Shown piece after piece: positions 1 through 56,733 of a stretch of 56,733 nucleotides of DNA; position 1 is the first letter of the stretch; each line of letters opens with the position of its first letter. Source of the stretch: Flavobacteriales bacterium (GTDB lineage: Bacteria; Bacteroidota; Bacteroidia; UBA10329); contig JAGYJL010000009.1 in the NCBI GenBank assembly GCA_018402015.1, positions 1 through 56,733 of the forward strand, written 5' to 3'. The notes beneath the pieces are model-generated. The model was not told the DNA's origin, ran no database searches, and saw only the letters and a list, made by a program, of their open reading frames with translations. A program made the translations under genes and the position numbers.

Positions 1-750
1 AAGACATTCGGTTATCAGGACGAAAGTAAATTGAACAACAGAACCATCAGAGCACACGAGCTGATCTCCACTTACGATAAGGTGTCTTGGGAAGACTTCA
101 AGACCATTAAGTACGATAGAAGCTTCAACGACAAAATGGCCACGTACAACATCAACAATATGTTGATGATTGAGCAGCTAAGCCCAGTAAAATACCCCGA
201 TCTTAAAGAGGCCATTGAGGTTGTAAAAACCTGGAATCACACGGCCGACCCGGACAATATGGAAGCTGCCTTGCTCATTTTCACCTTTAATAATCTGGCT
301 GCAGAGATCATGTCGCGCGGCATGCAGTATGCTACAAACACTTTCAGTGAAGAACAGTACGTTGATGCGCTTCGGAGCGCCAAAAAACATATGATCAAGC
401 ATTTCGGTTCGTTGCGTGTAAAATTGAGCGATGTGCAAAAGCACGTGAGAGGCGACATGGAGATAGGTGTAGGTGGTGCACCAGATGTTTTGGCAGCAAC
501 CATGAGCAAGCCGTATAAAAAAGGCATGCTGAAAACCTTTGTTGGCGATTCATACATCATTCTTGTGGATTTTGATAAGAATGGAGAACCTCGCATTGAG
601 ACAGTGAACGCATTTGGAGCATCGAACCGGCCAGATAGCAAGCACTACACCGACCAGATGGAACTTTGGGCCACACAGAAGACCAAGCCAATGAGTTTGA
701 ATCCGGAAGTAGTTCGCCAAAATGCCGAGCGGGTCTATCACCCGCAGTAA
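1..750 (+). CDS. Penicillin acylase family protein, 3' part only
   Basis: This is the C-terminal end of a penicillin/acyl-homoserine-lactone acylase-type Ntn hydrolase. The frame is open from the first base, so the start lies outside the window and no start codon should be assigned here. The visible part corresponds to the end of the beta subunit: it contains 'GDSYIILVDFDKNGEP', 'VNAFGASNRPDSKHYTDQ' and the closing 'LWATQKTKPMSLNPEVV', which match the family's typical GASG-like segment and C-terminal pattern. These enzymes hydrolyse amide bonds of acyl side chains, usually in the periplasm. The catalytic N-terminal Ser of the beta chain is upstream and cannot be checked. Family assignment is from recalled motifs; the substrate is unknown. 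Confidence 0.8.
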   Translation, partial: KTFGYQDESKLNNRTIRAHELISTYDKVSWEDFKTIKYDRSFNDKMATYNINNMLMIEQLSPVKYPDLKEAIEVVKTWNHTADPDNMEAALLIFTFNNLAAEIMSRGMQYATNTFSEEQYVDALRSAKKHMIKHFGSLRVKLSDVQKHVRGDMEIGVGGAPDVLAATMSKPYKKGMLKTFVGDSYIILVDFDKNGEPRIETVNAFGASNRPDSKHYTDQMELWATQKTKPMSLNPEVVRQNAERVYHPQ

Positions 751-830
751 AGCCATACTATGATGTGACGCTTGTCACCATGATGGACCTCGAGCGTAGC
801 TAAACTTGTTCTACACAAAAAACGTTCGTC

Positions 831-1040
831 ATGAAAAAGAACATGGGTTCAATTGACAGGATTGTCCGAATAATCATAGCGATCATTTTCGGGGCACTGT
901 ATTTCACAGGAACCGTTTCTGGTACTGTGGGCATCATTCTTTTGGTACTTGGAGCGGTTTTTCTACTCACGTCCTTCGTTAGCTTCTGTCCGTTGTACCT
1001 TCCTTTTGGAATTAGCACCTGCGCAAAAAAAGCCAGTTAG
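831..1040 (+). CDS. DUF2892 (YgaP-like) small membrane protein
   Basis: A 69-residue protein starting 'MKKNMGSIDRIVRIIIAI', with two hydrophobic helices (about residues 10-30 and 33-55) separated by a short glycine-containing turn. It ends with the 'CPLYLPFGISTC' cysteine motif typical of DUF2892, the membrane domain found in YgaP rhodanese proteins and as stand-alone proteins. The function of the stand-alone form is not known. It stands alone between the acylase gene and the polysaccharide operon. Confidence 0.8.
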   Translation: MKKNMGSIDRIVRIIIAIIFGALYFTGTVSGTVGIILLVLGAVFLLTSFVSFCPLYLPFGISTCAKKAS

Positions 1041-1141
1041 AATTCCTCTGTTTCTGGTGAGGGATGGCCAGAAGTGCCGTGTTCTCATTTTGTAGCATTC
1101 TGCTTACGCCAGAACGCGCCTGAATCCCCTATAAATTTTTC

Positions 1142-1149
1142 TACTTTTG
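1142..1149 (+). promoter_or_regulatory. Bacteroidota -7 box upstream of the polysaccharide operon
   Basis: The octamer TACTTTTG matches the Bacteroidota sigma-ABfr -7 consensus TAnnTTTG exactly and lies about 30 bases before the ATG of the first Wzz-like gene. No clear TTG -33 element is seen at the usual distance, so this is a plausible but unproven promoter. Confidence 0.45.
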
Positions 1150-1179
1150 CCACGCTCAAAATCGATGTAGCGCAGATAA

Positions 1180-2199
1180 ATGGCAGAAGACAAAAACTTA
1201 GGACTCGATTTCGATTCATCCAACCTGCTGTTGTTCATCATCCGTTGGAAGAAACCACTTGTGATCATTGCAGTTGCAGCAGCTGTCCTCTCTGCCATTT
1301 TCTCGGCACCAATGTTTATCACTCCCAAGTTTGAAAGTACGGTGATCATGTTCCCTACTTCAACAGCATCAATTTCCAAGTCGCTGTTGGCTAAGAACAA
1401 CGCAGCAAAAGAAGACCTCCTAAGCTTCGGAGAAGAAGAACAAGCAGAACAATTACTACAGATTCTTAACTCAGACGAGATACGTTCCAGAATTGTGGAG
1501 CAATACGATCTGATGACGCATTACGAGATCGACACAACCGATCAGTACAAGCAGACCAAACTATTCAAGGAGTACGAAAGCAATATCACTTATAAGCGTA
1601 CAGAATTTCAGTCGGTTCGAATTGATGTACTTGATTCTGACCCTCAGTTAGCTGCGGACATAGCCAACAATATTGCTGCGTTGGTTGACTCTGTAAAGAA
1701 CCGAATGCAAAAGGAAAGAGCCTACAAGGCCATGGCCATTGCCGAAGCGGAATACATGGAGATGAAAGACTATGTGAAGGAGTTGGAAGATTCTTTGAAC
1801 ACCATGCGCGAAATGGGCGTGAACGACTACGAATCCATGTCTGAGCGTTTCAACGAGTACTACGCTAAAGCAATTCTTGAAGGAAACAATCGGGCAGCTG
1901 AGAAACTTGCGGAGCAATTGAAGATTCTTTCTAAATATGGCGGTGCGTACGTTTCTATTCGCGACATGCTGGAACACGAAAAAGAACAATTGAGTCACTT
2001 ACGTGCCAAGTATCAGGAAGCGAGAGTAGACGCAGAGCAAACCTTACCCCATAAATTCATTGTAAACAGTGCATTTGCTGCTGAAAAGAAGAGCTATCCG
2101 ATAAGATGGTTGATCGTGTTGATCTCTACCTTATCTACGTTCATCATAGCATTGCTCGCAATCATTGTATACGAAAATGTAATACGCGCCAAAGTCTAA
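1180..2199 (+). CDS. Wzz-like chain-length/polysaccharide co-polymerase, copy 1
   Basis: A 339-residue protein with the architecture of Wzz/polysaccharide co-polymerases. It has a cytoplasmic N-terminus, a first transmembrane segment (about 30-50, 'KKPLVIIAVAAAVLSAIF') followed by 'TPKFESTVIMFP', a long charged periplasmic helical region, and a second transmembrane segment near the C-terminus after 'KKSYPIRWLIVLIS'. The 'YPIRW' sequence matches the proline-rich entry to TM2. No Walker kinase domain is present. It is followed after 4 bases by a paralogue and then an O-antigen ligase/polymerase-like gene. The context suggests control of surface polysaccharide chain length or export. Confidence 0.85.
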   Translation: MAEDKNLGLDFDSSNLLLFIIRWKKPLVIIAVAAAVLSAIFSAPMFITPKFESTVIMFPTSTASISKSLLAKNNAAKEDLLSFGEEEQAEQLLQILNSDEIRSRIVEQYDLMTHYEIDTTDQYKQTKLFKEYESNITYKRTEFQSVRIDVLDSDPQLAADIANNIAALVDSVKNRMQKERAYKAMAIAEAEYMEMKDYVKELEDSLNTMREMGVNDYESMSERFNEYYAKAILEGNNRAAEKLAEQLKILSKYGGAYVSIRDMLEHEKEQLSHLRAKYQEARVDAEQTLPHKFIVNSAFAAEKKSYPIRWLIVLISTLSTFIIALLAIIVYENVIRAKV

Positions 2200-2203
2200 C
2201 AGA

Positions 2204-3163
2204 ATGAGTAGCGAATACAACACTTCAGAGATTTTTGGGCTTTTGGTCAGATGGTGGAAGCAGCTGCTTATAGTAGCCGTGGTTGCAACAGTATTGTCAG
2301 CCTTATTTTCCAGTCCGTTTGTAATAACCCCGAAATACAAATCGTTTGCGGTTCTATATCCTGCAAACATCATCCCAATGGGAACGGAGACTCCAACCGA
2401 ACAAATGTTGCAGGTTTTAGAGTCGGATAATATCCGCGATTCGATCACAGAATTGTACCATTTGTTTGAAACCTATGGCATTGACCCATCAGGACAATCT
2501 GCGCAAACAGCACTGATCCGAGAATACCAAGACAATATAATCTTCAGAAAGACGGAATACGAATCTGTGGTGATAGAAGTAATGGACGCGGACCCGGTAC
2601 AAGCACGAGACATTGTGAACTCCATCATTTTCTACTTCAATAGAAAAGAACGGTCGCTGCAGAAAGAGAAATCGATGGAATTGGTAAAGATCCTTCAAGA
2701 ACAGGTTTCTAAAAAGAAGGCGGAAATGGACAGTATGGAAGCCGTTCTTACCAACCTTCGTCAAGATTATGGGATTCTAGATTATTCGTTGCAAACCGAA
2801 TACGCTACAGAGCGCTATCTTGAAGTAATATCAACACCAGGAAAGCAAGCTGGAGCCAAAGAGATAGAACCACTTTTGAATGCCTTGAAAGAGAAAGGTG
2901 GTGAGTTCATGTCGTTGAATGAGCACTTGTGGAGAATCCGAGGAGGATACAACAATCTCAAGGAGCAATTGGAAGCAGCTATCAGAGACGTGGAGAAGAA
3001 TCTAACCTATTGCAACATCATAACCAATCCGGTGGTGGCCGATAAGAAAGCATACCCTATACGGTGGCTTATTGTAGTAGTATCTGTACTCGGAACCTTA
3101 CTCATGACGTTCTTATTTCTGAGTGTGTTTGAAAACATGCGTGGGTCGGGAACAAAAACCTGA
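2204..3163 (+). CDS. Wzz-like chain-length/polysaccharide co-polymerase, copy 2
   Basis: A 319-residue paralogue of the preceding protein. It shares the N-terminal pattern 'LLVRWWKQLLIVAVVATVLS', the 'SSPFVITPKYKSFAVLYP' segment after TM1, the 'DNIIFRKTEYESVVIEVMD' block in the periplasmic part, and 'KKAYPIRWLIVVVSVLGT' before TM2. It appears to be a tandem duplication that has diverged. Two co-polymerases side by side could form a hetero-oligomer or act at different stages; that is inference. Translation is probably coupled with the next gene, since its stop is directly followed by that gene's start. Confidence 0.85.
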   Translation: MSSEYNTSEIFGLLVRWWKQLLIVAVVATVLSALFSSPFVITPKYKSFAVLYPANIIPMGTETPTEQMLQVLESDNIRDSITELYHLFETYGIDPSGQSAQTALIREYQDNIIFRKTEYESVVIEVMDADPVQARDIVNSIIFYFNRKERSLQKEKSMELVKILQEQVSKKKAEMDSMEAVLTNLRQDYGILDYSLQTEYATERYLEVISTPGKQAGAKEIEPLLNALKEKGGEFMSLNEHLWRIRGGYNNLKEQLEAAIRDVEKNLTYCNIITNPVVADKKAYPIRWLIVVVSVLGTLLMTFLFLSVFENMRGSGTKT

Positions 3164-4648
3164 TTGATCGTGCTGAATGCGCTCAAATCGTCTGCTGTTA
3201 ATGCGAAGCTGATCTATTTGGTAGGTGGGCTTTTCGCATTACTGAACGCTATTCTAATAGCAAACGAGTTCTACTTTGCTCCGCTTCTACCAGTAATGCT
3301 TGCTGTTGTATTGTTGGCATTTTTTGCGCTGGACAAACTGGTTCTGCTGGTTGTATTCCTTACTCCGCTAAGTGTCAATCTCACCGATATAGGACTGGGT
3401 GTAGGTTTGACAATACCTACAGACCCTTTGTTGTTCGGTGTAATGTTGATGTTCATCCTGAAACTGATTGCGGAGCGCAGATTCGACAAACGCATTGCAG
3501 ATCATCCCATAACGTTGGCCATCATCGTCAATTTGGTTTGGATCGGAATAACAACCGCTACCAGCGAAATGCCAGTTGTATCGTTGAAGTACTTCGTATC
3601 ACGGCTTTGGTACGTCATAACGTTCTACTTCGTCATGACACAGATTTTTCGGGATTTCAAGAACATCAAGTGGTTCTTGGCCATGTATATGACGGCTTTC
3701 ATTGGCATAATTGGATATACCATTGTCCATCACGCCATGTATGGATTCATGGAGCAACCAGCACACTGGGTAATGTCGCCATTCTTCAATGACCACACTT
3801 CGTACGGAGCGGCATTGGCCATGTTCTATCCATTGCTTATCGCTTTGACTTTTTCTAGTGACTACAGCAGAAGCTGGAAGATCGTCTTCTTTACCGTGCT
3901 TGCCATTTTTACTGTGGCACTTATTCTTTCGTACACTAGAGCTGCGTGGGTAAGTCTGGTAGGCGCATTAGGCGTGTATATGGTAATGAGGTTGCGTATC
4001 AAGTTCGTTACTATCATGTCTCTTGCTGCTGCATTCATTGTTGCATTGACTTTGAGCTGGGATACGATTGTAATGAAGTTGGAGAAAAACCGACAGGATT
4101 CCTCGGCTGAATTAACGGAACACGTTCAGTCCATCACCAATATATCTACAGATGCTTCTAACTTGGAACGTTTGAACAGGTGGACCTCCGCTTGGCGAAT
4201 GTTCAAAGAGCGTCCGTTTGTTGGTTGGGGACCGGGAACCTACATGTTCCAATATGCTCCTTTTCAGCTTTCTGCCAACAAGACCATCATAAGTACCAAC
4301 GCTGGAGATAAGGGAAATGCACACAGCGAGTACATTGGACCATTGGCCGAATCTGGGGTATTCGGTTTACTATCCTTTGTCATTCTGATCGTTGTGATGA
4401 TCTACGCATCGGTGATCCTTTATCCGCGCATGAAGAATAAAGAGCAAAGACTGTATATGATCTCACTGTTTCTTGGCTTGGTCACCTACCTGATACACGG
4501 AATTCTGAATAATTTCCTCGATACGGATAAGGCCTCTGCCCCATTCTGGGGATTCATTGCCGCTATGGTTGCCATTCAGGTGTACCACATGAAGGACGAG
4601 GATGAAGCTGATAGGCAGAAAAAACTACTTGAATCTGGTGGTAAGTAA
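3164..4648 (+). CDS. O-antigen ligase/polymerase-like membrane protein
   Basis: A 494-residue multi-pass membrane protein with roughly ten to twelve hydrophobic helices and the long periplasmic loop of the Wzy_C/WaaL family. The signature 'NRWTSAWRMFKERPFVGWGPGTY' region (abridged: RW..A..M....P..GWGPG) and 'GNAHSEYIGPLAESGVFGL' with the conserved His are both visible near residues 345-410. The function would be ligation or polymerisation of polysaccharide repeat units in the inner membrane. The start is either TTG at 3164 or GTG at 3170; no ATG is suitably placed. The 3' end overlaps the convergent phosphatase gene by 24 bases. Confidence 0.85.
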   Translation: MIVLNALKSSAVNAKLIYLVGGLFALLNAILIANEFYFAPLLPVMLAVVLLAFFALDKLVLLVVFLTPLSVNLTDIGLGVGLTIPTDPLLFGVMLMFILKLIAERRFDKRIADHPITLAIIVNLVWIGITTATSEMPVVSLKYFVSRLWYVITFYFVMTQIFRDFKNIKWFLAMYMTAFIGIIGYTIVHHAMYGFMEQPAHWVMSPFFNDHTSYGAALAMFYPLLIALTFSSDYSRSWKIVFFTVLAIFTVALILSYTRAAWVSLVGALGVYMVMRLRIKFVTIMSLAAAFIVALTLSWDTIVMKLEKNRQDSSAELTEHVQSITNISTDASNLERLNRWTSAWRMFKERPFVGWGPGTYMFQYAPFQLSANKTIISTNAGDKGNAHSEYIGPLAESGVFGLLSFVILIVVMIYASVILYPRMKNKEQRLYMISLFLGLVTYLIHGILNNFLDTDKASAPFWGFIAAMVAIQVYHMKDEDEADRQKKLLESGGK

Positions 4649-5884
4649 GGCGATATCGTCTACGTACGGCATATGGCCCTTGTGGCTTCGAAGATGTCTA
4701 ACAATACTGTCATTAACTTCTCTTACAGGGCTGTTCTGATTGTCGAGTAATATGAGTTCGAGTTTGCTTTCACCAAATTCCCGCTCCCGCGCATTTTCCA
4801 ACTCCACTACTCCATCGGTATAACAGGTTATCAGCGAACCTGGTTCAAGAATTACAATACCCTCTCTAATTGATGGGAGTTCATCCAACATTCCAAGCCC
4901 AGGACAACCGGTTGAAAGGGCACTCGTGGTATCATTGGAAACCAATATTGGCGGATTCTGACCGGCATTGACGTATTGAAGAACACGTGTTACATAGTTG
5001 TACTTCGCAATGAAGATGGTTATGAACTTCTCTCCCATTGCAGAATTCATCACCTTGACGTTCAGTTCCTGTACAAGGTCTGTCAGTGAGGTTTCATGTT
5101 TGAAAAGTGCTCTGAGATTTGCCTGAAAATTCGACATCAGCAAGGCGGCAGAAACTCCTTTACCAGACACATCTGCCATACAGAATGCAATCTCATTATC
5201 ACTAAGTTGAATGAAATCATAATAGTCGCCTCCAACGTCCTGATGTGGTTTGTGGTAAGCAGCCATTTCAATGTTGTCATTCTGTGGAAGTCTGCTTGGA
5301 AATAGCATATTCTGCATTTCCGATGCTAACTCCATCTCGCGCTTCATTCCTGCCCTTCTCAAATTCTCCTTGAACAAACGCTTGTTCTCAATGGAAACTG
5401 TAATGATATTGGCCAAGGTTTGGATGAACGGAATGTGCCGAGTCTTTGTATTCTCAATTAGATCTTCGTTAATATCTCCCGCTAACAAATACGCCAACGG
5501 CACATTCTTGTGCATAATGGGAATAATGACATCGAACTGATCAAAATACTTTTCTCCACCTTTCGAGCCCTCTTTCACCTCATTAATCAGAAGCAGATCC
5601 AGTTCAATATCAGGTAACTTAAGATTTGGAACAAGACCGTGTGCAATGGATGTTTCCCACTCGTCATCCTTAGTAAAGAACAATAGGCGGCCAATATTGA
5701 GTTGGTTCCTCAGAACAAACTCGAAGATCTTCAACAACTGCTCTCTTGAGAAGTTATTGTTAATGGCATTGGTGATCTCCAACAGCGAATTAAGCTTAAG
5801 GTTCTTAAGCTTTAAAGCAGAGTTTGCTATCTTGAGAGTCTCAAGAATTATCTGCTCATTTTTATTCTTACTGATGCTGGTCAA
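4625..5884 (-). CDS. RsbU-type PP2C phosphatase with GAF-like sensor domain
   Basis: A 419-residue protein. Residues about 35-190 look like a GAF sensor domain. Residues about 200-419 are a SpoIIE/PPM serine phosphatase: 'PHQDVGGDYYDF', 'MADVSGKGVSAALLMSNF' and 'CYTDGVVELENARE' carry the metal-binding Asp/Gly residues of the family. Such proteins dephosphorylate anti-anti-sigma (STAS) factors or similar partners. No STAS or anti-sigma gene is next to it here, so its target is unknown. A coiled linker joins the two domains. It is transcribed away from the LpxD/EF-P pair and its end overlaps the upstream polysaccharide gene. Confidence 0.85.
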   Translation of the reverse strand: MTSISKNKNEQIILETLKIANSALKLKNLKLNSLLEITNAINNNFSREQLLKIFEFVLRNQLNIGRLLFFTKDDEWETSIAHGLVPNLKLPDIELDLLLINEVKEGSKGGEKYFDQFDVIIPIMHKNVPLAYLLAGDINEDLIENTKTRHIPFIQTLANIITVSIENKRLFKENLRRAGMKREMELASEMQNMLFPSRLPQNDNIEMAAYHKPHQDVGGDYYDFIQLSDNEIAFCMADVSGKGVSAALLMSNFQANLRALFKHETSLTDLVQELNVKVMNSAMGEKFITIFIAKYNYVTRVLQYVNAGQNPPILVSNDTTSALSTGCPGLGMLDELPSIREGIVILEPGSLITCYTDGVVELENAREREFGESKLELILLDNQNSPVREVNDSIVRHLRSHKGHMPYVDDIALLTTRFK

Positions 5885-6003
5885 GGTCTTATCTTATGGC
5901 CTGATGAAAGTACGAAGTTCACGTAGCGATGCGAAATCATTTAGACCAAGGTATTTAACAACGTGACGAGGGAATGAAAAGAAATGCTGGCTCTACAAGT
6001 AGC

Positions 6004-6936
6004 CTATCTTTTTAGCTCTTCAATAATGGCCGGAAGTTGTTTGATCAGTGCCAATTCCTTCATTTTTTCACGTGCTTCGCGCACTGGACTACCAAAATAA
6101 GTTATGCCACCTTTCAATGATTTGGCTAAGCCTGACTGACCAAGAACTACAGCACCTTTTCCGATGGTAAGATCTTTCTGAACGCCTACTTGTCCCCACA
6201 GGATCACATCATCTTCGACCGTCACAACACCAGCAATTCCAACCTGAGAGGCAAAAAGGCAGTTTTGACCAATAACGGTATCATGACCTATCTGAACCAT
6301 GTTGTCAATCTTGGTGCCCTTACCGATCACTGTTTCGGAAGTTACGCCTCTATCAATGGTACAAGATGCTCCTATCTCTACATCATCTTCAATTCTAACT
6401 GTACCACTGGAATTCAGTTTCTTAAACCCTTGTGGGGATCTTTGGTAGTAAAATGCATCAGCACCGATTACTGTTCCTGAATGGATGATAACGTTGTTTC
6501 CAATACAACAACCATCGTAAATGGTAACGTTCGGGTGTATGAAACAATCTTGTCCAATGGTAACATTCTTTCCTAGGAATACGCCCGGCATGAGTACCGT
6601 TCCTTCACCGACTTTGGCGGAAGGACTGACCATTTCTGCGCAACCAATGTCTCCGCGCAGTTCTTTTGACAGAGCCGTAAAAACATCAAACGGCTTGTCT
6701 ACCAACAGAAGCACTTTCCCTTGAGGGGCTTCAAACAGCTCATTTACAAGTATAGCCGTTGCTTTAGAAGCAAGGGCTTTCTTAATGTACTTTGAACTAT
6801 CACAGAAAGTAAGTTCACCGTCTTCAACTCGATGGATCTCATTGATTCCAACTATCTTGATTTCACTATTACCAATGCATTTGGCATTGAGCTGCGCAGC
6901 CAGATCGGCTGCTGTTATAGCTTCAGGGAAATTCAA
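6004..6936 (-). CDS. lpxD: UDP-3-O-(3-hydroxyacyl)glucosamine N-acyltransferase LpxD
   Basis: A 310-residue protein with an N-terminal uridine-binding domain (residues 1-95, '[11 protein letters not shown]') followed by a left-handed beta helix of hexapeptide repeats (about 100-270). Motifs include '[20 protein letters not shown]' and 'IGADAFYYQ', as in LpxD, and the catalytic-type His lies in '[13 protein letters not shown]'. LpxD transfers a 3-hydroxyacyl chain from ACP to UDP-acyl-glucosamine in lipid A synthesis in the cytoplasm. It starts 2 bases after the stop of the elongation factor P gene, so the two are probably co-transcribed. Its length is slightly short of E. coli LpxD (about 340), as in other Bacteroidota. 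Confidence 0.9.
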
Positions 6937-6938
6937 TA

Positions 6939-7502
6939 TTATTCCTTAACGCGTTCCATGTATTCGCCTGTTCTCGTGTCAATTCGGATCTTATCTCCTT
7001 CATTGACAAACAGTGGAACTTTGATCTCTGCACCTGTTTCTAGCGTAGCGGGTTTCATCGTATTCGTAGCAGTATCGCCCTTTATCCCTGGCTCAGAATA
7101 AGTGATCAACAATTCAACGAATGTTGGTGCTTCTGCCAGAATAGGCTGGTCGCTTTCGAAACCGACCTTCACGATCATACTCTCTTTCAAGAATCGAGCA
7201 TTATCACCAAATAAGGTTTTAGGAATGTGAACCTGCTCGTACGTTTCCTGATTCATGCATACAAAGTGCTCACCTTCTTCGTAGATGTACTGCAACTCGG
7301 TGTAAACCAAACGTGCCATATCAACACTTTCACCCGATCTGAATCTGTTCTCGTAGCTTCTGCCAGATTGTATTGATTTCATCTTAACCTGATAGAAAGC
7401 TCCGCCTTTACCGGGCATAGTATGCTGCTTTTCCTGTACAATGCATAATTCTCCGTTGTAACGGATTACCGAACCTATTTTGATGTCTGATGTAGATGCC
7501 AT
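6939..7502 (-). CDS. efp: Translation elongation factor P
   Basis: A 187-residue protein of full EF-P length. The N-terminal KOW-like domain carries the loop '[16 protein letters not shown]', with Lys32 at the tip that interacts with the peptidyl-transferase centre. The central and C-terminal OB domains end with '[17 protein letters not shown]', a classic EF-P ending. EF-P rescues ribosomes stalled at polyproline. No neighbouring Lys-modifying gene (epmA/epmB or ymfI) is visible. It is the first gene of the efp-lpxD pair, with a well-formed promoter just upstream. Confidence 0.95.
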
Positions 7503-7523
7503 TTATTCTTATTTCGTGCCGCG

Positions 7524-7553
7524 CAAAATTACACATGTTACCAAGAGGTGCAA
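7524..7553 (-). promoter_or_regulatory. Bacteroidota-type promoter for efp-lpxD
   Basis: On the reverse strand TTG (7553-7551) is followed after 19 bases by TAATTTTG (7531-7524), matching the -33 TTG / -7 TAnnTTTG consensus with good spacing. It ends about 22 bases before the efp ATG. Confidence 0.6.
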
Positions 7554-7597
7554 TGCCGTGCTTTTGGAATGTTTCATAGCTTGCAGCGCAGATTAAA

Positions 7598-9016
7598 ATG
7601 GTATTCAGCAGTAGTCTATTTCTGGTCTATTTCCTGCCGGTATTCCTAATAGCTTACCTGCTAACTCCGAAGAGTGCACGAAATTTTGTGGCACTGGTTG
7701 GCAGCACCTTTTTCTACGCTTGGGGTGCACCCAAATTCGTTTTCGTAGTTTTTGCCAGTCTTGCGCTTGATTTCTGGCTTGTCAAGCAGTTTGCTTCAGA
7801 CAGATTTAAACGGGTAGCTGTAACGGCTAGCGTAGTGCTTAATGTGGGACTTCTGGCCTACTTCAAGTACGCAAACTTCTTTGTAGACAACGTGAATTCC
7901 ATGCTCCAAAACTTGGGATCAAACGAACTTGGGTGGACTGCAGTTGCCCTTCCTATCGGCATTTCGTTCTTCACTTTTCAGAAATTGAGCTACACGCTTG
8001 ATGTCTACAAGGGAAAGCATGCTCCGTTAAAGCATTTCAGCGATTATGCGCTGTACATCATTCTGTTCCCTCAACTTATTGCCGGACCGATCGTTCGTTT
8101 CAATGAGATCGCAGATCAATTGATCGATAGATCGCAGCACGAAACAATTGACGATCGATTATTGGGATTCTTCCGGTTCTGTATTGGTTTGGCCAAGAAA
8201 GTTCTTGTAGCCAATGTAGTTGGTCAGGTAGCCGATTCTGCTTTTGCGTTAGAAGGAGATTCTCTCACGCTTTCATGGGCCTGGGTGGGAATTCTGGCTT
8301 ACACCATGCAGATCTATTTCGATTTTTCTGGGTATTCAGATATGGCTATCGGCCTTGGCAGAATGATGGGTTTTGTGTTCCCAGAGAACTTCAACAGTCC
8401 ATACGTTTCATCTAGTATTACCGAATTTTGGAGGCGCTGGCACATGACACTAAGCAGATGGATGAAAGATTATCTCTACATCCCGCTTGGCGGAAATAGA
8501 ATTGGAACAGGTAGAACATATTTTAACCTTTGGACGGTTTTCCTTCTTTCGGGTCTGTGGCACGGAGCATCATGGAACTTTGTAATCTGGGGTGGTTATC
8601 ACGGCCTATTTCTTGTTTTGGAAAGGCTGTTTCTGGGAAACGTATACCAACGAATTGGAAGAATTCCCAGTACAGTTTTTACGTTCCTCATTGCTATGTT
8701 CGGCTGGGTTCTGTTCCGGACAGAAACCTTTACAGACGCACTGCATTTCTACCAAGCTTTATTGTCTTTCGGGCAGGATTTCAATTTACCTGGGCTCAGT
8801 ACCGAATTCAAATGGACAATGGGCGCAGCATTGATCTTTTCTTTCATGGCCATTGTTCCGGCAATGGAAAAATGGAGCAATGATATGGTTCAGAATTCAA
8901 AGGTTGGAATTTTCGCAAATGCTTTCAAAACCATTGTTTCCATCCTTCTTTTCGTATTCTGTTTGAGTATGATAACGGCTTCTGGTTTCAACCCATTCAT
9001 ATACTTCAAGTTTTGA
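7598..9016 (+). CDS. MBOAT family O-acyltransferase (AlgI-like)
   Basis: A 472-residue multi-pass membrane protein of the membrane-bound O-acyltransferase family. It starts 'MVFSSSLFLVYFLPVFL', as AlgI-like proteins do. 'QIYFDFSGYSDMAIGLGRMM' and 'SSSITEFWRRWHMTLSRWMK' are the two conserved family blocks, and 'SGLWHGASWNFVIWGGYHG' carries the catalytic His. It would move an acyl (usually acetyl) group across the inner membrane for modification of an exported polysaccharide. The next gene, an AlgX/AlgJ-like SGNH protein, overlaps its stop codon by 4 bases, which supports one operon and one machine. Confidence 0.93.
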   Translation: MVFSSSLFLVYFLPVFLIAYLLTPKSARNFVALVGSTFFYAWGAPKFVFVVFASLALDFWLVKQFASDRFKRVAVTASVVLNVGLLAYFKYANFFVDNVNSMLQNLGSNELGWTAVALPIGISFFTFQKLSYTLDVYKGKHAPLKHFSDYALYIILFPQLIAGPIVRFNEIADQLIDRSQHETIDDRLLGFFRFCIGLAKKVLVANVVGQVADSAFALEGDSLTLSWAWVGILAYTMQIYFDFSGYSDMAIGLGRMMGFVFPENFNSPYVSSSITEFWRRWHMTLSRWMKDYLYIPLGGNRIGTGRTYFNLWTVFLLSGLWHGASWNFVIWGGYHGLFLVLERLFLGNVYQRIGRIPSTVFTFLIAMFGWVLFRTETFTDALHFYQALLSFGQDFNLPGLSTEFKWTMGAALIFSFMAIVPAMEKWSNDMVQNSKVGIFANAFKTIVSILLFVFCLSMITASGFNPFIYFKF

Positions 9017-10167
9017 TAGGAAAAGGGTTGAAATATCTCTTGTTCGGTCTGATACTGTCGGTACTGCTGTTTCCGCTGGCGCAGCGAAATTTCGAGTTGA
9101 TCCCTACTTGGCCGTTGGACGGCTCCTTTCAGTCTGCCATTGAACCGGAATTCGATTGGAACCATTGGTTTGAAGGAGATTTTCAAGCGGCAGAAGAAAC
9201 GTGGCTCAACGAACGAATTGGAGCACGCGAATACTTGGTTCGACTTAGAAATCAGTATTACTTCGATGTATTCAATATGGCCATGGCCAATGGCGTTTCT
9301 CCTGCCAAAGAAGGCGTTTTGCTTGATGTGGGTTATGTAGACGCCTTTTACGGGAAGGATTTTGCTGGAGAAGAAGTTCTAACTGATAAGCTTCAGCGAT
9401 GGAAGCACGTACAGCACGGATTGGATTCTATTGGAGTAAAAGCCTTTCTTGCACTTGCACCCGGAAAGGGTAGTTTCTTTGAAGCACAGTTTTCCGATTT
9501 CCTGAAAGGCGAACATCAACCAATAACCAACTACCGATTCATTTCAGAGTTTGCCACTGCCAACGATATCAGGTTGCTGGATCTGAAAAAACTCTATCAT
9601 ACTTGGAACGACACAAGTCGTTATCCGCTGTTCCCTAAAGGAGGAATCCATTGGAGCGAGTATGGCGCAGCACATGTTTGCGACACCTTGAGGGGATATA
9701 TTCAGTCGCTTACTGGAAGACCGTTGCAGAAATTCTGGTTTGATATCCAACTTTCGGATACGGCCCGAGGAGCCGATAACGACATAGCCCGTGGCATGAA
9801 CCTGCTATTTACTCCCAAGCATGAGAAACTGGCTTATCCGGTACGCTACTTCGGTGAAGATTCGACCATTGTTCCTACCAAATTCCTGGTTATTGCCGAC
9901 AGTTACTACTACGCCATTATGCACAGTGGATTTGCCGATAGAGTGTGCAGCTACGGTGGTTTCTGGTTCTACTTCAGAGAAACACAACCGTATGGTCTAT
10001 TCCCCAGCACGAATGTGGAAGAATTGAATATCCTCGAAGAAATAAAGAAACAGGACGTTCTCATGTTGATGATGACCGAACCTCAGATGCAACGATTCGG
10101 GTGGGATTCTGTAGAGAAACTCGAAGAACTTCTGTACCCAGAGAAAGAGTTAGAACCCGCCAGTTGA
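9013..10167 (+). CDS. AlgX/AlgJ-like SGNH acetyltransferase, partner of the MBOAT
   Basis: A 384-residue protein with an N-terminal signal anchor (about 5-25, 'LKYLLFGLILSVLLFPLAQ') and an SGNH-hydrolase-type periplasmic domain like AlgX/AlgJ. The nucleophile is probably the Ser of 'VIADSYYYAIMHSG'. The usual DxH block appears as 'FPKGGIHWSEYGA', keeping the His while the Asp position is Gly. The likely role is to accept acetyl from the MBOAT and transfer it to a polysaccharide. The start is a TTG that overlaps the preceding TGA (TTGA). The 3' end is convergent with a small lipoprotein gene; the frame is intact to the stop. Confidence 0.82.
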   Translation: MIGKGLKYLLFGLILSVLLFPLAQRNFELIPTWPLDGSFQSAIEPEFDWNHWFEGDFQAAEETWLNERIGAREYLVRLRNQYYFDVFNMAMANGVSPAKEGVLLDVGYVDAFYGKDFAGEEVLTDKLQRWKHVQHGLDSIGVKAFLALAPGKGSFFEAQFSDFLKGEHQPITNYRFISEFATANDIRLLDLKKLYHTWNDTSRYPLFPKGGIHWSEYGAAHVCDTLRGYIQSLTGRPLQKFWFDIQLSDTARGADNDIARGMNLLFTPKHEKLAYPVRYFGEDSTIVPTKFLVIADSYYYAIMHSGFADRVCSYGGFWFYFRETQPYGLFPSTNVEELNILEEIKKQDVLMLMMTEPQMQRFGWDSVEKLEELLYPEKELEPAS

Positions 10168-10349
10168 GGTACAGGAAGCACCACTCTGGCCTCCAGGTCG
10201 GCAATAGCATCCTGATATTGATCGGTACTATCGAATTCAGTCTCGCAGATGGTTTCTGAACTCCCATTCAACTCGCATTCTTCGCACTGGCTACAACCTA
10301 TCAAGGTCATTACCAGGAACACTCCAACAATTGCTAATTTACTTCTCAT
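10150..10349 (-). pseudogene. Small Cys-rich lipoprotein, frameshifted near its end
   Basis: The protein begins 'MRSKLAIVGVFLVMTLIGCS', a lipoprotein signal with the lipobox LIGC, and continues 'QCEECELNGSSETICETEFD'. As written, the frame runs on to 10083, antisense to the AlgX-like gene. In another frame, after a single-base shift near 10190, the end reads 'SGASCTSTGGF' then stop at 10150. That matches the closing pattern of the neighbouring paralogue ('EAAGGVCNEK'). The break probably marks the left edge of the error-prone zone. Function unknown; this is a paralogue of the next protein. Position 10349 is chosen as the start because it opens the signal peptide. Confidence 0.6.
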
Positions 10350-10542
10350 TACAAACTCCTCCGGCTGCTTCATACGCTGCTATCTCATCCTCAAAATCAC
10401 CATTCTGTATGTAGTCGTCCTCACAGATCTCTCTATCGGCCGTTACTCCACTACATATCATGCAGCCATTGTTACACGAAGCAAACACAATCGAAACAGC
10501 AACCAGCAATACAGGCAATTTGGTAAAACGTGACTCTCTCAT
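10339..10542 (-). CDS. Small Cys-rich lipoprotein
   Basis: About 67 residues starting 'MRESRFTKLPVLLVAVSIVF', with lipobox 'FASC' and mature 'NNGCMICSGVTADREICEDD' ending 'AAYEAAGGVCNEK'. It is a paralogue of the downstream lipoprotein: both share a C-rich start, a central 'ICE-D' and an 'A-YEAAG-C' end. The two overlap by 11 bases, so they are co-transcribed. A longer frame opens at 10629, but it begins with non-signal residues; 10542 gives a clean lipoprotein signal. I do not know the function of this small lipoprotein family. Confidence 0.65.
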   Translation of the reverse strand: MRESRFTKLPVLLVAVSIVFASCNNGCMICSGVTADREICEDDYIQNGDFEDEIAAYEAAGGVCNEK

Positions 10543-10591
10543 ATCGGATACAAAACTATTAACTGCAGCGTACTTGTGATATTGTGTCAAA

Positions 10592-11399
10592 TCAATTGGT
10601 GCCGTACTTTTTAGCATAAGCACGGGCAAGAGGTATTAGTTCGTTCAACTTGGCGCTTCGTTTCTCAGGATCTGGATGCGTGCTTAAAAACTCAGGCGGA
10701 CGTTGACCTCCTAAGCTTGACATTCGCTCCCAGAAAGGAACAGCTTTTGAAGGATCATAGCCAGCCATGGCTGTAAATATCAAACCCATTTCATCGGCCT
10801 CGCTTTCGTGCAAACGCGAAAAAGGAAGAATGGCACCAACGGTGGCGCCAATGCCGTAAGCTTGCTGAAAAAGTGATCTTGTCTGTTCTGGCTGATTGGT
10901 CATGGCTGTTGCAAGATCCAAGGCCATTCCACCTCCTTGAACCAATAATCCTTGACTCATTCTTTCGTTACCATGTCGAGCAATGGCATGAGCAACCTCG
11001 TGGCCCATTACAACAGCTATACCATCTTCATCTTGGCATACTGGCAAAATGCCTGTGTAAAAGACCACCTTACCACCTGGCATGCACCAAGCATTCACCT
11101 CATTGCTTTGCGCCACATTGAAACTCCACTTGAATCCAGCAACTCGGTCGGATGCTCCTTTAGCTTGCAAATAACGTGGCAGCAGCAGCGATCTTTCCCT
11201 ACCTCTTAACCTGCTGCCAAGGCATCATTGGTAGCAAGCATTTGATTTGTCTAAGAAATTGGTTGTAGCCAGTAAGTGTTTGGCTCCAACCATCTGGCTT
11301 GGGTAGCAGATTCATCTGTTTTCTACCTGTAATAGGCACCGTGGTGCAGGCAACAGCAAAGGCTGCTAACAATACTGAAAAGAATCAAGGCTTTTTCAT
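10592..11399 (-). pseudogene. M48 family metallopeptidase (lipoprotein), frameshifted N-terminal part
   Basis: The intact part (10592-11170) carries the zinc motif 'MGHEVAHAIARHGNERMSQG', the third-ligand region 'LHESEADEMGLIFTAMAGYD' and the closing 'STHPDPEKRSAKLNELIPLA', as in BepA/LoiP/YcaL-type peptidases. Upstream, in changing frames, one reads 'FSVLLAAFAVACTTVPITGR' (signal with lipobox VAC) and 'KQMNLLP', the usual N-terminus, so the true gene begins at ATG 11399. At least four frame changes lie between 11170 and 11399. The likely role is quality control of envelope proteins, as a lipoprotein. The breaks are probably sequence error. Confidence 0.85.
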
Positions 11400-11597
11400 G
11401 GCGTTTGTTTGAGCTGCAAAGTTAACAGAACCGTTTGTCCATTTTTTTGAATGTTTTCGGGTTGGAAACATTGTGAGACACAACTGAGGAGTACCTTTTG
11501 CGCGCCAATTGAGAATTCGAGGTGCTGCATTGCACTTCTCCTTCTATTTTGAGTTTACTACTGCGGAAATGTTTTCGCGGCGTATTGACCGAACCGA

Positions 11598-13105
11598 ATG
11601 AAAATACCTCAACCTATTTGACCTTACCTGCAAAAGGTAGATTACAAGAATGAGATCCATTCCTGATTACCTGGTTGCCTTGGCGTTGGTTCCGGAAGCG
11701 GTTGCCTTGCGTTATCGCTGGCCTCTCGCCTCTACTGGTCTGTACGCAGTCATGATGGGATTGGTGACTTCCATTTTGGCGGGAGACCGAATGATCTTCT
11801 GGAGCAACAGGCGCTGTTGCCGTTAAAGCTGGTAAACCTTGGCAAAATCTCAATGGAGTAATACAGTTTTTGCCAATACAGTTGGCGGGTCTTATTCAGA
11901 TGGCAGGATTCCTAAAATCGGTAAGCTGGATGCGCTTGGTGCCGCATCCTGTCATCTTCGGGTTTGTGAACGATTGGCCATCATCATTTCATGTCGCAGT
12001 TGCATCAGCTTGAAAGATGCCGAGGTAACTGTCATGGGGGAAACTCGAACTCTACGGCATCATGCTCGATTGGTACTTACCACCATGTTCATCATTTGGG
12101 ACCGCCAAAGATCAGCAAGGCCATTCCGTCATCGCGGCTATCCCGGCCATTTTCGGATTGGTTATCGGGTTGGGCATTGATACCAGAACGGTGGCGATAT
12201 CGCTTCCATCCAAGGTGGCTTCCCTCCTTTTCATATTCCAAACGTCCCGTTGAATTGGGAAACGCTGGTGCTTATTTTCCCTTACGCGGGTATCATGGCT
12301 GGCGTTGGACTGATTGAAAGCTCGTTTACGCTGAACATCATTGACGATAACACAGACCCGTGGCCGGCAACAAAGAAGCCATTGCGCAGGAACGGCAAAC
12401 ATCCTGTCGGGTCTGTTCTCAGGAATGGCGGTTGTTTACTTATCGGTCAGAGTCTCGATCAACATTTCTTCTGGCGCTCGCGCCCGATTATCCGGTATTG
12501 TAGCCTCCGTCATGCCTTGCACCATCATGTTCGGTGCCGGATCATCGAGAAAGTACCGATGGCAGCGTTAATGGGACTGACGCATCAAGTGGTCTCATCG
12601 GCACCTTTGAATGGCAAGTTTTAGAACCATCAGGCGAATGCCAAAATCAGATATTACTGTGGATGGTGCTGGTCAGCGTTGGTTACGGCCATTGCGCACA
12701 ACCTGGCGCTTACTGTGTTGGTAGGGGAAAGCGATCATTTCCGCATTGGTCTTGCTGGGGATAATGCCCAACGTATCCGAGCAAGAAACACATTGATGCG
12801 GATGGAATTAAGCACTACGAGTATCTATAGCCGCTATTCTTCGGTTCGGTAACGATTTCAACGAGAAGTTTGATGTGCAGAACGACCCCGATGAAGCGTA
12901 TCATTGACTTTGCTGAAAGCTGCGTGGTGGATATGTCGGCCATTGAGGCGCTGAACAAACTAACCGAACGTTACCTCCAAGCAGGTAAAAAGTGCATCTG
13001 AAACACCTCAGCTCTGATTGCATCAAACTATTGAAGAATGCAGAACATCATTGATGTGAACATCCTGAAGACCCCACCTATAAGTTGGTGGTGGATGAGG
13101 TTTGA
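11598..13105 (+). pseudogene. SulP family anion (sulfate) permease with STAS domain, frameshifted
   Basis: Frame-by-frame reading gives a full SulP protein of about 500 residues. Near the start are 'LVALALVPEAVAF' and a 'GLIQMAAGFLKLG'-like segment. Then follow 'FGLVIGLGIDTRTV', 'MAGVGLIESSFTLNIIDD', 'GLFSGM', 'INISSGARARLSGIVAS' and 'HNLALTVLVG'. The end is a STAS domain with 'VVDMSAIEALNKLTERYLQ' and 'YKVVVDEV'. SulP proteins are inner-membrane transporters of sulfate, bicarbonate or other anions. Many small indels break the frame; the total length is near normal, so this is most likely sequence error. It could be annotated as a functional gene after correction. Confidence 0.85.
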
Positions 13106-13185
13106 ATGAGCTGAACCGAAAACGCGTTTACACTGTCGGTTTCAATTTTTATCTTTAGGTGTTTAAACTATCAAAAACACACATC

Positions 13186-13611
13186 ATGGAAAATGTAAAT
13201 TGATTGCCGTAGTCTTATCTGGAGTAGCAACTTCGGCCATTGGCTTGGTTTGGTACAACTGTAAAGTATTCGTAAGTGCCTGATGGAATCGGTCGGACTG
13301 ACCGAGAAGGATTGAAAAAGGCAGTATGCCTCTGATTTTCGAGTCACCTTTTACTAGCAATGGTTATTGCGTACAAGCTTTCAGGTGGTGCATACCATCA
13401 CGGAGAGGATGACCGAAACGGGCTTTTTACACGGAGCTTTTTCAGTGGAATGCTTACTGCTCTATTTGCACTTCCTGTGCTTATCACCAATTCGCTGTTT
13501 GAACGAAGAAGCATCAAAGGAATCATCATTAACTCTGGTTATTGGGTGCTTTGCTTTTCGTCTATCGGAGCAATCTTATACGCTTTTGCTGGGTTTATCT
13601 GTAATCGCTAG
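13186..13611 (+). pseudogene. DUF1761 domain protein, frameshifted
   Basis: It begins at ATG 13186 ('MENVN') and continues in shifted frames with 'IAVVLSGVATSAIGLVWYN', 'VSA-WMESVGLTEKD' and 'LIF-VTFLLAMVIAYKLSGG'. The final intact part is 'GMLTALFALPVLITNSLFER' to 'GYWVLCFSSIGAILYAFAG'. This is the order of conserved blocks in DUF1761 membrane proteins of about 140 residues with four helices. Their function is unknown. It lies 80 bases after the SulP gene on the same strand and is followed by a bidirectional hairpin terminator. Confidence 0.7.
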
Positions 13612-13633
13612 CGAACAGCAAATATTTTTTCAC

Positions 13634-13663
13634 ATCCCCATCGAATTAATCTTCGGTGGGGAT
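13634..13663. terminator. Bidirectional hairpin terminator
   Basis: Stem ATCCCCA (13634-13640) pairs with TGGGGAT (13657-13663). A T-rich run follows on the plus side (TTTCGTTTTA) and a run of A/T precedes it (AATATTTTTT). It sits between the ends of two convergent genes (DUF1761 and DUF302) and probably serves both. Confidence 0.65.
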
Positions 13664-13673
13664 TTCGTTTTAC

Positions 13674-14078
13674 TCAAAGACCCTCTGACACCACTTTCTT
13701 CAGCTTCTGCTGAATATCGGTTGCCACCTCGCTCAGCGCTGGCTGCTTACTGCACCCATAGAAGCAATGGGGCCAACGGCAGCTACCTCGAATTCCGTTT
13801 TCCAGCTCTTGAACTACCACATTGCAGGGTAAGGAATACCCTTATTCGAGTTTCACTTTGCAAAGCCTATATGCCGATGATGGATGACACGCACCTAAAA
13901 TGGTGTAATTACGGAATTCTACATCCAGTTTCTTCTTCATGGGCTGCTCATATCGATAGTGGTGATGACACCGAACCCTTCAGTCTTCAATGCTTCGGTT
14001 ACGATTCTCAACTGCATTATCAAACGACGGCAGTAATGGGTCTTATGAAAATGTATAGCTATACGACAGAAGCAACAT
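13674..14078 (-). pseudogene. DUF302 family protein, frameshifted
   Basis: The reverse strand reads 'VTEALKTEGFGVITTIDM', 'MKKKLDVEFRNYTILGACHP', 'AYRALQSETRI' and, after further shifts, 'VVVQELENGI' and 'PALSEVATDIQQKLKKVVSE'. These are the conserved blocks of DUF302 (TT1751-like alpha/beta) proteins of about 130 residues. The start is approximate: the first residues read 'MLLLSYSYTFS', followed by an in-frame stop that is probably an error. Function unproven. It is transcribed towards the DUF1761 gene. Confidence 0.75.
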
Positions 14079-14220
14079 ACCATCTGTAATTCTCAGATAG
14101 TGAACATAGAGGGAGAATATGATATATAGCTTAAGACTATATAATTATAAGAAATGATTTATGAATTTTCGCAATTCACCTTTGTAGCACAAAGACGACA
14201 GATTCACTTAAAACCGAACC

Positions 14221-16448
14221 ATGAAAAATACTGTTATTAACTGGTTTGTTGCCACCCTTGTGGGTTGCGGAACAGACCACAAAGACAAAATGCAATGGAA
14301 GAAAAAGCAAAGGACAATGCCCGTTTCATATGGGCAAGGAAAACAACCCACCACAAACAGAGACTGGTGGCCAAACCAGTTAGACCTTACCGTTTTAAGG
14401 CAGCACTGTCTGACCCAATGGGCGAAAACTTTGATTACAAGGGGCATCAACAGCTTGGATTATGCAGCGGTGAAAGAAGACCCGCGTAAGGTAATGACCG
14501 ATTCAAAAGATTGGTGGCTCGCTGATTTCCGGACACTACTTGGCCCGCTTTTCATACGCATGGCGTGGCACAGCGCTGGAAACTTACAGAACAGGAGATG
14601 GTAGGAGGTGGTTCTAGAGAAGGTCAACAGCGGTTTGCACCTTAAAACAGCGACCTGACAATGGAACTTGGACACAAACTCTGAAGACTTATCTGGCCTG
14701 TCAAACAGAAGTATGGCAGCAAAATCTCTTTGGGCAGACCTGATGCATCTTGCAGGAAACGCAGCCTTTGAAGACATGTGGGTTTCGAGACCATCGGTTT
14801 CGGTGGTGGTCGAGATGTTTGGGAACCAGCAAGCAATGTATTGGGGAAAAGAAACCGAGTGGTTGGCTGATAAACGCTACAGCGGGAGACCGCGATCTGG
14901 AGAACCCGTTAGCCGCTGTTCCAGATGGGACTGATTTACGTAAACCCAGAATAAATCGAACGGAAACCCTGACCCAAAAAGCTGCGGCTATCGACATTCG
15001 CGAAACATTCGCAAGAATGGGTATGAATGACGAGAAACGGTAGCGCTTATTGCTGGTGGACACACCTTGGTAAGACGCACGGTGCTGGAGATCGTGCACT
15101 TGTTGAGCCGAACCAGAAGCAGGAGAATTAGAAGGAACAAGGCTTGGCTGGAAAAGCACCCATGGAACAGGAAAAGGTGCTGATGCCATTACTTCTGGGA
15201 TTGTTATCTGGACCCCCTACTCCTACCAATGGAGCTACGGATTCTTCACCATGCTTTTCAATAATGAGGGAATTGACCAAGAGCCCCAGCAGGCGCTCAT
15301 CAGTGGGTGGCCAAAGATTCTGAGGCTCCCCGATGCATTTGATAAGGGACAAGAAGCACTGACCAACGATGCTTACAACTGACCTTTGCCACGCGAAGAC
15401 CCAGCATATGAGAAAAATCTCAGACGATTCTTTGAGAATCCTGAGGAATTCCAAATAGCTTTTGCCAAAGCGTGGTTCAAACCTTCACCCACCATGATAT
15501 GGGGCCGAAATCAACCTATCTCACCAGAGATTCCGAGGAGGATTTCGCGGCAAGACCCAATTCCTGCAGCTGATTACAAACAATTACGCCTAAGGATATT
15601 GTTGACCTGAAAGCAAGTAATTTGAATTAGGGTTGACCGTTCCAGGAATTGGTAACTACGGCTTGGGCATCCGCTTCTACCTACAGAGGTTCAGACAGAA
15701 AGGTGGTGCCAACGGCGCACGTATCCGACTAGAGCCTCAGCGCAGCTGGAAGTGAATAACCAACGCAACTGGAACAAGGTTCTTTAGCAGGTTGGAAGAG
15801 ATTCAAGCGGCTTTTCACGAGAACTCGAGAGAAAGAAAAGTTTCTATGGCCGACCCGATCGCATTGGGCGGTAGTGCAGCAGTAGAGAAAGGGCTAAAGA
15901 TGCCGGACACGACATCAAAATCGAATTCACTCCTGCCGTAAACAGATGCTACGCAAGAAATGACCGATGTAGAATCTATGGAAGCATTGAGCCAATGGCG
16001 GATGGTTTTAGAACTATTTAAAAACGAAATACACGCTTTCAGCAGAAGAATTGCTGGTAGATAAGGCGCAGTTGCTAACGCTAAATGCTCCCGGAAAATG
16101 ACGCTTGTGGGCGGTATGCGCGCTTTGAATGCAAACTATGATGGTTCTAAGCATGGCATCTTCGTTTCAAAAACCTGAACGTTGAGCAATGAGTTCTTTG
16201 AAACCTGATGAGCATGGATACTCCGTGGGAGTGCTACTTCAGACGACAAAGAGTTGAAATGAAGGAAAAGACCGCGAAACAGGCGAAGTGAAATGGACTG
16301 GCACGAAGCCGACCTCATTTTGGTTCTAACTCAGAATTGCGTGCCTTGGCAGGTAGAAGTTTACGCCAGTGCTGATGCTAACGAACGCTTCGTGAAAGAT
16401 TTGCAAAAGTATATAAAGTGATGATGTTGATCGATTGATGTGAAGTGA
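14221..16448 (+). pseudogene. katG: Catalase-peroxidase KatG, frameshifted
   Basis: Readable in successive frames along about 2.2 kb, the normal length for KatG. Blocks include '[15 protein letters not shown]', '[10 protein letters not shown]' (distal Trp-His), '[14 protein letters not shown]', '[16 protein letters not shown]', 'GLIYVNPE' (Tyr of the Met-Tyr-Trp adduct), '[12 protein letters not shown]', 'ALIAGG-TLG-THGAG' (proximal His region), 'ITSGIVIWT', 'AFAKAWFK' and, near the end, 'MRALNANYDGSKHGIFV'. KatG degrades peroxide using haem. The first codons read '[17 protein letters not shown]', a possible lipoprotein-like signal that needs correction before it can be trusted. Fourteen or more frame changes are present, most likely sequence errors. 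A hairpin terminator follows. Confidence 0.9.
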
Positions 16449-16495
16449 ATAGCTTCTAAGCTAATTATTTAGAAAGTTAATGTATTGCCCAGAAA

Positions 16496-16520
16496 GCCCG
16501 CCAAATGGCGGGGTTTTCTT
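16496..16520 (+). terminator. Rho-independent terminator after katG
   Basis: GCCCGCC, loop AAAT, GGCGGGG, then TTTTCTT. The stem CCCGCC (16497-16502) pairs with GGCGGG (16507-16512), followed by a T-rich tail, about 50 bases after the katG stop. Confidence 0.8.
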
Positions 16521-16636
16521 ATGCCCGATTTTCCGCTCTTGTTGCTCTGTGACACCCCATCCGCCTTAGGCGGACAGGGTTCATAGCTGTCGGTGAGCGA
16601 CAATCCAAACAATACCTGTTAGATGAACCGCAGCTT

Positions 16637-17282
16637 TTATCTTCGTATCACAAGCACAACCAGAATATCGGAGAAACCGCCAAAAGCCTTGCCCTTGGCA
16701 CGCACACGCACCTCATAGTAGGTCATGGTCGCATCTTATCTCAATATTAGAAGGTTTTGTGCTGGTCGGAATCCATTGCTTTTCCACCAACGGTGCCCAG
16801 AGTGTCCGGAGCCCTGATTCACCTCTCTTCTTTCACAGCTTCACCGTGTCTGAACCTCATAGAATCCAACATTCTTTATCGGATTCCAACTCAGTTTCAT
16901 GAAGCCTGAAATATCCGTAACCAACTTTTACGCCCTGCACCTTGGTGGGTGTACCCGAACTTTCGCGCGGCTTGGTGCACAGAAACCTGAACTGAGAATA
17001 TCCTTATCGCCATCGGCCTTTAGGGTTACGAACGTTCTGAGCTACGCACCATATCGTCCACTACCTTTCTGACTGCGCATGAACGCAATGCGTTCCTTAC
17101 CCTGAACTGCGCATCTGCCACGGCCGTGATCCTGCGCTTTAAGCATTAAAAAAAATCCCGGTACGGAACAGGCGGATCTACAACAATGGAATGGCCTGAC
17201 ATCTTATCGTGTAGCGCATGCTCCTCTGGAGCCTTAACTCAATCGGTCTATTGAGGTCGAACACAGCCTTGTTGTAACCCAT
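16637..17282 (-). pseudogene. Fibronectin type III-like domain protein, frameshifted
   Basis: Reverse-strand reading in several frames gives 'MGYNKAVFDLNRPIELRLQR' at the start, then 'KERIAFMRSQK', 'FVTLKADGDKDILSSGF', 'KPRESSGTPTKVQGVKVGYG', 'FMKLSWNPIKNVGFYEVQT' and 'YYEVRVRAKGKG'. The WNP...YEVQ and YEVRVRA patterns are those of an Fn3 beta-sandwich. The total would be about 215 residues. No signal peptide is visible. Its role is unknown; it may bind something through the Fn3 fold. The breaks follow the same pattern as in the rest of the zone. Confidence 0.6.
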
Positions 17283-17374
17283 GGCTTTTCTGGGCGGTAT
17301 TATCTGGTCGCTTACTATCAGATACGTAACTGTTGCATTAGATATTGTATGCAGTTTGAAATATTTTCTTTAAG

Positions 17375-17765
17375 CACAAAGCATCTTCCTCGGTGTGTTG
17401 AGAGGTGCGGGTCAGCCTAAGTGGCCAGCATACCGCATCACGTCATTGCGAAACATTTCTTTTCCGAAATGTTGCGGCAATCTCCTTCTTGTACCCAGTA
17501 TTAAAGCACAAAGCGCATCTTCCTCGGTGTGCTAAGGTGCGGGTCAGCCTAAGTGGCCAGCATAACGCATCACGTCATTACAGGAAACATTTCTTTCCGG
17601 AAATGCCGTGGCAATCTCCTGCCTTAGCTGCATTGCTAATGGGGCATCTTCCTCGGTGTGCTGAGGGTCAGCCTGGAGGGCCAGCATACCGCATCACGTC
17701 ATTGCGAAACATTTCTTTCCGAAATGTTGTAGCAATCTCCTGCCTTAGCCCAGCATTAAGCACAA
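17375..17765. repeat. Three tandem copies of a ~130-bp repeat
   Basis: The segment 'CATCTTCCTCGGTGTG' ... 'GGTCAGCCT' ... 'GGCCAGCATA' ... 'CATCACGTCATT' ... 'AAACATTTCTT' ... 'GGCAATCTCCT' occurs three times in a row, starting near 17375, 17506 and 17641. Each copy contains the imperfect palindrome CGTCATTGCGAAACATTTC / GAAATGTTG-GGCAATCTC. A related single element is present at 55797-55845. No coding function is evident. Confidence 0.85.
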
Positions 17766-17779
17766 ACACAGCCCCAAGC

Positions 17780-18165
17780 ACCCTCATTTGAAGTTCTGTT
17801 TTTGATTTTTGATGCTCTCCTACAACTTTTAAGGCTTAATCATTAACAGAACTATGCTAGAACTTTTTAAAGCTCTGTTTTTCCGTAACAGAACCATGGT
17901 AGAACTTTTTAAAGCTCTGTTTTTCAATAACAGAACTATGCTGCAACTTTTTCAAGCTTTGTTTTCTGTGTAATATAGGGAACTATGGGGTGGGAACCTT
18001 TTTAAAGCTTTGTTTTTCCGTAACAGAACTATGGTAGAACTTTTTAAAGCTTTGTTTTTCCGTAACAGAACCATGGTAGAACTTTTTGAAGCTTTGTTTT
18101 TACTTCAGTTAACTACCTGACGGGTTTTTAATGCTTGGTTTTTGCGTCAGTTAGCAACGGAGGTG
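17780..18165. repeat. 42-bp minisatellite, about 7-8 units
   Basis: The core 'GTAGAACTTTTTAAAGC' followed by 'TTTGTTTTTCCGTAACAGAA' recurs with starts near 17824, 17861, 17903, 17945, 17995, 18038 and 18080, with a degraded unit after that. The period is 42 bases in most units, with 37- and 50-base exceptions that may be sequence errors. Forty-two is a multiple of three and the plus strand can be read as a 14-residue repeat (NRTMVELFKALFFR), but no start region or flanking gene supports translation. Confidence 0.85.
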
Positions 18166-18415
18166 GTGGTAGATTAGGTAACTGGTGGAAGCGTCTGGGC
18201 AGTGATCTTGGAAGAGTTGAATAAGTTGGGCGTAAGGTGTTGGAAATCGAAAGGGAGGTTTGGGAGCTGGCTAAAGAAACAGTGGGCTAGGCGCGAAAGT
18301 TGAACTTTAGCACCCGGTTTTGAGGGCTATGAAAAGAAATCGTACTTACGCAAAGTCGATATAATAAATTAAGGCTATGGAATTTATCATAGCCAATAGT
18401 TGGCTGGGCAACTGA

Positions 18416-19126
18416 ATGAAGCGACACCGTTCATATTCTCATTCTGATCTTTTTGGGTTTTCAGCTCAAACCTGACGACTGAAACCCTCTCGGACAGTTG
18501 CAAATGCATTGATTCTTTTCATCCAGCTGATCAAAACCTAATCAAGGTGACAACTGGTCAATCTGGACATGAATTTGTTTTCTGTGGTTATTCTGGGAAA
18601 GCCACTCAGTACATGGGCGACCTTGGTGCTCTTGGGAAGACTGACTTCACGTTTCTTTAGTCGGCTTGACCTCATTGACTGTTCAACACAAAAGCATTTT
18701 CAACGAACAGGAATACTACACCGACAGCGTCAAACTAACATCTGATGGCTGTATTATATCGTCTGACAAGGTTGCCAAACCCGAATGGTGGGACATACAT
18801 TTCAGTACCAGCGTCAGTTTTTAAAATAAATCAGGTCAGCCCATTTCCATTGACACGGTTTTATCAATTCCGAAGTCCCTACTACCAGAGCAATTATTTG
18901 ACGGCAATCGAGGGAAACCTGGGATCCTGAAACAGGACAACTCGAAAACAATGGAAGCGGTCGGGATCTAGGAACTCAGTTATTTGTTTCTGGAAAGCTT
19001 TGTCCAATGCCAAAACAAAACGGCTTTTTTGAGAGAGAACGCACCTAGGGACGGCTACATGACCGGTATTTAACGACTACAAGTGGTATTTAAAATTGAA
19101 AGAAAGACTGTAGTTAACACCAAATT
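18416..19126 (+). pseudogene. Probable secreted protein of unknown function, frameshifted
   Basis: From ATG 18416 a shifted frame gives the hydrophobic 'VHILILIFLGFQ', a likely signal segment. Coding-like stretches follow: 'CIDSFHPADQNLIKVTTGQS', 'GHEFVFCGYSGKATQYMGD', 'NEQEYYTDSVKLTSDGCIIS', 'WWDIHFSTSVS' and 'SPYYQSNYLTAIEGNLG'. I do not recognise the family. Both ends are approximate, and the number of frame changes makes the exact product uncertain. It precedes a palindrome-bearing element and another small secreted protein on the same strand. Confidence 0.4.
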
Positions 19127-19163
19127 CCAATGCGTGACTGTACGTCAGTCAAGCTTTGCTTCG

Positions 19164-19255
19164 TCCCGATTGTTATCGGGATGCGCTGTCTGCGCAGGCA
19201 GAAAGGTAGACGGCAGTTTCTAACGCATTATCTTTTAGTGGCAAACGTTGGGGTT
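19164..19255. repeat. Palindrome-bearing intergenic element, copy 1
   Basis: Contains the perfect hairpin TCCCGAT-TGTT-ATCGGGA (19164-19181), then TGCGCTGTCTGCGCA (19182-19196), and ends in 'AGTGGCAAACGTTGGGGTTA'. The 15-mer and the 'GGCAAAC-GTTG' end recur at 24302-24380. It lies directly upstream of a small gene start, which recalls recombination sites between gene cassettes, but no integrase is visible. Confidence 0.5.
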
Positions 19256-19259
19256 AATT

Positions 19260-19832
19260 ATGAAGAGCCTGTCAATCATACTTTTACTCTCATGAGCTTC
19301 ACAACAAAAGCTCAACTAAAACTTGTTATTGGACAGTCCGACTCGTAGTACGAGCCTGCCTACTATGATGAAGATTTCTGATAGTGTGACATTCGCAAAT
19401 TACTCAGAGCCGACTTAAGTTGTATCCCAATCAGTCTATTTGACAGGTCGTATCTGAGTTACATTCAAGTCAACACAGAAAAATGACACCTGCGTTAACA
19501 TTGATTACTGGAGGAATGAAACATCAAGCTCATAAATAAGTCTGGGAGACAGCTGAAGGTTTTCCTCAGAATTGGTATTATGAAGAACTCTATTGCCAAA
19601 ATGGGACAGCTAATTAGGAATAGCGAACCCAAATGAAACTGAATTAGTGACCATTGAAACTTTTACTGTTCTGAAAGTTGAAGAACCGATTTTCAAAAAA
19701 TGGAATTGATATGTTTGAAGAAATATGACATGGTGGTATGAAAACGGCCAAAAATGCTTGAAGGCGTTTTTGAAAACAACAAGAAAACTGGCGTTTGACA
19801 GAGAGTGGGATGACCAAGGTGTGATAGGTTAA
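19260..19832 (+). pseudogene. Secreted YwqK/MORN-repeat-like protein, frameshifted
   Basis: It opens 'MKSLSIIL' followed by a hydrophobic stretch, probably a signal peptide. Near the end, in shifted frames, it reads 'FPQNWYYEELYCQNG' and 'TWWYENGQK', followed by 'FENNKKTGV' and 'REWDDQGVIG' then stop. WYENGQK...G.....N.K.TGVW..WD..G is the signature of YwqK-type MORN repeats. The middle cannot be assigned. Such proteins are widespread in Bacteroidota; their role is uncertain (some are described as antitoxin-like, by annotation only). About 190 residues when corrected. Confidence 0.55.
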
Positions 19833-20241
19833 TGAATACATGTATGAAGCACGGGAGAAAAAATAAAAAATAACTTCAACCCAACAACTGCTATCAAAAT
19901 AGGGCGTGACGACAGGTACGCAAGCTCAGTTGTTTCTACCAAGTTCGGTTTCGGGTGAAAGGTCGAAGGAATTAAAGCCCTATTTTCATAGCAGTAACCG
20001 TTGTAACACATGCCGTGAAAAAGGGCTGAAAACTGCCCTTTGCGGAAAGCCTCCATACCTGACCCACATTATCGAAGAACTGGAAATTGACCCAATCTTT
20101 AACTACCAAATCCTCGACAGGGTAACCGATTTTTCAATTTCATTATATGGTCAGCTGATGCACTGTTCTTTCGTATTCGGTAAATCCAATGTCCAATTCC
20201 ACGCGCTTTGCCGTTGGTTGGCGGTGACTACGCTTTTAAAC
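19833..20241. other. Unassigned stretch between two convergent broken genes
   Basis: About 400 bases with no gene I can name. The plus strand has an open run from 19906 to 20250 including 'CGKPPYLTHIIEELEIDPIF' and 'NYQILDRVTDFSISLYGQ', which looks more protein-like than random, but it has no matching start region. The reverse strand can also be read in pieces. Because this lies in the error-prone zone, a short gene may be hidden here. Confidence 0.3.
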
Positions 20242-23200
20242 TCAGCTTGAAATAATCCAGTAGCCTTTGTATGTTAGCCATCTTATTCTCGCTTCCTTAG
20301 CGTCCCAAACGAAACCGAGTTCGTCTTAATGTATCTTTCTGTAATCTTGCAATTCGCCACGTTTTTATTAGCGACACACGCCGATCATTGACCCATCGTC
20401 CAAAGATTTGGCTGTCTGTGCATCTGTTTGTTACATTACAGTTACCAAACTCATCTTTAAAGGTTTAAATTCTTCCAATTTTGTCAACCAATTATCATCA
20501 TCATATTCATTGCCAAACCCCTTGATACTGGGTTCCAAACAATCAAGGCATCAAGCAATTCAATCTGCTCAACGGTAAGTTTGATTTTTTCTTATGTTTC
20601 ATTCTTTGTAGCAATAATCACTGTTACACAGGGTAGCATTCAATCACTCTTCACGTACAAAGAATGACCTTACTCCTTGTAGAACTTTTTAAAGCAGTAA
20701 TGTCTGAACCAAGCGGAGTTCAACTGCACTTTTACTTCCGAATACCCCAATTTGCTCAAGCTTTTTGTGTTCCAGTTCTCAAGTTGTCCTTACATAGCGA
20801 GTTGCTGCGTGTAAAGCCAATAGCCAAGTTTTCCATCCTTCTATCCCATCTCTGACACATTGCAATGACCATGTTCAATTTTATACTCAAGAAGTTCCAT
20901 AAAAAGTAGCCGTCCCACTCCTTCCGTATTGTCTTGTTGTACTTCTACCTTTTCTTTTGGCCTGCCTCTTTAGTTTCCTGGCTTTCATCATGGGTCTTCT
21001 TTCTTTTCTTGGCCTTCCTCTTTAAGTTTAGGCTTTCAAAGTCTATTTCAATCTGCTCACTCTATACTTTTATCAAAACCAAGATTTTCCAGTTTCGTTT
21101 TCCTGTCTTGTGTTGGGCTTACCTATTCATCTGTATTCCTTTGATAATTACAATTCACTTCAATTCTGATACGTCTCGTTTCTGATTGGCACATCGTAGT
21201 GGCCAAACTCTTTTGAAGTTTTCAGTTCTGCAAATCTACCTCTCCACTCTACTCTCTTTTCGCTTTTAGAAATACTAAAACTTATTCAGTAAATCAATTC
21301 TGTCTAGTTTTGTTCTCCCTCTCAATATTTTAGTTGTGTCCACTTGGCGCTGCCTATACAACCAGAAGTACAATTTTTCATCTTCTGCTTCATGTCCTTG
21401 AAGATGGCCGTGTTCGAAATATTTGAAGGCCGAATTATAAATGACGTCCCAAGTCCCACCTGTGCCTAACCAAGGAAACCAAGTTTATCCAGAGTTTGCG
21501 AATGTCTTCTTCCCAGCCTTCCAATAGATTTCCGTGTTAATGTCACCATCCTCATTCATAGTGCCATGTCTAAACAGAGCCAATTATTTGCTAAGCCCTA
21601 TCTGTTCATAGCCTTTCTCCTTTTTATCAGAAAGTCCACCTTTCCAGTCTCTTTCTTGTATTTTTGTACTGTTGATGAGTTCTTGACTAAATTCTCTTGG
21701 CGTGGGATTGAAGCTGAGCTTATCGAGCAATCTCATTTGTTCCTGGCATTTAATTGCCCTTCCGGATATTTACCTTGAGAGACCACCCATGTTCCTAATG
21801 GTTGGGTTAGCTTGTAACGTGCAGGCATATCAGAATCACCATTCTGTTCGTAGTATTCCTTCAGTTGTCTGTAGCGCAAATCCCAACTATCATTCGTCTT
21901 TTCAATGATTTGATTGAATAAAGAGGTTCGCAGCCGTTCTTGAATCCTACCAGCTTAACTATTCTTTCTGTCTCCCATCAGTAAAGCTTATTTCAAATCT
22001 TGAACCTCCTTTCTTCCTTCCTTTCTCTTGAAAGCAATCTCTGTTGATTTCTGGGATTGTAACTGCCTCGTCATGGTCGCAAAGCGATCGAATAACTTGT
22101 ATCACATTTTTGAACACACTTTGCCTCGATGGCTTTGTCAACATCATCTTCCATTTTATGGAATATTGGCAACGATATATCCCATTTCCTTTTTGCCTGA
22201 CCTATCCTTTCGTAACGCTCTTCCTGCTGCCTGTACAATACTCACTTCGGGAGTTTTTGGGGTCAAGCAGAAATAAATAAGGTCAATGGTTGGTACATCC
22301 ACAATTTCTCAGTTAAACATTTAGCATTGGCAACAACGGCAAAGTCACTCATAGCGAACTCTTCAGTATGCCCTGCCGTACCCCCTGACGATTGTTTTCC
22401 ACTAACATGTCTTGTAAGAACTTCTTTCGGTAAACAAGTCTAAATGCCTTTCAGCAAATCCCTTAGCACCAGCGACAGTGTGATGAAATGAGAGAGCGTG
22501 ATACGCTCCATACTTTTCCATGGCAAGTTTCAGGGCATAGTTAAGGGAGCATATTCATCAATGGTTTCGTCAGTCGTGACAAATCTCCTCTCGTCAAGAA
22601 ATTTCTTCACTTTGTCGCTGACGCTAATCCCTATTATTTTGTAGTCGCACAGTATATCCGGTATAGCTTCCGGGCAAAAGACATTCGGTGAGCTTCCTCA
22701 CTACTGGCGTTCATTGCTCATATCATACATATACTTTGTCATTGAATCCCCATAAGGTTTTTCAACTAAGTTGAGAGGCAACTCTTGGCGTAGCAGTCAT
22801 ATACAACCGCTTTGGCTAGCATTTATTCTATGGTTCTCATGTATAATCCTGAATACCTTTTTGCTTGCTTCCTCGTTGTCTTGGTGCTTATCTGCAAACA
22901 GCAAGGTCGAATTGGGAAATTAAAGTAACTGATTCTCGACTTCAGGCAAATGATTGATACGTACTGAACACTATTAAATCTTCAGGTCGCCGTAGAAACT
23001 TTATCTCAGTTGGTTTGCTACAGTTTCCACTTCCGTAAGTGAGAATTTGTTAGCTAGCATCTCATCATCACTTTCAGAGCAAACGTATAAGTGTTTAAAT
23101 CTATCATTCTTGTGTCTCGTCCACTCATTCTCATTCAAGGAAGTAGAGCCAATGATGGTACAAGTACCAAAGAAGCCTTGGGTTTCAATGCTTCTTTATC

Positions 23201-23862
23201 CAAAGTGCAGTGAGTGACTTTCCAGCTCCACAGAAGAACTAGTTATGGCTCTATCATGTTCTGTAAAATGTTCTGTTACATCTTACTGTTTTTGCTTGAT
23301 GTAATTGCGGCCTGTACTTCGTGAAGTTATCCGCTTCTGACCCCACTTAGATTCCTCAATGTCTCTGAATGTTTCAGGCGCAATTTCATCCAGTTCAGGC
23401 ATTAAGATTTTCTGCCCACCATCTTCACTAATTGACCTATCTGTTTGTTGTCTATTTCTTGAATGTTCGGAGAAAACGATCAACCTATCATACTTCTTTT
23501 CCGGTGGGCAATCAAATTGGCCAGTTTGTCCTTTGACCAGTATATTTTTCGGCCTCGAGAGTTCGAAACTTGCATTGAACACCTATAGCGCCCATCACCA
23601 TCCTCAGCAATGTATCAATACCATGTTCAACATCCCCGAAGCCAAGTTTGCGTTTTACTGTAATCAATCTCTGGAAATAGCCAAGAGTGTTTGTAGTCTC
23701 TACTGACGGTTCGGTCAGGAAATGTATTTTATGAACTCTCAAACAAGCTTCCAGCCAGACGTCTATCTTCTGATTCCATTCGTCAATTCCTTTTTGAGAT
23801 TTGATCCTAAGCATTGACGCTAATAAGTAGTTTGAGTAATATCTGTGATTCTCGCTGAGCAT
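20242..23862 (-). pseudogene. Large DEAD/DEAH helicase with nuclease-like N-terminus and helicase-associated repeats, frameshifted
   Basis: Reverse-strand reading over about 3.6 kb gives one long protein in many frames. The N-terminal part has 'HFLTEPSVETT' and 'GAIGVQCKFRT', the (I/V)QCKF motif of restriction-endonuclease-like domains. Helicase motifs follow: 'DRAITSSS' (motif I leader, about 23250), 'ASLVLVPSLALL' (Ia), a DEAH-like box split by an indel near 22890, 'YGDSMTKYMYDMSNE', 'KCLTE' near 22330 and an intact motif VI 'IVQAAGRALRKD' near 22220. The C-terminal 1.7 kb holds repeated helicase-associated domains, such as 'SWDLRYRQLKEYYEQNGDS' and 'NWLTKLEEFK' with 'FGRWVNDRRV'. Such 'predicted helicases' resemble restriction or defence enzymes. 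Start and end are approximate. Confidence 0.75.
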
Positions 23863-23892
23863 TCTGTATTGTTGTAGAGAGTTCCGGAGAAC

Positions 23893-24214
23893 AGCATTTG
23901 GACAGAAAACGGACCCTGCTGATGCAAGTTTGCAAGCTGTGCCGTAAAGACCTCCGATCTTGCACGTGTTCCAACACACTGCCTGTCCAGAATAGGACAC
24001 CATCTAGCTGAGATAATAAGTATCTGCGCTTCTCGCCTCTTGAAGAAGAGCACCGCGCCATACGGCCGCTGCTAGATGTTGCACAACGCTTGGCGCATTG
24101 CAAAATCTTCTGGAATGAACTGAATGAAGCCGCAGTATCAGCTCAACTGAACCCTGCTTGCTTCGCCTTCATTACCTAGCTGAGAAAGCCTTCGTAAAGC
24201 GTAGTAATAATAAC
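23893..24214. repeat. ~310-bp direct repeat, left copy
   Basis: Aligns with 27854-28162 in the same orientation. Long shared runs include 'CCAGAATAGGACACCATCT', 'AAGTATCTGCGCTTCTC', 'CTTGGCGCATTGCAAAATCT' and 'CCTTCATTACCTAGCTGA'. The last part corresponds to the 3' end of a methyltransferase gene in the right copy; here only a remnant ('TTLYEGFLS' on the reverse strand) remains. It brackets the ArsR-ArsG operon on the left. Confidence 0.85.
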
Positions 24215-24301
24215 TTGTTCGCGGGAAAATTCTGCTAGCCGATCACTCGTGGAAATAAGTACGGTCAGTTTCCGTACGATCTTTAATGCTGTCAGTCCAG
24301 T

Positions 24302-24380
24302 TTTACTCCTTGCGCTGTCTGCGCATGGCGACAGGGATTAAAGCCACCGCATTAACTTGAGCGGCAAACTGTTGTGTGTT
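24302..24380. repeat. Palindrome-bearing intergenic element, copy 2
   Basis: Carries TGCGCTGTCTGCGCA (24311-24325) and ends 'GAGCGGCAAACTGTTGTGTG', like the element at 19164-19255. It lies just upstream of the ArsR-type gene. The TCCCGAT hairpin of copy 1 is not present. Confidence 0.45.
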
Positions 24381-24484
24381 ATTGATGCGTATGTAGCAAG
24401 CATAGTAGAAAACTAAGTGAGACTTAGAAGATAAGGTTCAGTTTCTGTTCCACTCCGTATCTTGCGAAACCATATCAGACCATC

Positions 24485-24784
24485 ATGCCTACTTCCAAAC
24501 AACAGTTCACAGAGAAATGCGATCTGTTTCAAGTTTGCCAACGCTTTAGCAAACCCTGTTAGAGTGGCTATTTTGGAAATGCTTTCGAAGCAAGCATGTC
24601 ATTGTTTTACTGGCGATATGGCCGATGTGCTTCCTATTGCCCCGGGCACACTGCAACATTTGAAGGTGTATTGAAAGATGCTTGGATTGATACAAGGAGA
24701 GATCAGTCCACAAAGACCAAGTACTGCATTAATCATGCAAAATTGGGCGCTTGCCAAAGGGGTGCTTATTGATTTTTAGAGTAG
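24485..24784 (+). pseudogene. ArsR/SmtB-family transcriptional regulator, frameshifted
   Basis: It begins 'MPTSKQQFTEKCD'. In the next frame follow 'FANALANPVRVAILEMLSKQ' and 'ACHCFTGDMADVLPIAPGT', then 'QHLKV' and 'KDAWI' and finally 'KYCINH'. The ALANPVRVAILEML...GT..QHLKVLK.AGLI order is the winged helix of ArsR regulators. The cysteines in 'ACHCF' at the recognition-helix approach are a possible metal site. About 100 residues. It is the first gene of the operon to 27827 and probably represses it. Confidence 0.8.
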
Positions 24785-24855
24785 GAAAATTTGCTGTCTG
24801 TATTATTGCGAACAATCATTCTATTCGTATATTTGTGAATGAATTCTTACTAAAA

Positions 24856-25126
24856 TCGATTATCACGATCAGCATCAAAGATATTAGGTACCGGTTGCCC
24901 AAAGTAAAAAACCACTTACAATAATGTGATGGAAGCTTTGAAGCAGAGCGGTTTGGAAGCTCAGGTAGAAAAGATTGAAGACATTGAAGAGACCTTGAAG
25001 TACAACGTAATGACCACGCCTGCAATCTGCTGGTCAATGATGAAACAAAAGGCCGCGTAGCAGACGTCAACGGTGATCATCACCTTAAAGGCTGTGCTTT
25101 ATTCGTTGGCTAAATTCATAACCTGA
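24856..25126 (+). pseudogene. Small thioredoxin-family redox protein, broken
   Basis: Readable as 'ILGTGCPK' then 'KTTYNNVMEALKQSGLEAQV' and 'EKIEDIEETLKYNVMTTP', then 'LLVNDETKGRVADVN' after a shift. This is the TM0996/MTH895-type glutaredoxin-like family with CPxC. The second Cys of the CPKC motif is written as TAA in this sequence, which in this zone is more likely an error than a real change. About 80-90 residues. It may shuttle electrons for the arsenic/metal operon. Confidence 0.7.
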
Positions 25127-25136
25127 ACTGAAAAAC

Positions 25137-26103
25137 ATGTTCGACTGGATACAGCACTTCGCAAGATTGGCTGATTTACGCAGCCTCAACATTGGTGCAG
25201 AAACGCATCTTGGTGGTAAATTGAATTTCTTGTGTACGACTACACTGAAAATTCTCATTCTGCTTTTCTCTCATCGTGTTTCTGATGGGTGGTAAACACC
25301 GCTTCCCATTGAGAAACTGAAGACTACCCCCAACCGAAAGAAACTGTTCGGTCTTGAATACCTGTCTGCTTCCATATTTGGAGCTATTACTCCTTTCTGT
25401 CTGTGTTCGTCCGTGCTGCTTTTCATAGGTTTTGTGGTGGCCAAGGCGGCATCCCCTTGGGTGTCACCTTCTGGCTTTCCTTATAACCTCCTCTTGTGAA
25501 TGAAGTGGCCATTGCCATGTTTCTGGGCATGTTTGGCCTGAAAAGCAACTCGAATTTGGCGCCGGTTCGGGCATTGCACTTGGCGCCCTAGGCGGATGGA
25601 TGCTTGGCCAATTCAATTTAGAACACCTGCTCAGATTGGGTCAAGACCATTATGGCCAACAAACAAACATCCAATCAGCAGTATGCTGAAGAGTCGTTGA
25701 CGTTCATGCAACGGCTACCCGAAATTACGCGTGGTGCTTGGGACATCGTAACGAGCGTGTTGCTGTACGTCATCATTGGCATTTACATTGAGCCGCTATG
25801 CATGCATATGTTCCAGAGCAGTTCTTTACCAATATCTGAAGTGGCGTTGCTAATCGTGCCTTTGGCCGTTATTCTGGCTGTGCCCATGTATGCCAATGCA
25901 GCGGAATTGTTCCTGTTGTTCAGGTATTTGTGGCTAAAGGGAGTGCTCCTTAGAACGGCCATTGCCTTTATGATGGCTAACGTAGATCGTCCATTCCTGA
26001 AGCAACTTACTTAAGAAGGTAATGACCATGAAGATTGCTATTTACTTGCATTGTCACCTTCTTCATCATTCTGTCGGCTATTTATTCAATATGATACTAT
26101 GAC
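25137..26103 (+). pseudogene. ArsP/YraQ (DUF318) family permease, frameshifted
   Basis: It starts 'MFDWIQHFARLADLR' and in changing frames reads 'IEKLKTTPNRKKLFGLEYL', 'SASIFGAITPF' followed by Cys residues, 'GFVVAKAASPW' (family: GGIPLG), 'VNEVAIAMFLGMFGL' and 'RLPEITRGAWDIVTSVLLYV'. The end has 'ALLIVPLAVILAVPMYANAA' and 'AIAFMMA'. This order matches permeases of the ArsP/YraQ group with about ten helices, which export trivalent organoarsenicals or metals. About 320 residues when corrected. It lies 10 bases after the thioredoxin-like gene in the same operon. Confidence 0.8.
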
Positions 26104-26226
26104 ATTTGGTTCCAAATTGATTTAGAATGGCAGAATGAAATGTTCTCCCGAACTTATGTTGCAGTCTCCTTTCATAAAGGTCGAGGTACGAGACGGGATT
26201 TACTTTTAAAGCATAAAACGCAAATC

Positions 26227-26681
26227 ATGAAACAAACTCAACTCCTTAGAACTCCCGGATGGAGGCGCGCAGCAAGACGCACACCAGTTGGAAAATCTAT
26301 CAGCAAATGATATGCAGAAGAAACTGGCACCTTTCACCCAACTCGGTCGGGTTTCTTATTCGGCACATGGGAGATGTGGAATTACTTTTGCCAAGAATGT
26401 ATTTTCCATACTGATGTGAAGGTTTCTGCCAAAACCGTTATTGCCAATAATGATACGGGAGAATGGACAGACCTAGAAGGGAATTGAAAGCCTACGTTTT
26501 GAGTCGTTTGAGAAACTGAAAGCCATTGTGGAAATACAATCAGAAGCAGATTGGGAAAACGACCATTACCACCAAGGAATTTGGCACCAAACAAAGGCCG
26601 AAGCATTGACGGATTGTTTCCGCATACGGCCTTATCATGCAGGGCAAAATGGCCATCATCAATAAATATGGAACACACTAA
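26227..26681 (+). pseudogene. Unrecognised operon member, frameshifted
   Basis: It begins 'MKQTQLL' at ATG 26227 and ends at TAA 26681 after 'GKMAIINKYGTH'. Between these, coding-like pieces occur in three frames: 'FLFGTWEMWNYF' after correction, 'VKVSAKTVIANNDTGEWTDL' and 'KEFGTKQRP'. I cannot assign a family. The position between an ArsP-like permease and an ArsF-like gene suggests a role in the same pathway, but that is context only. It could also be two short genes. Confidence 0.35.
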
Positions 26682-26693
26682 AACTCAATTACA

Positions 26694-27101
26694 ATGAAAT
26701 CTACAAACGCATTATTCAGCACACTTCTTTTCAGTTTATGCCGATCTTCACTTCATGTACCAGCGAAGCAATAACAAACAGCCAATTTGAATACAACCTT
26801 GAAAGAAACTGAGGTCATTCAGTTTCATTCGGAACACAGGATGCATGACCTGCAATAAAATTGAAATCCTCACCAAGGAAAACCCTGAAGGCATATCCTT
26901 CCATTCCGTTTTCTGTTGGTGAATGTGGATGATGTAGGAACGAAAAGAAAGCGGGAGCAATTTCAGGCAACTGAACAGCCTTATTTCTCTATGACGTCAA
27001 ACAGGCAAGATGCAAGAACTCACAGATTTTGCGTTCATGAATGCAGGCAATGAAGAGAAATTCAAAGCTGGAATTGAAGAAGAAAATTGATGCCTTTCTG
27101 A
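26694..27101 (+). pseudogene. ArsF-family thioredoxin-like protein, frameshifted
   Basis: It starts 'MKSTNALFSTLLFSL', a likely signal peptide. In further frames it reads 'EVIQFHSEHR', 'CMTCNKIEILTKE', 'FLLVNVDDVG' and 'LFLYDVK-GKMQELTDFAFM' followed by 'NAGNEEKFKAGIEEKIDAF'. The FHSEHRCMTCNKIE motif with CxxC, the VNVDD strand and the C-terminal helix match the family annotated as 'nitrophenyl compound nitroreductase subunit ArsF', found beside ArsG-type transporters in Bacteroidota. It is probably periplasmic. It stops about 15 bases before the ArsG-like ATG. Confidence 0.75.
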
Positions 27102-27115
27102 AATGGGGAGATCAC

Positions 27116-27827
27116 ATGGATTACCTAAATGAAATCGCTCAAACAGCGAAGCGCCATTATTGGCTGCGTTTGCGCTTGGTTTGCTGACAGCCATTTCGCC
27201 TTGTCCGTTGGCTACCAACATTACAGCCACCGCATACATCGCGAAGACGATTAGCAACAAGAAGAAAGTACTGCTAAGCGGGTTTACACGCTGGGCGGAT
27301 GCCTCCTACACCTGCAGACTGGTGCTATCATTTAATGGAGCCAGCAGTTTCAGCGGCCAAGTTGTTTCAGGGCAATGGCGTAGAAATACATTGGCTTTGT
27401 GCTATCTTAATCGGACTCGATCATGCTTGATGCGATCAAATTGAGCTTCATTAAAACAGGCAATTTCACTCGAAACCCTTTCCGAAAAGTTCAAAACCAA
27501 AGGGCTTTGGGGTTCCTCCTCTTAGGCGCATTATTCGCCTTGGCTTTTGCCCTACAGTGGTGCGCTATTTTTTGCCATGCTTATTCCGCTTACACTCTGC
27601 CGATGCTGGATTGGCCTTACCCGTTCTGTTCTCCATCGGCAATGGGTCTGCCCGTCATCCTTTCGCCTTCGTTATTGCCTTTAGTGCTGGAGAAACTCGG
27701 TTTGTATTTCAAGGCCATTACCAAGGTTGAAAAAGTAATGCGCGTGGTTGCAGGACTCACGTTGTCCTCAAGGCTGGCCTTTACTAATATCATTTACTTT
27801 CAGCTGGTCTGGGGCAAATCTCGCTAG
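27116..27827 (+). pseudogene. ArsG-family (DsbD-like) membrane transporter, frameshifted
   Basis: It reads 'MDYLNEIAQ', 'PLLAAFALGLLTAISPCPLA', 'TNITATAYIAKTISNKKKVL', 'LDAIKLSFIKTGNF', 'GFLLLGALFALAF' with a following Cys-Pro, 'LPVLFSIGNG' and 'AITKVEKVMRVVAGLT'. The SPCPLATNITA block and the later CP motif are those of DsbD-type membrane electron carriers; the close family is the 'aromatic aminobenezylarsenical efflux permease ArsG'. It is the last gene of the operon. About 240 residues after correction. Confidence 0.78.
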
Positions 27828-27853
27828 CGCGTCTGTGACGCGTGACCCAAGTC

Positions 27854-28162
27854 ATTCACTGTAAACCCCCGCTGGCGCAAGTTTGCAACTGTGCTGTAAA
27901 GACCGACCTTGCACGTGTTGCATCGTATCACTCGTCCAGAATAGGACACCATCTGGCTGATGGCAATAAGTATCTGCGCTTCTCACTGCCCTTGAAGAAG
28001 AAAGACCACACCATACGGCTGCTGCTACACAAGCTGCAAACAATGCTTGGCGCATTGCAAAATCTTCTGAATGAACTGAACAGCTTCTATCAGCTCAACT
28101 GAACCCCGCTTACTTGCCTTCATTACCTAGCTGATAAGTTCGTAAAGCGTAGTAACAATAAC
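27854..28162. repeat. ~310-bp direct repeat, right copy
   Basis: Second copy of the repeat at 23893-24214, same orientation, about 4 kb away. It overlaps the last 36 bases of the methyltransferase gene on the reverse strand. The plus strand has an open run ('KYLRFSLPLKKKDHTIRLLL' in 27842-28102), but the left copy does not keep this frame, so coding is doubtful. Confidence 0.85.
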
Positions 28163-28795
28163 GCCTTTGCCGTTATTCGTGATCAACGTGACAACAACTG
28201 TCACAGGGTTTTTATCTGTAAGCTGAACGGAGGCGCCAAGAGGTTTATGCCGCTCTGGTACTTCTAACTCGTATTCCTTGCCCGGAGAGAATGTCCTGTT
28301 GTGTAAAACTTCCTTGCGGGAGGTGTTCGGTTACAATAACATATGGGTAGTTAATAGCTTAAGCTTACAATGCGCTGCACCTCTGTAATTGGACAGATGC
28401 TGAAGCACGTGCCGTGCGCAGCACACAGCTTCGCCGCAGGCCATTCATCCACCGCAAGACCCAAACAGCGGAATTCGAGGTTATAGGCCTTAAAGGTTGA
28501 TTTGATTGCGGGCTGCGTGAGCTTGGGCACAATATCTACCCCCAGGTACTTTTGGTATAGCCAAGCTGTTTGCCCACGTTGAAATCGCCACAACCCAGGT
28601 CGCACACCGTTAACGGTGTTTCGAACGAGTTCAGAAAGGAACTTTACCGCATCCATTGGTCACGCAATCATTGATGAGAACCAGCGCCCGAGTAAAAATC
28701 GAATGCCTCTCCACCACCCCAGAGCTTTTCATGGACCGCCCATGGCACTCTTGGTTGGCCAAGGTTTCTGGTTCGTGTCTTTTGGTCATACTCAT
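28127..28795 (-). pseudogene. Class I SAM-dependent methyltransferase, frameshifted
   Basis: Reverse-strand pieces: 'MSMTKRHEPE' at the start, 'WGGGEAFDFYSGAGSH', then 'VDAVKFLSELVRNTVNGVR', a glycine motif scrambled by indels ('CDLGCGDFNVGK' when corrected), 'KYLGVDIVPKLTQ', 'LEFRCL' with 'LAVDEWPAAKLC', 'VIVTEHLPQ' and 'KYELEVPERHKPLGASVQL'. The GVDIV motif II and the VLQHL-like motif fit a Rossmann methyltransferase of about 220 residues. The substrate is unknown. Its 3' end is duplicated at 24.2 kb. Confidence 0.7.
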
Positions 28796-29229
28796 GAAGA
28801 GGATGAAAGTAGGTGTTAGATGGTAAAAGACGTCAGCGGTAAAGAGGAAAGCGAAGAGCGAAAAGATAAACTCGCCTGCCTTCGGTTTTCACACTATCCT
28901 TCGATACGTCCTGTAAAAGGACTACTCAGGATGACCTAGTGCAGCGGCAGTAAACCAACTTCGGGTCATCCTGAAGTGATTCTCGAGGAACGAGAAATTG
29001 TATCACGATGAGATACTAGTGACAGCAATTAGCTTGTTTGCTACGAGGTGTGAGTTTCATGAAAGACCCCTGAGGTTTTAGAAACCTCGGAGGTCTTGTA
29101 CCTGATAACTAAAATCCCCGTCGGCACCCCTTATAAGGGGGAATTGCAACTACTGTCTGTCACGGTAATTCTTTTCTTGGCGTCTGCGTTCCCTTTCAAG
29201 TGAGAAACCATCAAAGCAACCGTTAACTG
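28796..29229. repeat. Intergenic mosaic of short palindromic repeats
   Basis: No gene seen in these 430 bases. The stretch holds several repeat types: 'CCTTCGATACGTCCTG'/'CTCAGGATGACC' (28910-28950), 'GGGTCATCCTGAAGTGATTC' (28972-28992), a hairpin 'CCTGAGGTTTTAGAAACCTC' (29069-29088), and 'CCCCTTATAAGGGGG' (29127-29141). The hairpin stands about 150 bases after the ClpB gene end and could act as terminator. Confidence 0.55.
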
Positions 29230-31792
29230 TCACTGTTCGCGTCACTTCTTTAGGTTGATTTCTAAAACCACCTGTTTATCAAAGCAGTCCAGAACGATCA
29301 CTCCGTCCTTGCTCACTTTTCCAAGCTGTGTATCTGCTTGGAAAGTCTGTTCAGCACTTCGCGCTGAATCACCTGCTTCAACGGTTCATTTCAACTGCGG
29401 GTCGAAACCCCAATTGCGAGAGCCATTCCACGCACTCATCCGTAAAACTCGAAGGTGATGCCGTTCTCTCCAACTGCTGGGTGCTAAATCCGTACTGCAG
29501 CTGGCAATGCTTGTTATACCATTCCTGGCGTTAGCGGAGTGAAAACACGATGATGTTATCATCCGGTTCAAGAACTCGTCGTAACGCTTTCAGGTAACTC
29601 AGCATTCTATTGGCTCGAAGCCAACACTCCTCCCGATTGAACTCGTTGATATTCTCCATCTTCTCTTATTGAGATGCGAACTGGCGGTTGAGGTCATGAT
29701 GATGATGGTGTTCTTGTCACCACTTCTTGTTGTCAGTCAAGCGGCCATCATCCAACACGTGGCAGCATATTGAACACATCGGGATGCGCTTCGATCTCAT
29801 CCAACAGCACAATGAATAAGGCTTTCTTCGCACCACTTCGGTCAATTGTCCGCCTTCATCATAACCTCATATCCCGGAGGGGCACCAACTAATCGTGATA
29901 CAGAATGACGTTCCCGGTACTCGCTCATATCGATGCGCGTCATGGCGTTCTCGTTATTGAAGAGGTAATCGGCCAGCGCCTTGGCGAGTTCGGTCTTACC
30001 AACACCCGTAGTTCAGGAAGATGAACGAAACCGAGTGGTCGCTTCTATCTTGGGTAATCCTGCACGACTTCTTTCGCACCAGGCATCCGAAATGGCCGAA
30101 ATTAGCTTTCCTGTCCTACCACACGCTTGTGCAACTCATCTTCCAACTTCAGAAGCTTCTCGCGGTCGCTTTCCAGCATTTTGTTGATTGGAATGCCTGT
30201 CCAACGCGAAACCACGCCAGCAATGTCTTCCCGAATCCACTTCCTTTCGATCATGGGCGAATTGGCCTGTACTCCGGTCAACTGTTTATGCTTTCCAACT
30301 TGGCTTCGGCCTCGATCTACCGTAACGCAACTCCGCCACTTTACCGAAATCTCCAGCACGCTCTCAGCCTGTTCGGCTTGCAGTTTAAAGTTTTCGATGG
30401 CTTCTTTCGATTGTTGAATTCCTTCTCGCATAATATCCTTTCGTTCTGCCATTTGCCTTTGGTGAATCGCGCTCTTCGCCACCCTTCAATTGCGAAGCCA
30501 GTTTATCCAACTTGGTCGATCCTTCTCGCGCTCTACGGCCTCTGCCCGATCTCCAACTGGCGATCTTTCTTTCAATTTCATCCAATTCTCAGGAGAAGAA
30601 TCGATTCAATTCTGAGTTTCGAAGCGCTCTCATCAATCAGGTCAATGGCCTTGTCTGGTAAGAAACGGTCGTTGATGTAGCGTTGCGAAAGCGTAACCGC
30701 TGAAACGACCGCCTCGTCTTTGATACGCACCTTATGGTGTGTTTCGTACTTCCTTCAGTCCACGAAGAATGGAAATGGCATCTTCGGTACTTGGTTCATC
30801 CACCATCACCTCGGAAACGTCTTTCGAGCGCTTTGTCCTCTCTCAAAGTAATTTGATACTCAAGGAGCGTGGTTGCGCCAATGGCTTTCAGCTCACCTCT
30901 TGCCAAGGCTGGTTTCAGGATATTGGCCATCCATGGCGCCTTCTCCTCCACCCGCCCTGGCTGGGGCGTGTGTGTATCTCATCGATGAAAAGTACGATCT
31001 CGCCATCGGCTGAGATCACCTCTTTCACCACTGCTTTCAATCGTTCCTCAAACTCGCCTTTGTATTTGGCGCCTGCCACCAACGCACCCAGGCATATCCA
31101 ACGAATACAGTTGCTTGATTCTCAGGTTCCTCGGGGACATCTCCGTTGATTTATCCGGTGCGCCAATCCTGCAATGGCTGTTTTACCAACGCCTGGCTCA
31201 CCAATAAGAATGGGTTGTTCTTGGTTCTGCGGGAGAGTATCTGTAGTACGTCTTATCTCTTCGTCTCTGCCGATAACCGGGTCAAGCTCGCTTTTAGCCA
31301 CCCGTTCAGATGCAAGGCGTATTTACCCAAGGCATTATAGTTTCCGCCGATTGGCTGGTCACCTTCCCTCCTTTTCTGAGTTCGTTATGGCCGCTTTCAG
31401 TCTCTTTTTCGGTAACGCCATATCTTTCATCAAAGCTGTGATGGTATCGCCACCTGCAAGTAATGCGTGAGCGCACGTGTTCAATAGACACATACTATCG
31501 CCAAATTCCTTGAGGAAGTTATTGGCCTTGTTAAAAGACTTGATTGGCGTTGTTGCTCAAATAAGGTTGTCCACCCTCAATTTTGGGATGTTTCTTACTT
31601 GACTATCAACCGCTGCTTCAAATGTTTGAAGATGACACCCACTTGAGCAGAAAAGGTGTTGCTCCGTCAACGCTCAGAACACCCTTTAATACGTGCTCCT
31701 GTTTCGATGGCCTGCTGGCCGTTGTTCATCGCTTCTGCGTTGCAGCTGGGTAAATGCTTCTTGCGACTTTATTGTAGTTGTTGAAGTTCATT
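29230..31792 (-). pseudogene. clpB: ClpB disaggregase (AAA+), frameshifted
   Basis: The reverse strand can be followed from 'MNFNNY' at 31792 to 'KDGVIVLDCFDKQVVFRNQP' near 29250, about 2.56 kb, the normal ClpB length. Seen in pieces: the N-domain; the D1 region 'FIDEIHT' near 30985, '[20 protein letters not shown]' and 'LERRFQRVMVDEP'; the coiled-coil middle domain '[11 protein letters not shown]'-type sequence near 30400; '[20 protein letters not shown]' (30160-30220); the D2 Walker A 'TGVGKTEL' near 30000; and 'LKRVIQREVLN'. ClpB resolves protein aggregates together with DnaK. The exact 3' end is uncertain (29150-29250). The breaks are most likely sequence errors, since clpB is a core gene. 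Confidence 0.88.
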
Positions 31793-32074
31793 TTACTCTG
31801 GTTTTGGTTTACATAATGCCTACGGTAAACGCAGACGATAGGCATCCATCAAAAGCATTCATTACTGAAAATCAATGATTTAGCGAAATAATGGCAGTTG
31901 CGCTTCTTTTTCAATGCTGTTCTGGCGGGAAGTATTGATGGAAACGGGAAAGTTGGCGTATCAATTTAGAATTGATGATGAAATGATTTGATGATTGGTC
32001 TGTTACGCGATTAAGTCCCAAATTCGCCACTAGAAATTAGGTCATCATCAAATAATCAAATCACAATCAAAGAG

Positions 32075-33279
32075 ATGAAAGAAAAGATACTTGCCCTCCT
32101 AGGTTTCCCCACCTCCAACTCCATTGAACAAAACCTACTACCATGGAAAGATGGAACTGCCACTGTTGAAAACGCACTTATTGTAGATGGCAGAAACGTA
32201 AGCAATGCTACTGCCCTCAAAGCTGTTTTCGATCAATTGCAAGTGGGTGTTAAGAAATATAAACATTGAATGAAAAGCGCTCATCTATTCCATTCAGCCA
32301 GAATTATTGGAAGATGTGCATCACTCAACTTATCAGCGAGCCTTGGAAGGTATCAGTCGTTCGCTGGCCAAAGAGTTAGGGCGCGTGGCACTACGGTCAA
32401 CTTGGTGAAGCTTCCTATGAATGTTGAACTTCCCCAATTACAAGACGGTGGAGGAATCTCTTCACATCTGGTAGGTCGCATTCATTACGGGCAAGCATTG
32501 GATTGCCAATGAAGTGGTGAAGTCTGGCAGAGAACTCTCAGAAAGCCATGTGGTTACCGGTGGTGCGGGCGGAATTGGTTCTGCTACCGTAAAACCACTG
32601 GCCGCAGAAGGTGCTACAGTTGTTACTGCGGAGCATGCCTCAGATGGAAGAACGGGCAATTGCTTTTAAATGACACTTCGATTTCGCTCAGTGCATGGGG
32701 TTTCCTTCTTAGGAGCTGACCTACTGATGAATCCGCCTGCAAGAAGCTGCTCGAAACCATTAAAGAACAGCACGGACGTATTGATGTATTGGTTAACAAT
32801 GCTGGTATTACCCAAGATAAAACGCTGAAGAACATGCCTGACATTATTGGGATCAACTGATAGCCATTAACCTTACGGCTGTCATCAATCTAACGGAAGA
32901 TGCACTTGAATTGGGATTGATTCCGCAAGGAGGACGCATCATTAGTACTTCTTCCATATCAGGTATTGCAGGCAACTTTGGACAGACCAACTACACTGCC
33001 ACCAAGGCTGCTTTGATCGGTTATTCTGCTTCAAAGTCGAAGGAGCTGAAAGCGAAAGGAATTACTATTAACGCCATTGCTCCAGGCTACATTGAGACTG
33101 ATATGGTGAAGACCATGCCCTTGATGACTCGCATTTTCGCGGAACGCCTTACAAGCCTCGCGCAAGCAGGAAAACCGGAAGACATTGCAGAAGCTATGGC
33201 GTTCTTGGCTCATCCGGGCGCGGAAAGCATCAACGGACAAGTACTTAGAGTCTGCGGTGGAAGTTTCTTGGGAGCGTAG
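32075..33279 (+). pseudogene. FabG-type 3-oxoacyl-ACP reductase with N-terminal extension, frameshifted
   Basis: It starts 'MKEKILALLGFPTSNSIEQN' at 32075; frames change until about 32880. The C-terminal part is intact and carries 'IDVLVNNAGITQDK', 'STSSISGIAGNFGQTNYTAT' (catalytic Ser, Tyr-x3-Lys) and 'GITINAIAPGYIETDMV'. The glycine motif reads 'VVTGGAGGIGSATV' near 32560. With about 400 residues and a roughly 170-residue N-terminal domain ahead of the SDR fold, it resembles FabG4-like high-molecular-weight reductases. It probably reduces 3-oxoacyl thioesters with NAD(P)H in the cytoplasm. The right edge of the error zone runs through it. Confidence 0.83.
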
Positions 33280-33281
33280 CG

Positions 33282-33728
33282 CTACTTAAGCAAATCGATC
33301 AACATTCGGTTGTACTTGTACAGATTAATGAGTCTGCTATTGAGATTGATGGTTGGATTGTCATGATCCTTTCTCAAGTATGCAGCCATTAAGTACACTT
33401 TCTCTAAGAGCACTTCTAGGTTATTGCCTTCTATGGACTTCGCGCGTATTCGGTGCTGCTCCAGCTTTTTCTTCGTAACCGTTTTTCTAGAAATCAGTGC
33501 AAAGGGAACACCGCAGTTGAGCACAGCTTCCAACTCGTTCACATCAAGTCTACCGGCAATTTGCTCCTTGCGCAAGGTTGTCATTCCGTTTCTGCTTCGG
33601 TAGAATTCGGAAAGCAGTTTTCCATTCAATTGACATTGCGTAAGTAACGACCGCTTGATCTTTCGCAAGGCAATGGTATCCGAAGCCAGATCCCTACTGG
33701 CATCAATAACTTCTTTTACCCAACTCAT
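33282..33728 (-). CDS. Uncharacterised helical protein
   Basis: 148 residues, mostly charged and helical, starting '[20 protein letters not shown]', with no signal peptide, transmembrane helix or motif I recognise. Phrases such as '[20 protein letters not shown]' and '[20 protein letters not shown]' suggest a helical bundle. It overlaps the pyrD stop/start by 4 bases (pyrD 33725, this gene's ATG at 33728), so it is co-transcribed after pyrD. Function unknown. Confidence 0.75.
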
Positions 33729-34771
33729 TTACCGCTCAATAAAGCTTTATTAATGGACTTGATCAACGCTGGGCCTTCGTAGATGAAACCTGTGTAGACT
33801 TGAACCAGACTTGCACCTGCGTTCAACTTTTCCAAAGCATCTTTGGCAGAATGAATTCCTCCTACACCAATAATTGGGAAGGCGCCATTGCTCTTCTGAT
33901 GCAGATACCGGATAACCTCCGTGCTGCGTTCGCGAACAGGCTTACCGCTCAGTCCGCCTGCTTCGGCCAGGAGTTCTTTGCTTGAATTCAACCCTTCTCT
34001 TGAAATAGTGGTGTTCGTGGCAATAATGCCATCGATCTTCGACTCCGCTACGATATCCACAATGTCATCCAACTGGGAATCGGTAAGATCTGGAGCAATT
34101 TTTAGAAGAATCGGTCGTGGCGTAGGAATCTTAGTATTCTCGACTTTCAAGGCATTCAGAATACGAAGCAAAGGTTCCTTGTCCTGTAGCTCACGCAAGC
34201 CGGGCGTGTTAGGAGACGAAACGTTTACCACGAAATAATCGACCAGATCGTGTAGCCCTCGGAAGCATTCCAAGTAATCGTCAATGGCATTCTCATTGGG
34301 CGTTACCTTATTCTTACCAATGTTTCCACCAATGATGAAACTGCGGTCGCGGTTCTGCAAATTCTTTCGCGCCATTTCCAAACCACCGTTGTTGAAACCC
34401 ATTCTGTTGATCAATCCCTGATCTTTCGGCAATCGGAACATACGCGGCTGCGGATTCCCATCCTGTGGCTTTGGGGTGATGGTTCCAACCTCAATGAAAC
34501 CAAAGCCGAGCGAACTGAATTCCTTATAGAAGGAAGCCTGCTTATCGAACCCAGCTGCCAAGCCAACTGAGTTGGGAAACCTGAGTCCGAACAGTTCCTT
34601 TTCAAGCCTCGCATCCTTCACTTTATAAAGACTTTCCGATAGCCATTCAGTTCCTGGGATTTTCATAAGAAACTGGAACATTCCGGTTACGAAATGATGG
34701 GCAGCTTCTGGTTCTAAGAGAAAGAAAAGAGGACGGAATAGCAGCTTGTACATGAAGGGCAAAGGTAGCAC
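33725..34771 (-). CDS. pyrD: Quinone-dependent dihydroorotate dehydrogenase (class 2)
   Basis: 348 residues. The N-terminal amphipathic segment '[20 protein letters not shown]' is the membrane-associating helix of class 2 enzymes. FMN-binding and catalytic blocks are visible: '[20 protein letters not shown]', '[20 protein letters not shown]', '[15 protein letters not shown]' (catalytic Ser region) and '[13 protein letters not shown]', ending '[20 protein letters not shown]'. It oxidises dihydroorotate to orotate in pyrimidine synthesis, passing electrons to menaquinone. Length and motif order are complete. The small helical protein follows with a 4-base overlap. Confidence 0.97.
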
Positions 34772-34863
34772 CAGCGGCTAATCGGCAAACAACCGTTTTC
34801 ATCTACGAACGACCATAACCTACACTGCCTATAACAGTATATGTACGAGTAAGCAACCCCAAC

Positions 34864-35286
34864 ATGAGATTACCGATCATTACCCTATTCATTCTGTTTT
34901 CGGCTGCAACTGTGGCCCAGGCTCAAACCCCAGAACTCTATGTTTTTAAGGATGAGCGGAAAGAGCACCTGAAAGCCGCAAAACAAGCGCGTGCGGTAGC
35001 CCGAGAAAAAGCTGTTCAGAACGACTTTTATATGCGTGTTAGAACGCAGACATCCATTAGTCAGGCTAAGATGGAAATAGCCATGAAAAAGACACACGAT
35101 GCCGAGATCAAGGTTACGGATATGAACGGCAATGCACTTGCCACGGTATACAAAGGCGAACTAACCGAAGGCCAACATGAATTCTACTTCGAGCCGGAAG
35201 GAGACATCCGAAAACCATTTGTATGTCAGTTGCTTCTAGACGGTAAAACAGAAGCCATGAAAGTGGTCAAATTCAACTCGTTTTAG
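34864..35286 (+). CDS. Secreted protein of unknown function
   Basis: 140 residues with a signal peptide ('MRLPIITLFILFSAATVAQA', cleavage after AQA). The mature part has a charged helical stretch (residues 30-60) and a C-terminal beta-rich region 'EIKVTDMNGNALATVYKGEL' to 'CQLLLDGKTEAMKVVKF'. That pattern resembles the small immunoglobulin-like modules found at the C-termini of T9SS proteins and FlgD, but it is too short for a confident sorting-domain call. It stands alone between pyrD and elaA and is transcribed opposite to both. Confidence 0.75.
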   Translation: MRLPIITLFILFSAATVAQAQTPELYVFKDERKEHLKAAKQARAVAREKAVQNDFYMRVRTQTSISQAKMEIAMKKTHDAEIKVTDMNGNALATVYKGELTEGQHEFYFEPEGDIRKPFVCQLLLDGKTEAMKVVKFNSF

Positions 35287-35308
35287 AGCTGTGGCACAAC
35301 CGCATTCG

Positions 35309-35761
35309 TTAAAGGCTTTTTCGAAGCATTTCCGTGTGCGGAATCTCATCTTCCAGGTATTCTTTTCCGGTTGATTCGAACCCGAATTTCTGATAGAATT
35401 GGAGTAGATACGTTTGTGCCGAAATACGGATCGGTACATTGCCATAATGGTCTTGAATATGCTGGAGACCGACTTCCATCAGTTCAATACCAGCACCTGT
35501 TCCACGGGCTTTTTCGGTGGTAAGAATGCGTCCCATCGAAACTTCCGGATAACTTACACCTGCATCCAGAATACGGGCGTAGGCAACGAGTTCATCTCCA
35601 TCAAACCCCATCAGGTGAAATGATTGTCGATCCTTACCATCGGCATCCAAGTACAGACATTCCTGCTCCAAAACGAATACCTGCTGACGCACGCACAGAA
35701 TCGTATAAACCTCATCGGCCGTCAACTGATCAAATCGTTTCCATTCCCAGCTTAAATTCAT
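35309..35761 (-). CDS. GNAT acetyltransferase, ElaA type
   Basis: 150 residues. The opening 'WEWKRFDQLTADEVYTILCV' and 'RQQVFVLEQECLYLDADGKD' are typical of ElaA proteins. The acetyl-CoA binding region reads 'MGRILTTEKARGTGAGIELM', with the R/Q-x-x-G-x-G/A signature, and the protein ends 'FYQKFGFESTGKEYLEDEIP'. The substrate of ElaA proteins is not known. It overlaps the CoA-transferase gene upstream by 4 bases, so both are one transcript. Confidence 0.9.
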   Translation of the reverse strand: MNLSWEWKRFDQLTADEVYTILCVRQQVFVLEQECLYLDADGKDRQSFHLMGFDGDELVAYARILDAGVSYPEVSMGRILTTEKARGTGAGIELMEVGLQHIQDHYGNVPIRISAQTYLLQFYQKFGFESTGKEYLEDEIPHTEMLRKSL

Positions 35762-36819
35762 CCCGATATTTTAAAGGCAATTTGCGAAACCCGTTTGGTT
35801 TGTCCGTCCTCAAGCACCAATTGCTGGGCAGACAAGTTCTCAAATACTTCCTGCATGTTCTTAACAACACCGGCTGGCACGTTCTTTTTCAAAAACTCAT
35901 GCATCAGATCATCGCAATTCCGCTCATTTGCCTTCTCATCCAACAATTGCTTTAGCTCAAATCTGTTCTCAATACGCTGCTGATTATCTGAGAAGCGTTC
36001 ATCTTCAGCTAAACCATCTAAGCCGAGCACGTTAAAAAGGGCAATACACTGCGCATTGGAACCAACCGCCAATACGATCATCTTATCGTCTTTGGTTTTT
36101 AAAATCTCACCATACGGTGCAATATTCGGATGAAGCGAACCAATGCGCTGTGGAATGTGACCGTTCATTAACCAGTTGCTAGCCTGATTGGTAAGCGCAG
36201 ATACAGCTGCATCGAAGAGCGAAACTTCAACCAAGGCTCCTTGTCCGGTCCTTTGTAGTTGAAGGAGCGCAAGTAGAATTCCTTCCTTTAATTGATGAGC
36301 AGCCAACACATCAACGAGGGCCACGGGCATTTTAGTGGGCTCACTACCTGGGTTACCATTCATGAACATATAACCCGTTTCGGCCTGTAGCACCACATCA
36401 AAAGCAGGGCGGTTATCGTCTGCTCCGAAACCAGTGATGTTCCCATAGATTACCTTCGGATTAGTTTCGGATACTGATTGATGGTCCAGACCGAATTTCT
36501 CTGCTTGTCCGCTTCTGAAGTTGGCAATAATGATATCTGACTGGGCGGCAAGGGTTTTAACCGTTTTCAGGTCTAATGCATCGCTTAGATTCAGGAAGCG
36601 ATGCTGTTTTCCATAATTGACAGAAGCGAAATAAGCGCTTTCGGCAGCGTTCGCATCTTCCGAACCCAATTTCCAACTTCGAGTAACATCTCCACCTGTT
36701 TTCGGATTTTCAATCTTGGTTACATCTGCACCAAGTTCAACCAAAAATGTCCCAACTGCCGGACCGGCCAAAACCGAAGCCAGTTCAAGGACCTGAAGGC
36801 CTTGCAGCGGCTTATTCAT
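35758..36819 (-). CDS. CaiB/BaiF class III CoA-transferase family protein
   Basis: 353 residues. It starts 'MNKPLQGLQVLELASVLAGP', the usual opening of class III CoA-transferases and alpha-methylacyl-CoA racemases. Next come 'LGADVTKIENPKTGGDVTR', 'ANFRSGQAEKFGLDH', 'YGNITGFG', and the catalytic Asp region 'PVALVDVLAAHQLKEGILLA', then 'GQGALVEVSLFDAAVSALTN'. The family moves CoA between carboxylic acids or racemises 2-methylacyl-CoAs; the substrate cannot be told. It is a little shorter than typical members (about 390). It overlaps the start of elaA and the end of the phospholipase-like gene. Confidence 0.9.
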   Translation of the reverse strand: MNKPLQGLQVLELASVLAGPAVGTFLVELGADVTKIENPKTGGDVTRSWKLGSEDANAAESAYFASVNYGKQHRFLNLSDALDLKTVKTLAAQSDIIIANFRSGQAEKFGLDHQSVSETNPKVIYGNITGFGADDNRPAFDVVLQAETGYMFMNGNPGSEPTKMPVALVDVLAAHQLKEGILLALLQLQRTGQGALVEVSLFDAAVSALTNQASNWLMNGHIPQRIGSLHPNIAPYGEILKTKDDKMIVLAVGSNAQCIALFNVLGLDGLAEDERFSDNQQRIENRFELKQLLDEKANERNCDDLMHEFLKKNVPAGVVKNMQEVFENLSAQQLVLEDGQTKRVSQIAFKISG

Positions 36820-37804
36820 GCTCTCGACCTTTGATGCCGTCTGAGCCTTTGACCTTCAGCTCCAACTCTATCATTTCCTCCTGCTCTTCTGGAGAAATTT
36901 CCTTGTCATACAATTTCTTCAGATCGGGCTGACCCGCATTGACCCAAGCGGTGTACCACAGACTGCCAATAGAATGAATGGCCGCGCGCATTCTTCGCTC
37001 TACCATGCCATTCAAGCGCTTGTGGTATTCTTCCGAATATTCTTGCGAATAGACCTTCATGAGAACCGATCCTCGGTTTTCCATTGCGTATTTGCGATCG
37101 CTCGGCCATTCCATATTCAACTCAGCCTCAAAAAGTAGAACGCTGTCTTTAGCAGCATGACTTACCTCCACAAAGTCCCAAGCAAAGTTGAGCGGGTCGT
37201 CTATGTAATCAGCTCTTCCAACCAGAAAATCATACTGATCGGAGAACAATTCTGGCAATCGGCTTTCCCAAAAACCATGAATACCGCGCTGATCGGTCAT
37301 TCCACCATTGTAATTTTCGGTAGTGTGTAGCGGCACATGCGCATCTGCTATATAGTGCCCGATCTCTGCCGAGTTACGCAGTATTCGGTCGAGATTCCCT
37401 TCCGAAAAAGCCTTCGTTAAGCGATACACCATTACATCAATATGCCATGGAACAATGCCATAGGCCTGCAGCGTGTCCTCAGTGTACTTCTGAACGGCCT
37501 CATTCCAATTGCGTGGCATTTGGTTAAAGGCATCCATTCCTTCTCCAAAATGATCAATGTCAATGTAATGCCTCGGTGCCTCATCCTTTACAGCATAGCG
37601 CCTCTTGTCTGGATCTACAGCATGCTCCGTTACATAATTGAGATTGCGTTTATAGAAGCCGATCATCTCTGGCGGAAGGGTGAAAGCCGCCAAACGGTTA
37701 ATGCGCTTGTGCGCAAAGAAGCCCCACGAAAAAAGCATGTTGCTGCTAAAGGGAACCATCAGCAACACAACCAATACAAAACGAAGGAGAAAGCGATTCA
37801 GCAT
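36812..37804 (-). CDS. Zinc-dependent phospholipase C / S1-P1 nuclease-like protein
   Basis: 330 residues, with a signal peptide (first about 25 residues, 'FLLRFVLVVLLMVPFSS'). The mature protein starts 'WGFFAHKRINRLAAFTLP', and carries 'HYIDIDHFGEG', 'NSAEIGHYIADAHVPLHTTE' and 'HGFWESRLPEL'. Those His and Asp residues are the zinc-binding pattern of the zinc phospholipase C/S1-P1 family, in which the mature N-terminal Trp also binds zinc. The likely location is the periplasm or outer membrane; the substrate (phospholipid or nucleic acid) is unknown. The C-terminal 40 residues are charged and extend past the family domain. Confidence 0.85.
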   Translation of the reverse strand: MLNRFLLRFVLVVLLMVPFSSNMLFSWGFFAHKRINRLAAFTLPPEMIGFYKRNLNYVTEHAVDPDKRRYAVKDEAPRHYIDIDHFGEGMDAFNQMPRNWNEAVQKYTEDTLQAYGIVPWHIDVMVYRLTKAFSEGNLDRILRNSAEIGHYIADAHVPLHTTENYNGGMTDQRGIHGFWESRLPELFSDQYDFLVGRADYIDDPLNFAWDFVEVSHAAKDSVLLFEAELNMEWPSDRKYAMENRGSVLMKVYSQEYSEEYHKRLNGMVERRMRAAIHSIGSLWYTAWVNAGQPDLKKLYDKEISPEEQEEMIELELKVKGSDGIKGREHE

Positions 37805-37838
37805 CTTGCCGCCAAATTACGGATTAGAGCAATTGAGC

Positions 37839-37912
37839 TTACTCCAAAGGAACCAACTTCCCGTCTTTTAACACGGGAATAACATCCGTAATGTCTCGCT
37901 GCAGGCAGTATC
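37839..37912 (-). repeat. Duplicated 3' end of comB
   Basis: This segment repeats the last ~60 bases of the comB gene, which lies 718 bases to the right. A run of 47 bases starting 'ACCAACTTCCCGTCTTTTAA' is identical. Read on the reverse strand it gives 'YCLQRDITDVIPVLKDGKLV' then 'PLE' and stop, whereas the intact gene ends '..GKLVRL'. It is an untranslated gene fragment, with the MNT-HEPN pair between the two copies. Confidence 0.92.
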
Positions 37913-37931
37913 TCTTTCCAATTCAATCAGT

Positions 37932-37939
37932 TATCTTTG
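37932..37939 (+). promoter_or_regulatory. Possible -7 box for the MNT-HEPN operon
   Basis: TATCTTTG fits TAnnTTTG and lies 4 bases before the ATG at 37944, so transcription would begin at or next to the start codon (leaderless mRNA). No -33 TTG is obvious at the usual spacing. Confidence 0.35.
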
Positions 37940-37943
37940 TTTC

Positions 37944-38234
37944 ATGTCAACACGTGATGACATCATAAAGAAACTGAGCGCTTTTAAAGCAAGTGTAGCT
38001 GATCGCTACCCTATTGCTTCTTTAGGCTTGTTTGGGTCGTTTGCCCGCAATGAGCAAAATGTTGACAGCGACATTGATATTTTAGTTGAGTTCAATGGAA
38101 GCGTTGGTTCAGAATTCTTCGTTTTGGCAGACGAGCTAGAACAACAACTTGGAACTAAGGTTGATTTAGTTTCTAAAAAAGGCATCAAACCAAAGTATTT
38201 GTCTTCCATTCAGTCGGATTTGATTTATGTCTAA
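37944..38234 (+). CDS. mntA: MNT-domain nucleotidyltransferase antitoxin
   Basis: 96 residues of the minimal nucleotidyltransferase family. The motif 'GLFGSFARNEQNVDSDIDIL' gives the GS-x10-DxD active site, complete for catalysis, and the end 'VDLVSKKGIKPKYLSSIQSD' is typical. In characterised MntA-HepT systems the enzyme neutralises the HEPN toxin by adding AMP to a tyrosine of the toxin. Its stop overlaps the HEPN start by 8 bases. The pair sits between two copies of the comB 3' end, so it is probably an inserted module. Confidence 0.92.
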   Translation: MSTRDDIIKKLSAFKASVADRYPIASLGLFGSFARNEQNVDSDIDILVEFNGSVGSEFFVLADELEQQLGTKVDLVSKKGIKPKYLSSIQSDLIYV

Positions 38235-38559
38235 GCGAGACAACCAGCTACTTATTGGAGATATGCTGGAAGCGACAAAGAAAATTCGCTCCTATACTTC
38301 CGGTTTCAACTTTGAAACGTTTGTTGAAGATGACCGCACGATTGATGCGGTAATTAGAAACTTCGAAATCATTGGTGAAGCAGCCAATCGAGTTCATCCC
38401 GACTTTCAGGCAGCAAATCCAACAATTGAATGGCATAAGCTACGTGGATTCCGCAATCGATTAATACATGATTACTTCGGAGTGGATTATGAAATTGTGT
38501 GGCAGATAATCGATACCGAATTAAGTAAACTCATTGAAGAGTTAGAGGAAATTGCTTAG
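38227..38559 (+). CDS. hepT: HEPN-domain toxin (DUF86, HepT-like RNase)
   Basis: 110 residues, all alpha-helical, with 'FRNRLIHDYFGVDYEIVW': RNRLIHDY is the R-x4-H-x-Y motif of HepT, where Arg and His form the RNase site and Tyr is the site AMPylated by MntA. The N-terminal 'IGDMLEATKKIRSYTSGFN' is typical of DUF86. It overlaps the MntA gene (8 bases) and ends 4 bases inside the convergent comB end. The pair should act as a toxin-antitoxin module. Confidence 0.92.
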   Translation: MSKRDNQLLIGDMLEATKKIRSYTSGFNFETFVEDDRTIDAVIRNFEIIGEAANRVHPDFQAANPTIEWHKLRGFRNRLIHDYFGVDYEIVWQIIDTELSKLIEELEEIA

Positions 38560-39269
38560 AGCCGCACCAACTTCCCGTCTTTTAACACGGGAATAACATC
38601 CGTAATGTCTCGTTGAAGGCAGTATTCTACATCTTTCTCTAGCTTGAGGTGCGCCAGTCGTTTGCGATGCGAACAGCTCTTCAGGAAGCTCATCAGGTTT
38701 TTGCGGCCTGTGCGATACACGAGGCTGCTGGCATTGGCGCTATCGCAATCGGAATAGAACTTGCCGCTATTCAGTAATAGATTAGTAAGTGCACCTGCAA
38801 AGAGGCTGTCCTCCATGTTAAAACGGTCTTTCCATCCTGCACAGAAAATAACCACATCCTTTCCTTGCATTTTCAAGTGATCGGCCAAGGACTGCAGGTT
38901 CAAAAACGAACCAATAAGCACGGTATCGGCACCTTTTGCAGCAATGTTAATAGCGCGTGTTCCATTGGTGGTTGTCAGTGCAATTTCGCGCCCACGGATG
39001 TTCTCATTCATATAGGAGAATGGGCTATTCCCGAATTCAAATCCTTCCACCACTTCCCCGTTCCGTTCGCCACCAGCAAGAAAACCTTGCTTTCCCAATT
39101 CTTTGGCCTCCTCTATGGTGGAAACAGGAATAAACGACTTTGCACCATAATGAAAGGCTGTGACCATGGCCGATGTGGCGCGGAAAATATCTACCACAAC
39201 CACGATGCAATTAGGCTTTGCAAACTGCTCAAACAAGGGTGGCGAAAAACAGACTTCTACTTGATTCAT
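38556..39269 (-). CDS. comB: 2-phosphosulfolactate phosphatase (ComB family)
   Basis: 237 residues with 'CIVVVVDIFRATSAMVTAFH' (metal-binding Asp), 'GGERNGEVVEGFEFGNSPF' and 'GREIALTTTNGTRAINIA', the conserved blocks of the ComB family, Mg-dependent phosphatases of 2-phosphosulfolactate in sulfonate/coenzyme M-related metabolism. In bacteria without coenzyme M its role is open. The C-terminus is 'YCLQRDITDVIPVLKDGKLV' then RL; a second copy of this end lies at 37839-37912 and probably preserves the original ending '..LVPLE'. Its start shares one base with the preceding gene's stop. Confidence 0.88.
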   Translation of the reverse strand: MNQVEVCFSPPLFEQFAKPNCIVVVVDIFRATSAMVTAFHYGAKSFIPVSTIEEAKELGKQGFLAGGERNGEVVEGFEFGNSPFSYMNENIRGREIALTTTNGTRAINIAAKGADTVLIGSFLNLQSLADHLKMQGKDVVIFCAGWKDRFNMEDSLFAGALTNLLLNSGKFYSDCDSANASSLVYRTGRKNLMSFLKSCSHRKRLAHLKLEKDVEYCLQRDITDVIPVLKDGKLVRL

Positions 39270-39517
39270 TATTTTGATTCTTGTAGCCAGACTTCCGTAC
39301 CGTTGGGTACTTCCAATTTGTCAATGTCGGAAACGATGAGGTCTCCATTCTGCCAGTTGATGCCAACTACGGAGGTGAAAAGTTCCGTTTTATTGGGAAG
39401 TACCAACTTCAACTCAGATCTAAAATCTACGCCCTTCAAATTCGGTTTGCCGCTGCCCGAAAGCAGGAGGCCTTTGCCCTCAACCCGAAACGTATCTTGA
39501 ACCTTGAAAAGCAGCAA
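39269..39517 (-). CDS. Small beta-barrel-like protein of unknown function
   Basis: 82 residues beginning 'MLLFKVQDTFRVEGKGLLLS', followed by 'GVDFRSELKLVLPNKTE' and a short C-terminal strand. The pattern (F.V.D.F...G.G.LL.G...) resembles domain 2 of EF-Tu-like translation GTPases, a small six-stranded barrel, but there is no GTPase domain. Function unknown. It lies between gcvT and comB, on the same strand, with two and one base spacing/overlap, so it is part of that operon. Confidence 0.65.
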   Translation of the reverse strand: MLLFKVQDTFRVEGKGLLLSGSGKPNLKGVDFRSELKLVLPNKTELFTSVVGINWQNGDLIVSDIDKLEVPNGTEVWLQESK

Positions 39518-39519
39518 GA

Positions 39520-40629
39520 CTAGGATTTGTAGAAAGGCGGACGTACAACCTGCGCCTTGATCTTCTTATCGCGGATGAGGACATAGATCTCTGTTCCCAC
39601 TTTTGAGAATTCCGTATTTACATAACCCAGACCGATAGCCTTTTGCAGACTTGGCGCCTGTGTTCCTGAGGTCACTTTTCCAATCTCGTTCCCTTCTGCA
39701 TCTACAATCGTATAATCGTGCCGTGGAATGCCGCGGTCTATCATTTCAAAACCGACCAATTTCTTGGCAACTCCTTCTTCTTTTTGCTTCAAAAGCGCTG
39801 CCGAATTGGTAAAATCGTTGGTGAATTTGGTTACCCAACCCAACCCAGCTTCGATAGGCGAAGTGGTATCATCAATGTCGTTTCCGTAGAGGCAGAATCC
39901 CATTTCTAACCGGAGTGTATCGCGAGCCGCCAAACCGATTGGCTTGATGCCTTGATCAGCACCAGCAGCAAACACTGCATTCCACATTTTGTCTGCGTAT
40001 TCGTTCTCGAAATAGATCTCGAAACCACCTGCACCCGTGTATCCTGTAGCGCTTATCAGCACATTTTCCACTCCTGCAAACATCCCTTTCTTAAATGTGT
40101 AATAGGTCATTTCTGAAAGGTTGATATCGGTCAACGATTGCAGTGCCTCCGCAGCTTTCGGTCCTTGTACGGCCAAAAGTGTGGTCTTTTCAGAGATATT
40201 GATCATCTCCACACCTTCTGTGTTGTACTTAGAAATGTGCGCCCAATCCTTATCGATATTGGAAGCATTTACCACCAACATGTAGGTTTTCTCATCAATA
40301 CGATAAACCAAAAGGTCATCCACAATTCCGCCTGTTTCATTCGGTAGACATGAATATTGGATCTTTCCATCCACTAAAACCGAAACATCATTCGATGTCA
40401 CTTTCTGCACCAATTCAAAAGCACCTTCACCACGAACGATGAACTCGCCCATGTGCGAAACATCAAATACACCTACTCCGCTTCTAACAGTCAAATGCTC
40501 TACCGTCAGGCCTTCGTATTGCAGCGGCATATTGTAGCCCGCAAACGGAACCATCTTGGCTCCCAATTCAATGTGTTTCTGAGAGAGCGCGGTGCTTTTC
40601 AATTCGGTCAATGCGGAAGTATCAGACAT
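39520..40629 (-). CDS. gcvT: Glycine cleavage system T protein (aminomethyltransferase)
   Basis: 369 residues. Clear GcvT motifs: '[20 protein letters not shown]', '[15 protein letters not shown]', '[13 protein letters not shown]', '[17 protein letters not shown]' and '[20 protein letters not shown]', ending '[20 protein letters not shown]'. The protein transfers the aminomethyl carbon of glycine from the lipoyl H protein to tetrahydrofolate. The other gcv genes are not in the window. Full length. Confidence 0.96.
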
Positions 40630-40669
40630 GAGCTATTTACGTTTTATCCTTTTTCGTTTTGTCTTTTCC

Positions 40670-41785
40670 CTATTCAGGATTGGCGAACAAATGTAGAAAA
40701 TTGAGTGTGTTGGACTTGACTGAATAATGCGCCTCAATTTTGGTTCTGGCAGCAACAGAAAAATCCTTCAATTCAAGTTGTTTTTCAAGGATCTGACGGA
40801 GAACCCGCTCCCATTCTTCTGGCGATTGGCAGAGCCAACCATTTGTTCCATGGTCCACAATCTTGGTATTAACGCCCACAGGCGAAACAATGGCAGGAAT
40901 ACCCAGAGCCATGTATTGCAAGGCTTTGAATCCGCATTTACCATTGGCCCATTTATCATTTTCAAGCGGCATCACACCAACATCCATTTTCAGGAGGTCG
41001 TCAATTTCCGATTGCTTGTTCCATGCAACGAATTGCAGGCTTTTTAGGTCGAAATCAGGTTTGCGATCAGCTATCACCAAAACATTGAAATCAAACTCCT
41101 TTTCCAATTTCTTCAATATCGGAACAATCGCATCCAAGTATTTGATGGTAGAATGAGTTCCTGTCCAGCCAATGGTTACCTTCTCTCCAGAAAATTCTTT
41201 CACCCGGTTGTGATGATTCTCTGTGTCAATTGTGGTAGGATTAACCACCACATTCTTATTGAACTTCCTAGCATGATCAGCAAGGTAATCGTTTCCGCAA
41301 CTCACTTTCCATGCCCATGAACAAACGTTCTCTGCGTTGCGATAGCGTTTAAAAAAACTGATTACGGAATTGGTGCTTGATGTGTTTTTGAGCCAAATGG
41401 CATCATCAAAATCGAAAATCACCTTTTTACGGAAGATTTTCGTGATCAACCACTCCAACACAGGCGGTCCAATTGGTGCAGCTTCGCGATGCACAAAAAC
41501 GTACTGGTATTCTCCTAAACGGAACAACTGAAGCAGTCGTTTCCACAGTCCTAGTTTCACTTTCCAGACTTTTCGAAAGAAATTGCCTGGTTCGTAGAGA
41601 TAGTGCATGGCGCGTTCATCCAAAAATGGCTTTACATCGAACTCGTAACCTGCTTCCTTCAGCCTATCAAAATATTGTTCGAAACGAAACCGTTGGCTGG
41701 GCGCAATTCCCAACGGATAAGGCACGAGGAAGAGAATTTTTGGATGACCGGATTTCATACAATCTGTGCAAAAATAGGATACCAA
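40670..41785 (-). CDS. Glycosyltransferase (GT4-like)
   Basis: 371 residues with a two-Rossmann GT-B layout. The start 'FLVPYPLGIAPSQRFRFEQY' is common in this family. 'VIFDFDDAIWL' and 'EKVTIGWTGTHSTIKYLDAI' precede a C-terminal half with 'MDVGVMPLENDKWANGKCGF' and 'KALQYMALGIPAIVSPVGVN', the E/K-x7-type donor site. The sugar and acceptor are unknown. The ATG at 41785 leaves 16 uncommon residues before the first beta strand, so a later start is possible. Confidence 0.88.
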   Translation of the reverse strand: MVSYFCTDCMKSGHPKILFLVPYPLGIAPSQRFRFEQYFDRLKEAGYEFDVKPFLDERAMHYLYEPGNFFRKVWKVKLGLWKRLLQLFRLGEYQYVFVHREAAPIGPPVLEWLITKIFRKKVIFDFDDAIWLKNTSSTNSVISFFKRYRNAENVCSWAWKVSCGNDYLADHARKFNKNVVVNPTTIDTENHHNRVKEFSGEKVTIGWTGTHSTIKYLDAIVPILKKLEKEFDFNVLVIADRKPDFDLKSLQFVAWNKQSEIDDLLKMDVGVMPLENDKWANGKCGFKALQYMALGIPAIVSPVGVNTKIVDHGTNGWLCQSPEEWERVLRQILEKQLELKDFSVAARTKIEAHYSVKSNTLNFLHLFANPE

Positions 41786-41881
41786 GCGTAGCTTCCTGTT
41801 GTCTTGGCAGGCTCAAGGCGAACTAATCTGACACCTTTCGTGTTAAATAAACAAACAGCAGTAAACACATATTTTAAATTA

Positions 41882-41913
41882 ATTGCTGCGGTATGGTTCA
41901 AATACCTATATTT
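41882..41913 (+). promoter_or_regulatory. Possible promoter for the small protein and tag
   Basis: TTG (41882-41884), 21 bases, then TATATTTC (41906-41913), one base away from TAnnTTTG. About 75 bases before the ATG at 41988. Weak support. Confidence 0.3.
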
Positions 41914-41987
41914 CCCCACCAAGTTTAGAACGAAATGCCAAATACGATTAATTCGTTTTCTGGCTTAGATAAAGAGTAAAACAAGAT

Positions 41988-42209
41988 ATGGGAAGACCTC
42001 CTACAAGACCGAAGAAGCTAAAAGACGGCTATTATATTGAAGTGCGCAACACAGGTGCTACTTCTGGAATAAAGATCAGAAGGGACACAGAAGACGAGAT
42101 GATGTTGGCTGTAAAGGATTACGAAAAGTCGAAGGAAGTTGTAATTCTTGGCGAATCGGTGAATGGTAAATTCATCAACGACCCGAAAGTGGTCAAGAAG
42201 AAGTCGTAA
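41988..42209 (+). CDS. Small basic protein of unknown function
   Basis: 73 residues, strongly charged and basic, 'MGRPPTRPKKLKDGYYIEVR' at the start and 'VVKKKS' at the end. It has a small beta-hairpin-like middle and no cysteines or membrane segments. It could bind nucleic acid, but nothing specific shows this. It lies 26 bases upstream of tag on the same strand and may share its transcript. Confidence 0.65.
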   Translation: MGRPPTRPKKLKDGYYIEVRNTGATSGIKIRRDTEDEMMLAVKDYEKSKEVVILGESVNGKFINDPKVVKKKS

Positions 42210-42235
42210 CCAGACTCACTATCAATCTTATTTGA

Positions 42236-42808
42236 ATGATCAAAACTCGCTGCGGCTGGGTTTCTGACGACCCTATTTACATCGCATATCACGATGATGA
42301 GTGGGGCGTTCCTGTTAGAGACGAGCAACGACTTTTCGAGTTTCTGACCTTAGAAACATTCCAAGCCGGTCTGAGTTGGATCACGGTTTTAAGAAAACGA
42401 GAAAACTTTAGAAAGGCTTTCGACAATTTCGACTACAAAAAAGTATCCACTTATGATGAGATTAAGGTTTCATCGCTGATGGAAGATGCTGGCATTATCC
42501 GAAACGGGGCAAAGATTCGTGCTGCCGTATCAAACGCACAGGCTTTCATTCAGGTCCAAAAGGAATTCGGTTCGTTCAGCAAGTACATTTGGGGATTTGT
42601 GGATGGAAAGCCGATTCAGAATTCCTTGGCTTCGCTAAAAGATATTCCTGCCAAAACAGAATTGGCCGAACAGATCAGTAAAGACCTGAAGAAACGAGGA
42701 TTCAAATTTGTTGGGCCAACAGTTGTTTACGCACACATGCAAGCAACCGGAATGGTGAACGACCATACCACGGATTGCTTCCGGCATAAAGAGGTTCAGG
42801 CACTCTGA
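42236..42808 (+). CDS. tag: DNA-3-methyladenine glycosylase I
   Basis: 190 residues, full length for Tag. It opens 'TRCGWVSDDPIYIAYHDDEW' with the zinc-binding Cys and His residues, then 'LFEFLTLETFQAGLSWITVL' (catalytic Glu region) and 'KKRGFKFVGPTVVYAHMQAT', ending 'GMVNDHTTDCFRH', which supplies the other zinc ligands. The enzyme removes 3-methyladenine from alkylated DNA. Its end overlaps the convergent GT2 gene by 13 bases. Confidence 0.96.
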   Translation: MIKTRCGWVSDDPIYIAYHDDEWGVPVRDEQRLFEFLTLETFQAGLSWITVLRKRENFRKAFDNFDYKKVSTYDEIKVSSLMEDAGIIRNGAKIRAAVSNAQAFIQVQKEFGSFSKYIWGFVDGKPIQNSLASLKDIPAKTELAEQISKDLKKRGFKFVGPTVVYAHMQATGMVNDHTTDCFRHKEVQAL

Positions 42809-43995
42809 ACCGACTTTGGGTCTTTTCGGAGGACCGTAAGCGTTATCCAGCTCACAACAAACCCGATCAATCCAGTGATGATTGAAAGCAGAATAGCACC
42901 TATCAGATATTGGATGTAACTATCATGGATATTATCGAGCGATAGCTCAGACAGTTTATCAAATGGAATCGGTTCGCCATCGAAGAACGGCTGACCCATG
43001 AGGTAACTGAAGAAAATGATAAACGGAATGAGTGGCGGCAAACTGATGTTGGCAGCCGCGATGAAAAGCACCTTATTCATCCGCAGGAAAATGGCTGTTG
43101 GAATTCCGATCAACAACTGAAATCCCCAAATAGGTAGAATTCCGAAGAAGAACCCGAAACCGATGCTTGCTGCCTTGCGCAGGTTCGTTTCTTCTGGTTT
43201 GATGGCTTCTTCCTTGATCAGCTTTAGCAGCTTCCCTTTCAAAAGCAGTCTTCGTGGAAGATGATAAAGCGCGGTAAGAATGGTGAACCAAGCATTCAGA
43301 AAACTGATGCGCGTAAAATCTGGTCCGGGACGGAAATGCGACACACGTTCGTTCGGGTCGTACTTCACTTGTATCGGTACGGAAACGAACGGCACATCGC
43401 GCCAAGCAAGTTTCACGATCACTTCAATTTCAAACTCAAACCGATTGGTAAACAACGTCAGATTCCTGATCTTTTCGAGAGGATACAAACGGAAACCTGT
43501 CTGCGTATCAGGCATGTAAATCCCCGTCTGCAATCGGAACCAGAAATTGGAAAAACGGTTGGCAAAGCTGCTCTTGGCCGCCATGCCTTCTGCTTCCAAA
43601 TTCCTTGCGCCCATGATCAACGCATCTGGGTGACTTCGATGCACTTCAATGAACTTTGGAATGTCGTTGGCAAAATGCTGTCCATCGCTATCAATCGTAA
43701 TGGCGTAGTGATAACCTAGTTCGGTTGCCTTAGCAAAGGCCATTCGCAATGCATAGCCTTTGCCTTTATTTGGAGCGTAAGAAATGAGAACGATCCTATC
43801 TCCAAATTCGTCTAGAATAGCTGGTGTTCCATCCGTGGCACCATCGTTCACTACGATCAGATCGTCCGTGTATTCCAGCACACTTTCGATAACACGCTTC
43901 ACTGTTTTGTGATTGTTGTAAGTAGGGACAATCACGCAAATTCCCATTTGCTTGAGTTCAGAACGGTAATTCATGGAATTATCCGAAGATGCCAT
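42796..43995 (-). CDS. GT2 glycosyltransferase fused to a DUF2062 membrane domain
   Basis: 399 residues. Residues about 15-245 are a dolichyl-phosphate-mannose-synthase-like GT2 domain: 'GICVIVPTYNNHKTVKRVIE', 'DDLIVVNDGATDGT', 'ITIDSDGQH' (DxD-type) and 'DTQTGFRLYPLEKI'. Residues about 270-395 are DUF2062, with hydrophobic helices and 'GFFFGILPIWGFQLLIGIPT'. This fusion is frequent at the end of aryl-polyene/flexirubin-type clusters in Bacteroidota. The start could also be residue 8 or 17; the first ATG overlaps the FabZ-like gene by 17 bases. Confidence 0.87.
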   Translation of the reverse strand: MASSDNSMNYRSELKQMGICVIVPTYNNHKTVKRVIESVLEYTDDLIVVNDGATDGTPAILDEFGDRIVLISYAPNKGKGYALRMAFAKATELGYHYAITIDSDGQHFANDIPKFIEVHRSHPDALIMGARNLEAEGMAAKSSFANRFSNFWFRLQTGIYMPDTQTGFRLYPLEKIRNLTLFTNRFEFEIEVIVKLAWRDVPFVSVPIQVKYDPNERVSHFRPGPDFTRISFLNAWFTILTALYHLPRRLLLKGKLLKLIKEEAIKPEETNLRKAASIGFGFFFGILPIWGFQLLIGIPTAIFLRMNKVLFIAAANISLPPLIPFIIFFSYLMGQPFFDGEPIPFDKLSELSLDNIHDSYIQYLIGAILLSIITGLIGFVVSWITLTVLRKDPKSVQSA

Positions 43996-44341
43996 TCAGC
44001 TTGAAGTAATTCGTTTCGCCAGAGCGGCCAACGCACGTGAACATATCAACACCATTCCGTTCCTTGAATTCGAATTCCAACGCCAGCTCCTGAACTTGTT
44101 TTGGGTCAATAACGGAAAGGAATTTGATCTGGCGGAATTCAGTCACTTTCTTTTCACCATGGGTCAATCTGATTGCTTCATCCAGCACCATCTGGGTCAA
44201 AGCTGCTCCTGGCGCCACTGGCTTTCCCGGAAAATGCCCTTCATACACTTCGTGCTCGGGATTGAGTTTAGCGCTAACCACTGAGCCAGTATCCGTTTTC
44301 GTTTCGGAGATGTATTCGTAAAACCCTTCAAGCGTTGCCAT
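43979..44341 (-). CDS. FabZ-like 3-hydroxyacyl-ACP dehydratase
   Basis: 120 residues in the hot-dog fold. 'HEVYEGHFPGKPVAPGAALT' carries the catalytic His of the GHFP-x-x-P-x-x-P-G motif, and 'TQMVLDEAIRLTH' the acidic active-site region. This is the form found in aryl-polyene clusters (ApeI/ApeP-like), shorter than housekeeping FabZ. It would dehydrate 3-hydroxyacyl-ACP to build the polyene. It sits between the DUF3261-like and GT2 genes. Confidence 0.87.
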   Translation of the reverse strand: MATLEGFYEYISETKTDTGSVVSAKLNPEHEVYEGHFPGKPVAPGAALTQMVLDEAIRLTHGEKKVTEFRQIKFLSVIDPKQVQELALEFEFKERNGVDMFTCVGRSGETNYFKLNGIFG

Positions 44342-44351
44342 GTCGTCTATT

Positions 44352-44412
44352 TCGTCACCCTGAACTTGTTTCAGGGTCTATAATTCGGATGCTGAAACAA
44401 GTTCAGCATGAC
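44352..44412. repeat. Paired palindromic intergenic repeat
   Basis: 'CACCCTGAACTTGTTTCAGG' followed by 'GCTGAAACAAGTTCAGCATG'. Each is an inverted repeat (CCTGAA/TTCAGG and GCTGAA/TTCAGC), and the two are partly complementary to each other. It is of the dispersed 'CTGAACTTG-TTTCAG' type, placed between two operon genes. Confidence 0.8.
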
Positions 44413-44433
44413 CGCAAATATGGTTATTGTCAG

Positions 44434-44997
44434 CTATTTCTTCTTCAATGGTTCCAACGTAATAGAGAAAGGAAAACCTTGATGGTCGATGCTTAATTCA
44501 TCAATATGATCTTCACCACGTTTGTACTTCACCGTTTTGGATGGATGATGTCGTCTTCCAATTATTTTCACAGAAGTCAATTTTCCATCCACAAAAACAG
44601 GCAGCAGCGTCTTTTTGTTCCACTTCCATTCGTTGCCAAAATCCTCAAAACTTTGGTCATACTGATAATGCGCAAAGAGCAGTAGAATGTCTTCAGCCAT
44701 CATGTTGAAAATCAACTTTCCGCTGAGTTTTTTAGTCGCGTAGATCTTTTTCCATCGACCTTTCTTCCACTCCATCTCTAACAGATTATTGCCCATTGGT
44801 GAAGTGAATGAAACGTGTAGTACATCGTTTCGCCTATGCTTCACTGCAAGAAATCCATTGATTGCAGTGCCTGTTACATTGAATTCAGCCTTATAAATAG
44901 CTTCCTTTCCGCGAGCCAGAATTTCCACTTCCTGTCCTGGCGCTTGCGCCTGAACCGAAGTGGCAAGAAGACTAAAAATCAGCAAAAAGAGCCGCAT
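44434..44997 (-). CDS. DUF3261-like secreted protein of the pigment cluster
   Basis: 187 residues with a signal peptide ('MRLFLLIFSLLATSVQAQA'). The mature part reads 'FNVTGTAINGFLAVKHRRND' and 'HVSFTSPMGNNLLEMEWKKG', and ends 'FPFSITLEPLKKK'. The beta-rich layout and the position between LolA-like and dehydratase genes fit the DUF3261 lipoprotein (ApeN-like) of aryl-polyene clusters, though no lipobox Cys is seen. It may receive the pigment from LolA at the outer membrane. Overlaps the LolA gene by 26 bases. Confidence 0.6.
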   Translation of the reverse strand: MRLFLLIFSLLATSVQAQAPGQEVEILARGKEAIYKAEFNVTGTAINGFLAVKHRRNDVLHVSFTSPMGNNLLEMEWKKGRWKKIYATKKLSGKLIFNMMAEDILLLFAHYQYDQSFEDFGNEWKWNKKTLLPVFVDGKLTSVKIIGRRHHPSKTVKYKRGEDHIDELSIDHQGFPFSITLEPLKKK

Positions 44998-45613
44998 CTA
45001 TCTTTTGGTTGGACTGAACGTTGGAGAAATGAATGTCCGTCATGTCGCCAGACGGATCGGTCAAAGTTACTTTCTTTAGAATGGAACCCGATTTGGCAAA
45101 CTCCACATCAATCTGCTTGATGAATTCCTTCAGGTTCTTCTCCTTCGGTTGAAGCTGAATTCTAATGTTGGTTCCATCGGTTGAGAACACCGTTTTATAG
45201 TTCGAATTACTCATGATTGAACCATCGATACAACCAAGAATGATTTCTTTCACTTGTCGCAAGATCTGGTTCATTCCCTTGTATTTCTTCTCAACGCCCT
45301 CTTCGCGCAACCGCATGGTATTCTCGTTGATCAGAATTACATAATCGATCGGATCTTTGAACTCCCAACGCAATTTGCTTTCCTTCTGGTAGAGAAATAC
45401 GCCTGTGGAGACGAGTTTATCGGTCAGAAATTCGAACGATTTCTCCTGCTTAATATCACCTTTGATGCTATTCATTCCTGCCAAGGTCGACTTCAACCCA
45501 GTTAGCATCGGGTCGCTAGCTTCAATCGTTTTCCAATCCTGAGCGGAAAGGAAAAACGGGAAAATGAGAATCCCGATTGCTATCGGGAGGAAAAATGTTC
45601 TAGCTCTGCGCAT
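44972..45613 (-). CDS. LolA-like outer-membrane lipoprotein carrier
   Basis: 213 residues. Signal peptide 'RARTFFLPIAIGILIFPFFL', then the LolA-type mature domain: 'SIKGDIKQEKSFEFLTDKLV', 'STGVFLYQKESKLRWEFKDP', 'YVILINENTMRLREEG' and 'ILKKVTLTDPSGDMTDIHFS'. In aryl-polyene and flexirubin clusters a LolA-like protein (ApeL-like) is thought to move the product across the periplasm. The DNA palindrome TCCCGATTGCTATCGGGA falls within the signal-peptide codons (see repeat). Confidence 0.88.
   Translation of the reverse strand: MRRARTFFLPIAIGILIFPFFLSAQDWKTIEASDPMLTGLKSTLAGMNSIKGDIKQEKSFEFLTDKLVSTGVFLYQKESKLRWEFKDPIDYVILINENTMRLREEGVEKKYKGMNQILRQVKEIILGCIDGSIMSNSNYKTVFSTDGTNIRIQLQPKEKNLKEFIKQIDVEFAKSGSILKKVTLTDPSGDMTDIHFSNVQSNQKIDAALFADF
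45571..45588. repeat. Palindrome inside the LolA signal-peptide codons
   Basis: TCCCGAT-TGCT-ATCGGGA, a perfect 7-bp stem. The same hairpin with loop TGTT is found at 19164-19181 in an intergenic element. Here it is translated as part of 'PIAIGI'. Confidence 0.85.
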
Positions 45614-45626
45614 GTATCAGGAAGCC

Positions 45627-45971
45627 TTAATCTTTTTTACAACAGCCATCCAACTTGGCATAAGCTTCTGGATCTGCTTTCACATCATCTGCATCAAAAC
45701 CAGATTTTGAAAGCGCAATTCTAATTTCCTCAGGAGTTGTCTTATCTGTTCGATATGTCACTTCTACCGTGTTCTTCTCAGGATCGATCTCTACCTTCTT
45801 GATGCCCTTGGCTTTGCGTACGCTCGTATCGATGTTGTAGCCACAATCATCACATTTCATGCAATGGTCGCACGCAATACTGGTCTTAATTGTAATGGTT
45901 TCGACTTGGTCCTGAGCTTGGCTTCCGAGAGCCAATGCAACGAAAGAAAGTATTCCAATAATCTGTTTCAT
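45627..45971 (-). CDS. Secreted heavy-metal-associated (HMA) domain protein
   Basis: About 114 residues from the Met at 45971 ('MKQIIGILSFVALALGSQAQ', a signal peptide; the ATG at 45992 adds residues without signal character). The mature domain has 'TSIACDHCMKCDDCGYNID', a run of four CxxC-spaced cysteines, then 'GIKKVEIDPEKNTVEVTYR' and a Cys-Cys near the end. The HMA fold with extra cysteines suggests Cu or Zn binding. It is located inside the pigment cluster; whether it serves that pathway is open. Confidence 0.75.
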   Translation of the reverse strand: MKQIIGILSFVALALGSQAQDQVETITIKTSIACDHCMKCDDCGYNIDTSVRKAKGIKKVEIDPEKNTVEVTYRTDKTTPEEIRIALSKSGFDADDVKADPEAYAKLDGCCKKD

Positions 45972-45972
45972 G

Positions 45973-46731
45973 CTATTGATGATAAGGTTCAATTCCGGAT
46001 TGTTCAGGCAACGAAACGATCTTCATGCCATTCTGCTTGCAAAGATGAATAATCTCACGCAGCGCATCGGGTGTGGTCGGATTGGTATCGTGAAATAACA
46101 GCACGGTCGATTTCCTCAAATGCGCCTTCACCCGATTTATCGTTGCTTCCTTGGTACGAATGCGTCCATCCTGCGAACGCAGGTCCCAACCGATCACAGT
46201 ACATTTTTCCTTTCGGATGGCCGAAGTGATCTCTGGTGTCATTACGCCAAACGGTGGTCGGAAATAACGCGTGCGCTTGCCTATAACTTTCTCAATCGCA
46301 TCCTGACCCTCCGTTACCTGCTTCTCAGCGGCAGCTTTTGAGAACACATACGCATGATTGTAAGTATGATTACCCACAACATGGCCTTCATCCATGATTT
46401 GTTTCAGAAGTTTCGGATGCTTCTCCGCGTTTCTTCCAATAACAAAAAAGGCTGCTTTTACATTTGCTTCGCGAAGCACATCCAACACCTTGGGCGTCAC
46501 TTCCGGGTCTGGACCATCATCAAAGGTGAAACTGACCTCACCTTTTTTTCCTCGCCAAAAAGTTGGCATGAAAAACTGGGAACCTATGTCGAAAACGCCC
46601 CAACCGAGCGTGACAGAGTAAGCTAGAAAGAGAATAATCAGAACCTTCCAAGTAACAAATCCAAGCGCGATGGCTGGAACCAAGATCAGCACGAAACCAA
46701 TAGCAAGAATGTTCAGTCGTTGGTAGTTCAA
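45973..46731 (-). CDS. Polysaccharide deacetylase-like protein
   Basis: 252 residues. Two N-terminal transmembrane segments (about 8-55) are followed by a NodB-type domain: 'GEVSFTFDDGPDPEVTPKVL' (the metal-binding Asp pair), 'GHVVGNHTYNHAYVF' (His ligands) and 'RYFRPPFGVMTPEI', ending 'STVLLFHDTNPTTPDALREI'. Catalytic residues are intact. It is membrane-anchored with the domain probably outside. This family member is often part of flexirubin-type clusters, with an unknown substrate. Four-base overlap with the ketosynthase upstream. Confidence 0.9.
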   Translation of the reverse strand: MNYQRLNILAIGFVLILVPAIALGFVTWKVLIILFLAYSVTLGWGVFDIGSQFFMPTFWRGKKGEVSFTFDDGPDPEVTPKVLDVLREANVKAAFFVIGRNAEKHPKLLKQIMDEGHVVGNHTYNHAYVFSKAAAEKQVTEGQDAIEKVIGKRTRYFRPPFGVMTPEITSAIRKEKCTVIGWDLRSQDGRIRTKEATINRVKAHLRKSTVLLFHDTNPTTPDALREIIHLCKQNGMKIVSLPEQSGIEPYHQ

Positions 46732-47723
46732 ACCGTTTCCAGCAAGATGCTCATTTCTTGTCCGAGCAGTTGATGATGCACTAAAATACGCTTTGGATGA
46801 TTGAATGAAACATACGGGTTGTCAACTTTTCCTGCTTCAAAGGCTTTCAAAGCTAGGAACAGCCCGAAGCCGATAGACGTGAAATGTTCCCCTGAGTACT
46901 TCACATAATTAAAGCCTTCACCTGTGTTTGAAAGCACGAGGTCAGCCTGACCTCCCCCAACCCCTCCTTGCAAGGAGGGGAGTTTCTCTTCGCTCTGACC
47001 TTGGTTCAGCGAGCCAGTTCCTCCCCTTGAAAGGGGAGGTGTCACGCTTTTGGGCGTGACGGTGGGGTCATTCGTCATGCTCAACTCCACAACCTTCGCA
47101 ATCGATGAAGGCAACCTTTCTTTCGAAGCCAAGAAGAATGCTCCACCTTCTCCAATTGTCGGCAATTCATAATTGGCAGTGGCGGCAAGCTTGGTAAGCA
47201 ACTCTACCAACTCTTCCGTTTTCTCATCCACCGCACCAACCAGCACTGTTTCAGCATCACCCTCTCCTATCAGCAGTTCCGCATCCGAAAGGGCATAGCC
47301 CAACGACAACCCGCCTTGCACATGCGTCATGTTGTAGCCGTGATTGCCCAATAGCAATGCGATCTGTCCTGCAATGGAGTTGTGCGTGGATTGAATGAAC
47401 GAGGTCGGGGAAAGTCCTGCTTCCGCTTCCTCATACATCACCTTCATAAACTTCAATGTATCACGAACGCAGCCAAGTCCTGTGCCCACCGTTATGGCAT
47501 CGCAGCTTTCCAAGCCTGCTTTCTGCAAGCACGACTTCCCTCCTGCCACGCCCATTTTCAATGCGCTGCTCATTCTGCGCAAAGCTGCTGGGCTCACAAA
47601 TTCCTTGTAGTCTGGCTGAAGGAGTTGGCTTTCGGCAGTGACTTCCGCCAACGTACTCCAAGGGTTCTCACCTCCGAATGTGTCCTGATACGATATGCAA
47701 CTGGCGGCTCCTAAATACATCAC
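46728..47723 (-). CDS. Ketosynthase-like protein lacking the active-site Cys (chain-length-factor type)
   Basis: 331 residues in the thiolase fold: 'GLGCVRDTLKFMKVMYEEAE', 'FIQSTHNSIAGQIALLLGNH' and 'HVQGGLSLGYALSDAELLIG'. The active-site position, normally TACSS, is QGGLS, and the catalytic His motifs are absent, so it should not condense by itself. It probably pairs with the neighbouring active ketosynthase, as in KS/CLF heterodimers of aryl-polyene systems. Residues about 220-258 are encoded by a repeat insertion (46949-47066): 'TPPLSRGGTGS' and 'LPSLQGGVGGG' are not ketosynthase-like. Confidence 0.85.
   Translation of the reverse strand: MMYLGAASCISYQDTFGGENPWSTLAEVTAESQLLQPDYKEFVSPAALRRMSSALKMGVAGGKSCLQKAGLESCDAITVGTGLGCVRDTLKFMKVMYEEAEAGLSPTSFIQSTHNSIAGQIALLLGNHGYNMTHVQGGLSLGYALSDAELLIGEGDAETVLVGAVDEKTEELVELLTKLAATANYELPTIGEGGAFFLASKERLPSSIAKVVELSMTNDPTVTPKSVTPPLSRGGTGSLNQGQSEEKLPSLQGGVGGGQADLVLSNTGEGFNYVKYSGEHFTSIGFGLFLALKAFEAGKVDNPYVSFNHPKRILVHHQLLGQEMSILLETV
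46949..47066. repeat. Palindromic repeat insertion inside a ketosynthase-like gene
   Basis: Three palindromes close together: CCCCTCCTTGCAAGGAGGGG (46961-46980), CCTCCCCTTGAAAGGGGAGG (47020-47039) and GTCACGCTTTTGGGCGTGAC (47041-47060). Such elements are typically intergenic in Bacteroidota. Here about 117 bases keep the reading frame of the host gene open and add about 39 low-complexity residues. Confidence 0.9.
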
Positions 47724-48907
47724 GCTTTCGAAAAGATGACCGTTGAATTATTGCCTCCAAACCCGAACGAGTTGGAAAGCACATGGTTAATATCGCCACT
47801 CTCCACTTCCAATTGCGGTTTCCAATCGTTGTCCTCTATCGGGTCTTGATAGTTCAAATTGGGAAGGAACGTTTGCTCCTTCAATGCCAATAGCGAATAC
47901 ACCGCTTCAATGGCGCCAGCGGCAGCCAACGTGTGCCCTGTGTACGCTTTCGTAGAACTGATGGGCGGTTTCTGCGCTCCGAACACCCGATGAATGGCTA
48001 TGCTCTCCGACTGGTCGTTATTCTGCGTACCCGTACCGTGGGCGTTGATGTAACTAATGTCTGACGACTGCAAACCTGCTTTCTCCAATGCTTGCGACAT
48101 GGCCATGAACGCGCCATTTCCATCGGGCGAGGAAGCCGTTTGATGGTATGCATCGTTCGTGTTGGCCCAACCTGTTACCAGACCATGGATTGTCGCGCCA
48201 CGTGCTTCCGCGTCTTCCTTGCTTTCCAGTACGAGATAAGCAGCAGCTTCCCCCAAGTTCAACCCCGCGCGATTGGCAGAGAACGGCTTACACCATTCCG
48301 TGTCCAAAATCATCAATGAGTTGAAGCCATTGGCCGTAAATCGGCACAAGGCATCTGTTCCGCCCACGATAACACGCTTCAATTTGCCTTGACGCAACAG
48401 GCGTGAGCCCATGGCAATGGCGTTGGCGGCCGAAGAACAAGCCGTACTAATAGTAGTGGCGTATCCCGTAATGCCGAAATGCGCGGCCGCTTGCTTCGTA
48501 CATGTTCCGCAATCATGCGTTCCGAGTAGGAACACATTCGAGAAATCCTGTTCGAGGTAGTAAGGCTCAAAGAAGTCCTCGCTTCTATCCATACCACCCA
48601 CCGAGGTCGATGAAACCAAGCCAACTTGGTTATCCATCTCAAAACCTGATTGCTCAATGGCTTCTTTCATGGCCCAAGCGCTCAAAAGCGTGGTTCTGGA
48701 AACGGCATCGCCTTTCCAGTTCAAACCTGCTTTCAGTTGGTCGTTGCTCAACTTCACTTCTCCAAAAAGATGGGTTTCTGTGAGCCTTGAACTCAGCAAT
48801 TCGGCTTTTCCAATGCCAGTTTTCTTCGCCATAAGCGAAGCCAAGTTCTCCTGCACATCGTTGCCGATGGCCGAAATCGCTCCTATGCCAGTGATTGCGA
48901 TTTCCAT
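47720..48907 (-). CDS. Beta-ketoacyl-ACP synthase (active KS of the pigment cluster)
   Basis: 395 residues, full length. Catalytic triad visible: 'TISTACSSAANAIAMGSRLL' (Cys), 'NAHGTGTQNNDQSES' (His) and 'KAYTGHTLAAAGAIEAVYSL' (His). 'GGTDALCRFTANGFNSLMIL' and the C-terminal 'LSNSFGFGGNNSTVIF' are typical of FabF-like enzymes. It probably forms a heterodimer with the inactive partner encoded just downstream (4-base overlap) to extend the polyene chain. Its stop and start codons touch the neighbours, supporting translational coupling. Confidence 0.93.
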   Translation of the reverse strand: MEIAITGIGAISAIGNDVQENLASLMAKKTGIGKAELLSSRLTETHLFGEVKLSNDQLKAGLNWKGDAVSRTTLLSAWAMKEAIEQSGFEMDNQVGLVSSTSVGGMDRSEDFFEPYYLEQDFSNVFLLGTHDCGTCTKQAAAHFGITGYATTISTACSSAANAIAMGSRLLRQGKLKRVIVGGTDALCRFTANGFNSLMILDTEWCKPFSANRAGLNLGEAAAYLVLESKEDAEARGATIHGLVTGWANTNDAYHQTASSPDGNGAFMAMSQALEKAGLQSSDISYINAHGTGTQNNDQSESIAIHRVFGAQKPPISSTKAYTGHTLAAAGAIEAVYSLLALKEQTFLPNLNYQDPIEDNDWKPQLEVESGDINHVLSNSFGFGGNNSTVIFSKA

Positions 48908-49509
48908 TATCTATCCAAATAAATATCGGTGAGACTTTCTGCCGTTAAATCCTCTACGCTTGTGTTGGTGATGAACACAAAGAAACCATCGTGTTCGTCT
49001 CCATTCACTTCGGTCCAGCCAATAAGGACGGCCTTGGCGGCATTGTCTGCAAACAGCGCCTCGCATTGCTCTAAGAGTTGCGCAGCATTGAACCGCTCGG
49101 TGATCAGGAAGTTGTTCTCGCCATACAGCTTGTGGCGGATGCATATCTCGCCCACTTCAATATTCGGAAGGGTGTACACGAACAGCGCAGGACTGGCAAT
49201 GCCACTTTCCTTCAGCGAGTTGTAGTACGCATGATCCGTTTCCAGACTGGACGAACGGTTTGAATAGATTACTGCTACTTCATCATCGGCATATGTTTCC
49301 AGTTCCGAACGCATCAAGGTCATTTCTGCACCGAGGAAACCCAGTTGCGAAAGCGCATCCATCTTGAAGAACTTCGGATAACTCAAGCCAATGTGATTAT
49401 AAACGGAACGCAAAAACGACCCTTCTTCCATAAACTGGCAGAAGAGTTCCCCATTGATGTGAACCTCCTTGTCCTTGATCCGGCAATATGTATTCAGGCT
49501 CAAACTCAT
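48907..49509 (-). CDS. Short thiolase-fold (ketosynthase N-half-like) protein
   Basis: About 200 residues starting at the ATG that overlaps the upstream ketosynthase stop (ATGA) at 49509; an ATG at 49539 is also in frame. Sequence: 'CRIKDKEVHINGELFCQFME' with later 'EVAVIYSNRSSSLETDHAYY' and 'ALFVYTLPNIEVGEICIRHK'. The 'VIYSN-S-SLETD...P-LFVYTLPN...GEI-I' pattern matches a ketosynthase N-terminal fold up to the region of the active-site Cys, but no Cys-Ser motif and no His motifs follow. It may be a structural partner or a remnant. Its place between two ketosynthases is usual in flexirubin-type clusters. Confidence 0.6.
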   Translation of the reverse strand: MSLSLNTYCRIKDKEVHINGELFCQFMEEGSFLRSVYNHIGLSYPKFFKMDALSQLGFLGAEMTLMRSELETYADDEVAVIYSNRSSSLETDHAYYNSLKESGIASPALFVYTLPNIEVGEICIRHKLYGENNFLITERFNAAQLLEQCEALFADNAAKAVLIGWTEVNGDEHDGFFVFITNTSVEDLTAESLTDIYLDR

Positions 49510-50651
49510 CGCGTCTTGAATAAAGCTGCCGCATTGCATCCACCAAAACCGGATGCGGTCTTGAGGAAATAATCCGAGGTGGGTGCTGTGGTTCGTGTGA
49601 TGATGTTCATGGGTCGTGAGACGCCTTCTTCCTCATAGCCGAGCGAGACCACCAATTCCTTGCGTTTCATGCCTTCCAGTCCAAGCAGGGTTTCTATCAC
49701 GCCTGCCGCGCCCAGCGTGTGGCCGAAATACCCTTTCATGCTGTTGACGGGAACATCCGACAGTCCGCTGCGCTCAAACGCAATGCTTTCCATCTCATCA
49801 TTAAAGGAAGTGCCCGTTCCGTGGGCCGACAGATAACCTATCTGCCCTGCGCTGACCGAAGCAGGGTTCAACGTGCGTTCTATACTTCGGTGCAGGCCTT
49901 CTCCCGTTCGGGATGGGCCCGAAATATGGTTCGCATCGTTGGCACTCGTGCCCGACACGTACTCATCGCATCTTCCTTTGAAGAGCGTATCATCATTCGA
50001 AAGCACCAGACCTGCGGCTGCTTCGCCTAGGTTGATGCCCGTTCTGTTCTTATCATAAGGCTTACACACGCCTTCTGTTAGCGCATGCAAAGCTGCAAAT
50101 CCCGAAAGGGTGAATTCCGAAACCACATCACCACCCAACACCATCACGTGCTCATACTTTTCTGCACGTATCAATCGCGCAGCGGTAATGATGCCCAGCA
50201 GGCCCGAAATGCAGGCATTGCTCACGATCATCGGCTCATTGCCCAGATCGAACGACTGCCGCATGAATTGGCTCAAGCGCGTAAGCGGCAAGCGCGGGTC
50301 ATCATCCCTATCTATCTTATCAATGTTTCCCTTGGTGGTACAGATGATCACCAGGCCATCCTCATCCTGAAACGGGTCGTATTGCAGTTTGCTTACCGAA
50401 TGCTCGTAGCACTTGGCCAGCATGTTTTCCAGCTTGGTGCTGTCTACACGTTCTTCTATGATGAAACTGTTTGGTATCAGCCCCACGTGGCTGGTGGTTT
50501 CTACGCCAAAAGGACGCTCCAACTGCTGCAAGCCTGTTTCGCCACGCAGCATGGCATCATACACCTTGGCGGGTGTATCGCCCAGCGGGCAGATAATGGA
50601 TTTGGCACCTACGTAAACCTCGCTCAAACCAGTCCGTGCTTTTGTTTCCAC
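49506..50651 (-). CDS. Beta-ketoacyl-ACP synthase
   Basis: 381 residues. Active residues: 'MIVSNACISGLLGIITAARL' (Cys), 'LSAHGTGTSFNDEMESIAF' (His) and 'MKGYFGHTLGAAGVIETLLG' (His). The end 'KTASGFGGCNAAALF' is typical. It resembles ketosynthases of aryl-polyene clusters (ApeC/ApeR-like) and could start chain building or extend it. The ATG at 50651 overlaps the thioesterase stop by 28 bases; a TTG overlapping that stop (50629) is an alternative start closer to the usual domain beginning. Confidence 0.9.
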   Translation of the reverse strand: METKARTGLSEVYVGAKSIICPLGDTPAKVYDAMLRGETGLQQLERPFGVETTSHVGLIPNSFIIEERVDSTKLENMLAKCYEHSVSKLQYDPFQDEDGLVIICTTKGNIDKIDRDDDPRLPLTRLSQFMRQSFDLGNEPMIVSNACISGLLGIITAARLIRAEKYEHVMVLGGDVVSEFTLSGFAALHALTEGVCKPYDKNRTGINLGEAAAGLVLSNDDTLFKGRCDEYVSGTSANDANHISGPSRTGEGLHRSIERTLNPASVSAGQIGYLSAHGTGTSFNDEMESIAFERSGLSDVPVNSMKGYFGHTLGAAGVIETLLGLEGMKRKELVVSLGYEEEGVSRPMNIITRTTAPTSDYFLKTASGFGGCNAAALFKTR

Positions 50652-51046
50652 GCTTCAAAGAAAGGCGGAGTATTCAATTGCAGCACATGGTCCGTGTCCA
50701 TGAATACCTGCACCGTTTCACCCTTTGCCTTCAGTTGCGTTCTGTCTTCGTTATACACCTTGAAGCGAAAGATCATCTTGGCTGCAGGTGAATTGATAAA
50801 GGTCGTTTCCACCACCCCGATCTCATTATAGCGCAAGGGATATTTGAAATCCAAATGCGTGGAGGCCAAGGGCATCAACAGTCCGTGCTGTTCGTACACA
50901 TCGGTAAAATCGAAATCGTACTGCTTGGCCCACGCGTCTCTCCCATCCTCAAAATACTTCAGGAAATTGCCATGCCATACAATGCGTAGGCTATCCACCT
51001 CGCTAAACCGAACCCTGAATGTTGTTGTGTTCGTAAGCTCCTTCAT
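50624..51046 (-). CDS. 4HBT-type acyl-CoA/ACP thioesterase
   Basis: About 140 residues from ATG 51046 ('MKELTNTTTFRVRFSEVDSL'). The motif 'VDSLRIVWHGNFLKYFEDGR' holds the catalytic Asp and the His-Gly pair of 4-hydroxybenzoyl-CoA-type thioesterases. The ATG at 51094 would add 16 residues encoded by an intergenic repeat, so it is unlikely. In the cluster it would release or edit acyl chains (ApeK-like). It lies between the LpxL-like acyltransferase and a ketosynthase. Confidence 0.88.
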   Translation of the reverse strand: MKELTNTTTFRVRFSEVDSLRIVWHGNFLKYFEDGRDAWAKQYDFDFTDVYEQHGLLMPLASTHLDFKYPLRYNEIGVVETTFINSPAAKMIFRFKVYNEDRTQLKAKGETVQVFMDTDHVLQLNTPPFFEAWKQKHGLV

Positions 51047-51060
51047 TTTATCTCGCAGAG

Positions 51061-51225
51061 CTTGATTTTGTTTCACGCAGAGGCGCGGAGACACAGAGAG
51101 TCACTAACGGATTATTGCACCGAGATGACTTTGAGAAACCGAGATTCACAGAGTATTCATCCTCTGTGTTCTCTGTGTGAAAAGAAACTAATTCTCTATG
51201 TGTCTCTGTGTAAATCATACCTTCC
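51061..51225. repeat. Intergenic 'CACAGAG' type repeat
   Basis: Contains 'TTTCACGCAGAGGCGCGGAG' ... 'CACAGAGAGTCAC' and the near-complement 'CCTCTGTGTTCTCTGTGTGA' and 'TATGTGTCTCTGTGTAAA', forming a long imperfect inverted repeat. It separates the acyltransferase and thioesterase genes and its right edge touches the acyltransferase stop. No coding role. Confidence 0.75.
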
Positions 51226-52081
51226 AAAAGTCGTAAAAATTGAACCACTGGTTGGGGTATTTCCGAACCTTGTTGGCCAATTCATCAACATACTTTTCCA
51301 ATAAAAGTTCGGGGGCCATTTTGCCTTCTAAGGGCTTGGTACAATAGAATTGGTAGCCGTAGGTGCCGGTCTTAAAGCCGTAGACGAAGGCCTTGGGCAC
51401 ATCGAACTTGGCGGCAATGGCAAACGGACCATAGGGGAACTGTGCCTCCGCGCCAAGGAATCCGTGTTTCAGGGTGCGCATGCCTTCGCGAAAGCGGTCG
51501 CCATGAATACAGACGAGCTCCTTGTTCAAAAGGGCCTTACTGATGAGGAATACGTGCGAGATATCGTCTTTGATGGGAATGATGTTGAACTTGCGTTCGC
51601 CACCGTGTTTTTCGAGTTGCGCCTTTATCTGCTGGTGCTCCTCATCGTACATCACCACATTCACCGTGCCGCCATAACCACGCATCAGCTGCCCAGCTAT
51701 TTCCCAATTACCCGTGTGGCCAGAGATAAGAATGCCACCCGTTTTGTTCTGCACCATATCGCGAATGAACTCTTTGCCATTGTGTTTCAGCTGGAAGCGC
51801 TCTCGGAGTTCCGACATCATGGCCACCTTGTCTATAATTACCTGCCCGAACACATAGTAGGTGCGGTAAATGCCCACTATGCTTTTAAGCACGCCTAGGC
51901 CTAGATGCTGGCGGTAATAACGGTAGATCCATTTAGAGGATTCCCACGAGAAGAGGAAGAAATACAACACCACAAAATGCAGGAAACCGTAGGTAAAACC
52001 CATTCCCAAGTTCTTCATAAAGAAGATGAAGAACCAATAACCGAGGGCGTTTCCCCTACTCTTTCCGCTCCATTCGCTCAT
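51215..52081 (-). CDS. LpxL/HtrB-like lysophospholipid-type acyltransferase
   Basis: About 289 residues from ATG 52081 ('MSEWSGKSRGNALGYWFFIF'). The H-x4-(D/E) acyltransferase motif is in 'ILISGHTGNWEIAGQLMRGY', followed by 'LICIHGDRFREGMRTLKHGF' and 'ARFPYGPFAIAAKFDVP'-like sequence. It is anchored to the inner membrane by N-terminal helices. In flexirubin/aryl-polyene clusters such an enzyme is thought to attach the polyene to a carrier lipid. The ATG at 52159 would lie within the terminator of the next gene, so 52081 is preferred. Confidence 0.88.
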   Translation of the reverse strand: MSEWSGKSRGNALGYWFFIFFMKNLGMGFTYGFLHFVVLYFFLFSWESSKWIYRYYRQHLGLGVLKSIVGIYRTYYVFGQVIIDKVAMMSELRERFQLKHNGKEFIRDMVQNKTGGILISGHTGNWEIAGQLMRGYGGTVNVVMYDEEHQQIKAQLEKHGGERKFNIIPIKDDISHVFLISKALLNKELVCIHGDRFREGMRTLKHGFLGAEAQFPYGPFAIAAKFDVPKAFVYGFKTGTYGYQFYCTKPLEGKMAPELLLEKYVDELANKVRKYPNQWFNFYDFWKV

Positions 52082-52115
52082 GGGCGCGAATTTAGTCTTA
52101 TGGTGAAAGAAAAAG

Positions 52116-52157
52116 GAGAAAAGAAAAACCCAATGACATCTGATCATTGGGCTTTTC
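52116..52157 (-). terminator. Rho-independent terminator of the T9SS protein gene
   Basis: On the reverse strand CCCAATGA (52151-52144) pairs with TCATTGGG (52136-52129), followed by TTTTTCTTTTC. It lies 27 bases after the stop codon at 52178. Confidence 0.8.
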
Positions 52158-52177
52158 AATTATATAATCCAGTACGA

Positions 52178-53809
52178 TTACTGTTTTACCAACTTCTGTG
52201 TAGCCCAACCCTTCTCAGTAAGTAGTTGCAAAATGTAAATACCAGAGGGCTTGCCAGTAATATCAATTACCTGATTGCTAGCAGCATTTGTATTGGAGAA
52301 TAGCAACTTGCCTAGGGCATCAAAGACATGATATTCTGCAATGTCGGCTTCATCAATTCGGAATATACCGTTGCTCGGATTGGGGTAAACCGATACCTCA
52401 TCTGAAGTTTCGTTCTGAACCTCAATGTCAGTAATAGTACATGGGCCTAAAACCCCATCGGCACAAACATTTTGCGCACGACCATTGCTGTTCCATGTTA
52501 TAAAGGCCCCACCTGCACCATCTGAAATGAGTCGCGGTAAAGATTGATTGCCCGCTGCAGTGCATATCGCAACCCCATCAGTAGTCCATTGCCCTACTCC
52601 TGAATTATTTAAACGTTGGGCATAAATATCATATGACCCACTACGTTCATCATACCAAGTGAAAATTGCACCTCCTGCGTCATCGGAAATTAGCTGCGAC
52701 CCTGTTTGATTGTCTGTTTCTGTGGAGACGGCAACGCCATTAGCCGCCCATTGCACTATTCCATTACTATTTACACGCTGCGCGTAAACATCATCATCGG
52801 TACCGCTACGCGTATCATTCCAAGTTATGACCGCACCTCCTGCGTCATCAGAAGTCAGTTGAACAGCTAATTGGTTACCAGGCGCTGTGCATACAGCCAC
52901 CCCATTGGTGGCAAATTGAATTACACCAGAGCTATTAATTCTTTGGACATAAACGTCTGAAGCTCCATTACGATTGTCACTCCAAGCAATAATTGCACCG
53001 CCCAATCCATCCGCGGTCAATTGAGGATATGATTGGTTGACTTGTGCCGTGCAAATTGGCACTCCATTTAGCGTCCATTGTGCTATTCCTAAGCTATTGA
53101 TGCGCTGGGCATAAATATCATAGTTGGCTCCGCCACGATTGTCCCACCATGTAATTATTGCCCCGCCAGCACCATCTGAAATAAGCTGAGGAGATTTCTG
53201 GTAAAGAGTCGCATCGCATACCGCTACCCCATCAGCAATCCACTGAACTACTCCCGAACTATTAATTCGCTGGGCGTAAATATTGTCTGCATTACGCGGA
53301 TCCTGCCAAGTGATTATGGCTCCACCAGCGCCATCTGAAATCAGCTGGGGAACAGATTCAGGACCATAAAATGTACAAATACCCACCCCATCACTGGTCC
53401 ATTGCGCTACTCCTGAACTATTTATGCGTTGCGCATAAATATCAACGTTACCACCACTACTATTACGATTATCAATCCAAATAATAATTGCACCACCCGC
53501 TCCATCGGAGGTCAGTTTTGGAGTTTCTAGGCTGTAAGTAGCATTACTGACAGCGACCCCTGAAGCGCCCCATTGCACTGTACCTGAACTACTGATGCGC
53601 TGGGCATAGATACCTCCAACTGCAATCTCATACGTAATGATAGCCCCTCCCGCACCATCAGAAATCATTTGTGGATCGCTATATCCACTATTCGTAGAAA
53701 CAAGATTATTTATGGCCGGATTAGTCGACCATTGAGCTTTGACCCCATCAATTAGAAATGGCGAATTAAGAATAAGAAACGAGATGAGAAGGAGTAACTG
53801 TTGTTTCAT
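52178..53809 (-). CDS. Secreted repeat protein with T9SS type A sorting domain
   Basis: 543 residues. Signal peptide 'MKQQLLLLISFLILNSPFLI'. Then about eight repeats of roughly 52 residues with the core 'DGAGGAIITW' ... 'DIYAQRINSSGVAQW' ... 'GVAVC', likely a beta-propeller-like structure. The last ~75 residues are a T9SS C-terminal sorting domain: 'VSVYPNPSNGIFRIDE', 'YHVFDALGKLLFS', 'DITGKPSGIYILQLLTE' and 'ATQKLVKQ'. It would cross the outer membrane through the type IX system and be anchored or released. The domain identity of the repeats is unknown. It lies inside the pigment cluster but has its own terminator. Confidence 0.92.
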   Translation of the reverse strand: MKQQLLLLISFLILNSPFLIDGVKAQWSTNPAINNLVSTNSGYSDPQMISDGAGGAIITYEIAVGGIYAQRISSSGTVQWGASGVAVSNATYSLETPKLTSDGAGGAIIIWIDNRNSSGGNVDIYAQRINSSGVAQWTSDGVGICTFYGPESVPQLISDGAGGAIITWQDPRNADNIYAQRINSSGVVQWIADGVAVCDATLYQKSPQLISDGAGGAIITWWDNRGGANYDIYAQRINSLGIAQWTLNGVPICTAQVNQSYPQLTADGLGGAIIAWSDNRNGASDVYVQRINSSGVIQFATNGVAVCTAPGNQLAVQLTSDDAGGAVITWNDTRSGTDDDVYAQRVNSNGIVQWAANGVAVSTETDNQTGSQLISDDAGGAIFTWYDERSGSYDIYAQRLNNSGVGQWTTDGVAICTAAGNQSLPRLISDGAGGAFITWNSNGRAQNVCADGVLGPCTITDIEVQNETSDEVSVYPNPSNGIFRIDEADIAEYHVFDALGKLLFSNTNAASNQVIDITGKPSGIYILQLLTEKGWATQKLVKQ

Positions 53810-53858
53810 TTGGTTTCGGGTTATTGGATTTGGCTTTGGGGTAAATTGTAGAACGTTC

Positions 53859-54755
53859 TTAAGATTTCTGTAATGGAAGATTGTTGCTAACCATTAGCAA
53901 CAATCCCTTTTTGATCACATGATCAGCAATGTCTTTCCATACATCTGCTACAGTATTTGACGAAAGTAGTTTAATGCCCTGATTTAAAGATTGGCTCAGG
54001 TCTTTAACAGTTATGTTCGGTCGGGCGAACCCATTTGAGGAATTATTTAAAAGACAGGCAGGAGAAAATGAAAACATTCCGTCAAATTCGTCCTTATCAT
54101 CATACATCACGGCTTCATAAATCTGATAGTTGGTAATCGAAGTTGTCGGCTTGTTGTCGCGTTTATCATCACCACAATTTGGCAACTGATAGCGTCCATC
54201 ATCAACAATTTTCTTGCATTGAACGGGAGTAGTAATGGATAACGGAGATAGGGAAGCATTGTAGAAAGCCTCATTGTACTCTTTCTTCAGATTTTTAATG
54301 CCATCTAAGGTGTATGGCCGTGACTTTTTAATAACGAAAACAGTGTCAAGCACAAACTTCCCATTAAGACATGACCCGAACAAGATGATGTCTTTTGGCT
54401 TCAGAATTCCTAAAGATGGATAATGTCCTTGCTTGCAAATGCAATAGTAGAATTGATTGCCAAATGCAAACGGGTCTGTATTTGCCGCCTTTGCCGGAAT
54501 AGGCAATTGATAAAACGGTTCAAACAGGTATTTCGGCATTCCGCCTGTCCCATTCAGAGTACGAACCAACTTCGATTGCGCTTCCCATTCTCCCCAAAAT
54601 CCAAGTTCGCCAGCTACTGGTGCTTCGGCAAGGCCTTGCACGGATTTACCTTCTACTTTTAGGAATTTCCGATGGTGTGCGCCTGTATTCCAAGGTTCGC
54701 CCGATTTTTCATTTGGCTCACCACCAGGATGTAAGAATTGAATAATTGTAGCCAT
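53859..54755 (-). CDS. Uncharacterised protein, possible PUA-like fold
   Basis: 298 residues from the Met at 54755 ('MATIIQFLHPGGEPNEKSGE'). Phrases such as 'WNTGAHHRKFLKVEGKSVQG', 'LGFWGEWEAQSKLV', 'NTDPFAFGNQFYYCICKQGH' and 'DIILFGSCLNGKFVLDTVFV' recur in a set of uncharacterised bacterial proteins I recall. The pattern (HP...HRKFL...FWGEWE...TDPF-FG) suggests a compact fold, perhaps of the ASCH/EVE or 'nucleotide modification associated' type; this is inference. No signal peptide. It is in the block that splits the pigment cluster. Confidence 0.5.
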   Translation of the reverse strand: MATIIQFLHPGGEPNEKSGEPWNTGAHHRKFLKVEGKSVQGLAEAPVAGELGFWGEWEAQSKLVRTLNGTGGMPKYLFEPFYQLPIPAKAANTDPFAFGNQFYYCICKQGHYPSLGILKPKDIILFGSCLNGKFVLDTVFVIKKSRPYTLDGIKNLKKEYNEAFYNASLSPLSITTPVQCKKIVDDGRYQLPNCGDDKRDNKPTTSITNYQIYEAVMYDDKDEFDGMFSFSPACLLNNSSNGFARPNITVKDLSQSLNQGIKLLSSNTVADVWKDIADHVIKKGLLLMVSNNLPLQKS

Positions 54756-54869
54756 GGATTTTTCTATAGACACTAAGGATGATGGAGATTACGGTCTGAC
54801 CCGAGTATCGGATTATCCATGTAAAATGCCTACTCTATTATCAGCTTTTCGGCTTCTGCTGTTGCTTAT

Positions 54870-55235
54870 TTAAGCCTTCGGCTCCTCTTTCTTTTTCTGA
54901 GGTGTATCGTTCACCTCAAAGCCCCAGTCGCCCAATTTCTTGGGGCTGCTGGCGTAAATACCCAAAAGGGTTTTGCTGCTGGCCCGAAGTGTATCTTTGA
55001 TCGGCTTTAGCAGGGCATCGCGCTCCTTGTAAATCTTCTCTACTTGCTTTTCGAGCTTCTTGGCCTCTTCATTAAGGGTGTCGGCCTCGGCTATTTTTGG
55101 GCCGTTGTCGGTCCAGTTGTGGTCTTTCAGCACATTCAATGGGCTGTTTGCTCCATCGTCTGTGTGTTTCTGATTTACTAGCTTGGCCAATGCAATGGCC
55201 TTTTCTGGGTTGGAAGGAATTACTACGCGTGCCAT
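54870..55235 (-). CDS. Small coiled-coil protein of unknown function
   Basis: 121 residues starting 'MARVVIPSNPEKAIALAKLV', with 'GPKIAEADTLNEEAKKLEKQ' as a likely coiled coil and 'RASSKTLLGIYASSPKKLGD' towards the end, closing with a lysine/glutamate tail. Similar proteins ('MARVVIPSNP..AIALAK') occur in other Bacteroidota, with no known role. No signal peptide or membrane helix. It stands near the tandem repeats at 55.3-55.7 kb. Confidence 0.65.
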   Translation of the reverse strand: MARVVIPSNPEKAIALAKLVNQKHTDDGANSPLNVLKDHNWTDNGPKIAEADTLNEEAKKLEKQVEKIYKERDALLKPIKDTLRASSKTLLGIYASSPKKLGDWGFEVNDTPQKKKEEPKA

Positions 55236-55309
55236 GTTTAAGAGCTTTTAGCGGTTAGATATTGGGTTTTAGGTTTAATAATTGAATTGGAATGTGCTGC
55301 TGAACAATC

Positions 55310-55560
55310 GGAATTCGAGACATTCCGATAGAAATCCGTGACATTCCGATTGGAATGTGGCGGATCACACATTAAATGTTGCGGAAACCAACTGAAATGT
55401 GTCGAATTCCGATTGAAATCTGTCGAATTACAACTGAAATGTGCAGAATTCCGATTGAAATCTGACGAATTACAACTGAAATGTGGCGTATTCCGATTGA
55501 AATCTGCCGAATTCCGATAGGAATTTGACGGATAACAGTAGAAATGTGTGGAATTCGAAC
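55310..55560. repeat. 21-bp minisatellite
   Basis: Units of the kind 'CGAATTCCGATTGAAATCTG' with variants 'CGAATTACAACTGAAATGTG' alternate with period 21, for about eleven units. A 21-base period is a multiple of three, and both strands stay open (plus: EFRLKS-/ELQLKC- units; minus: DFNRNS- units), but no gene context supports translation. Confidence 0.85.
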
Positions 55561-55599
55561 AGTTATGCCCGACCAAGCGATAGGTCGATAGCTCTTGTC

Positions 55600-55614
55600 T
55601 CCGCCTGAGGCGGA
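55600..55614. repeat. Short palindrome TCCGCCTGAGGCGGA
   Basis: Stem TCCGCCT/AGGCGGA around a central G. Also present with central T at 16560-16574 (TCCGCCTTAGGCGGA). A dispersed element; function unknown. Confidence 0.75.
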
Positions 55615-55621
55615 TTGACGG

Positions 55622-55724
55622 CTTGTCGCTTGTCGCTTGTCGCTTGTCGCTTGTCGCTTGTCGCTTGTCGCTTGTCGCTTGTCGCTTGTCGCTTGTCGCT
55701 TGTCGCTTGTCGCTTGTCGCTTGT
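55622..55724. repeat. Heptanucleotide array (CTTGTCG)n
   Basis: About 14-15 uninterrupted copies of the 7-base unit CTTGTCG, 103 bases. Such arrays change copy number by slippage. It lies about 340 bases before the ACP gene end on the other strand and about 390 bases from the upstream gene; no reading frame of a known gene crosses it. Confidence 0.9.
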
Positions 55725-55796
55725 AATAAAACATACAGCGAAAATATTGAATTTTTCGAGCGGTTGATGTTATCAGGTGAAAAAAGTTACGTCTCC

Positions 55797-56052
55797 GTCA
55801 TTGCGAGAAATTCCCTGAAAGGAATTTCGTGGCAATCTCTATCGGTGTACTGCGAGACTGAACAAGATTACTTCGCTCCGTAAACTCCGCACGTAATGAC
55901 GATGGTTATGGGGGCTTGCATGAGATTGCTTCAGTCGTTCCTCCTTCGCAATGACGGGTTAGGTTTAGCGAGACCCTTCGTTCGTCCTTCGATATACTTC
56001 GACAAGCTCAGCACAGGCTAATTTCGATTGCATCGAAATCACTCAGGATGAC
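55797..56052. repeat. Cluster of palindromic intergenic repeats
   Basis: 55797-55845 is 'CGTCATTGCGAGAAATTCC' ... 'GGAATTTCGTGGCAATCTCT', an inverted repeat related to the elements at 17.44-17.74 kb. 55915-55957 contains 'GCATGAGATTGCTTCAGTCG' and 'TCGCAATGACGG', and 55979-56052 has 'CCTTCGATATACTTCGACAA', 'GCTCAGCACAGGC' and 'ACTCAGGATGACA', like the repeat at 28.91 kb. Non-coding. Confidence 0.8.
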
Positions 56053-56067
56053 ACTCAGGGTTGGCTT

Positions 56068-56319
56068 TCAGCCAACCTTACTCGCAATAAAATTGTAGAA
56101 ATCATCAAACGTAGTAATCGTTTGAAAGTCTTCAGAAGTGGTTTTGAAACCGAAATTCTCATCAATGAGAACGACTAGATCCACGTAATCAAGACTATCT
56201 AGGTCGAGGGTTTGGTGCATGTTGGCATCGGCCACTAGGTCGGCTGCGTCTGCTTCAAATTCCTCGATCAGGAACTCATTTACGGTGTCTATGATCTGCT
56301 GTCTGTCCATGGGGTTCAA
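56068..56319 (-). CDS. Acyl carrier protein
   Basis: 83 residues (or 80 from the second Met). The phosphopantetheine site is the Ser of 'HQTLDLDSLDYVDLVVLIDE', and the remaining helices are typical: 'DRQQIIDTVNEFLIEEFEAD' and 'DDFYNFIASKV'. It is the cluster's own ACP, acidic and small, not the fatty acid synthesis acpP (which has a DSLDTVEL-type helix II). It would carry the growing polyene chain. Overlaps the upstream ketosynthase stop by 4 bases. Confidence 0.93.
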   Translation of the reverse strand: MNPMDRQQIIDTVNEFLIEEFEADAADLVADANMHQTLDLDSLDYVDLVVLIDENFGFKTTSEDFQTITTFDDFYNFIASKVG

Positions 56320-56733
56320 GGCGCGAACTTACGAATTATCAACGTTGAATTGGTGCCGCCAAAACCAAAGGAATTGGAGACGATTGTTTTCAGTTCCTTC
56401 TCCACCGTTCGGGTGGCAATGTTGAGTTTGGCGGAGTACTCGTCTGGCTCGGTGAAGTTGATGTTGGGTGCCACGAAACCGTGCTCCATCATGAGCAGCG
56501 AATAGACGATTTCGGAGGCTCCTGCCATCCAACACTCGTGGCCTGTCATGCTTTTGGTTGAACTGACCAACGGGCGCGTTTCGCCAAAAACCTTATCGAT
56601 GGCCTGTGCTTCGAAACCATCGCCAACGGGCGTGGATGTAGCATGCGCATTGATGTAATCGACCTCGGCAGGATTGACATTTCCCATTTCGAGCGCCATT
56701 TTGAGTGCACGTTCCTGTCCGTCTACATTCGGG
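56316..56733 (-). CDS. Beta-ketoacyl-ACP synthase, C-terminal part (runs off the window)
   Basis: The frame is open to the window edge, so the gene starts beyond 56733. The visible 139 residues hold the two catalytic His regions: 'NAHATSTPVGDGFEAQAID' and 'STKSMTGHECWMAGASEIVY', then the end 'VSNSFGFGGTNSTLIIRKF'. The Cys is upstream. Close to FabF-like ketosynthases, with 'GHECWMAGA' as a distinct feature. It leads into the cluster ACP with a 4-base overlap. Confidence 0.92.
   Translation of the reverse strand, partial: PNVDGQERALKMALEMGNVNPAEVDYINAHATSTPVGDGFEAQAIDKVFGETRPLVSSTKSMTGHECWMAGASEIVYSLLMMEHGFVAPNINFTEPDEYSAKLNIATRTVEKELKTIVSNSFGFGGTNSTLIIRKFAP

Follow-up and report, generated by a model that had tools for sequence, protein, structure and literature searches.

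A toxin-antitoxin-like gene pair between two copies of a comB gene end points to repeated gene gain by gene-end recombination

How did a two-gene MNT-HEPN module come to lie between two copies of the 3′ end of a single comB gene? The locus that raises this question lies in a window (the whole stretch of DNA that was analysed) of 56,733 nucleotides from an uncultured lake bacterium of the Flavobacteriales, in a genus represented here by metagenome-assembled genomes (MAGs) only. The genome with the window's insert is hereafter referred to as G000. The features of the locus are as follows.

36812-37804, minus strand: zinc-dependent phospholipase C/S1-P1 nuclease-like gene (PF00882, E 1.2e-6).
37839-37911, minus strand: outer (orphan) comB 3′ end with its stop codon, containing the repeat copy 37852-37911.
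37932-37939, plus strand: promoter-like box TATCTTTG, a match to TAnnTTTG just before the MNT start.
37944-38234, plus strand: MntA-like MNT antitoxin gene, 96 aa (PF01909, E 2.9e-15).
38227-38559, plus strand: HepT-like HEPN toxin gene, 110 aa (PF01934, E 1e-30).
38566-38625, minus strand: inner copy of the 60-bp direct repeat, which is the in-frame 3′ end of comB.
38556-39269, minus strand: comB-type gene (2-phosphosulfolactate phosphatase family), 237 aa, the functional copy (Pfam PF04029, E 1.5e-75).

The repeat copies, 37852-37911 and 38566-38625, are in direct orientation and identical at 58 of 60 nt (97%), with two mismatches and a longest identical run of 47 nt. The initial annotation had described such a duplication of about 60 bp around the MNT-HEPN pair, which is indeed present; it had put the copies 718 bp apart, and we measured 714 bp from start to start. 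This was the sole repeat of its type flanking a gene when the 56.7 kb window was scanned, and the 60-nt comB end, searched against the genome (E 2.9e-25 and 1.5e-22), had no match elsewhere. In frame, the outer copy reads ..YCLQRDITDVIPVLKDGKLVPLE-stop, with the stop codon at 37839-37841, and so ends in ..KLVPLE, while the inner copy forms the current end of comB, ..KLVRL at the junction. KLVPLE had been taken for the native ending of comB but is not conserved, the relatives showing KLVRLN, RLVLLK or KLIRLE. The fit of the module is tight, with just 32 bp between the outer copy and the MNT start codon and an overlap between the HepT and comB stop codons. Between the comB ends lie the MNT and HepT genes only, and the insert encodes no integrase of its own.

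Orthologues of comB were found in 50 of the 59 relatives searched. The box ahead of the MNT gene matches TAnnTTTG, the Bacteroidota -7 promoter motif, and comparable boxes precede MNT genes at two other loci, L033 (TAACTTTG) and L187 (TATCTTTG). The RX4HXY motif of the HepT-like protein (RNRLIHDY) and the GSX10DXD motif of the MntA-like protein, a relative of PDB 1wot, are both intact. Matches to the curated NCBIfam equivalogs, HepT_toxin NF047751 for the HepT-like protein (E 6e-13) and NF047752 for the MntA-like protein (E 4e-12), were under the cut-off, the two scores being 46.1 and 48.6 bits against a cut-off of 60. The module most likely works as an MntA-HepT (type VII) system, in which HepT would be an RNase silenced by MntA through adenylylation of the tyrosine in RX4HXY. 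It shares with the described type VII systems (PMC7641770, PMC11586414) the two adjacent genes, MNT and HEPN, and both motifs, but it differs from them in scoring under the NCBIfam cut-offs.

The sister species preserve the locus in its uninterrupted state. In G001 (locus L036) and G006 (L037), an uninterrupted comB with a single comB end is followed by the phospholipase-like gene, which by synteny is the native downstream neighbour of comB; this supports the initial proposal that the module was inserted. No loss of DNA is seen at comB in the window, where the phospholipase-like gene still comes next after the orphan, as in the empty relatives. Other species carry other cargo at the same place. 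Behind comB in G004 come first another MNT-HEPN pair (about 35% identical) and a second comB end, then the gene of a secreted repeat protein and a third comB end, and only then the phospholipase gene. In G003 the order after comB is about 270 bp of non-coding DNA and a comB end, then the Ada and hydrolase genes with a third comB end behind them, and finally the phospholipase gene. G002, G005 and G007 have other neighbours of comB. With at least five different inserts across three species, the comB locus is a serial insertion site with varying cargo. The analysis turned up no donor genome in which MNT-HEPN comes directly after comB, and no viral contigs bearing comB ends.

The initial annotation had recommended a search for the same arrangement with other cargo, and such cases were found not only at comB in G003 and G004 but also at many other genes. 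We scanned 2.05 Mb from G003, G004 and G008 together with the window for direct repeats and added targeted loci, among them L118 and L128, which were reached via HepT relatives elsewhere in the genus. The automated count gave 12 events for the 2.05 Mb of the genus, of which 10 were clear and the other two, a tRNA and a palindromic repeat, were false positives; the control gave 0 events in 0.6 Mb of other Bacteroidota, a sample too small to call the pattern genus-specific. The cases in G004 involved QueG, ABC-F, LeuRS, a PaaE-type oxidoreductase, OmpA, MurB, a serine hydrolase and the starts of VWA and FadJ, and those elsewhere DnaG in G008 and a 126-aa gene in G003; the QueG and ABC-F sites are single-copy in other congeners. 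At L128 (G004), MNT-HEPN is flanked by repeats of the 3′ end of a large secreted-protein gene plus its terminator. Across the sites the cargo was often PIN or MNT-HEPN, and it included PIN toxins with partners, a Schlafen AlbA_2 protein, a methyltransferase, an acetyltransferase-like pair and secreted proteins. The repeats of these events were 44-149 bp long, and the search returned none of the same type of 150 bp or longer.

The junction between the MoxR and VWA genes was likewise used in several species. It is empty in G000, G002 and G006 and filled with PIN in G004 and with MNT-HEPN of the same type (85% HEPN identity) in G003 and G008. Orphan VWA starts are found in G004, where the neighbours are intact, and in G008, whose junction (L118) holds several inserts including MNT-HEPN, with copies of the VWA start and the MoxR end. 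In G003, MNT-HEPN lies within the native intergenic sequence without an orphan, which, from its sequence context, looks donor-like, being the arrangement expected of a donor. The start codon of the functional VWA gene is TTG in all three species that have an insert upstream of it (L141 9606, L118 3368, L187 1501), but ATG in the empty-site species and in the orphan starts.

Repeats of other kinds were also encountered. Of the direct repeats that the survey yielded, many were judged to be tRNAs, paralogues, or palindromic or dispersed repeats and were discarded. Imperfectly palindromic repeats of about 60-145 bp (ACAATGCCTAAAAGTATTGCG..CGCAATACTTTTAGGCG), similar to the attC sites of integrons or to REPINs, come after single genes in arrays, at the positions listed here.

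L249 140-260, 797-903 and 2404-2524, and L237 103-160 and 769-826 (G008): imperfect palindromic repeats.
L182 1081-1225 and 1639-1783 (G003): imperfect palindromic repeats.

Arrays of small genes and Rhs-like core fragments occupy L133 2299-5206 (G000, contig C112) and L120 3371-6689 (G003); the spacer repeat CTCAAGTCCGTGGAAGTGCGCTAGGTGTA is common to both species, and MNT-HEPN genes lie inside both arrays. The window itself contains a tandem array of more than ten GCTTGTC heptamers (55593-55739), imperfect repeat clusters of three copies at about 130 bp (17406-17759) and six copies at 42 bp (17821-18142), a repeat of about 162 bp in seven to eight copies that probably encodes a repeat protein (52493-53668), and a direct repeat of 58 nt, 81% identical and 3.9 kb apart (23954-24011 and 27903-27960).

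The manner in which the functional and orphan copies differ bears directly on their origin. Relative to the ORF boundary of the functional gene, the similarity between the copies ends somewhere from 31 nt inside it to 1 nt outside it in 15 of 16 events, and within 10 nt of it in 12 of the 16; the other edge of the orphan falls at a variable distance inside the ORF. Third codon positions account for 101 of the 137 differences between the copies (74%), close to the 70% found between congeneric orthologues over the same stretches. A decaying non-functional duplicate would be expected to show about 33-45%, and the excess is significant (p = 1e-11) against the 45% figure, itself a rough, unfitted estimate. 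Since this excess matches that of orthologues, the copies appear to have diverged as working genes before they were joined. Copies within a genome are 86-97% alike, and nearly all sampled congeners are more distant from either copy than the copies are from one another, so that the donors would be close relatives; the exception is comB of G003, whose main copy is equally close to two congeners as to its own orphan. Some orphans have decayed, with frameshifts in comB-c and OmpA of G004 and a premature stop in comB-b of G003.

From these features, we consider it reasonably probable that the MNT-HEPN pair entered through homologous recombination, with the 3′ end of comB as the anchor. The donor DNA would have come from a related strain with MNT-HEPN behind its comB, as a short fragment that comprised the module and about 60 bp of the comB end. 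No recipient DNA would have been lost on its integration, for which the simplest route is circularisation of the fragment and a single crossover within the short homology; alternatively, one end may have been joined illegitimately inside comB. The functional comB would thereby have gained a donor-type tail abutting the cargo, and the recipient's own tail would have been left as the orphan before the phospholipase-like gene. The same process may have acted at many gene ends in the genus, and toxin-antitoxin cargo may be over-represented among the survivors because it resists loss. The codon-position evidence agrees with the initial suggestion that comB remains functional thanks to a gene end brought in by the module. 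The comparison with a specific island carrying a replacement 3′ end does not extend that far: there is no recombinase, each locus has a repeat of its own that is invariably the end of the gene at that place, the cargo is not constant, and the mechanism appears general rather than tied to MNT-HEPN or comB. A ComEC-type competence protein was found in 8 of 9 genus genomes, a search that also matches, for example, E. coli, which makes it weak evidence of competence.

Several observations sit uneasily with recombination of this kind. One is that no donor genome for the window's insert was found. If fragments were random, cargo genes should often be truncated, yet most of those here are complete, with short flanks. 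Longer homology should recombine better, yet repeats above about 150 bp are absent, and an excision bias is needed; the missing long repeats may reflect their faster loss by recombination. Moreover, all the genomes are MAGs.

The principal alternative is a true insertion with a long target duplication, in which a module behaving like a mobile element would have duplicated about 60 bp of the recipient comB end. The close likeness of copies within a genome is in its favour. However, two copies made from one target should differ neutrally, and the third-position bias is orthologue-like instead; the edges fall at ORF boundaries rather than running into intergenic DNA, and there is no transposase. 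The ORF-boundary edges and the third-position excess argue, on sequence grounds, against a transposon-like target duplication, which we regard as unlikely. Capture of the module by end-joining into a staggered break was rejected, since Ku was absent from all 9 genus genomes searched.

We give a low probability to a metagenome assembly chimera, that is, a misjoining of strain contigs running from comB to the cargo and from comB to the phospholipase gene. The exclusive reliance on MAGs, repeats (44-149 bp) near the read length and copies resembling alleles of two strains would all suit such an error, but the junctions contain no N, four independent MAGs show the arrangement, at shared sites, the cargo is complete at the junction, and several orphans are decayed, unlike intact strain alleles. 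A site-specific cassette system acting in trans on gene ends as attachment sites, analogous to an integron array, would account for insertion at the same sites in several species (comB in three, MoxR/VWA in three), the serial arrays, the whole-gene cargo and the nearly common TACTGCC position at which 3 of 5 orphan comB ends begin, but it is very improbable, given that the repeats are wholly different between loci with no shared core motif found, that the inserts lack a recombinase, and that the common left edge could be inheritance or chance with n=5. There is little likelihood of a genus-dedicated machinery that inserts whole-gene cassettes at the terminal 50-150 bp of a target gene, by which any core gene end could seed an integron-like array.

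Taken as a whole, the sequence pattern points to repeated gene gain by gene-end recombination without transposase or integrase. It is relevant to the spread of toxin-antitoxin and other small modules without transposons or integrases, and in this genus many insertions can be compared with empty alleles in sister species. If the reading is right, short gene-end homology between strains would be a common entry route for new genes, marked by leftover tails.

Among known systems, the closest resemblance is to insertion with long target duplication, as reported for the restriction-modification genes of Helicobacter pylori (Nobusato et al. 2000), as far as it is outlined in PMC1643837 and PMC3874152. 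According to these outlines, an addictive-type gene or pair likewise lies between target-derived direct repeats of the order of 100 bp, there is no transposase, and relatives carry the empty one-copy allele. The present cases differ in their cargo, which includes MNT-HEPN, PIN and other genes, and in forming serial arrays. Their copies also differ in the manner of coding alleles, with the similarity ending where the ORFs end; this suggests recombination between diverged gene ends rather than target duplication. The codon-position test separates the two and could equally be used on the restriction-modification cases in the literature. In E. coli, a single crossover of recircularised molecules gave rise to 56 of 60 clones, with partial duplication of the target gene end (PMC3240628). 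Foreign DNA was there, too, added without loss and flanked by partial gene-end duplications, but those events were products of laboratory conjugation with duplications of 109-950 bp in sequenced clones, whereas ours are natural, 44-149 bp long and between diverged alleles. A similar circular-fragment model, including chimeric repeats, was put forward in an Arabidopsis study (PMC2869330). Homology-facilitated illegitimate recombination (HFIR) and the T6SS immunity-gene arrays of Vibrio cholerae (PMC5361080) share the one-sided homologous anchor, and in the latter successive inserts also push older gene ends downstream. However, HFIR usually deletes recipient DNA of similar size, and the neighbours here are intact, at comB as at MoxR/VWA of G004; the anchors here are the ends of housekeeping genes, not of effector genes. 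An integron cassette would call for a common attC family and IntI; the repeats here are local gene ends that differ between loci, and inspection of the comB ends by eye revealed no attC consensus, CAAC..GTTG occurring in G000 without conservation in the other copies. Unlike genomic islands with a tyrosine recombinase, the insert codes for no integrase. What the present cases add to the known ones is the codon-position evidence, the edge at the ORF boundary, the finding that several species have inserts at the same sites, and the large number of core genes affected within a single genus.

Follow-up and report, generated by a model that had tools for sequence, protein, structure and literature searches.

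Short palindromes that are translated in frame within unrelated protein genes are already known, the Rickettsia palindromic elements (RPE) and the intragenic REPs being the closest described cases (available text of PMC10969869 and PMC3733652). The element described here was found in a 56,733-nucleotide stretch of DNA from a Flavobacteriales bacterium (contig JAGYJL010000009.1; the whole stretch is referred to as the window), and its source genome is a fragmented draft that is 83% complete. As far as those texts describe them, the known cases have in common with the element short palindromes, in-frame translation, intergenic copies and a position in mostly tolerated regions, whilst the element differs in its phylum and sequence, in the lack of a GTAG/CGTC tag and in the lack of a conserved peptide, five combinations of frame and orientation being used. 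It is not an RPE in the strict sense of those from Rickettsia, because frames and orientations differ between genes and there is no CGTC tag; the window insert is a different sequence family within the same kind. A further difference is that arms of the kind carried by the window element enclose a nuclease gene, unlike the CGTC repeats, for which no transposase association is reported in the available text of PMC3733652.

Two other systems resemble the element in part. REP/REPIN sequences with their RAYT are also dispersed, multi-copy, non-autonomous and built of inverted hairpin pairs, but there is no convincing RAYT association in the genus studied here, where the association is with DUF559 instead. 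Inteins and intron-borne homing endonucleases, including the EDxHD/Vsr-like class, likewise bring a nuclease in frame into recurrent sites of conserved genes with a patchy distribution across species, whereas the DUF559 inserts have no protein-splicing motifs and no Rfam intron, and their palindromic linkers appear to be retained in the protein. The Caulobacter protein VsrA (PF04480/DUF559) is described in the available text of PMC12907096 as a standalone predicted mismatch-repair nuclease; the domain and its Vsr-like PD-(D/E)XK fold are the same here, but in many cases DUF559 is part of a host enzyme and lies between palindromes. A link of DUF559 to palindromes or to in-frame insertion was not found in the available text of the open-access literature, nor was a palindrome-bracketed nuclease embedded in LeuRS, MetH or other essential enzymes found in that of the open-access PMC literature, and the DUF559-palindrome link appears to be new. 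The window insert is probably a non-autonomous copy of a palindrome-armed element, with arms (TGACCTCCCCCAACCCCTCC-hairpin and hairpin-GGGGTCA) of the kind that bracket DUF559, which is tolerated as a flexible linker.

The insert in the chain-length-factor-like gene

The gene that carries the insert (46728..47723, minus strand, 331 aa) encodes a chain-length-factor-like ketosynthase (CLF), with the gene of its active, Cys-containing ketosynthase (KS) partner directly upstream (47720..48907, minus strand). The initial annotation regarded the host as the catalytically inactive partner, which is borne out by its Pfam assignment (ketoacyl-synt_2) and by an active-site position that has no Cys, reading HVQGGLS where the adjoining KS has TACSSA; 6kxd_B, deposited as 'Ketosynthase', is a weak match of CLF. 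The surrounding region (42796-51094) holds the KS and CLF together with a thioesterase, a LolA-like carrier, a polysaccharide deacetylase and a glycosyltransferase with DUF2062, a gene set which we take to resemble an aryl-polyene/flexirubin-type pigment cluster.

The inserted palindromic element is 123 nt long (46948..47070), has the ends TGACC...GGTCA and is read on the minus strand as about 41 residues (DPTVTPKSVTPPLSRGGTGSLNQGQSEEKLPSLQGGVGGGQ); it is supported by its absence from orthologues, by its repeat copies and by its sole open frame. Three palindromes of intergenic type had been proposed to lie within the open coding region, and all three are present. The left arm is formed by TGACCTCCCCCAA followed by hairpin 1 (46961..46980; CCCCTCC TTGCAA GGAGGGG, sequence CCCCTCCTTGCAAGGAGGGG), and the right arm by hairpin 2 (47020..47039; CCTCCCC TTGAAA GGGGAGG, sequence CCTCCCCTTGAAAGGGGAGG) and hairpin 3 (47041..47060; GTCACGC TTTTGG GCGTGAC, sequence GTCACGCTTTTGGGCGTGAC) with the terminal GGTGGGGTCA, whilst the linker between the arms (46981..47019) takes the place that the nuclease gene has in DUF559-bearing elements elsewhere. 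As single strands the hairpins fold much more stably than shuffled sequences (z -3.6 and -4.6), and the GC content is 60% in the element against 50% in the rest of the CLF gene. Five of the six frames of the insert contain stops, and the one that does not is the frame used by CLF.

When the CLF protein was searched against the eight other genomes of the genus, five orthologues without the insert were found (G001 and G004-G007; 76-81% identity on the N-terminal side). These align to CLF residues 1-218 and 257-331 with only about seven divergent residues between, and the open frames of the close orthologues are about 296-321 aa. The net length difference between CLF and the orthologues is +108 nt (36 residues) for a unit of 123 nt, and the insertion therefore took the place of about 15 nt of ancestral sequence. 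The alignment of homologues from related species, which had been suggested as a check, thus finds the segment missing, as is the case for the in-frame insertions of other translated palindromic repeats; the insert is real, although the unit, at residues about 218-259, is slightly larger than the approximately 39 residues (220-258) first assigned to it.

It might be argued that CLF, as the non-catalytic partner, is a decaying pseudogene with a chance in-frame insert, or that ribosomal skipping or splicing removes the segment, hairpin inserts being bypassed in some mitochondria. This is very improbable, as the rest of CLF shares about 80% identity with its orthologues and shows no further lesion, the adjoining genes are intact, and skipping would leave the preservation of frame in at least 15 genes without a reason. 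The initial annotation also placed the insertion in a surface loop. As the structure prediction for CLF failed (pLDDT 33 for an AlphaFold model built from the window's own paralogues), such a placement may at most be suggested by the homologous cases described below.

Other repeats are found in the window. A second palindromic family, CGTCATTGCGA...GGCAATCTC, is present as three tandem copies at 17406-17760, which also form an ORF (17405-17791), and as a single copy near the window end (55796-55839); it looks like the CGTC-tagged REPs, going by the available text of PMC3733652. The window end carries a second ketosynthase fragment, near which there is a 21-nt tandem array (55301-55552) adjoining a perfect GCTTGTC heptamer array (55593-55739), and a 543-aa ORF (52178-53809) is made of about seven repeats, each of roughly 162 nt (54 aa).

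The repeat family and its in-frame copies

Besides the window copy, the 123-nt unit is matched at six places of the draft genome, with 80% identity over 88 nt at one of these, and at many places in congeners. A strict pattern (CCCCYRRCCCCTCC..GGAGGGG) is matched 51 times in six of the nine genus genomes, with no matches in the nine when it is read backwards, and most of the 51 lie outside genes in the manner of a dispersed repeat. Copies outside recognisable genes are intergenic or lie at the ends of genes, and frequently a stop codon coincides with them or is no more than a few bases away. A related pattern occurs in 18 of the 395 Bacteroidia genomes of a class-wide draw, spread over ten genera, and a pattern scan across public contigs, the organism labels of which are unreliable for the genus ('Chryseobacterium gleum' MAGs), gave eight loci. 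Exact matches on contigs labelled Gammaproteobacteria, Pseudanabaena and Doudnabacteria (L118, L122 and L123) hint that this kind of repeat may extend beyond Bacteroidia.

At least 19 arms lie in frame in 15 genes of six genomes. In the window's own species the hosts are CLF and a glycosyltransferase; those of congeners, as assigned by Pfam, include the enzymes AroA, IleRS, LeuRS, ValRS, urocanate hydratase (at two sites) and methylmalonyl-CoA mutase, as well as a Wzt ATPase, a T9SS-tailed protein and a membrane glycosyltransferase/methyltransferase that is occupied at one site in two species. Several of these hosts, namely ValRS, LeuRS, IleRS and AroA, are catalytically essential. The view that an intergenic-type repeat has been inserted with its frame kept is thus upheld, but the case is not confined to one dispensable partner protein: the repeat is in frame in at least 15 genes of the genus, several of them essential. 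The frame is kept in every copy assigned to a recognisable gene, and no copy was seen to split such a gene when the flanking ORFs were judged by eye, a procedure that a broken unfamiliar gene could escape.

The 19 arms use both orientations and five of the six reading frames, and it is therefore the DNA repeat and not the peptide that is conserved. This bears on the notion that the segment belongs to the CLF protein as a functional or conserved region, in favour of which it may be said that the frame is open and is the sole open one of six. The segment is missing from all close orthologues, however, and other copies give different peptides in other frames and orientations within unrelated proteins, such that this notion is already largely refuted and has next to no probability left.

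When compared with homologues, HutU, ValRS, LeuRS and a glycosyltransferase have additional segments. For HutU and ValRS, sequences from the PDB align to either side of the inserts and do not contain them, which places the inserts between conserved blocks, and in the AroA alignment conserved blocks flank the insert on either side. Occupancy varies among orthologues, with the HutU site empty in G000 and G001 and the glycosyltransferase site empty in G001, G002 and G006. The same two sites of urocanate hydratase are filled in several species (L140/L064 in G002, L139 in G004, L138 in G005, L134 in G008 and L135 in G003) with inserts of very different lengths, suggesting either old insertions with turnover or one site used repeatedly. 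The LeuRS proteins of the genus (L148-L153, alignment columns about 820-990) have a long variable segment before the KMSKS block with little similarity between species, which is not obviously derived from the element.

The inverted hairpin pairs of the element look like REPINs, and it is conceivable that the element is a REP/REPIN-type repeat, mobilised by a RAYT (Y1/HuH, TnpA-like) transposase, that landed in frame by chance. Y1_Tnp genes are present in five of the nine genus genomes, and in G005 one copy of the element lies about 700 nt from a RAYT-like gene. This is the only one of 12 Y1_Tnp loci to have an arm, none being found at the other 11. Elements without a Y1_Tnp match occur in G004, G007 and G008, whilst G001 and G003 have Y1_Tnp but few or no elements, and the GTAG/CGTC tags that define those REPs in the available text of PMC3733652 are missing from the element. 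A RAYT mobiliser was rejected on the grounds of the Y1_Tnp loci without arms, the element did not qualify as a REP/REPIN-RAYT member, and this origin is considered quite unlikely.

DUF559 nucleases between palindromic arms

In the LeuRS of G002 a complete DUF559 nuclease domain lies in frame between two such arms. DUF559 is present in 169 of 395 Bacteroidia genomes and is more frequent in those with the element (14/18 against 155/377, P 0.002; P 0.004 with the genus left out), although none was found in the element-bearing G007 and G008, of which G007 is only 76% complete. About half of the 150 listed DUF559 matches are in frame within long host genes, and ORFs of at least 300 aa hold 80 of the 150 among the matches listed.

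The flanks of DUF559 carry a GC-rich hairpin on at least one side at 36 of 44 distinct loci and on both sides at 16, compared with 16 of 382 control windows (4.2%) from the same loci. For a weight matrix trained only on the mini-elements of the genus, the density of matches within 200 nt of DUF559 is about 11 times that found elsewhere (P 1.5e-7). Arms of the same type thus bracket DUF559, the match being one of kind and not of near-identity since the stem of the embedded-DUF559 arms is often CCCCTCTCC where that of the genus is CCCCTCC. An intact DUF559 gene with CACACCCCTAACCCCTCTC-hairpin-type arms on both sides is present in the window's own genome; it groups with standalone copies in a clade from which most embedded ones are separate, and its arms are reversed relative to those of the embedded copies. 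In a tree of the DUF559 domain, in which many forks are unresolved, most embedded copies fall into a single large group, within which the host gene changes several times, and most standalone copies lie outside it.

It is apparent that particular host genes recur. A sample of 100 matches, biased to good scores and long ORFs and including two duplicate places, has 31 in LeuRS (at two sites only), nine in MetH, four in IleRS and four in RecG, with DUF559 at recurrent sites in all four genes. Further hosts are RecJ, a UvrD-like helicase, MutS, acetyl-CoA synthetase, methylmalonyl-CoA mutase, HsdR and type ISP enzymes. The one MetH and one LeuRS host that were scanned pass the NCBI equivalog cut-offs around the DUF559 insert. 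The DUF559 insert of G002 is at LeuRS site A, whilst site B is occupied both by arm-only inserts (G004 and G008) and, in other families, by inserts with DUF559 (L183, L206, L260, L263, L267, L270, L271 and L235), the two versions thereby sharing one host site; the flanks of an unoccupied site B join cleanly.

DUF559 inserts are frequent in genes of repair and recombination (L214 in RecJ, L236 in MutS, L211/L241/L258/L278 in RecG and L234 in a UvrD-like gene), and intragenic REPs have likewise been noted in DNA repair and recombination genes in the available text of PMC3733652. In L256 (LeuRS of G154) the palindromic right linker, which separates DUF559 from the editing domain, is expanded in frame to at least five tandem right-arm repeats (LPSPRGEGSGERF..). 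PADLOC gave a weak homing-endonuclease match to one embedded DUF559 copy (E 0.0009). Two known classes were considered and rejected: an intein, with HN[CST] in the right linker of none of 73 embedded inserts and no intein family in Pfam and NCBIfam scans, and a group I/II intron homing element, with no Rfam match at gathering score at seven loci.

A possible route of insertion and its meaning

From these associations in sequence we infer that the element is mobilised by DUF559. The Vsr-like, PD-(D/E)XK-type nuclease would nick or cut the target or a hairpin, and repair would copy the element in, with genic copies surviving only if they leave the frame open and have a net length divisible by three. 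The insert, the frame of which is observed to be open, would then be translated without splicing as a flexible linker rich in Gly, Ser and Pro in a tolerated loop between conserved blocks. Arm-only inserts such as that in the window may finally arise if the nuclease is deleted from between the arms, or if the element is moved in trans; one LeuRS site that is shared by arm-only inserts and inserts with DUF559 supports this step. A target-site duplication could not be defined.

It is also possible that DUF559 could be a passenger, or an exploiter of palindromes that were already there. A MITE or passive palindrome family with some other mobiliser, its palindromes being used by DUF559 genes as landing sites, would agree with the many arm-only copies that are intergenic and often at or near stop codons, and movement driven by DUF559 is a deduction and not a demonstrated event. 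In many families, nevertheless, DUF559 is found in frame at fixed places of its hosts with matching arms on either side, and a passive family would have to supply palindromes at those exact sites beforehand. Empty sites free of palindromes in close relatives of genomes with the complete arm-DUF559-arm unit, which would tell against it, are seen in part for LeuRS, and a passive origin is judged to be unlikely. The preferred reading of the window insert as a derivative of a palindrome-armed DUF559 element may be extended, more tentatively and with slightly less than an even chance of being right, to a class of selfish element in which DUF559 with palindromic arms homes into conserved sites of essential genes and is retained, unspliced, as a nested domain. 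The arms would serve both as structures for DNA recognition and as stop-free linkers, and arm-only derivatives would spread palindromes through genes and intergenic regions.

Translated palindromic repeats thereby gain a candidate enzyme for their mobility, and the odd low-complexity insertions (TSPNPS..GGE, SSPPGKEGSGEV) in enzymes of Bacteroidia would be explained. The finding points to a nuclease that may invade essential genes without a splicing device. If this is true, DUF559, a domain that is frequent and largely unexplained, would be a homing-type element with targets in LeuRS, MetH, IleRS and RecG.
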